From an uncultured bacterium (GTDB lineage Bacteria; Patescibacteriota; Saccharimonadia; Saccharimonadales; Saccharimonadaceae), in the NCBI GenBank assembly GCA_903866605.1, contig CAIPOF010000035.1:1-34933 (forward strand): DNA of 34,933 nt. Direction: 5' to 3'. The translations under genes and the position numbers were made by a program. This document shows, one piece after another, positions 1 to 34,933 of the stretch. The notes under the pieces are model-generated. The model was not told the origin of the DNA. It did not search any database and saw only the letters and a program-made list of their open reading frames with translations. How positions within the stretch are numbered: the first letter of the stretch is position 1; every line of letters starts with the position of its first letter.

Positions 1-953
1 AAGGCTAGTGCCATAATCAAGCGGTAAGCTTGGCGCTGAGCACTGTCAAATGATTTGTATACCTTAATTGACAGGAAAACCAAAACTGCTGATGCTGCTA
101 GCAACCCAAACGCTAACAAACCAGTAGTTTCACCTAAATCTCGATAGTATACGACATTTGTGAAAAAGTTCAATGGTGTCCCCAGATTCGCTGCTGGTAT
201 CCAAGATCCAGCTATTTGTGATATCAGCAATTGACCAATACAAAACGGCAACCAAGGTACATATAGCCCCAATGCTATGAAAAAAGCCAGATTCCATTCT
301 TTGGAAAAGAATTTTGTCATAAAATCATTTTTGTTCTTCGCGATTCTGCGAATATTGTCGGCCCGCCATAACCAATGTGCAATCCATACAATAACTGATA
401 AGTAATGGACCCATAACCCAAGACTCACTAGAACACCATAAATTACCCAGTATAATTTTTTATGCGATTCAATTGCAACTGTTAATAAGTAGGTAGCAGC
501 AAGAGCTATCGCAGATACTAGCGTATACATTCGCATTTCCTGGCTATAGCGCACCAGCATTGGTGATAACACCATAAATATCAAGCTAATCCGAGCAACT
601 TTTTTGTCGAAAAGTCTATTTTGCAACAAATAACCAAAGATAATTGTTACACCGCCAAAGAGCACGCTCATCGAACGAAGTGCAAACTCTGTATTGCCAA
701 ACAACATACTCCAGATTTTTAGTAACCAATAATACAAAGGAGGGTGAATATCCATGGCTGTATAGCGCGCAATATCGATAAAATTATAACGAGTTAGATA
801 CGCTCCAAATGCTTCATCGAACCAAACTGATGATTTTGTAATCATATAGAAAGCCAAGCATACAAAAATAATCAAGGCAACGACAACAAATAACCAATCT
901 TTGACCTTTGGAGTAGAGCCACGTTCTCTTAATTTACGAATATCTTTGATCAT
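1..953 (-). CDS. Membrane glycosyltransferase, GT39/PMT-like (C-terminus cut by window edge)
   Basis: Manual minus-strand translation from ATG at 953: MIKDIRKLRERGSTPKVKDWLFVVVALIIFVCLAFYMITKSSVWFDEAFGAYLTRYNFIDIARYTAMDIHPPLYYWLLKIW...; same 'SVWFDEA..DxHPPxYYxLL' motifs as the neighbouring ORF; multiple TM segments. Confidence 0.8.
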   Translation of the reverse strand, partial: MIKDIRKLRERGSTPKVKDWLFVVVALIIFVCLAFYMITKSSVWFDEAFGAYLTRYNFIDIARYTAMDIHPPLYYWLLKIWSMLFGNTEFALRSMSVLFGGVTIIFGYLLQNRLFDKKVARISLIFMVLSPMLVRYSQEMRMYTLVSAIALAATYLLTVAIESHKKLYWVIYGVLVSLGLWVHYLSVIVWIAHWLWRADNIRRIAKNKNDFMTKFFSKEWNLAFFIALGLYVPWLPFCIGQLLISQIAGSWIPAANLGTPLNFFTNVVYYRDLGETTGLLAFGLLAASAVLVFLSIKVYKSFDSAQRQAYRLIMALA

Positions 954-963
954 AGCTTAAAGA

Positions 964-2472
964 TTAATTTTGCCTAAAATATTCGACAACCAGCGAGCCG
1001 TCAGTTTCCTTTTTGGTTGACACAAAACTCGCTGGCATTGTTAATTTCGCATCGCCATAATAAACATAGTAGATCGCCCGTTTAGTCGCTAGTTCTGCTG
1101 CAGGCTTTGCGATACGCAAAGCACTATTCGATAATCCAGCATAACCGCCACCCAGTGAAGCAGTGTCGCTAAAAAAATTAATCTGGCATTTCGGTAAATA
1201 GTAGCTAAGTTCAATCGCCACATATGGATCAGCGGCATACACTGCCGTATTCGAATCGCAAGTAGTAATCCTATCGGCAACTTGGTTAATTGCTGGATGT
1301 TGTAGTCGCTGAAAATTATAATTACCAACATCCGCTAGTTGGACTATACCTAGAACCATTACGAATATTAATGCCAGTCCATAAATCTTATGAAATAATT
1401 TAGTCTTGTCCATAACCAATACTAGCGAGACCCCTATGAACAAACTGGCGCCAATTAGAACATGTGCTAAATAACGTTCGACATACATCGGGTGGACCAA
1501 CCCAACTAGTGTCAAAGCTATAACTGGGACGAGAATATATAGAGCTAACAGAAATAGATAAGGTTTCTGCTTTTTATCAGCAATCTTAAATGCGCGAACC
1601 GACACATTACCTAGCATCGTGATTACAAACAGAATTATTAAAGATAATAGTGCATCCAACTGCCAAACAGGACGATACAAAAAGCTAAACGATATGATGC
1701 CGAAAAAATTGTCCAGGGTCATCGACTGCGAGATGGGCGCCAAGGCTCCATTAGTGATTTGATGTACAAACGTCGGCATCCATGGTAGAAATAAAACAAT
1801 ACTTAACAAGTAAGCCTTTGCCCAATCAGACTTCAGAACCGATTCTTTTTTAGAAAAGTTGCGCCACAGTAGCCATGTCAGATGAGCGGCCCATAACAAA
1901 ACCGTGTAGTAAAGCGTATATACGCCCAGCGCAACTAGCAGTGCATACAACACATATAGCCACAATCGTCGCTTGTCTTTCGCTTCTATCGCACAAATTA
2001 AAACATATGTGGCAGCAATACCGATTAGTGATGCCAGAGAGTACATTCTGATTTCGAAACCGTAGCGCAATAAAAACGGTGCAAGCATTACAAACGGCAA
2101 GGAATAAAGTGCAGTCCTGATACCAAACATTTTTCTAGTTAATAATCCAGCAAATATAATTGCACCACCCATCGTCAAAACACTAAGGCTACGCAAAGCA
2201 AACTCTCCCCATCCGAATAAATTGCCCCAACCGCTCAACAGCAAATAGTAGGCTGGGGGGTGCGTATCAACTGAAGTTAGATGCATCAATTGGGATAGCG
2301 GCTGTCTAGCAAGCATAATCGAGTAGGCTTCATCAAACCATACGCTTTGCCGCAGACCAATTGACAAACTGATAGCCATCGATATTACGGCAGTAATAAT
2401 TAAAACTAATATAAAATGGCGCTTCGCCCAACCAAGTATATTCTCCAACAGCATTCGAAATTGTTTATTCAT
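964..2472 (-). CDS. Membrane glycosyltransferase, GT39/PMT-like
   Basis: ORF with 'SVWFDEAYSIMLARQPLSQLMHLTSVDTHPPAYYLLLSGW', many TM helices; start MNKQFRMLL more plausible than the upstream M. Confidence 0.8.
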   Translation of the reverse strand: MNKQFRMLLENILGWAKRHFILVLIITAVISMAISLSIGLRQSVWFDEAYSIMLARQPLSQLMHLTSVDTHPPAYYLLLSGWGNLFGWGEFALRSLSVLTMGGAIIFAGLLTRKMFGIRTALYSLPFVMLAPFLLRYGFEIRMYSLASLIGIAATYVLICAIEAKDKRRLWLYVLYALLVALGVYTLYYTVLLWAAHLTWLLWRNFSKKESVLKSDWAKAYLLSIVLFLPWMPTFVHQITNGALAPISQSMTLDNFFGIISFSFLYRPVWQLDALLSLIILFVITMLGNVSVRAFKIADKKQKPYLFLLALYILVPVIALTLVGLVHPMYVERYLAHVLIGASLFIGVSLVLVMDKTKLFHKIYGLALIFVMVLGIVQLADVGNYNFQRLQHPAINQVADRITTCDSNTAVYAADPYVAIELSYYLPKCQINFFSDTASLGGGYAGLSNSALRIAKPAAELATKRAIYYVYYGDAKLTMPASFVSTKKETDGSLVVEYFRQN

Positions 2473-2556
2473 ATATTGATAGTACAGTCTGAAGCTTGAA
2501 AAAGCTACTAGCGTTAAGGCGTATATTACGTTATAATTTATCGGTAAACACGCCAT

Positions 2557-2632
2557 CGGGGTGTGGCGCAGTTGATAGCGCGCTCGGTTTGGGACCGAGA
2601 GGTCGAAGGTTTAAGTCCTTTCACCCCGACCA
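2557..2632 (+). tRNA. tRNA-Pro (anticodon TGG), CCA encoded
   Basis: CGGGGTG/CACCCCG acceptor, GCGC D-stem, CTCGG-TTTGGGA-CCGAG anticodon arm, GAAGG-TTTAAGT-CCTTT T-arm, A73, CCA. Confidence 0.93.
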
Positions 2633-2670
2633 AATTAAAAAGACGGCCCTTGTGGCGGTCTTTTTAATTT
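2632..2670. terminator. Intrinsic-terminator-like hairpin directly abutting tRNA-Pro
   Basis: AAATTAAAAAGACGGCC-CTTGTG-GCGGTCTTTTTAATTT: 12+ bp stem with central mismatch and T-run. Confidence 0.75.
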
Positions 2671-2705
2671 GCTTTCAAAGTAACAGACTTAAAGCTTTGA
2701 CCTTT

Positions 2706-3650
2706 TTAAAACTTCGGATCATTCTCAATCTTGACTTCACCACGATAAATTTTTGTAGCATATTCTGGTGATATTGGGTTAATGATAACACCAGTCCCCA
2801 GTTCAAGTCCGGCCCAAATATTTGGACGTGGAGCAATTTTAATATGCATGTGATAATCTTCACTATTTATCGCATTTTCAATGAAATAATTGTACGAAAT
2901 TCCGAACTCATCTAATTTACCTAGGACTATCTTTAAAGCAATTGCGATAGATTCCTTTTCGCTACGTGTCAGATCCGAGATTAGACGAATGTGACGTTTT
3001 GGCAACAACCAAACTCCGTATGGCGCATCGCTAGCATAAGGTGATAAAGCAAATATATTTTCGTCCTGCCAGATAACTCGTGGTTTGTCGGATTCATTTT
3101 TTATAATGTCACAATATGGGCAAGCCAAATGCTCTAGCCTATATTTTCCATACTCCCTAGCCTCATTTTCTACCTTTGGAGGAAGTATTGGCAATGCAAT
3201 CACCTGAGAATGTGAGTGAGCAATTGAAGCCCCGGCTTTACCACCCTCGTTTTTAAAAACAATAACATGTTTTATACCATTCATTTCCTTTAGAGCCGTA
3301 AACCTATCAATATAGGCATTAAAAACTCGGACTATATGACTCAACGAAAATTCGTTTATGTCCAGCCCATGTCGACGTGTTTCAATAATAACTTCAGTTT
3401 GTCCATATGCGCTTGAGTTATTCGACGTCAGTGCCGCAAATTTATTAATAACTGAAATTATTTCCCAATCACCATCATTATTGTTGTCACGATATGTAAT
3501 TGTCTCATTTGCAAAATTTGCTGGACAAAAATGACAGATACCAGTTGTTTCAGCGATTGTCCCTACCCTGTGCGGGCGCTTGGCTCGGTTTGGGGCAATA
3601 ATCACATATTCATCTTTGAAATAATCCTTGCGAATTTGGGATTTAGTCAT
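2706..3650 (-). CDS. galT: Galactose-1-phosphate uridylyltransferase family (HIT superfamily)
   Basis: CHFC and CPYC metal-binding pairs, ASIAHSHSQVIALP active-site motif, C-terminal YHMHIKIAPR. Confidence 0.82.
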   Translation of the reverse strand: MTKSQIRKDYFKDEYVIIAPNRAKRPHRVGTIAETTGICHFCPANFANETITYRDNNNDGDWEIISVINKFAALTSNNSSAYGQTEVIIETRRHGLDINEFSLSHIVRVFNAYIDRFTALKEMNGIKHVIVFKNEGGKAGASIAHSHSQVIALPILPPKVENEAREYGKYRLEHLACPYCDIIKNESDKPRVIWQDENIFALSPYASDAPYGVWLLPKRHIRLISDLTRSEKESIAIALKIVLGKLDEFGISYNYFIENAINSEDYHMHIKIAPRPNIWAGLELGTGVIINPISPEYATKIYRGEVKIENDPKF

Positions 3651-3967
3651 TTTTTGTGTGCTCTCTTTTCCCTGGCAACCACCTTGGCTCCACGTTTTTC
3701 CAAATACCTACTACCAATGACAGCAATCGAAGCCACCGCAATTGAAACGCCGATTAATATGAAAAACACAGTAAATAGTCGGCTAAATTCGGTCGTTGGG
3801 TGAACGTCTCCGTATCCAACAGTAGCTAGTGTAGCAACAACAAAATAAAGTGACTTTATCCATGACCAATGTTCAATATAGTGATACGAAACTGTGCCGA
3901 TTATTATCATACTGCTCAGAGCAGTTACTGCGGCAAAGACTTCCGGTCTAAATTTCTTTTTTATCAT
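3647..3967 (-). CDS. Two-TM potassium channel
   Basis: Selectivity filter 'ATLATVGYGDVHPTT' between two TM helices; 4-nt overlap with galT start. Confidence 0.85.
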   Translation of the reverse strand: MIKKKFRPEVFAAVTALSSMIIIGTVSYHYIEHWSWIKSLYFVVATLATVGYGDVHPTTEFSRLFTVFFILIGVSIAVASIAVIGSRYLEKRGAKVVAREKRAHKK

Positions 3968-4029
3968 AAATTGCCCATCCGATTATTCAATAATCTGATT
4001 ATACCAAACTAAAGCGATAATATTAGAAT

Positions 4030-4049
4030 AAAAAGGACAAAGCCTTTTT
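4030..4049 (-). terminator. Intrinsic terminator after rny
   Basis: Minus strand AAAAAGG-CTTTGT-CCTTTTT just downstream of the rny stop. Confidence 0.6.
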
Positions 4050-4056
4050 TGAATTA

Positions 4057-5544
4057 TTATTTGGCGAATTCAATGGCACGAGTTTCACGAATGACATTGA
4101 CTTTGATCGTGCCTGGATACTGCATAGTTGATTCAATCTTTACAGCTATATCACGTGCCAGCTTGATAGCACTCAAATCATCGACGTCTTTTGGACTAAC
4201 AATAATTCGGACTTCTCGTCCAGCGCTGATTGCGTAAGCTTTGTCAATACCCTTGAATCCGGTTGCTATGTTTTCGAGATCTCGCATACGTTCAGCAAAG
4301 TTTTCAGAACTAACATTACGGGCTCCAGGACGAGCTGTCGATAATGAATCGCAAACACGAACAATCAACGCTTCAGGTGTTGTAGCTTCGACATCATCAT
4401 GATGGGCTTCGATTGCATGAGCAATCTCTTCACTCATACCGTATTTACGGGCAAGTTCTGCCGCCAGATGGTGATGTTTGCCTTCCATTTTATGTGTAAT
4501 AGCTTTTCCGGTATCATGTAGCAAGGTTGCAGTTTTGGTAATACGGACGTCAGCACCAATTTCCTCGGCAATAAGTCCAGATAGTTGTGCCATTTCGACG
4601 CTATGAAGTAGTACGTTTTGACCGTAACTAGTTCGAAATTTCAGTTCGCCCAGCAGACGTAACATTTCCTTTGGAATACCGACTACACCAACTTCACGGG
4701 CGGCATCCTCGCCTGCACGATTAACTTCTTTGTTAATTTCAGTTTCGGCCTTGGCGACAACTTCTTCGATTCGCCCTGGATGGATTCGACCATCCTTCAT
4801 CAGCAGTTCCAAACTCATCCTGGCAATTTGTCGACGAACTGGGTCAAATGAACTTAGGATAATCATACCTGGCGTATCGTCAACTAAAATATCGACTCCT
4901 GTTGCACGTTGAAAAGCCTGAATATTACGGCCTTCTTTACCGATGATTCTTCCCTTCATTTCTTCGTCAGGAAGCTTGATGGCTGTGACTGTACGCTCAG
5001 CCGTAACTTCAGATGACATGCGCTCCATAGCAGTTACCAAGATTGTCTGTGCAATATCCTCAGCTTCTTCTTTGGCATCATTTTGCAATTTATTAATCAG
5101 CCCAATCATATCTTGTTTGATATCACGTTCGGTCATTTGCATCAATTTTTCAGCAGCGTCGGCTTTGGTAAGTTTGGCTACTTTTTCCAATTTTTCCTGT
5201 TGTTTGGTGCGAATTTCGCGGATTTCGTCTTTTAAATCTTCGACGCCTCGTTCCTCACCACGGAGTTTTTCGCTTCGTTTATCCAGCTCATCAATCTTTT
5301 TAACAATTGATGCTTCGCGTTCGGACAAACGTTCTTCGGTCTTTTTAAAATCTTTGCGACGTTCGTTTTCCAATTCCAGTACTTCGTCTTTGGCTTTTAA
5401 CAATATGTCGGCTGCCTTGGCTTTGGCAGTTGCCAAATCTTTGTCAATGTTGGACTTTGCGCTAGCTTGGCGGTTTTTTTCGTAAGCTACAGTACCGCCA
5501 ACTCCAGCAAGTACCGCAATTACGGCTATAATAATCTCTATCAT
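4057..5544 (-). CDS. rny: Ribonuclease Y
   Basis: N-terminal TM, coiled coil, KH (GRIIGKEGRNIQAFQRATGVDILVDDTPG), HD (LLHDTGKA); SD GGAAAGGA before ATG at 5544. Confidence 0.95.
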   Translation of the reverse strand: MIEIIIAVIAVLAGVGGTVAYEKNRQASAKSNIDKDLATAKAKAADILLKAKDEVLELENERRKDFKKTEERLSEREASIVKKIDELDKRSEKLRGEERGVEDLKDEIREIRTKQQEKLEKVAKLTKADAAEKLMQMTERDIKQDMIGLINKLQNDAKEEAEDIAQTILVTAMERMSSEVTAERTVTAIKLPDEEMKGRIIGKEGRNIQAFQRATGVDILVDDTPGMIILSSFDPVRRQIARMSLELLMKDGRIHPGRIEEVVAKAETEINKEVNRAGEDAAREVGVVGIPKEMLRLLGELKFRTSYGQNVLLHSVEMAQLSGLIAEEIGADVRITKTATLLHDTGKAITHKMEGKHHHLAAELARKYGMSEEIAHAIEAHHDDVEATTPEALIVRVCDSLSTARPGARNVSSENFAERMRDLENIATGFKGIDKAYAISAGREVRIIVSPKDVDDLSAIKLARDIAVKIESTMQYPGTIKVNVIRETRAIEFAK

Positions 5545-5704
5545 AGTAGTTCCTTTCCTCGCCAAGACCTTTGATGTTTATTACTAGTATAAGAGATGCT
5601 TGTAGTTTAACAGTCAGTCAGTCAGTGGCGTCGGTTTCAAAAAATATTCAGAGTCCATATTAGGACTGTATATATATTAGCCTTTTTTGTACAAAATGCG
5701 CAAG

Positions 5705-6091
5705 TTATTTTCTTGGAAAAGTAATATTTGCACCTCTTCCATAAAACGGAAGAACAATTTTTTCATTTTCGCCAGCCTTTAATTTAGCTAGAACTTCATT
5801 CTGCCAGTTATCTCCGCGACCACCAACAATTGGAATTTTTTGAGCATCAGCAATAGTGTTCATAACAGTCAAGCCAATGCGAATACCCGTAAAACTACCA
5901 GGACCTTCGAAAACTCCTATAGATGAAATATCCAACCAGGTTCTTTTTTGTTTTTTCAGTAATTTGTCTAAATGACTCATCAAGCCTTTTGCGAGCATTC
6001 TTTCGGATTGCCAGTCATCATCCTGACGCCAATTATCATCAATAAAAGTTGATTTGCATATTGGCGTACTGGTATCAATCAAAATAATCAT
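5705..6091 (-). CDS. tsaB: TsaB-like protein (short form)
   Basis: MIILIDTST..., GPGSFTGIRIGL motif; only 128 aa. Confidence 0.8.
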   Translation of the reverse strand: MIILIDTSTPICKSTFIDDNWRQDDDWQSERMLAKGLMSHLDKLLKKQKRTWLDISSIGVFEGPGSFTGIRIGLTVMNTIADAQKIPIVGGRGDNWQNEVLAKLKAGENEKIVLPFYGRGANITFPRK

Positions 6092-6546
6092 ATTTTTATT
6101 TTTCCCATTAATTTTCTGCTTGAATCACCCCCTGAATTAATTGTAATTTTTCTAGAATTTTCACCAACAACGCTAATCGAAATTGTTAACCTATCCTTGG
6201 GCAAAACACCACTTATGACTTCACCCCATTCTATAATAACAACCGTATTTTTATTCCCTAGAACTTCTTGGACCTCATTAGCCAAAATTCCTGCATCATT
6301 AAGCCTAAAAAAGTCATAATGAGAAAGAGTAATGTTGTCACGACCGTCGTATACGCGATTTATTGTAAAACTCGGACTTTGTATATAGTCATCAATTCCT
6401 AAACCAACAGCAATGCCTTTTACTAGTGTTGTTTTTCCTGAGCCAACATCACCGACTAATTCGATTATCTCTCCACCACGAAGTAATGAACCGAGGAAGC
6501 TCCCGATTTTTTTCATTTCCATTTCACTCTTTACCTCTACGGCCAT
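6088..6546 (-). CDS. tsaE: tRNA t6A biosynthesis ATPase TsaE
   Basis: Walker A GDVGSGKTTLVKG, SPSFTINRVY, HYDFFRL, IIEWGE; overlaps tsaB by 4 nt. Confidence 0.9.
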   Translation of the reverse strand: MAVEVKSEMEMKKIGSFLGSLLRGGEIIELVGDVGSGKTTLVKGIAVGLGIDDYIQSPSFTINRVYDGRDNITLSHYDFFRLNDAGILANEVQEVLGNKNTVVIIEWGEVISGVLPKDRLTISISVVGENSRKITINSGGDSSRKLMGKIKI

Positions 6547-6694
6547 TATAAAATTATTATAGCATTTATAGGAATTACTCACTCAATCTATCTGTTTTCA
6601 AGCAAGTCAAAAGATTTGTTTAAATCAGCAGATTTAGTATTGCGAAGGCTATGGCGTTTTTTAAATCTGTCAATTACAATAGAGCACAAGCGAT

Positions 6695-8476
6695 ATGCGT
6701 ATTTCAGATGTCACCATGGTTAAGTTGCTTGAACGCAGTGGCGTAGCTAATGCGGAGCAAATAGATGCCCTGAAACAAGAGGCAGCTAGTTCAAAGCAGT
6801 CATTACAAGACATGGCTATCCAAAATGAGATGATAGACGACACAACGCTTGCCAAGGCTTTGTCTGATTATGAGCAAATACCATACATAGAAGTAGCCGC
6901 CCACGATATCCCATTTGAAACGCTTTTAAAAATACCTGAACGAATAGCCCGCCAATATAACGCAATATTATTCAAGATTGACGAAGATGGCACTAACCAT
7001 TTAGTTATGGATGATCCTGACGACATTCAAGCCGTAAACTTTATTGAAAAAGAAATTGGCACTAAAACAAAAATTTATATTACACCCCATGCAAATATTA
7101 TTTCTCTGCTTGATGCTTATCGTGGAGATGTAAATCAGGAATTAGAAGAAGTTATTGATATTCAACGGGCTGAGAATACCGAGAATGAAACCGTATCAGA
7201 TCAGGACATTGCTGAAAATTCACCAATTGCCAAGACAGTTAATCTGCTACTTGAGTCAGCTATTAAATCGCATGCTAGCGATGTACACATTGAACCTCGT
7301 GAATCATTCGTACAAATACGCTACAGAATTGATGGTATCCTAAAAGAAGTAAATAGATTACCTCCAAATGTATTGAATGCTCTTATCAGTCGTGTCAAAA
7401 TTCTTAGTAATCTTAAAATTGACGAACGTCGTGTCCCTCAGGATGGACGATTTAAAATAAAAGTCGCTGGAAAACAATACGCTCTTCGTGTTAGTTCATT
7501 GCCGGTTGCAGATGGTGAAAAGATTGTTATGCGTATTTTAGATGAATCCAATCAGGCAGTATCTTTAGAATCATTAGGCTATTGGGGCCAACCATTAAAA
7601 TCCATAACTGCAGCATTGACAGAAGCAAACGGAATGATACTAATTACGGGACCCACCGGTAGTGGTAAATCAACAAGTTTATTTAGCATTCTAACAATTC
7701 TAAATACTCCTAGTGTAAATATATCGACGGTCGAAGACCCAGTTGAATATAAAATACCCGGCGTTAATCAAACTCAAACCAATACAAAGGCTGGAATGAC
7801 ATTTGCCAACGGCCTAAGAGCACTTTTGCGTCAGGACCCAAATATTATTATGATTGGCGAGATTCGAGATAGTGAAACTGCAGATCTTGGTGTCCAAGCA
7901 GCTTTAACGGGTCACCTGGTATTCACTACTTTGCACACTAATGATGCTGCTACATGTTTGCCACGTCTACTTGACATGGGAATTGAGCCTTTTCTTATTG
8001 CCAGCACGGTAAGGGTTGTTATTGGTCAAAGGCTAGTACGTAAGCTTAACCATGAAACCAGACAAAGTTATCAACCAACCGAAGCTGAAAAGCAATTGAT
8101 TATCGGCATGTTCGGACTAAAAGCGAATCAAAACTTTAGTTATATTCACGAACTAGAGAAAAAGGCTGCAGCCGAAGGTGTCGGTGGCGACACACCACTA
8201 GGTACAAATGAAAATGGTATAATTAATTTGTGGCGCGCCGACCCAAATGATAATGACGAAGGCTCTTTGGGTGGTTATAGAGGAAGGGTTGGCATATATG
8301 AAGTTTTAAATAATTCTGTAGCTGTCCAAAAACTAATTGTAGCTAACGCGACTAGCAATGTAATCCAAAACCAAGCAATTGATGAAGGAATGTTAAAAAT
8401 GCAGATTGATGGGCTAATTAAAGCTATCCGAGGCGAAACAACCCTCGAAGAAGTAATAAGGGTAACGAAAGAATAA
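6695..8476 (+). CDS. pilB: Type IV pilus assembly ATPase PilB/GspE
   Basis: GTGSGKSTSLFSIL-type Walker A (ITGPTGSGKSTSL), DPVEYKIPGVNQTQ, LRQDPNIIMIGEIRDSETA, LTGHLVFTTLHTNDA. Confidence 0.95.
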   Translation: MRISDVTMVKLLERSGVANAEQIDALKQEAASSKQSLQDMAIQNEMIDDTTLAKALSDYEQIPYIEVAAHDIPFETLLKIPERIARQYNAILFKIDEDGTNHLVMDDPDDIQAVNFIEKEIGTKTKIYITPHANIISLLDAYRGDVNQELEEVIDIQRAENTENETVSDQDIAENSPIAKTVNLLLESAIKSHASDVHIEPRESFVQIRYRIDGILKEVNRLPPNVLNALISRVKILSNLKIDERRVPQDGRFKIKVAGKQYALRVSSLPVADGEKIVMRILDESNQAVSLESLGYWGQPLKSITAALTEANGMILITGPTGSGKSTSLFSILTILNTPSVNISTVEDPVEYKIPGVNQTQTNTKAGMTFANGLRALLRQDPNIIMIGEIRDSETADLGVQAALTGHLVFTTLHTNDAATCLPRLLDMGIEPFLIASTVRVVIGQRLVRKLNHETRQSYQPTEAEKQLIIGMFGLKANQNFSYIHELEKKAAAEGVGGDTPLGTNENGIINLWRADPNDNDEGSLGGYRGRVGIYEVLNNSVAVQKLIVANATSNVIQNQAIDEGMLKMQIDGLIKAIRGETTLEEVIRVTKE

Positions 8477-8478
8477 TT

Positions 8479-9714
8479 ATGGCAACTTTTTCCTATATAG
8501 CAGTTGATAACGCCGGTAAGGTGCTTAAAGGCAATTTTGATCAGTTAGATCGCGCTAATGCTATAGATGCGCTTATAAAACAAGGCTTCAAGCCCGTTAG
8601 TTTAAAAAAAACCAAGGAAAAAACGGAAAGTCAAAGTATCGGTTTAAAGAATATTTTGGGCGGAAATAAAGTAAAGCCAGATCAATTGGTTATGTTCACA
8701 CGCCAACTGAGTGCGATGATTGGAGCAGGTGTACCATTACTACGCGCTCTGACGGCTCTATCAACCCACCTTGCCGACAGTCCAGCTCTTAGAAAAATAT
8801 TAGAAGGTATAATTCAAGAAATTGAATCAGGTTCGACGTTTGGTGATGCTTTGGCAAAATATCCTAACACATTTAATGACATATACGTGAACATGGTTCG
8901 AGCTGGCGAAGCAGCCGGAATTCTTGAAGAAATACTTCAGCGTCTTGCCCTACAACAAGAAAAAAGTATGTCCATGCGTAAAAAAATTAAGGCTTCAATG
9001 GCGTACCCAATAGTGTTACTATCTATTACGGTGCTGGCTTTTTTTGGTCTTATGATTTTTATCATCCCACAAATTGGCAAAATTTTGACAGACCTTGGTG
9101 GGGCTGATGCAAAATTGCCGACCCTGACTTTGGTTATGTTAGGTATCAGCTCATTTATCACTAAATATTGGTACATAGTATTTGCGGTACTTGGTGCCAG
9201 CGTTTATGCTTTCATGCGCTATATAAAAACCAAGAAAGGAAAATATCAATTCCATTATATATTATTAAAAACACCAATTATCAAAAAAATCATCATGAAA
9301 GTCGCGGTCGCCCACTTTGCTCGTACCTTTTCAGCACTGATAGAAGCTGGGGTCGCAGTTCTTGAGGCACTAACTGTTACGTCTAGAGCTGTGGGCAATG
9401 CTATATTCGAAGAGGCTTTGGTAAAAGCAGAGGAAGAGGTAAAAAATGGCAAGACACTATCATCTGTTATGGAAGCCAATACATTGTTCCCGCCAATTAT
9501 TGCACAAATGCTTTTAGTTGGTGAAGAAACTGGACAAACTGATAAAGTACTGGTAAAAGTGGCCGATTTTTACGAAGAAGAAGTCGACTCAGCCATCGCC
9601 TCAATCAGTTCAATTATTGAACCAGCTATGATTGTAGTCATGGGATCCATGGTGGGGTTAATAGCAGCCAGCGTTATGCTACCAATAGCTAGCCTTTCGC
9701 AGAATATTAAATAA
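8479..9714 (+). CDS. pilC: Type IV pilus inner-membrane platform PilC
   Basis: T2SF domains (FTRQLSAMIGAGVPLLRAL; FARTFSALIEAGVAVLEAL). Confidence 0.94.
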   Translation: MATFSYIAVDNAGKVLKGNFDQLDRANAIDALIKQGFKPVSLKKTKEKTESQSIGLKNILGGNKVKPDQLVMFTRQLSAMIGAGVPLLRALTALSTHLADSPALRKILEGIIQEIESGSTFGDALAKYPNTFNDIYVNMVRAGEAAGILEEILQRLALQQEKSMSMRKKIKASMAYPIVLLSITVLAFFGLMIFIIPQIGKILTDLGGADAKLPTLTLVMLGISSFITKYWYIVFAVLGASVYAFMRYIKTKKGKYQFHYILLKTPIIKKIIMKVAVAHFARTFSALIEAGVAVLEALTVTSRAVGNAIFEEALVKAEEEVKNGKTLSSVMEANTLFPPIIAQMLLVGEETGQTDKVLVKVADFYEEEVDSAIASISSIIEPAMIVVMGSMVGLIAASVMLPIASLSQNIK

Positions 9715-9773
9715 ACATATACACCCTTAATAAGCTCATGCTATAATATCCTTAGAATTCAACAGTGGGCATT

Positions 9774-10829
9774 ATGACAAGATTATTTTATACAGATAAA
9801 CCAATTATAGGTCTTGATATCAGTAATACTGGTATTAAAGTTATGGCTATAGATATAAAAAAATGGCTTGTGCTTGGGTATGGGTCAATCGACTTAGAAC
9901 CAAATAAAGTTAAAAAATCACTCGAAGGCGATAGCACATACCTTGCAGATAATATACAATTGCTGATCAAAGAAAGGTTAATCGGTTCTCTTCCTAGCAA
10001 ACATGTTGCACTTAGCATTCCAACAGACCGCAGTTACTCTAGAACTTTTAGTCTACCAGCAAGTGTAAAGAATAAGCTAAAAGACGCTGTCGACCTTGAA
10101 GTTGATCAGTACGTCCCAGTTCCGGCATCAATGCTTTACATTGATTACCAGATCATCGAACGTAATAAAAAAGAGCTAACGATTCTTATGAGTGCAGTTC
10201 CACGCATGATAGTAGATAAATGTGTTGCGGCTGCCGAAAGTGCTGGTTTGCTTGTTAGTCTAGTCGAGCCTGGGATGAATGCTGTCACTCGTCTTATCAC
10301 TTACACAGAGGATGGACAACTCCCAAGCGTTGTCGTAGATATTGGTCCGGCTAGTACTGATATCGCCATTATAGACAATGGCTCAATACGCGTTACTGCT
10401 GGTTTAGAAATAGGTGGCAACACATTAACACTCGATATCGCCCGAAAATTAGGAATTACCCTAGAAAATGCGCATCAGTTAAAAGTACTAAATGGGCTCA
10501 GTGCTGGACCTCGTCAAGAAAAAATTAGGAATTCGATTGAACCCAGTCTTAAAAAAATTGCTGCTGAAGTTCAAAAAGTTATGCGTTATTATAATGAACG
10601 CATTAGCGACGATCGCAAATTAGAGCAATTACTTGTTGTTGGAAGTGGTAGTAATATGCCTGGTATCGGTGACTTTTTTACAAATGAGCTTACGATGCCC
10701 GCTCGTGTAGCGAGTCCTTGGCAAAAGCTCGATTTTGGCAAACTACCTGAACCAGCAAGACAATTTCGTCCAAGATATATAACAGTCGCTGGTCTATCAA
10801 GTGTTAAACCACGGAGCATATGGAAATGA
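9774..10829 (+). CDS. pilM: Type IV pilus assembly protein PilM
   Basis: Actin-like ATPase: IIGLDISNTGIKVMAI, VVDIGPASTDIAII, GGNTLTLDIARKLGI; ATG at 9774 or GTG at 9765. Confidence 0.9.
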   Translation: MTRLFYTDKPIIGLDISNTGIKVMAIDIKKWLVLGYGSIDLEPNKVKKSLEGDSTYLADNIQLLIKERLIGSLPSKHVALSIPTDRSYSRTFSLPASVKNKLKDAVDLEVDQYVPVPASMLYIDYQIIERNKKELTILMSAVPRMIVDKCVAAAESAGLLVSLVEPGMNAVTRLITYTEDGQLPSVVVDIGPASTDIAIIDNGSIRVTAGLEIGGNTLTLDIARKLGITLENAHQLKVLNGLSAGPRQEKIRNSIEPSLKKIAAEVQKVMRYYNERISDDRKLEQLLVVGSGSNMPGIGDFFTNELTMPARVASPWQKLDFGKLPEPARQFRPRYITVAGLSSVKPRSIWK

Positions 10830-11371
10830 TTAATTTATTACCATATGAAACAAAAAAACAAACTTCAGCTGCTAGGATGAATGTCATACTGCTAAGATAT
10901 ATTTTCATTTTATTTATTTCAGCAGCATTTTTAGCAATATCCATTGCAGTAATATATTTATTCATAAGAGATGAAAATGGAACTTCTACAAGCGTAGCAA
11001 ACGGTCAGACCTCTAACTCATCTGTCCAAAAACAAGCTGATACATTACGTACAGACCTTGCCACAGCAAAAAGCATATTAGATGATCAAGTTGCCTACAG
11101 CAACGTAATTACTGGGATAGCTGCTGCATTACCGGCAGGCACTATATTAGATTCATTATCACTGAGCGAAGGTTCATTTGGGACAACTACTAACCTAAAG
11201 ATTCTTTCTCGTACAGCTGATAATGAAACAAAAATAAAAGAAAATTTTAAAAATTCTACATTGTTTTCGAATTACAAGCTCTTATCATCAACACCAAATA
11301 ATGACAACTCTTCTGGATATCCATATACTATTAATATCAGCATAACTATAAATAAAGGTGTGGCTCAATGA
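10820..11371 (+). CDS. pilN: PilN-like type IV pilus protein
   Basis: MEMINLLPYETKKQ start plus single TM; position after pilM. Confidence 0.8.
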   Translation: MEMINLLPYETKKQTSAARMNVILLRYIFILFISAAFLAISIAVIYLFIRDENGTSTSVANGQTSNSSVQKQADTLRTDLATAKSILDDQVAYSNVITGIAAALPAGTILDSLSLSEGSFGTTTNLKILSRTADNETKIKENFKNSTLFSNYKLLSSTPNNDNSSGYPYTINISITINKGVAQ

Positions 11372-11937
11372 AAAAAATCCAACTACAAGCCAGTAGCCTA
11401 AATATTCTAGTGACTATAGTTTTATTTTTAGTTGCAGGAACAATAATTGGAGGATTCTACTATTCACAAAACTGGTTAAATAATCTTGCCACCACAAACA
11501 ACGTTAGCCCTTCGGGACCAACAACTGGTTCTTCTGGCGCAATAGACCTAAGCAAGCTTCAAATTGACATTACTAATCAAAAAGTCGCATCTGAAAAAGC
11601 AATTGCTATGGTAGTTTCAAGATCAGATTATCAATCGTTAGTTCAACAGGATATAAGGAAATATGAATCTGAAACAGGTGTTAAAGTAAAAGATTTCAGC
11701 GCAGCCCAACAACCTACAACAACTTCGACAAAGCCACTACTGAGTGGCATACAGCCAGGTTTTATTAAAATAACATTATTAAACCCAGTAACATATACAA
11801 ATTTAATTAAATTTATTAAGGCTATAGAGACAAATATTCCGAAAATCAAAATTACTGGCATAAGCTTAAGCCGTGCTGATGGAAATAGTAGCTCAATAAA
11901 TGTTGAGCCAATAATATTAGAAGTGTATACAAGGTAG
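11368..11937 (+). CDS. pilO: PilO-like type IV pilus protein
   Basis: Single TM then periplasmic region; position after pilN with 4-nt overlap. Confidence 0.6.
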   Translation: MKKIQLQASSLNILVTIVLFLVAGTIIGGFYYSQNWLNNLATTNNVSPSGPTTGSSGAIDLSKLQIDITNQKVASEKAIAMVVSRSDYQSLVQQDIRKYESETGVKVKDFSAAQQPTTTSTKPLLSGIQPGFIKITLLNPVTYTNLIKFIKAIETNIPKIKITGISLSRADGNSSSINVEPIILEVYTR

Positions 11938-11943
11938 TTCGAT

Positions 11944-12258
11944 ATGAAAGACATCAAAGATATTTCAATAACTTACCCACTAAAAGAACTTGGAAAATTA
12001 TTCTACAGGTATAATTTAGTCATATTTATAGTTTTGGTCACAGGTGGATTAATTTATTCTATAATAATTTTGAATAATATCGTTACACAACCAAACGATG
12101 ACTCCCTCCCAAATACTGGCCGTAGTTCGAGTTTAAGCCCCTATATATCATCTTTCGATCAATCAACAATCAATAGATTGCAAAAACTTGAGACCAGTGC
12201 AAACAATACTAATTATCAAACTTTACCATCTGGCAGGATTAATCCTTTTTCAGAATAG
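11944..12258 (+). CDS. Small single-TM protein of the pilus operon, function unknown
   Basis: 104 aa, TM near N-terminus, C-terminal 'SGRINPFSE'; co-directional in operon. Confidence 0.6.
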   Translation: MKDIKDISITYPLKELGKLFYRYNLVIFIVLVTGGLIYSIIILNNIVTQPNDDSLPNTGRSSSLSPYISSFDQSTINRLQKLETSANNTNYQTLPSGRINPFSE

Positions 12259-12293
12259 TTGGATACAAACCAAAAAACGCTTATACTAGTATT

Positions 12294-12875
12294 ATGCTTT
12301 TACTTGGATCTAGACTAATCGGTATCCCCGTGATGGGGCTTCAAACTGGTGTGCGGCTGGCCACAGCTAAAGCCCCAATAATTGACCCAAGCAATTTAAA
12401 AATTGTTGCCTACGAAGTCGAAGGCCCATTTTTATCTGAAAGGCCTTCATTTATCCGCATTGCTGACGTGCGCGAGTTAAGTGACGTTGGCATGATTATT
12501 GATAGCAACGATGAGTTTATTGGTATAAATGATGTTATCGCAATAGAAAAAATCTATAAAATTGGCTTTAAATTAATTGGCTTGCCGGTAATAGATGAGT
12601 CCAAACACAAACTTGGAAAAGTTAGCGACTACAGTTTGGATATTGGTAATTTCACAATCATCCAATTAAATGTTAGGCGCGGTGTTTTAAGAAGTTTGTC
12701 AGATACTGAAATATTAGTTCATCGATCACAAATAATAGAGATTAATAATGAGAAAATTATCGTTAGAACAACTGCCAAAAAACTTGAATCAATTGCAAAA
12801 ACAAAATCTAGTAATCTTTCATATATGAACCCTTTTAGATCAACTGCGCCTCAGGTTAAAAATAATAATCAATAA
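12294..12875 (+). CDS. PRC-barrel domain protein
   Basis: MLLLGSRLIGIPVMGLQTGVRLATAKAPIIDPSNLKIVAYEV ... KIGFKLIGLPVIDESKHKLGKVSDYSLD: two PRC-barrel-like repeats. Confidence 0.75.
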   Translation: MLLLGSRLIGIPVMGLQTGVRLATAKAPIIDPSNLKIVAYEVEGPFLSERPSFIRIADVRELSDVGMIIDSNDEFIGINDVIAIEKIYKIGFKLIGLPVIDESKHKLGKVSDYSLDIGNFTIIQLNVRRGVLRSLSDTEILVHRSQIIEINNEKIIVRTTAKKLESIAKTKSSNLSYMNPFRSTAPQVKNNNQ

Positions 12876-12887
12876 GAACGTAAAATG

Positions 12888-13526
12888 CTATTTATTGTTT
12901 TCGTCCAGTGCTTGTTTTATTTCGTTATATTCAAATCCCTGACGGGCTAAATATGCTATCAATTTTTTTTCATCAGGATAATGAGAAAGCTTTTTTGTAA
13001 TAATTTTCTGTATCTCTTCACTATCACTTCGCTGAGCTTCAATTAATGTATCCTCAATAATTGTTTTTGATACTCCTTTTTCTCGAAGTTCTGCCATTAA
13101 TTTTCGACTACTTATCCCTTTATTCAGTGACCTGTTTTCTATCCAAAAGCTGGCGAACTTTTGATCGTTGACATAGCCTTTTTCAACCAATCTTTCGAAA
13201 ACACGAACAGTAATCTCAGATGAAACGCCTGGTTTTAACTCACCCGTTTTGTCACGTTTAGATCTGGTTTTACGATACAAATAATTCTGAACTTCACGCG
13301 CGCTATGAGGACGCATCAAACAATATTCTAATGCACGGCCGTAAATTTTGCCAAACATACTTTCTTGTTCCAGAGTCACTAAATCAGTTTCAGCATATTC
13401 AATACCGACTTTGATGCCTAGCTCTACTAGTTGATAAGTGTCTAGGCTAAATCTATATCTGCCATCAATTGATATATTAACGCGATTATTATTACGTTTT
13501 TGTGTTGTGATAGAGGTAATTTTCAT
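12888..13526 (-). CDS. recX: Regulatory protein RecX
   Basis: RALEYCLMRPHSAREVQNYLYRK..., GYVNDQKFASFWIENRS..., SRKLMAELREKGVS. Confidence 0.9.
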   Translation of the reverse strand: MKITSITTQKRNNNRVNISIDGRYRFSLDTYQLVELGIKVGIEYAETDLVTLEQESMFGKIYGRALEYCLMRPHSAREVQNYLYRKTRSKRDKTGELKPGVSSEITVRVFERLVEKGYVNDQKFASFWIENRSLNKGISSRKLMAELREKGVSKTIIEDTLIEAQRSDSEEIQKIITKKLSHYPDEKKLIAYLARQGFEYNEIKQALDENNK

Positions 13527-13530
13527 AATT

Positions 13531-14103
13531 TTAATCTAAACAAATTTGCAAAAGTTCGGGAAATTCTCTTGTTTTCATGCTCCCAAATGTGAAATGACCA
13601 TAATTGATGAATTTATGATATTTTAGGTTTGTGACTAATTTACGCAAATTTTCTAATGATAATTGTACAGTCTTAAGATCATTTGTTGAATAAATAACAT
13701 CTATTCCTTTTTTCACTTGAGCAGAGATATCTTGTCGAGGCGGAAAGTCGAACATTTTAGGATATTCACCCTCAACGTCCAACCATGGGGCAACTAAAAC
13801 TACCTTACTAACTCTTTTTTCAGGATTTTCACTTAACCAACGAATTAAAAATCCCCCGCCACAGCTATGGCCAACAAGTAGCGTATTCTCGTCAGCGCAC
13901 AGCTTTTCAAATTCTTTTTCCCAGGCAACATAGTCAGGCGCAAACGGAAAAGGCATTTCAGGCGTTTGAGTTAGAATATCACGTTGACATAACTGTTGTT
14001 GCAGCCACGGTATCCAATGTGAATTGCTCTGGCTATCCGCATTAGTGGAGTCGTAGTAATATTGTTTTGATGGCATGCCATGCAAAATAATTGCACGATC
14101 CAT
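13531..14103 (-). CDS. Alpha/beta hydrolase (RBBP9/YdeN-like)
   Basis: AIILHGMPS..., LLVGHSCGGGFLIRWL nucleophile elbow, VLVAPWLD, terminal GHF. Confidence 0.8.
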   Translation of the reverse strand: MDRAIILHGMPSKQYYYDSTNADSQSNSHWIPWLQQQLCQRDILTQTPEMPFPFAPDYVAWEKEFEKLCADENTLLVGHSCGGGFLIRWLSENPEKRVSKVVLVAPWLDVEGEYPKMFDFPPRQDISAQVKKGIDVIYSTNDLKTVQLSLENLRKLVTNLKYHKFINYGHFTFGSMKTREFPELLQICLD

Positions 14104-14105
14104 TT

Positions 14106-15146
14106 CTATTCAGTCTCTTCGGCAACTTTGGCTCGAACCTTGGCATCAATTTCGGCTAAAATTTTAGGATTATCTTTTAGAAATTGTTTGCTCGCCTCAC
14201 GCCCTTGTCCAATTTTTTCATCACCATAATCGAACCACGCACCAGATTTTCCTACAATTTCATGTTGAACTGCCAGGTCTAATACATCGCCATATCGACT
14301 AATTCCTTCGTTATACATAATATCAAACTCGGCAATACGAAATGGCGGAGCAATCTTGTTCTTTACGACTTTAACTTTTGTACGATTGCCAATAATCTCT
14401 TCGCCCGATTTTATTTGTCCAATCCGACGAATATCAAGTCTGACTGAGGCATAAAACTTCAAGGCATTACCACCAGTTGTTGTTTCGGGGTTCCCAAACA
14501 TTACTCCAATTTTCATTCGAATTTGATTAATAAACAATACAGTCGTACGACTTTTACTGATGATACCAGTTAATTTACGCAATGCCTGACTCATCAACCT
14601 TGCCTGAAGGCCCATATGGCTATCACCCATATCGCCATCTATTTCAGCTTGTGGCACTAATGCCGCGACTGAATCAACTACAACTATATCAACTGCATTA
14701 GAGCGAACAAGTGTTTCTGCAATCTCTAACGCCTGCTCACCGTTGTCTGGTTGTGAAACCAACAGATTATCAGTATCAACGCCTAACTTGCGCGCATAAG
14801 CTGGATCAAGGGCATGCTCGGCATCAATAAACGCCGCCGTGCCACCTTTTTTTTGGATCTCGGCAATGGCATGTAGTGCCAGTGTAGTTTTACCCGATGA
14901 TTCTGGTCCGTAGATTTCAAGTACTCGTCCCTTAGGATAGCCTCCACCAAGTGCTAAATCAAGTGACAATGAGCCACTACTGAATAACTCAACGTCAACA
15001 GTTTTTGTATCGCCAAGTCTACGAATCGCTCCATCGCCAAATTGTTTATTTATTTGATCCTGTGCTAGCCCTAAAGCCTTTAATTTACCTTCAGTCGCCG
15101 TAGGTTTTACGCCCAATTCTGCCTTTTCAGCCTTTTTTGCTGTCAT
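14106..15146 (-). CDS. recA: Recombinase RecA
   Basis: [71 protein letters not shown]. Confidence 0.98.
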
Positions 15147-15321
15147 AATTCTCCCTCTCTTTTAATCTGTATTAATTATACGTTGATAATCGAAAAATTG
15201 CTAGACTTTACTTAGTTTCTGCTTAGATTGCCCTTTTGCAACCAACACCTCAACGATATAATCAATTCAACACAATTCGGCAGATGACGATTTTGTTTAT
15301 TTCGAGTATAATATACCAAGA

Positions 15322-15717
15322 ATGAAAAAAAAGACTAACGGATTCACAGTTATAGAACTATTGTTTATTGTTGTACTACTTGGCGCAGCTAGTATACTGT
15401 TTTTTGTTCAAAAAAATAGTATAGAAGTTTCATCCCAAGATAACGCTAAAAAAACTGCAATTAATGCAATGTATTATGGCCTAGAAGAAGTCTTTTATCC
15501 TGCAAATAAATATTATCCACAATCTATAAGCAGTGACAATTTAAAATCAGTTGACCCAGCCTTATTCACTGATCCAAATGGAGTTAAACTTGGAACTGCT
15601 GGTAGTGCCTACACATACACCCCGACAAATTGTTCAGAAAATATGTGTAAAAGTTATACATTAAAAACGACTTTAACAAATGAAGCCAACTTCACTAAGA
15701 CAAATAAAAATAAATAA
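15322..15717 (+). CDS. Type IV prepilin-like protein
   Basis: MKKKTNGFTVIELLFIVVLLGAASILFF class III signal peptide; two Cys near C-terminus. Confidence 0.85.
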   Translation: MKKKTNGFTVIELLFIVVLLGAASILFFVQKNSIEVSSQDNAKKTAINAMYYGLEEVFYPANKYYPQSISSDNLKSVDPALFTDPNGVKLGTAGSAYTYTPTNCSENMCKSYTLKTTLTNEANFTKTNKNK

Positions 15718-15769
15718 GACATACTTCAGAATAATCATGGGCTAAGACTGTGGTTTTTTTGCGATCAGT

Positions 15770-16519
15770 CTAGTCATTATCTTTATCAGGTTGATCATTT
15801 TTAAATGCCTTGATAGCATTTGTTATTGTTGCAATGCACTGTTTTGGATTGGCTGCGTAAGAGAACCTATAAGTTGTCTCTTCGCCCTGAATACTAAGTC
15901 TAATCGAACCATAGTTAAAAAACTGTTGCATTATGCCATTTTGAGTGTAGCTTGCATCTTCGATGTCAATTAAACTAACCGTCTGCTCATTTTTTGAAAA
16001 AAGGCCTGTTTGAATTTTTTGAATGACACTTTCGTTTGTTAAAAAGAATTTATTGTTAGAATAAATATAATAAGCTACATATGTCACAAATACCACAATA
16101 GCAATAAACACTATTGCAGGTATCTTAATCATAAATAAACTTGAATTTTCGAATAACTTGATTGAGCCTGCAATTGAATCACTATTTGCCATGACGATAG
16201 AAGAAACAAATACAAGAAAAATACCAATTAAAAATGGCATGAATAAACCGATTGGATGCCGATTTACGGCATTAATAACATACTCGTTATCACTTAAATT
16301 CAGATCCGAATACATTTGAGATGAGCGGTCATGTTTTAACTTCGTTTCTTGACTGATAATTGGTTTTTCTGGTTCAGTCGAATCTGCCACTTTAAAAGCA
16401 TCTATGGGATTATTGGCATTGGCTGATTCTGCCGACTGTTGAGGATGCAAATAAAGTGGTTGGCCCTTGGTATCATAAGCTACTGGCTCGTCTGGTGATG
16501 GTTTTTCATTTGGATCCAT
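15770..16519 (-). CDS. Membrane protein with bacterial PH domain
   Basis: Two TM helices followed by 'NNKFFLTNESVIQKIQTGLFSKNEQTVSLIDIEDASYTQNGIMQQFFNYGSIRL'. Confidence 0.8.
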   Translation of the reverse strand: MDPNEKPSPDEPVAYDTKGQPLYLHPQQSAESANANNPIDAFKVADSTEPEKPIISQETKLKHDRSSQMYSDLNLSDNEYVINAVNRHPIGLFMPFLIGIFLVFVSSIVMANSDSIAGSIKLFENSSLFMIKIPAIVFIAIVVFVTYVAYYIYSNNKFFLTNESVIQKIQTGLFSKNEQTVSLIDIEDASYTQNGIMQQFFNYGSIRLSIQGEETTYRFSYAANPKQCIATITNAIKAFKNDQPDKDND

Positions 16520-16526
16520 AGTCAAA

Positions 16527-17561
16527 TTATACCAATTTCTGTTGGCCATCAGCCTTTTCATGTTTTTTACCGACGTGTTTGTATGCTTTTGCGGTCACAC
16601 GACGTCCTCGCGGAGTTCGCTCTATAAAACCAATCTGCAACAAATAAGGTTCATAGAAATCCTCGATAGTCGTTGCTTCATCGCCAGTCAATGCAGCTAT
16701 GGTATTTAGCCCTACTGGATTAGTGCCGTAATTATCAATAATGCTAACAAGCAAGTTTCGATCGCCTGGGTCAAGTCCCAATTCATCAATTTCAAGTAAT
16801 GCCAAAGCTGCTTTGGTTGTTGGAATATCAATAATACCATCACCGTTAACGTCGGCGTAATCGCGCACTCTTTTTAGTAATCGATTAGCAATTCGTGGTG
16901 TCAACCGCGCGCGCTCGGATAAAATAACAGCCGCTTCAGGTTTTATCTTGCTTGCCAGAATTTTAGATGCTCGTTCAATGATTCTAGCGATTTCGTCAGT
17001 CGAATAAAATTCCAGACGATGGATAATACCAAAACGATCCCGTAGTGGCGCTGTTAATGCCCCACTACGAGTTGTTGCGCCGATAACAGTAAATTTCGGT
17101 AAATCTAATCTGACACTACGTGCGCCTGGACCTTTGCCGATCATGATATCAAGTTTGAAATCTTCCATCGCACTATATAAAACTTCTTCGACAGATCGCC
17201 CTAATCGATGTATCTCGTCAATAAATAACACATCACCGTCAGATAGATTAGTCAAAATACTGGCTAAATCACCGGCACGCTCTATCGCCGAACCAGCTGT
17301 AACACGAATATTAGCCCCCATCTCATTGGCAATGACTGTTGCCATAGTAGTTTTGCCTAAACCTGGAGGACCAAATAACAGGACATGGTCGATCGGTTCA
17401 TGGCGTTTTTTGGCCGCATCTATTGCAAGTTTCAAATTGCTCTTTAACCTATCTTGACCAACGTAATCTTTGAATGTTTTTGGACGTAATGTAACTTCTA
17501 TTTTTTGTTCAGCAATATCATCCGTGTGAACACCTGCGTCAATTATTCTTTCAATAGCCAT
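16527..17561 (-). CDS. ruvB: Holliday junction helicase RuvB
   Basis: [70 protein letters not shown]. Confidence 0.97.
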
Positions 17562-18142
17562 TATAATTTATTCCTCAAGGCTTGTGTTACACGTTCAGAG
17601 GTAGACAACTCAGTCGAAATGCCCTCTAGCGCCCTGGTAGCATCATTTAAATTGTAGCCCAGCGCCATCAATGCCTCCACCGCTTCGTCATTGCCAGGCA
17701 CATAATTTGACAATCCAATACTATTTACGTCAGTTCGGATAGCATGACCAACTTTATCAGATAAATCAACTACTACACGTTCAGCCGTTTTTTTACCTAT
17801 GCCTGAGGCTCGAGTAATAAATACCGAGTCACCGCTTGCGATGGCATTACGAACAGTTTCGCTATCACCTAACGATAAAATTGCTAATGCTGCTTTGGGG
17901 CCAATTCCTTGTACTGTGATCAACAACTCAAATAACTTTTTTGCAATCAAACTTGAAAAGCCAAATAATTCCTGGGATTGTTCACGAACATGATGATACG
18001 TATAATATTTAACACTTGAATCAAGTACTGCGACGTCAAAATCTCCAGCCGCTAGTTGTATCTCATAACCAATGCCATGAACATCAACAATAACAGATGA
18101 TCCGAACTTTTCAACTATTACTCCAGAAACGTGTGCAATCAT
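17561..18142 (-). CDS. ruvA: Holliday junction protein RuvA
   Basis: [62 protein letters not shown]. Confidence 0.96.
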
Positions 18143-18150
18143 ATATTTTA

Positions 18151-18624
18151 TTATACTCGAGTCATCAGATAATGGGTAATTGCAGCAGCCAATGCATCGG
18201 CACAGTCGTCTGGTTTGGGAATTTTGGTAAGCCCAAGTTGAATTTTGACCATTTCTTGAACTTGTTTTTTGTCGGCTTTGCCATAGCCAGTAACAGTTTG
18301 TTTAATCTGCAACGGAGTATATTCTGCAATTGGCAATCCCCCTTTACGACCCGCTAACATTGCTACGCCTCTGGCATGCGAAACACTCATGGCAGTCGTA
18401 ACATTTTGTGAAAAGAAAAGTTTTTCAATCGACATAACATCTGGCTTTGTTCCGTTAATAATTTCAGTTAAACTATCAAATATATCTTCTAGACGAACAT
18501 CCAGTGGCGTATGAGCTGGTGTTTTAACCACACCAGCATCAATTATTTTCATTTTGTCACCAACAACTTCAATAACACCAAAACCTAATATCCCTGTGCC
18601 TGGGTCAATACCGATAATCTTCAT
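18151..18624 (-). CDS. ruvC: Holliday junction resolvase RuvC
   Basis: MKIIGIDPGTGILGFGVIE, SIEKLFFSQNVTTAMSVSHARGVAML, GYGKADKKQVQ, DDCADALAAAITH. Confidence 0.96.
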   Translation of the reverse strand: MKIIGIDPGTGILGFGVIEVVGDKMKIIDAGVVKTPAHTPLDVRLEDIFDSLTEIINGTKPDVMSIEKLFFSQNVTTAMSVSHARGVAMLAGRKGGLPIAEYTPLQIKQTVTGYGKADKKQVQEMVKIQLGLTKIPKPDDCADALAAAITHYLMTRV

Positions 18625-18667
18625 ACCCCCATTATAACTTGAATCTAAGTCTAGAATGAATAATTTA

Positions 18668-20335
18668 TCAATCTCGAATGACTTTAATTTGAATTTTTCT
18701 AAATAAACTTTTTATTTCTTGACGCCATTCCCAAATACCATAAATAATTGCCACTAATAAAACTGCTGCCAGTGACCACCAAATAATATAATTACCAGTA
18801 GACTCATTTTTTTGTTCGGGTTTATATTCAGCCGTTGGTATAGCACCTGCAACATTCTTGCAACGATTTGTAGCAGGATTTCTTTCTTGACCAGCTTTAC
18901 ATGGTGCCAAATCACTGGCACCCAGTACGGCTGTAATCGAGCGGCAACGATTCGTAGCTGGGTTACGTTCTTGGCCTTCATCACACGCTGCAAGTGCAGC
19001 TGAATCAGATGCTATGCTACGACATCGATTGGTCTCTTCACTTCTATATTGACCATCCTTACATGGCGTGAGTATTGAGCTAGATGTTGCGATAAGCCTA
19101 CACCGATTTGTATCAGGACTTCGGTATTGATTAGCGGCGCATGGAGCCAAATTACTAGTTATCGTTAAATCACTGCTAATTTCAACTAATGCTACAACAT
19201 TGACAGTCCCTGGCGTTGGTTGATTAGTATATTGCCAAACATCATTAATCAATGCCCAAGCCATACCTTCGTTTGGATTTATATATACTGGAGTTTCATC
19301 AATCAATGTCCCATCAACAGAACTCAAATTTACACTACTGGTCGTATTTAAAAGTGTAAATTTAATATCATTATTTGAAAACTTTAAATACTGGCCTGCC
19401 CCAATATGTGAATTAATGGGAAAAGTAAATTTATCTTTATTGGCTCCAACATACAAAACATAATTTGTTAAATCAACAGCACTGTTGTCTGGATTATATA
19501 TTTCTATAAATTCATTGCCTTCATCAATCCCGACTGGATTTGGCAATAACTCTGTAATTTTTAATGGCAATAAATCAAGTATACAATTACTCTCGTTTCC
19601 CCTTTTGTAGCCAGCTGGGATTACTGTCTGGACATCTGATAAATTAGGACATTCATCGTGCATCGTACAGCCACCAAAACCATCAATTTCCATCCCATTA
19701 GGTAAAATTTCCTGCAATCCATCAATATTATTGCATACATCGATTGCCTCATATATCGCGCCATACTGGTATGCCGTTCGCAATGTCGATACCATAAAAT
19801 CAGCCTCATTATTGTCGCTGTCAATCAACATATCCGACAAAATATCACGTCTGCGTTCAATCACTTTTGTTGAGTCCAGAAGTTTTGGTTTAAACTCTGC
19901 ATTTATTGCAGCACCCCACCCGACTCTATCAATTTCATTTCCAATATTATCTATTAGATAAACATGACCACTAGTGCCAGACCCGAGTCCTTCTGTTATG
20001 ATGGCATCAGCCAATAACCCTGTCTGAGTTGATGCCATTAGCGCAAACGAATGTGGGTTAATTAGCAAATGCATTGATAAGTTTGAATTTACGAAACAAC
20101 CGAGGTTAGTGTAAGGTGACGTATTATTAGGACTACTGTATTTGAGGCACCAATTAGTAATATCTACAGAATAATTTGAATTATTATATAACTCTACTAA
20201 CCGACTTGAGCTTGAATTACCGACCTTGATTTGGCTAATGACAATGTTAGAGCTGATTGCATATGTCTGCTGCGAAATTATAACTGAAATTACTATGGAA
20301 CAAAAAAATGATGCAGTAACATACAGCCTATACAT
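18668..20335 (-). CDS. Secreted/membrane-anchored lamin-tail-domain surface protein with tandem Cys repeats
   Basis: Signal peptide; two LTD-like segments (NIVISQIKVGNSSSSRLVELYNNSNYSVDITNWCLKY; LKITELLPNPVGIDEGNEFIEIYNPDNSAVDLTNYVLY); four PC..GQ.R...TNRCR repeats; C-terminal TM. Confidence 0.85.
   Translation of the reverse strand: MYRLYVTASFFCSIVISVIISQQTYAISSNIVISQIKVGNSSSSRLVELYNNSNYSVDITNWCLKYSSPNNTSPYTNLGCFVNSNLSMHLLINPHSFALMASTQTGLLADAIITEGLGSGTSGHVYLIDNIGNEIDRVGWGAAINAEFKPKLLDSTKVIERRRDILSDMLIDSDNNEADFMVSTLRTAYQYGAIYEAIDVCNNIDGLQEILPNGMEIDGFGGCTMHDECPNLSDVQTVIPAGYKRGNESNCILDLLPLKITELLPNPVGIDEGNEFIEIYNPDNSAVDLTNYVLYVGANKDKFTFPINSHIGAGQYLKFSNNDIKFTLLNTTSSVNLSSVDGTLIDETPVYINPNEGMAWALINDVWQYTNQPTPGTVNVVALVEISSDLTITSNLAPCAANQYRSPDTNRCRLIATSSSILTPCKDGQYRSEETNRCRSIASDSAALAACDEGQERNPATNRCRSITAVLGASDLAPCKAGQERNPATNRCKNVAGAIPTAEYKPEQKNESTGNYIIWWSLAAVLLVAIIYGIWEWRQEIKSLFRKIQIKVIRD
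18849..19155 (-). repeat. Four protein-coding Cys-x(10-13)-Cys repeats
   Basis: LAPCAANQYRSPDTNRCRLI / LTPCKDGQYRSEETNRCRSI / LAACDEGQERNPATNRCRSI / LAPCKAGQERNPATNRCKNV. Confidence 0.85.
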
Positions 20336-20379
20336 AGTTTAATAATATGTTAGTTTTAAGTTAATTACAAGTTTTTATA

Positions 20380-21105
20380 TTATAATGACAGATCTGCAGT
20401 GATATCAGCATTACTGTGGATGTTAACTACGTCATCTAAATCATCTAGAGTATCAAATAGTTTAATGATTTTCCTGGCAGCTTCGGGATCATCAATTTCA
20501 ACTAATATGTTCGGGACATACTGTAATTCTGCAGTTGTCACGTTTAAGCCAGTGACAATTATTGCCGACCTTACTTTAGCCAGATTTTTTAGCTCCGTGT
20601 AAACTGTCAGTTCGCCATCTTCTTCAATGGCATCTTCGGCGCCAGCATCAAGAACTGCCAGCAAGGCATCTTCATTTGTTTCAGCAACCCTGATAACTCC
20701 CTTGTGTGTAAATTGAAACATAACACTTCCAGCATCAGCAATCCGTCCACCATTTTTCGTCAGCACATTTTTCACTTCGGGAAATGTTCGATTTTTGTTA
20801 TCAGTTGCCGTTTCGATAATTATCCCAATACCACCTGGTCCTATACCTTCATAGGTTGTTTCTTCTAAAACGGTAGCATTTTTATCAGCCGCCCGATCAA
20901 TTGCCCGTTGAATATTAACAGCTGGCATATTAGCTTGTTTGGCTTTTTCAATCGCCATTGCCAGATTGGAATTCATATTCGGGTCTGTGCCTACACGCGC
21001 GGCAATTGCAATCATATTACCGATTTTCGTAAAGACAGCTCCACGTTTGGCATCTTTGGCACCTTTTTCGCGCTTAATAGTTGACCATTTGCTATGTCCA
21101 GACAT
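20380..21105 (-). CDS. yebC: YebC/PmpR family protein
   Basis: MSGHSKWSTIKREKGAKDAKRGAVFTKIGNMI; GPGGIGIIIETATDNKNRT; KNGGRIADAGSVMFQFTHKG. Confidence 0.97.
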   Translation of the reverse strand: MSGHSKWSTIKREKGAKDAKRGAVFTKIGNMIAIAARVGTDPNMNSNLAMAIEKAKQANMPAVNIQRAIDRAADKNATVLEETTYEGIGPGGIGIIIETATDNKNRTFPEVKNVLTKNGGRIADAGSVMFQFTHKGVIRVAETNEDALLAVLDAGAEDAIEEDGELTVYTELKNLAKVRSAIIVTGLNVTTAELQYVPNILVEIDDPEAARKIIKLFDTLDDLDDVVNIHSNADITADLSL

Positions 21106-21149
21106 AATAAAACTCCAGTATTTATACCTATTTATTCAAGTATAACAGA

Positions 21150-22601
21150 TTACTCAACCAAATTGGTATCACGTAGATTGTATTTTGTAACACGCCACAT
21201 ATATAAACATGCCCCAATAATAACTACATAACAAATTGTCACTCCCAACCAAGACAGATTAACGGTACTAGTCACCCATGGTAAACCCGCAAGATATTCG
21301 GTTACTTTTACGCTATACCCCAATAACCAAGTTGCTGGCAAAGCAATAAATATCGCCGTTGGTAAGATCAAACTGCCGACGCCCGCTATAAATGTAAGTA
21401 ACATTGCCAATGGCACAAAAGGTAAAACTAAAAGATTTGAAATAATTGCAACATTTGATAGCTGACCAAATGATACGATAATAATTGGTGCTGTAACAAT
21501 TTGAGCGGATACAGTTTCACCTAAAATCTGACCAATTGTTCCGGGTTTTTTATCCCCAAAAAAATAACGTTGTGATAATGGAGCTATTATCATGACCCCA
21601 GCAAAAGCAGCAAATGATAATTGCCAACCTAAATCTCCCCATGCATAACTTGGATCTATTAAAACGGTCACAGCAATCGCGACAGACAGCAGAATAAGCG
21701 GATGAAACTTGCGCCCATAGTACCATGCTGCCAAGCTTAAACTCGTAATCAAACCAGCCCTAGACATACTTGGACTTACACCTGCAATAGCCATAAATAT
21801 AATAATCATAGATACAGCAGCCAAAGCCGATGCGTATTTCGATATCTTGATAAATAATCGTCTGGTCAAGCGAACTAATACTGTTAAATTATAGCCACTT
21901 GCAACAATAATGTGAGTTAGTCCAGCGAGTTTTAGAGCGTCAGATAAATCTATTGGCAATGAGCGACGTTGACCGACTAAATAACCAATTCCCAAACTTG
22001 CCTCTGGCTCTGGGATTACACGTCGGATAGCATCAGCAAACCAATCACGGACAGCCCTGGCAACATCACCCGGTTTCGGGTGAGTTATCTTATTGACAAC
22101 TGCAAGGTACATAACACCAGAAAAATTTCCAAAACCTTTTGCTAAATTACCACTAATGGTTAATTTATCTCCCCTTTTTATGTCTGCTTCTGTCGCAGTT
22201 ATCCACAGTGAACCTGAAAGTGACTTTTTGCCCATTTTTATATTATTCAGTCTGATAACTATTTGATTTGCTGATCCGATATCAATATCATCTTTGACCG
22301 AACCTTCGATTGTTATTACCTTCCCATACAAAGAATTATACTGAGACAGTTCATTTTGAGAGATAGAGCCCCGCCATAATCCAAATAAAAAACCTCCTAT
22401 TATAAGTAACGGAATGAGGTAAATATATTTTCGCCAAAAAACTATTAAAATGATTACAATTGAAATTATCAAACAAGCAATCGATGATGCAAATAAAAAA
22501 TAATTAAATTTCGCCAAAAAAATTCCAATAAATATACCAATACAGCAAACTGCAATCAGCCAAGAAATATGGATTTTGCGTTTTAGCATCCACAAGTTCA
22601 T
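21150..22601 (-). CDS. comEC: ComEC/Rec2-family competence channel, no C-terminal metallo-beta-lactamase domain
   Basis: GYLVGQRRSLPIDLSDALKLAGLTHIIVASGYNLTVL, GVSPSMSRAGLI, DPSYAWGDLGWQLSFAAFAGV; ends in TM segments. Confidence 0.9.
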   Translation of the reverse strand: MNLWMLKRKIHISWLIAVCCIGIFIGIFLAKFNYFLFASSIACLIISIVIILIVFWRKYIYLIPLLIIGGFLFGLWRGSISQNELSQYNSLYGKVITIEGSVKDDIDIGSANQIVIRLNNIKMGKKSLSGSLWITATEADIKRGDKLTISGNLAKGFGNFSGVMYLAVVNKITHPKPGDVARAVRDWFADAIRRVIPEPEASLGIGYLVGQRRSLPIDLSDALKLAGLTHIIVASGYNLTVLVRLTRRLFIKISKYASALAAVSMIIIFMAIAGVSPSMSRAGLITSLSLAAWYYGRKFHPLILLSVAIAVTVLIDPSYAWGDLGWQLSFAAFAGVMIIAPLSQRYFFGDKKPGTIGQILGETVSAQIVTAPIIIVSFGQLSNVAIISNLLVLPFVPLAMLLTFIAGVGSLILPTAIFIALPATWLLGYSVKVTEYLAGLPWVTSTVNLSWLGVTICYVVIIGACLYMWRVTKYNLRDTNLVE

Positions 22602-22731
22602 TGTTTTAGTATAGCAGAAACTTAGATTTTGCTTAGATAATGCAGTGAGACTATCGCTCCACTTTGTTCCGCTCCTCCGTTTGCTCTTAAAAATATGTAA
22701 ACACATTTTTAGTTCGCTGCACTACGCGACC

Positions 22732-22771
22732 TCACGACTATTTTATTTTGTTTTACAAAATAAAAGTCGTG
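22732..22771. repeat. Inverted repeat/hairpin between tRNA-Lys and comEC
   Basis: CACGACtaTTTTATTTTGT-TTT-ACAAAATAAAAGTCGTG: 17-bp stem with 2-nt bulge. Confidence 0.8.
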
Positions 22772-22795
22772 AACTCAAGGCTAAATGGATACGTT

Positions 22796-22836
22796 CAAAT
22801 TAAATAGCCTATCACGAGGATAGGATATTTAATTTG
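22796..22836. terminator. Long hairpin abutting the tRNA-Lys 3' end (terminator or processing signal)
   Basis: CAAATTAAATAgCCTATC-acgag-GATAGGaTATTTAATTTG: 17 paired positions with one mismatch; overlaps the tRNA CCA end; no U-tract. Confidence 0.7.
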
Positions 22837-22911
22837 GAGGGACCAGTGAGACTTGAACTCACGACACCCTGCTTAAAAGGCAGGTGCTCTAACCAGCTGA
22901 GCTATGGTCCC
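22835..22911 (-). tRNA. tRNA-Lys (anticodon TTT), CCA encoded, U73
   Basis: GGGACCA/TGGTCCC acceptor; CCTGC-CTTTTAA-GCAGG anticodon arm; GTGAG-TTCAAGT-CTCAC T-arm; T at 73 then CCA. Confidence 0.94.
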
Positions 22912-22960
22912 ATATGTTTTTAAAGCACCTGAAAAATATATCATTAATAGGGGTAGTTTG

Positions 22961-23443
22961 TCAATGTTTATGATGTTTAATCGGAAAATGAGCAGGTTTT
23001 GTCAAAAATAAATCGATAATTGCCAGTAAAACGCCAACACCAATTATCATTGACTTGTTATTGACAAGCCAACTAAACACATTTGCACCCAAACCTTGTG
23101 GCATCAATACATGAGAAAGGGGTTCTATCAAAAAAGCTAACGCCAGCAATGTGAATAAACCTGCTCCAACAACTCTTCCGATTAATGTTTTATAGGTGTT
23201 ACCATGGAATAATAAAACGCCAGCTGGTAGAAGGATAATCACAGACGCTACAACTGCTGTAGATAGTTGTCCGGTTGGAATGCCAAATAAACTAGCGACT
23301 AACCCCGCGTCATATCCCCAAATGACACTCAGAATTGAACCTGCCGCCAAGGCAAGACCTAGCAAGCCAAATCGCCTTTTGGTGATAAAAGCTGCTAAAA
23401 ACAATGCGATAGAAATGACTAAACAAATTATTATAACTTCCAT
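22961..23443 (-). CDS. Multi-TM membrane protein of unknown function
   Basis: 160 aa, about five hydrophobic segments, C-terminal FPIKHHKH; no family recognised. Confidence 0.65.
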   Translation of the reverse strand: MEVIIICLVISIALFLAAFITKRRFGLLGLALAAGSILSVIWGYDAGLVASLFGIPTGQLSTAVVASVIILLPAGVLLFHGNTYKTLIGRVVGAGLFTLLALAFLIEPLSHVLMPQGLGANVFSWLVNNKSMIIGVGVLLAIIDLFLTKPAHFPIKHHKH

Positions 23444-23526
23444 ACTATCAATTTTTATTTCCTAACTATAGAAATAACAGTTGTATTTTTGAATACCATA
23501 AGCATAGTATAACAGAGTGTATTCGA

Positions 23527-24438
23527 TTACGCGCCAACTTTATCTTTTCTGTTGCGACGTTTAGCATTTAACTCAACGTATTCAATTACTGCCAAGGCAA
23601 CATTTCGCCCAGTTACTTTTTCTACACCAAATCCTGGGCTAGAATTAACCTCCAAGACAAGTGGGCCTCGATTGCTTCGCAATAAATCGACACCAGCAAT
23701 ATTTAGCCCCATAGCCTTAGCGGCCTTTACGACAGCTTTTTTCTCTTCGTCAGTTAATTTGACGATTGTTCCTTCACCACCTTTATGCAAATTTGATCGA
23801 AAGTCATCATCTAGGCTTTGACGTTTCATGCTAGCAACCACGCGACTGCCAACAACAAAAGCACGAATATCAGTTCCGGCCGATTCTTCAATAAATTCTT
23901 GCAATAAGATATTTGTACCGTCATCATTTGTAAGATAAAATGCTTGTAAAACGGATTTAGCGGCCTTTTTAGTCTCGGCTAGGACTACACCGTTGCCATG
24001 TGTACCACGTGCTAGTTTAATGACCACAGGCGTACCCCCGACTTGATCAAGCAAATCATCAATATCAGTGGTATTTCGCGAGACCACAGTTTTTGGAATA
24101 CCAATACCCGATTTAGCCAAAAGTTGCATACTACGTAATTTATCGCGTGAACGACTAATCGCTATTGAGCTTGACACTGTATAGCAGCCTTGCATCTCGA
24201 GCTGACGGACAATGGCTGTACCATATCTGGTCATATTTGAGGCAATTCGAGGAATAATAGCATCGAATACCCCCAAGTCTTTCCCCTTGTAGCTAACGGT
24301 TGGATTATTCTGCTCGATAGAAGCATAGCACTCTTTATATTTGATAACGGAAACTTCGTGACCACGCAAAATTGCCTCTTCTTTGAGGCGTTTGGTGGAA
24401 TAGTTGCCTGGACCATTTGATAAAATTGCTATTTTCAT
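23527..24438 (-). CDS. rimK: RimK-family ATP-grasp ligase
   Basis: MKIAILSNGPGNYSTKRLKEEAILRGHEV; KLARGTHGNGVVLAE; DIRAFVVGSRVVASMKR; VLEVNSSPGFGVEKVTG. Confidence 0.9.
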   Translation of the reverse strand: MKIAILSNGPGNYSTKRLKEEAILRGHEVSVIKYKECYASIEQNNPTVSYKGKDLGVFDAIIPRIASNMTRYGTAIVRQLEMQGCYTVSSSIAISRSRDKLRSMQLLAKSGIGIPKTVVSRNTTDIDDLLDQVGGTPVVIKLARGTHGNGVVLAETKKAAKSVLQAFYLTNDDGTNILLQEFIEESAGTDIRAFVVGSRVVASMKRQSLDDDFRSNLHKGGEGTIVKLTDEEKKAVVKAAKAMGLNIAGVDLLRSNRGPLVLEVNSSPGFGVEKVTGRNVALAVIEYVELNAKRRNRKDKVGA

Positions 24439-24884
24439 ATTTTTCTTTCTCCGTCAGTATCTAAATCTTGATTAATTCTTACATCGACAAGAATGTTATT
24501 TTCTCTTAAAAACCGCCTGCCTATTAATATTTCAAAGTTCATGTCCGATCTATTAGTTAACCCGATGCGTGTGTGATAGACATTACCATTTATAACAATA
24601 TCTGTATCAAATTGATAGCGCTTCGCACGATGACCACTTGAACTACGTACGTGAACCGTGTAGTAATCAGTCAGTTCCATCGTATTTGTATGATTTTCTG
24701 ATGGCGTAAATCGTAAAACTTTTTTACCGTCAGATTTTCTAAAAAACTCTCTTATTTTTGAACAATGTAAAGCACCCGAATAAGCTCCGGTATCTATTTT
24801 TGCAAGCACGTTTTTAATACCAAGCTCTGGTATACTAACGTGTTCAAAAATGCCAAAAATTTCCTCTTTATTATTCATATCCAT
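24435..24884 (-). CDS. rimB: RimB/'ATP-dependent zinc protease' family (retropepsin-like) protein
   Basis: AKIDTGAYSGALHC, DIVINGNVYHTRIGLTNRSDMNFEILIGRRFLREN; overlaps rimK by 4 nt. Confidence 0.82.
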   Translation of the reverse strand: MDMNNKEEIFGIFEHVSIPELGIKNVLAKIDTGAYSGALHCSKIREFFRKSDGKKVLRFTPSENHTNTMELTDYYTVHVRSSSGHRAKRYQFDTDIVINGNVYHTRIGLTNRSDMNFEILIGRRFLRENNILVDVRINQDLDTDGERKI

Positions 24885-24941
24885 TATCCTTATAAAACTG
24901 GCTTATTTTATAACTTTTTTCTTTATTAGTCAATGGTAGGA

Positions 24942-26051
24942 TTAGAATATGCTGCGTTTTTTATTGTCTTCAAATTCTTCTAAAAGTTCACGTTGTTTTC
25001 TGGAAAGTTTAGTCGGTATATCGACAACGACACTGACAATATGCGGGCCACGCTTGTCACTGCGCAGATTCGGAACGCCATGATTTGATAGTTTAAAATC
25101 AGTGCCTGATTGAGTGCCAGATGGTATTTTCATCCTTATTTTACCATCAACTGTTTCGACTTCAATTTCTGTTCCTAAAGTAGCATCTACCATACCGATA
25201 TGCTGTTCTGACAAGATGATATTTCCTTCACGCGTGAAGTGTTTATGGGCTTTGACTCGGATATGAATGAATAGATCACCTTTTTGACCATTCCCAATTG
25301 CTTCTCCATGCTCGCGCAGACGGATTGTAGCTCCATCATCAATACCAGCTGGTACCTTTAGGTTAATAGTGCGTTTGCGTCGCTCTACGCCTTTGCCACG
25401 ACAGACTGTACAAATTTTTTCTGGAACCTTTCCACGACCGCCACAAGTATCACAAGTTACCGTCTGCTGGATTGGACCAAAAATCGTGTTCATTGCTCGA
25501 TTTATTTGACCAGCACCCTTACAGGTCGGACAGGTTTTAAAATCATAACCAGGCTCGACGGTTGTACCGTGACAGTGTGAACATTCATCATCCATTTCAA
25601 GTTGAATTTTTTCCTCTACACCAAAGACAGCTTCCTCGAATGATAACTGCAATGTTGCCTCAACGTCCTGGCCGCGTCTAGGGCCTTGGTTCCTCGTGTT
25701 ATTGCCACCACCAAAAAATTGACCAAAAATATCACCTAAACCACCGTCTCCGAAATCAAAATTAATATTTTGGCCATTAAAACCACCAAAGCCACCAAAT
25801 GGGTTACCGGTCGATGCACCACCACCATTATTGCCACCAACTCCGGCATGACCAAACTGATCATATCGCTGACGTTTTGAACTGTCTTTTAAGACTTCAT
25901 AAGCTTCACCGGCCTCTTTAAACTTAGCCTCATCGCCACCATCTTTATCGGGATGATATTTAACAGCGGCCTTGCGATAGGCTTTTTTTATCTCGTCATC
26001 TGAGGCATTTTTGGTAATACCCAGAATTTCATAATAATCACGTTTAGTCAT
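24942..26051 (-). CDS. dnaJ: Chaperone DnaJ
   Basis: [36 protein letters not shown]; Gly/Phe region; four CxxCxGxG zinc motifs. Confidence 0.98.
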
Positions 26052-26059
26052 CTGTTACT

Positions 26060-26088
26060 ATTGTATAAAATTAGCACTCTTATTGCAA
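26060..26088 (-). promoter_or_regulatory. dnaJ promoter
   Basis: TTGCAA-17 nt-TACAAT; ATG 8 nt after -10; -35 lies in CIRCE spacer. Confidence 0.65.
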
Positions 26089-26097
26089 GAGTGCTAA
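26071..26097. promoter_or_regulatory. CIRCE operator upstream of dnaJ
   Basis: Perfect TTAGCACTC-N9-GAGTGCTAA. Confidence 0.97.
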
Positions 26098-26098
26098 G

Positions 26099-26261
26099 TA
26101 ACTCGACTTGTACAATATCATCAACCTCCAAACAATACCTAACTGGCTGCAAACAATTTTTCCTCTTTCAATTTATCCACAGGTACATTTCGTTCGGATA
26201 AAATCGTTTTCGCTCAACCATATAATATTTGTAAACCAATGATATTGTACAAGTCGAGTTA
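26099..26261. repeat. 163-bp element with perfect 23-bp terminal inverted repeats (MITE-like or structured RNA)
   Basis: TAACTCGACTTGTACAATATCAT at 26099-26121 and its reverse complement at 26239-26261. Confidence 0.8.
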
Positions 26262-26277
26262 TAAATCCATTGAAGAT

Positions 26278-26308
26278 GCGGCCGGGTTTTACCCACGGCC
26301 GCGTCCTC
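26278..26308 (-). terminator. Strong GC-rich hairpin downstream of pgsA
   Basis: GCGGCCG-TGGGTAAAACCC-GGCCGC on the minus strand. Confidence 0.6.
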
Positions 26309-26326
26309 ACTACAATCTTCCTTAGA

Positions 26327-26905
26327 TCACTTTTTGTTGTACGCCCTGAGGTAATCACCCCAGGATGTCAAAGTCAAAGCGACTGATGCACCGACGACAG
26401 CCCAGGTCACTTGTCCCCAAACGCCAGTGAATGGCATGAAGAGAAAAGCGATAGCCGTGCACTGTACAACCATCTTGACTTTCCCGCTATAGACGGTACC
26501 AATCACCCTACCGTGCTTCCGGACCCTCTTCAGCATCAGAAAGACCGAAATCTCCCTAGCGAAGATGATCACCGTCGGTATCCAAACCAACGGTTGAACA
26601 ATGCTGAGAGCGACGAGAGTCGCCACAACCAGCACCTTGTCGACAATTGGATCAAGGGCCTTGCCTAGCAAGGTCACCATGTCCAGTCGACGAGCAAGAT
26701 AGCCGTCGATCTTGTCGGTTGAGGCCACGAAGATGAACACGAGCATGGCAATCCAGTACAGCTTGTTTGGATTGACCAAGTACAGTATGGCGGCCACGGG
26801 GCTTAGTACCAGACGAGCCTCCGTGATAAGGTTGGGCAATCCAGCCCAATCTTTGCTAAACTCCGCCCGAAGCGTAGTCTTGGTCTCGTCCATAATAGCC
26901 TCCAT
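26327..26905 (-). CDS. pgsA: CDP-alcohol phosphatidyltransferase (PgsA-like)
   Basis: PNLITEARLVLSPVAAILYL; DKIDGYLARRLDMVTLLGKALDPIVDKVL (D-x2-DG-x2-AR-x8-G-x3-D-x3-D, leading residue slightly variant); SD GGAAGGGAG before ATG 26905. Confidence 0.9.
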   Translation of the reverse strand: MEAIMDETKTTLRAEFSKDWAGLPNLITEARLVLSPVAAILYLVNPNKLYWIAMLVFIFVASTDKIDGYLARRLDMVTLLGKALDPIVDKVLVVATLVALSIVQPLVWIPTVIIFAREISVFLMLKRVRKHGRVIGTVYSGKVKMVVQCTAIAFLFMPFTGVWGQVTWAVVGASVALTLTSWGDYLRAYNKK

Positions 26906-27082
26906 GACTATCTCCCTTCCGGGTGGATTCAAAAAAATGAACAGGTTTGTAGTGAAGAACAACGCCACCTCACAGTAGCGTTAATAATAATTATACATAT
27001 AAAACCATAAAATACAAATTTAGCTAGTATATTTTTAGAGCTACCTGGGACGGTAGCTCTTGAAAATATTGTTTTTTAGTTA

Positions 27083-29014
27083 TTATTTTTCTTTTTTATC
27101 GTCGACAACTTCACCTTCGACAGGTTCATCCTTCGCCGAAGCTTCGGATGACGAGTCATCTTTGTCTTCTGACTTTTTATCATCGTCTTTGGATTCAGAT
27201 GATTTTTCTGCTGAGGCTGCTTGATACATCTTGGTACCAATAGGCATAATGGCATCATTTAAAGCTTTGGCAGCCGCTTCTAACTCTTCTTTATCTTCGC
27301 TAGTTTGATGCTTTTTGGCTTCATCGACAGCGTCGTTAATGACTTTTTTATCGTCATCACTAATTTTGTCTTTGAATTCATCTGGCATCTTTTCGGCCGC
27401 ATAAACTGCACCCTCTAGGCTATTACGTGAGTTAATCAGTTCACGTTTTTTCTTGTCTTCGTCGGCATGCATCTCGGCTTCTTTTTGAGCTTTTTCGATA
27501 TCATCCTTGCTTAGGTTGCCACTGTTTGAAATGGTGATACTTTGTTCTTTGCCTGTGCCTTTATCTTTGGCGGTTACGTTCAATATGCCGTTGGCATCAA
27601 TATTGAATGTGACTTCAATCTGAGGGACACCACGAGGTGCAGGCGCAATCCCATCTAGGCCAAAACGACCTAACGATTTATTGTCAGCTGCTAGTTCGCG
27701 TTCTCCCTGAGTTACATGAATTTCAACTTGAGATTGACCGTCAGCCGCTGTACTAAATATTTCAGATTTAGATGTTGGTACAGTTGTATTTCGTTCAATC
27801 AACTTTGTGGCAACACCACCCATAGTTTCAATACCCAGCGAAAGTGGTGTTACGTCCAACAAAAGTACATCTTTGACATCCCCCGCTAAGACTCCGCCTT
27901 GAATTGCCGCACCCATAGCTACTACTTCATCAGGGTTAACACCCTTTAGAGGGTCTTTGCCAAATAGCTGTTTTACTTTTTCAACTACTATCGGCATACG
28001 AGTCATGCCACCAACTAGAACAATCTCGTCGATATCCTTGGCTTTTAGGCCAGCATCTTTTAGGGCTTTATTGACAGGATCTGCTAGACGATCAATTAAT
28101 TCTGATATTAACTCTTCTAGTTTTGAACGAGTTAATTTGTATTCAAAGTGTTTTGGACCGTCGGCATCAGCTGTTAGAAATGGTAAATTTATTTCAGTTT
28201 CTTTGGCAGTTGAAAGTTCTTTTTTGGCTTTTTCAGCCTCATCTTTTAGGCGTTGCATTGCAGCTTTGTCACCTTTAAGATCAATACCCTCATTATTTTT
28301 GAAAACATCCAAAAAGTGATTGACGATTCGGTTATCAAAGTCTTCACCGCCAAGGTGAGTATCACCGTTAGTAGATTTAACTTCAAAAACGCCATCGCCT
28401 AATTCCAGTACAGAAACATCAAATGTACCACCGCCCAGGTCGAAAACAACAATTTTTTCTTCCTTTTTGCTATCCAAGCCATAGGCTAGTGCTGCAGCAG
28501 TAGGTTCGTTAATAATTCGTTTTACTTCAAGTCCTGCAATCTTCCCGGCATCTTTGGTTGCTTGTCGCTGCGCATCGTTAAAGTAGGCCGGGACTGTAAT
28601 GACGGCTTCGGTAACTTTTTCACCAAAGAAGCTTTCTGCATCAGCCTTTAATTTCGAAAGAATCATAGCCGAAACTTCCTCTGGTGTGTATTCTTTGTCG
28701 CCCATCTTGACTGCTACGCCATCGCCTTTTTTGACGATTTCGTATGGCATGATGTCATGGTCTTTTTGAATTTCTTTGTCACTAAATTTACGACCGATTA
28801 AACGTTTTACACCGTAAATAGTGTTTTTTGCGTTGGTTACACGTTGACGCTGTGCAATTTGGCCAACTAATCGTTCGCCTTTTTTGTTGATTGCAACTAC
28901 GCTTGGCGTAGTTCGATTGCCTTCGGTGTTGGCAATGACATCTGATTTACCACCAGTCATATACGCAACTGCACTGTTAGTTGTTCCGAGGTCAATTCCA
29001 ATAATTTTACTCAT
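27083..29014 (-). CDS. dnaK: Chaperone DnaK
   Basis: [58 protein letters not shown] upstream. Confidence 0.99.
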
Positions 29015-29054
29015 ATTATTTATATCTCCTATTATTTATATACTTGTTATAATT

Positions 29055-29081
29055 TTAGCACTCTAACTGTTAGATTGCCAA
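29055..29081. promoter_or_regulatory. Degenerate second CIRCE in dnaK 5' UTR
   Basis: TTAGCACTC-TAACTGTTA-GATTGCCAA (right half 7/9). Confidence 0.6.
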
Positions 29082-29088
29082 TATCCCA

Positions 29089-29118
29089 ATTATAAGACAG
29101 TTGGCACTCACATGTCAA
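29089..29118 (-). promoter_or_regulatory. dnaK promoter
   Basis: TTGACA-18 nt-TATAAT, -35 inside the CIRCE spacer. Confidence 0.8.
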
Positions 29119-29127
29119 GAGTGCTAA
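29101..29127. promoter_or_regulatory. CIRCE operator upstream of dnaK
   Basis: TTGGCACTC-N9-GAGTGCTAA (one mismatch). Confidence 0.93.
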
Positions 29128-29192
29128 TAAAATTATTTCAATAAGATGTAGGAAGTTGAAGAAATATCCTTTTTTTGATATAATAATTGTGA

Positions 29193-30467
29193 ATGCAAAG
29201 TTTAAAATCATTTTTTAAAGCAAGCCCGTTATTGGCGCTTTTTTTAACTATTTTTATAGACATGTTAGGTGTGGGTATTTTGATACCAGTTTTCCCTTTA
29301 TTAATTCTACCAAATTCTCCTGATGTAATATTACCTGCAGGCTGGACAATATCACAAGGATTTATATTACTTGGCTGGCTAAGCGCAACTTACCCATTGG
29401 CTCAGTTTTTTTCGGCTCCAGTTTTAGGTCAGTTAGCTGATCGCTTCGGGCGCAAGAAAATACTAGCAATTTCTATTGCAGGCACAACTTTGGGATATAT
29501 ACTTTTTGCAATTGGAATTGCTACGCACAACATTCCATTGCTTTTCGCAGCACGATTGCTAGATGGCCTAACCGGTGGGAATCTATCTGTAGCACAGGCT
29601 GGTATCGCTGATATTAGTACCGCAAAAAATAGAGCCCGAAATTTTGGATTTATTGGTATGGCATTCGGTCTAGGTTTCATTTTAGGCCCATATATTGGTG
29701 GAAAATTAGCCGATCCTAATGTAATCAGTTGGTTCAATGCTCAAACTCCTTTTTACTTTACTGCACTGCTTTGTTTTATAAACGTAATTCTAATATTAAC
29801 ATTCTTACCAGAAACACTGAAAATTGCCAAGAAAGCTCGCATTGACATATCAAAACCCTTTAAAAATATAGCTACAGCCTTTTCAAGACCTGGAATCCGA
29901 AGCGTTATGCCCACAAGTTTTCTTTTTAATGCTGGATTTACATTCTTTACCACCTTTTTTGCTATCGTTTTAGCTCAAAAGTTTGGATTTAAACAAGGCA
30001 ATACGGGTGATTATTTTGCATATGTCGGTTTGTGGATAGCCATAGTCCAGGGTGGTTTAACTGGTATAATTTCCAAAAAGTACAAAGATTATCAGGTGCT
30101 TCGGATAAGTATATTCGTTAGTGCCATTTCACTACTTGGATACTTTATCATTCCAGCCGGTGGATCCAGTTGGCTCTTTTTAGTACCGCCATTTATGGCA
30201 CTAGGTAATGGATTGACTATGGCATTTAATACTTCCCTTATTAGTCGCATTAGCCCTCGTGAGATACAAGGCGAGTCATTGGGTATAAATTCAAGTGTGA
30301 TGGCATTAGCCCAAGCATTCCCAGCCATAATCGCTGGATATGTTGCTACTGTTAATGATAACTTGCCAGTTTTTGTAGGCAGTGTGGTTATAGCACTTGC
30401 TGGAATAGCCTTTTGGATATTCTTTAAACCAGGACGCGACGATATATACGGCACTGAAGCTAAATAA
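29193..30467 (+). CDS. MFS transporter, TetA/multidrug-like
   Basis: 12-TM pattern; LGQLADRFGRKKILAISI motif; GFILGPYIGG. Confidence 0.88.
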   Translation: MQSLKSFFKASPLLALFLTIFIDMLGVGILIPVFPLLILPNSPDVILPAGWTISQGFILLGWLSATYPLAQFFSAPVLGQLADRFGRKKILAISIAGTTLGYILFAIGIATHNIPLLFAARLLDGLTGGNLSVAQAGIADISTAKNRARNFGFIGMAFGLGFILGPYIGGKLADPNVISWFNAQTPFYFTALLCFINVILILTFLPETLKIAKKARIDISKPFKNIATAFSRPGIRSVMPTSFLFNAGFTFFTTFFAIVLAQKFGFKQGNTGDYFAYVGLWIAIVQGGLTGIISKKYKDYQVLRISIFVSAISLLGYFIIPAGGSSWLFLVPPFMALGNGLTMAFNTSLISRISPREIQGESLGINSSVMALAQAFPAIIAGYVATVNDNLPVFVGSVVIALAGIAFWIFFKPGRDDIYGTEAK

Positions 30468-30471
30468 TTAA

Positions 30472-31656
30472 TTATTTTATATATTGCTCTGTTCGGCGTG
30501 CCAGCTCGGTGGCTTCATCTGTCAGAATAACTAATATTGGTTTGCTAGAAAGATCTGCAATATTTGCTATTTCAACAGGCTCAAATGCATTTTCATTAGC
30601 GTTTGGACTTATCCCGAAGCCTAAATACCCTAACCGCTTCAATATACGACCTCTGATAATTGATGACCGCTCACCTACAGTCCCTGTAAACACTAGGCAA
30701 CTAATACCATTCATGCTAGCAGCCATTTGACCAATTGCTTGCTGGATTCGATAGACAAATATATTCAAGGCAAGTTTGGCCCTGGCGTCGCCTTTAGCCT
30801 CACTGGCAATTAACTGACGGATATCGTCAGAACTACCGCTTAATCCTAAAAGTCCACTTTTTCTAAAAAGAAATTCTTCAAGTTCACCTGGCGAAAAACC
30901 AAGTTCGCGTTTGACTGCCAATGCTGCAGATACGTCAATACTACCGCTACGAGTCGCCATGACCACACCCTCAAGTGGTGAATAACCCATAGTAGTCTCG
31001 ACGCTTTTGCCGTTTTCGATTGCTGTAACGCTACAGCCACTTCCCAGATGACAGATAACTGTTTTTGGCAGTAGGACATCGTCTTTTTTCAATTTATCGA
31101 CAATTGAACTGATAGAAATGCCGTGAAACCCATATTTTTCAATTTCTAATTTGTCAGCCAGTTTCGTGTCGATAGCATAATATCTGGCATAGTCCGGTTT
31201 CGTGGCGTGAAAAGCGCTGTCCGAAACGGCGATGATTGGAGTTTTTGGAAAACGAATCCTCAGCTGTTTTATCTCTAGTAGCGCAGTTTTAATATGTAGA
31301 GGTGATTCACGACTCAGATCTTCTAGGAACGATACAACTTCGTCCGTAACTAGTTCATCTTGCATAAAACGCTTGCTAGGCGCTACGATTCGAATACCAA
31401 TGGCCGATATCTTATCAGTTTCACTAATAATTTTGTATTTATGAAGTAATGGCAACGTCCGATGTGGGGCGTTCCCCAGGTTAGCATCATCGTATCTCTC
31501 TGAATATTTATTGTCGCCATACTCTAATTCACCAACTACTTTTTCGTCGACAATTTCAAAATGAAGATTGGCTTTTTTAGCTCCACCAATATAAAGGGCA
31601 TACTTGCGACTGGCGCTGCCGGGATTGACTATAAAAATTATTGATTTTTCTGCCAT
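30472..31656 (-). CDS. ackA: Acetate kinase family protein (divergent)
   Basis: VNPGSASRKY, SDSAFHATKP, YGFHGISISSIVDKL, CHLGSGCSVTAIENGKSVETTMGYSPLEGVVMATRSGSID. Confidence 0.85.
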   Translation of the reverse strand: MAEKSIIFIVNPGSASRKYALYIGGAKKANLHFEIVDEKVVGELEYGDNKYSERYDDANLGNAPHRTLPLLHKYKIISETDKISAIGIRIVAPSKRFMQDELVTDEVVSFLEDLSRESPLHIKTALLEIKQLRIRFPKTPIIAVSDSAFHATKPDYARYYAIDTKLADKLEIEKYGFHGISISSIVDKLKKDDVLLPKTVICHLGSGCSVTAIENGKSVETTMGYSPLEGVVMATRSGSIDVSAALAVKRELGFSPGELEEFLFRKSGLLGLSGSSDDIRQLIASEAKGDARAKLALNIFVYRIQQAIGQMAASMNGISCLVFTGTVGERSSIIRGRILKRLGYLGFGISPNANENAFEPVEIANIADLSSKPILVILTDEATELARRTEQYIK

Positions 31657-31752
31657 AATATCTACTCTAATAATAGCATGATGCTTGTGGTTTTTATCAG
31701 ATTTTTTGTTCATGCCACATTATCAAAATCTTTATTTCTTTTTAGCGTCCGC

Positions 31753-31860
31753 TATCACTTACATTTATTTAAACAGCACACTCTACGTGTGTCACTTTGT
31801 GACAGCACGTAGCGTTCGGCTGCCTACCGGCACAGTCTGTTTATAATAAAGTAAGTGATA
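31753..31860. other. Candidate branched structured RNA element upstream of ackA
   Basis: TATCACTTAC...GTAAGTGATA closing repeat; inner hairpin CTACGTGTGTCAC-TTT-GTGACAGCACGTAG; third TGCC-TACC-GGCA. Confidence 0.55.
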
Positions 31861-31930
31861 CCAGACGTAATTAACGTAGTTTGAAGATTTTGGAATTTAA
31901 GCGTGTTTTAAATACGAATATGCTATAAAC

Positions 31931-32107
31931 GGCATACCAGCCCAATAATAAGACAGCCTGTCGAGTTGCCGTAAAATAGCAGCGAATTATTCCTGGCTAT
32001 CCGAGTATGTTTGAACGTAGTGAGTTACGCAGGATACAAAGACTAATTAGCTGTTATTTTAACGCGAAACGAGAGTGGCTGTCGTTTATTGGGGTGGTAT
32101 GGCGGGT
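31931..32107. ncRNA. Candidate ncRNA: ~175-nt long-range imperfect hairpin in grpE-ackA spacer
   Basis: Left arm GGCATACCAGCCCAATAATAAGACAGCC pairs with right arm GGCTGTCGTTTATTGGGGTGGTATGGC; inner TAAAATAGCAGCGAATTA pairs with TAATTAGCTGTTATTTTA. Confidence 0.5.
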
Positions 32108-32127
32108 AAAGGACAACGGACGCAATA

Positions 32128-32613
32128 TTATTTTCTAGTTACTTTGACCATAGAATGACGGATTGGGCGACCATTTAGAGTATAACCGGGTTGCATTTCT
32201 TCGGCTATCACTTCATGCTCGCCTTCACTATCTTCGTCAAACAAAATAGCCTCATGCAAATCAGGATTAAAAATTGTGCCTGGTTTGGCCTCGATCCGTT
32301 TTATGTTTAGTTCATCCAGTAACTTTTCAAGGTTTTTTACTAAACCAGTCACACCTTGAACCCACAAATTATTTTTCAGCTCATCTGGTGTATATGAAAT
32401 TGCTCGCTCGATATTATCAATGACAGGTAAAAGTTTTAATATTGCACTAGCCTGCCCGGATTCACGAGCCATTGCCTTTTCTGATTCACTGCGTTTAACA
32501 TAATTTTCAAAATCTGCCCTATTTCTTTGCAAATCACTGGTAATTTCACCAAGTTTTTGCTCAAATTCTAATTCTTTTTTGTTCTTCTTTGATTTATCTA
32601 ATTCCTTTTTCAT
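32128..32613 (-). CDS. grpE: Nucleotide exchange factor GrpE
   Basis: LQRNRADFENYVKRSESEKA, LLPVIDNIERAI, G.VFNP..HEAI-type C-terminus, GYTLNGRPIRHSMVKV. Confidence 0.95.
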   Translation of the reverse strand: MKKELDKSKKNKKELEFEQKLGEITSDLQRNRADFENYVKRSESEKAMARESGQASAILKLLPVIDNIERAISYTPDELKNNLWVQGVTGLVKNLEKLLDELNIKRIEAKPGTIFNPDLHEAILFDEDSEGEHEVIAEEMQPGYTLNGRPIRHSMVKVTRK

Positions 32614-32707
32614 TTTTCCCTTTCTTATCTGCCGAACGCTATCATTCGTAACTAGTTGTTTCTTGAAAATTTATTCTATAATCCATAATCTATAATCTAA
32701 ATTCTGC

Positions 32708-33418
32708 CTACAAAACTTCCTCTAACATAGCCCCGGCATGTCGCACCAACCGCATAACTTTATCATAACTTTGCCTGGTCGAACCCAAAACACCAATATA
32801 ACTTCGGTCACTGAACGGTGAACGATAACGACTTATTATCAAACTAACTCCACTGGTTTTACCAATCGGATTCTCGGCACCAATAAAAACGTTCAGGGGC
32901 TCATTTGGCGCTACTTCGCGTAACCATGGTTCTAAATTATCAAGTAGTCTGGCAACTGATTGAGCATGATTAGCGCTGGCAAATTCAGGTTGCGAAAACA
33001 AATTCCCAATACCACTCATATAAAGTTCATCACCAATAGTCGCAATCCCTAGGTTGTGAGTCAAATCAACTAGACTATCAACAGCGCTACGAATTGCTCG
33101 ATCAGCGTGATTAACTTGTGTATTTACTCTGGCCTCAATCGTTCTCGCACTACGATCAAGTTCAGGAATTACTTTTTTATCATATATATCATTTAACATA
33201 TTAACGTAAAAACGATAGCCAGCATCAGTCGGTATACGACCAGCACTGGTATGAGGTTGAGATATCAAACCCATTTCTTCTAGTCGTGCCATTTCAGATC
33301 GAATCGTCGCACTGGATACACCAAATAACTTGGCTAGCATAACACTGCCAACTGGTGCTGCAATTTCGGCATGTTGTTCAATAATAGCTGATAAAATTTG
33401 AATTTGACGTTCTGTCAT
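32708..33418 (-). CDS. hrcA: Heat-inducible transcription repressor HrcA (short form)
   Basis: MTERQIQILSAIIEQHAEIAAPVGSVMLAKLFGVSSATIRSEMARLEEMGLISQPHTSAGRIPTDAGYRFYV. Confidence 0.95.
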   Translation of the reverse strand: MTERQIQILSAIIEQHAEIAAPVGSVMLAKLFGVSSATIRSEMARLEEMGLISQPHTSAGRIPTDAGYRFYVNMLNDIYDKKVIPELDRSARTIEARVNTQVNHADRAIRSAVDSLVDLTHNLGIATIGDELYMSGIGNLFSQPEFASANHAQSVARLLDNLEPWLREVAPNEPLNVFIGAENPIGKTSGVSLIISRYRSPFSDRSYIGVLGSTRQSYDKVMRLVRHAGAMLEEVL

Positions 33419-33424
33419 AATAAT

Positions 33425-33454
33425 ATTATATCGTGATTTAGCACTCCATGTCAA
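33425..33454 (-). promoter_or_regulatory. hrcA promoter (leaderless)
   Basis: TTGACA-18 nt-TATAAT then 6 nt to ATG. Confidence 0.8.
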
Positions 33455-33464
33455 CGAGTGCCAA
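33438..33464. promoter_or_regulatory. CIRCE operator upstream of hrcA
   Basis: TTAGCACTC-N9-GAGTGCCAA (one mismatch). Confidence 0.93.
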
Positions 33465-33483
33465 AAATAGTCAAAGCGGTCAA

Positions 33484-33512
33484 CCCCGTTAGAGGCCTTG
33501 CCTCTAACGGGG
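33484..33512. repeat. Perfect 13-bp hairpin just after the FISUMP prepilin gene
   Basis: CCCCGTTAGAGGC-CTT-GCCTCTAACGGGG; 5 nt from stop; no immediate U-tract. Confidence 0.95.
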
Positions 33513-33517
33513 TCAAA

Positions 33518-33700
33518 TCAATTTCCCAGACAGCGCACCGACAACCCGTAGCCCTTGGCGCCCGCATCGCGGACCACCGTCGCGCCACCCGAGCCCAAGT
33601 AGCGCCTCCAAGCATAAGAGCTGGACTCCGAACTCGACCACAAGTACGCGCCCGACAACAGACTGCCGAAGGACCCGCCAGTATCGCGGAAGCCGGCAAG
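33518..33700 (-). other. Candidate DGR variable region (VR) at the 3' end of the prepilin gene
   Basis: GC-rich, A-poor segment (about 19 A in 183 nt on coding strand by hand count) encoding LAGFRDTGGSFGSLLSGAYLWSSSESSSYAWRRYLGSGGATVVRDAGAKGYGLSVRCLGN. Confidence 0.6.
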
Positions 33701-34528
33701 CGGTATGCTAAGTCCTGATGTGCCACCTATTTTGAGCTGAGTGCCTTGATTAGTGCCACGCCAGGAAGTACCGTCAGCCTTCGCTTGAGTCATGCCAAGT
33801 TGCATTTCAAGTATCTTCCAGTCGTTGTCGGATGGGATATGTGAACCGGCTGGACAGATGCCTTGAGCGCCTTCGGTTATAGTGTATTGCATAGCTTCGT
33901 TCCATTGATATAGCCCGCCGTAGGTTGTGCAGTTTGATTCAGTATCACTTTGACAGTATTTTTCTAATGTAGAATTATTAGTTTGAGCAGTTACACCCGT
34001 TATCATAGTTCCAACATTTAGATTGGCTTTAGCCCAGACTTGAGTGCCGATAGCAAGCCAGTTAGTTGGGTCTGTGGTAGCTAGTGAAGACATTAATACT
34101 GATGATGAATTATTAGTAATTGTGTAACTAGTATTACCATTAGCATTCTTTAGGCCAAATCCTTCAGGACTGGTAGCTACGCCTAGAGTTGAATACGTGA
34201 ATGTATTACCGTTACTTGGTTTTAGACAGTATTTAGTATCAGTCGTTGGGGTTGAATCACGTGGGCATTTATTTGAATCAAGGTCAACTGGATAATTCCC
34301 GTGGTCAATATAGTATAAGGTTAGTTGTTTTTTTGCACTGTTTAGGTCGGATTGGATAGAGGCTACTACGGCTTTTTGTGAGATGCCTGTATAGGAAACT
34401 ATGGTTATGGCAGCTAGGATGCCTATGATTACTATAACTACTAGGAGCTCGACGATGGTGAAGGCTGGGTGGTAGGTTGTTCCGCCGTAAGGCGAATGGC
34501 AGTTTATTTTTTTATTACTCATAATCAT
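33518..34528 (-). CDS. Type IV prepilin with C-terminal FISUMP (Fibrobacter major paralogous) domain
   Basis: HPAFTIVELLVVIVIIGILAAITIVSYTGI N-terminus; C-terminal YGGLYQWNEAM...QGICPAGSHIPSDNDWKILE...WRGTNQGTQLKIGG...WSSSESSSYAWRRYL...GLSVRCLGN. Confidence 0.88.
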   Translation of the reverse strand: MIMSNKKINCHSPYGGTTYHPAFTIVELLVVIVIIGILAAITIVSYTGISQKAVVASIQSDLNSAKKQLTLYYIDHGNYPVDLDSNKCPRDSTPTTDTKYCLKPSNGNTFTYSTLGVATSPEGFGLKNANGNTSYTITNNSSSVLMSSLATTDPTNWLAIGTQVWAKANLNVGTMITGVTAQTNNSTLEKYCQSDTESNCTTYGGLYQWNEAMQYTITEGAQGICPAGSHIPSDNDWKILEMQLGMTQAKADGTSWRGTNQGTQLKIGGTSGLSIPLAGFRDTGGSFGSLLSGAYLWSSSESSSYAWRRYLGSGGATVVRDAGAKGYGLSVRCLGN

Positions 34529-34629
34529 TATTAATCATCCGTTATTATGATTATTATAGCATTAGAGGGATGGCAATAACATGAAGACCAAACTTGCCGA
34601 TACTTGATTGCTCTATTATACTCAATTGA

Positions 34630-34933
34630 ATGTATGACAATAAAAAAATCGACGCAATAAAAAAATGGCTTGGATCAGGGTCAATTAATATATTCGGTCG
34701 ACCATTTGCCGGTAAAGACGCCCAGGGGTTACGTCTAGTAAAACTTTTTGGAGGAACCTTGGTTGGTGGTGGCGAAATATTACGAAATAGTTCTATGCCT
34801 GAACATATCAAGAATTATATGCGCACCGGAAAACTAATACCTAGTGACGATTATGTTAACATCGTTCTGCCTTATCTAAGTCAACAAAAACTAGCTGATA
34901 AACCACTACTTTTAAGTTCGGTCGGTCGTTGGC
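34630..34933 (+). CDS. Adenylate-kinase-like nucleoside monophosphate kinase (3' end outside window)
   Basis: MYDNKKIDAIKKWLGSGSINIFGRPFAGKDAQGLRLVKLFGGTLVGGGEILRNS...YMRTGKLIPSDDYVNIVLPYL. Confidence 0.75.
   Translation, partial: MYDNKKIDAIKKWLGSGSINIFGRPFAGKDAQGLRLVKLFGGTLVGGGEILRNSSMPEHIKNYMRTGKLIPSDDYVNIVLPYLSQQKLADKPLLLSSVGRW

Follow-up and report, generated by a model that had tools for sequence, protein, structure and literature searches.

Organization of the locus

The window analysed here is a stretch of 34,933 nt from an uncultured member of the Saccharibacteria, a tiny organism that is probably host-dependent. It contains genes for type IV pilus machinery (within 6695..10829) and, on the other strand and close to its end, the gene for a prepilin whose 3' end was examined as a target of a diversity-generating retroelement (DGR). 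The features referred to below are as follows.

6695-8476, plus strand: PilB-like ATPase; type IV pilus machinery, outside the DGR
8479-9714, plus strand: PilC-like protein; type IV pilus machinery, outside the DGR
9765-10829, plus strand: PilM-like protein; type IV pilus machinery, outside the DGR
33483..33513, minus strand: hairpin with a 14-bp stem and a 3-nt loop, directly past the stop codon and within a 45-nt block that recurs unchanged after the C5 and C23 variable regions
33518..34528, minus strand: DGR target gene, encoding a 336-aa prepilin with a FISUMP domain at its C terminus (open reading frame and profile matches)
33519..33703, minus strand: variable region (VR), 185 nt; template repeat (TR) at positions 1842-2026 of contig C5 of the same genome
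33519..33533, minus strand: candidate IMH at the 3' end of the VR (CTGTCTGGGAAATTG), where the TR reads CTGTCTGGAAAATTG (VR/TR alignment)
33527..34054, minus strand: FISUMP (Fib_succ_major) domain, residues 159-334 (PF09603, TIGR02145; domain model)
34403..34465, minus strand: residues 22-42, with the prepilin cleavage/methylation motif (HPA/FTIVELL) and the first part of the hydrophobic helix (PF07963; helix 25-75 in the model)

The initial annotation, made from the sequence alone, had described a prepilin ending in a FISUMP-type domain, and profile searches bear this out. The N terminus of the open reading frame matches PF07963 (E 7e-5) and likewise TIGR02532 (class III signal, N-methylation motif, hydrophobic helix), and the C terminus matches PF09603 (E 1.5e-31) and TIGR02145 (E 1.5e-24), the latter being the HMM that had been suggested as a check; all four matches are above their cut-offs. 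Residue -1 is Ala, where Gly is usual. The end of the gene had also been called GC-rich and A-poor, and this is confirmed: on the gene strand, positions 33519-33703 have 65.4% GC and 9.7% A, as against 41.9% GC and 33.9% A in the remaining gene. This is the 185-nt stretch with the highest GC content in the window, and just 7 of 34,748 such stretches, all starting at 33519-33533, are at or above its value. A variable region at the 3' end had been proposed at 33518-33700; the region exists, with its limits corrected to 33519-33703.

Comparison of the variable region with its template

The VR was compared with the whole genome (814 kb in 71 contigs, 95% complete), and in these comparisons the contig of the window is labelled C35. 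Two matches were found on C5, one each on C19, C25 and C23, and a weak one on C44. One of the two on C5 is the near-identical repeat, differing at adenines, that the initial annotation had expected somewhere in the genome: in ungapped alignment 28 of the 29 mismatches between this TR and the window VR fall on TR adenines, which make up 46 of its 185 bases (Fisher p = 6e-20). The same is seen for the VRs on C5 (22/22 mismatches at TR adenines), C25 (24/25) and C19 (22/24); the C23 VR has drifted, with 22 of 45 mismatches at TR adenines. AAC/AAT codons in the TR number 15 in the frame of the gene, whereas the two alternative frames have 1 and 0. At 14 of these sites the window gene reads TTC, GAT, GGC, AGT, GGC, TAC, TAT, TAC, GGC, GGC, GTC, GAT, GGC and TAC, and the fifteenth, the last codon, is AAT in the TR and is kept as AAT in the window VR. 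The NNC/NNT codons listed in the initial annotation are those that are AAC/AAT in the template. Judged by these alignments, the last 185 nt of the window prepilin gene are a true DGR variable region. On C44 there is a complete prepilin-FISUMP paralog (L007, 1081-2007); its 3' end scarcely matches the TR, and it is therefore probably outside the service of the C5 template.

Silent differences between the window pilin gene and its C19 paralog were found in 1 of 61 codons of the VR versus 39 of 124 codons in the remaining FISUMP domain (p = 3e-7), while 14 codons of the VR differ in the encoded amino acid. Ordinary positive selection spares silent differences, whereas overwriting from a shared template erases them, and their loss in the VR but not in the remaining domain therefore indicates, at the level of sequence, that the VR has been recopied from a template. 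Upstream of the VR, aligning C35 or C19 to C25 or C5 without gaps put the sequences out of register, and these comparisons were discarded.

The VR extends to the stop codon, and the 3' end of the TR, GGAAAATTG, is changed in each of the genome's five VRs, most commonly to GGGAAATTG; in a related genome (G007) there is a G-for-A difference at the same position. These differences fit an IMH/IMH* pair. Hairpins follow four VRs of the window's genome, three with the 14-bp stem in the shared 45-nt block and one with a different 11-bp stem, and none was found after the TR. The window hairpin has no T-run and was not scored as a terminator when intrinsic terminators were sought. A perfect hairpin after the VR was rejected as a general feature, as the search in relatives found none downstream of most VRs.

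The retroelement core on contig C5

The initial annotation had placed the reverse transcriptase (RT) and the template beyond the window, and both were located on C5 of the same genome, together with a bAvd gene. The order on this contig of 2,952 bp is a VR-bearing truncated FISUMP gene, a gene for a 116-aa Avd, the 185-nt TR and a gene for a 418-aa RT. The RT carries IGNLTSQ and YVDD, in agreement with DGR-type enzymes, in which [ILV]GxxxSQ replaces QGxxxSP and YxDD is present, and it is the single match to RVT_1 in the whole genome. The Avd matches bAvd PF22296 above its cut-off (E 1.8e-13) and NF033474 below its cut-off. Viral relatives of the RT exist, the best being only 51% identical, and we do not claim a phage source for it.

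Structure of the pilin and its predicted variable face

The model of the full-length pilin is weak (pLDDT 64) and has a single long N-terminal helix (25-75); the FISUMP domain modelled on its own gave a pLDDT of 90 and a pTM of 0.87. Compared with the PDB, the best match of the domain model was the C-terminal domain of Legionella Lcl (probability 0.96, E 0.03) and the later matches were mostly C-type lectins (E > 0.4), none of these being formally significant; significant matches were obtained to two FISUMP proteins of uncultured phages. No PDB sequence matched the pilin/FISUMP profile. Taken together, the model lends moderate support to a C-type-lectin-like fold of the window domain. Several variable residues alternate along strands in the predicted secondary structure, which is consistent with a location of the variable residues on one exposed face.

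Related retroelements in Saccharibacteria

Orthologs of the RT are present in four congeners (72-93% identity), and the RTs of the pilin-Avd-TR-RT cassettes in the window's genome and its relatives form one clade with a support of 1.0. A full cassette with a 415-aa prepilin-FISUMP target, 16 of 16 mismatches being at adenines, is found in a metagenome bin (G007/L088, contig CAIUKF010000012), and another, with 11 of 13 at adenines, in Saccharibacteria clean1753 (L090, apparently the same contig as G417). HGW-Saccharibacteria-1 (G012, L089) has the cassette with the VR interrupted by a run of N. This assembly N-run lies within the VR of the DGR-linked prepilin (L070, contig C7, pilin reading frame 5203-6471) and might reflect strains that differ within the VR. 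Genome G026 has a TR and about nine more TR-like matches, including a second VR-Avd-TR cassette that lacks an RT (L072, contig C15, 2182-3205). The VR on its contig C8 shares the SSQESS change with this cassette, and the RT-less template may therefore be served by an RT on another contig. In G018, which has the closest orthologous RT, RT and Avd are intact and the TR position (L068, contig C5, 5686-5870) is A-poor, with 30 A versus 45-48 in three genomes and 46 in the window's genome. No other TR copy was found in G018, and its TR position may reflect either a template overwritten by VR-like sequence or a collapse in the assembly.

Beside relatives of the RT in genome and viral collections, prepilins were the target in 2 of 133 full-length cases after inspection, both in Saccharibacteria; these targets had been found by script, and the count depends on a motif pattern and on automatic selection of the longest reading frame spanning the VR. 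VR ends resembling FISUMP are frequent in the remaining targets, joined to other N termini. L111 and L322 were rejected as prepilin targets, the motif being internal or within an ordinary membrane helix. Across the class, an RT was found in 79 of 394 genomes, mostly of one genus (11-row model, E <= 1e-60), and the targets sampled were mostly not prepilins. Two genomes of a sister genus have prepilin targets with a different variable domain:

L308 (G155), 7306-7431: prepilin DGR target with an FGE-sulfatase-type variable domain, 9/9 mismatches at adenines
L310 (G171), 7049-7173: prepilin DGR target with an FGE-sulfatase-type variable domain, 12/12 mismatches at adenines

Their RTs belong to a different clade, the last common ancestor of which with the FISUMP-pilin clade is the root of the 121-tip tree, and two DGR lineages therefore seem to have taken up prepilins as targets.

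Discussion

Taking the explanation as a whole, we consider it probable that the window prepilin gene ends in a remote VR, that the core of the DGR concerned (Avd, TR and RT) sits on C5 and that this DGR diversifies FISUMP prepilins into retargetable pilus adhesins. The copying steps follow known DGRs: the TR would be transcribed, RT and Avd would make a cDNA with misincorporation opposite adenines, and this cDNA would replace the VR in one or another of about five FISUMP prepilin genes, with the common 3' end of the VRs and perhaps also the downstream hairpin as guides. Because the template codons are AAY, about 14 residues, with a predicted location on one face of the putatively C-type-lectin-like FISUMP domain, would be randomised and the scaffold kept. 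Counting against this explanation are the shortness of contig C5 in a fragmented MAG, the Ala at residue -1 of the prepilin and the A-poor TR position in G018.

The diversified domain would ride on a type IV, probably minor, pilin, and the likely product is therefore a retargetable pilus adhesin. The prepilin family is large and modular in this genome (G000, 814 kb) and spread over many contigs; a search with the pilin gave 28 matches, mostly to the prepilin end, with several cut at contig ends. The PilB-, PilC- and PilM-like proteins of the window are likely the assembly machine. In Nanosynbacter lyticus, host binding is reduced when the minor pilin PilX2, whose C terminus bears an additional domain, is lost (PMC12206443). 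From this and from the pilus genes in the window we infer that a retargetable pilus adhesin for binding to a host or another surface is the most likely role. The FISUMP prepilins would then be assembled into a pilus and bind a ligand, and the window pilin would presumably be located at the pilus tip and act in host attachment.

The DGR is presumably still active. It is unlikely, in our view, that the VRs were made by this DGR and are now the frozen products of an idle or decaying system, drifting like ordinary paralogs. The drifted C23 VR would agree with such a state, as would the A-poor TR position in G018, the TR cassette without an RT in G026 and the retention of FISUMP pilins in genomes without the RT; however, RT, Avd and TR are intact, and four VRs are almost free of non-adenine or silent change, which suggests that copying took place recently compared with the time at which their genes diverged. 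We give quite a low probability to the idea that the DGR is real and the prepilins are diversified mainly for evading phages or other surface-binding agents and not for host binding. A virus-host arms race has been raised for membrane-bound DGR targets (Roux et al., 2021; PMC8144416); however, C-type-lectin-fold DGR target domains are, as is generally known, binding domains in the cases studied (PMC8144416), and in a cultured Saccharibacterium host binding involves a minor pilin that carries an extra domain (PMC12206443). Moreover, the two roles are not mutually exclusive. The absence of a DGR, with the GC-rich and A-poor 3' end explained as an artefact of assembly or as an ordinary paralog domain that evolves fast or has undergone gene conversion, can be dismissed as highly improbable in spite of the many FISUMP paralogs of this genome and the contigs that often break inside them, since the mismatches are limited to adenines of a copy that adjoins a DGR-type RT and Avd, are seen in independent assemblies and show a specificity that plain conversion or selection would not yield.

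In the DGR of Bordetella phage BPP-1 the order is mtd - avd - TR - brt. The remote-VR DGR that we propose resembles it in the order of the parts on C5 (target VR, avd, TR, RT), the A-to-N change, the putatively C-type-lectin-like variable domain and the hairpin after some VRs, but it differs in that it lies in a cellular genome, targets a prepilin and has about five VRs across several contigs. DGRs are already known from CPR bacteria (PMC8144416), and the one described here shares with clade 2 of Roux et al. (2021) its cellular location in Patescibacteria and its C-terminal VR; however, clade 2 CPR targets typically have no recognised membrane or other domain (PMC8144416), whereas the window target has a clear prepilin N terminus. 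Likewise, Fib_succ_major is an established DGR target domain (PMC4159848), and 'putative pilin structures' have been mentioned for DUF1566 DGR targets (PMC6642488), so that both the domain and a pilin-like target have precedents; the published Fib_succ_major example is an Mfa2-type lipoprotein, whereas here the target is a saccharibacterial type IV prepilin with several VRs per template. PilX2 is likewise a minor pilin of a Saccharibacterium that carries a further domain at its C terminus, and normal host binding depends on it (PMC12206443), but this further domain is a beta-propeller and not a FISUMP domain. In a literature search of incomplete coverage, no paper was found in which the phrase 'diversity-generating retroelement' occurs together with prepilin or FISUMP. 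The apparent novelty is a family of type IV prepilin targets present in several copies in Saccharibacteria, with priority uncertain.

More broadly, DGRs of Saccharibacteria might form a specificity engine for type IV pili, in which a single template supplies a whole family of prepilin adhesins, two unrelated RT lineages independently use prepilins, with variable domains of FISUMP and of FGE-sulfatase type, and the rewriting of binding specificity outpaces the evolution of the remaining genome; for this wider proposal we regard the chances as evenly balanced. How ultrasmall episymbionts identify and bind their hosts has been described as largely unknown (PMC12206443), and a large survey left the identity and membrane-binding of CPR DGR targets open (PMC8144416). 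A prepilin-rewriting DGR would offer a concrete and testable answer for one lineage in the form of hypervariable pilus adhesins, with the adenine positions of the TR marking the exact residues for ligand-binding tests, and pilus-type protein ends rewritten in this manner could re-aim attachment to new host surfaces.
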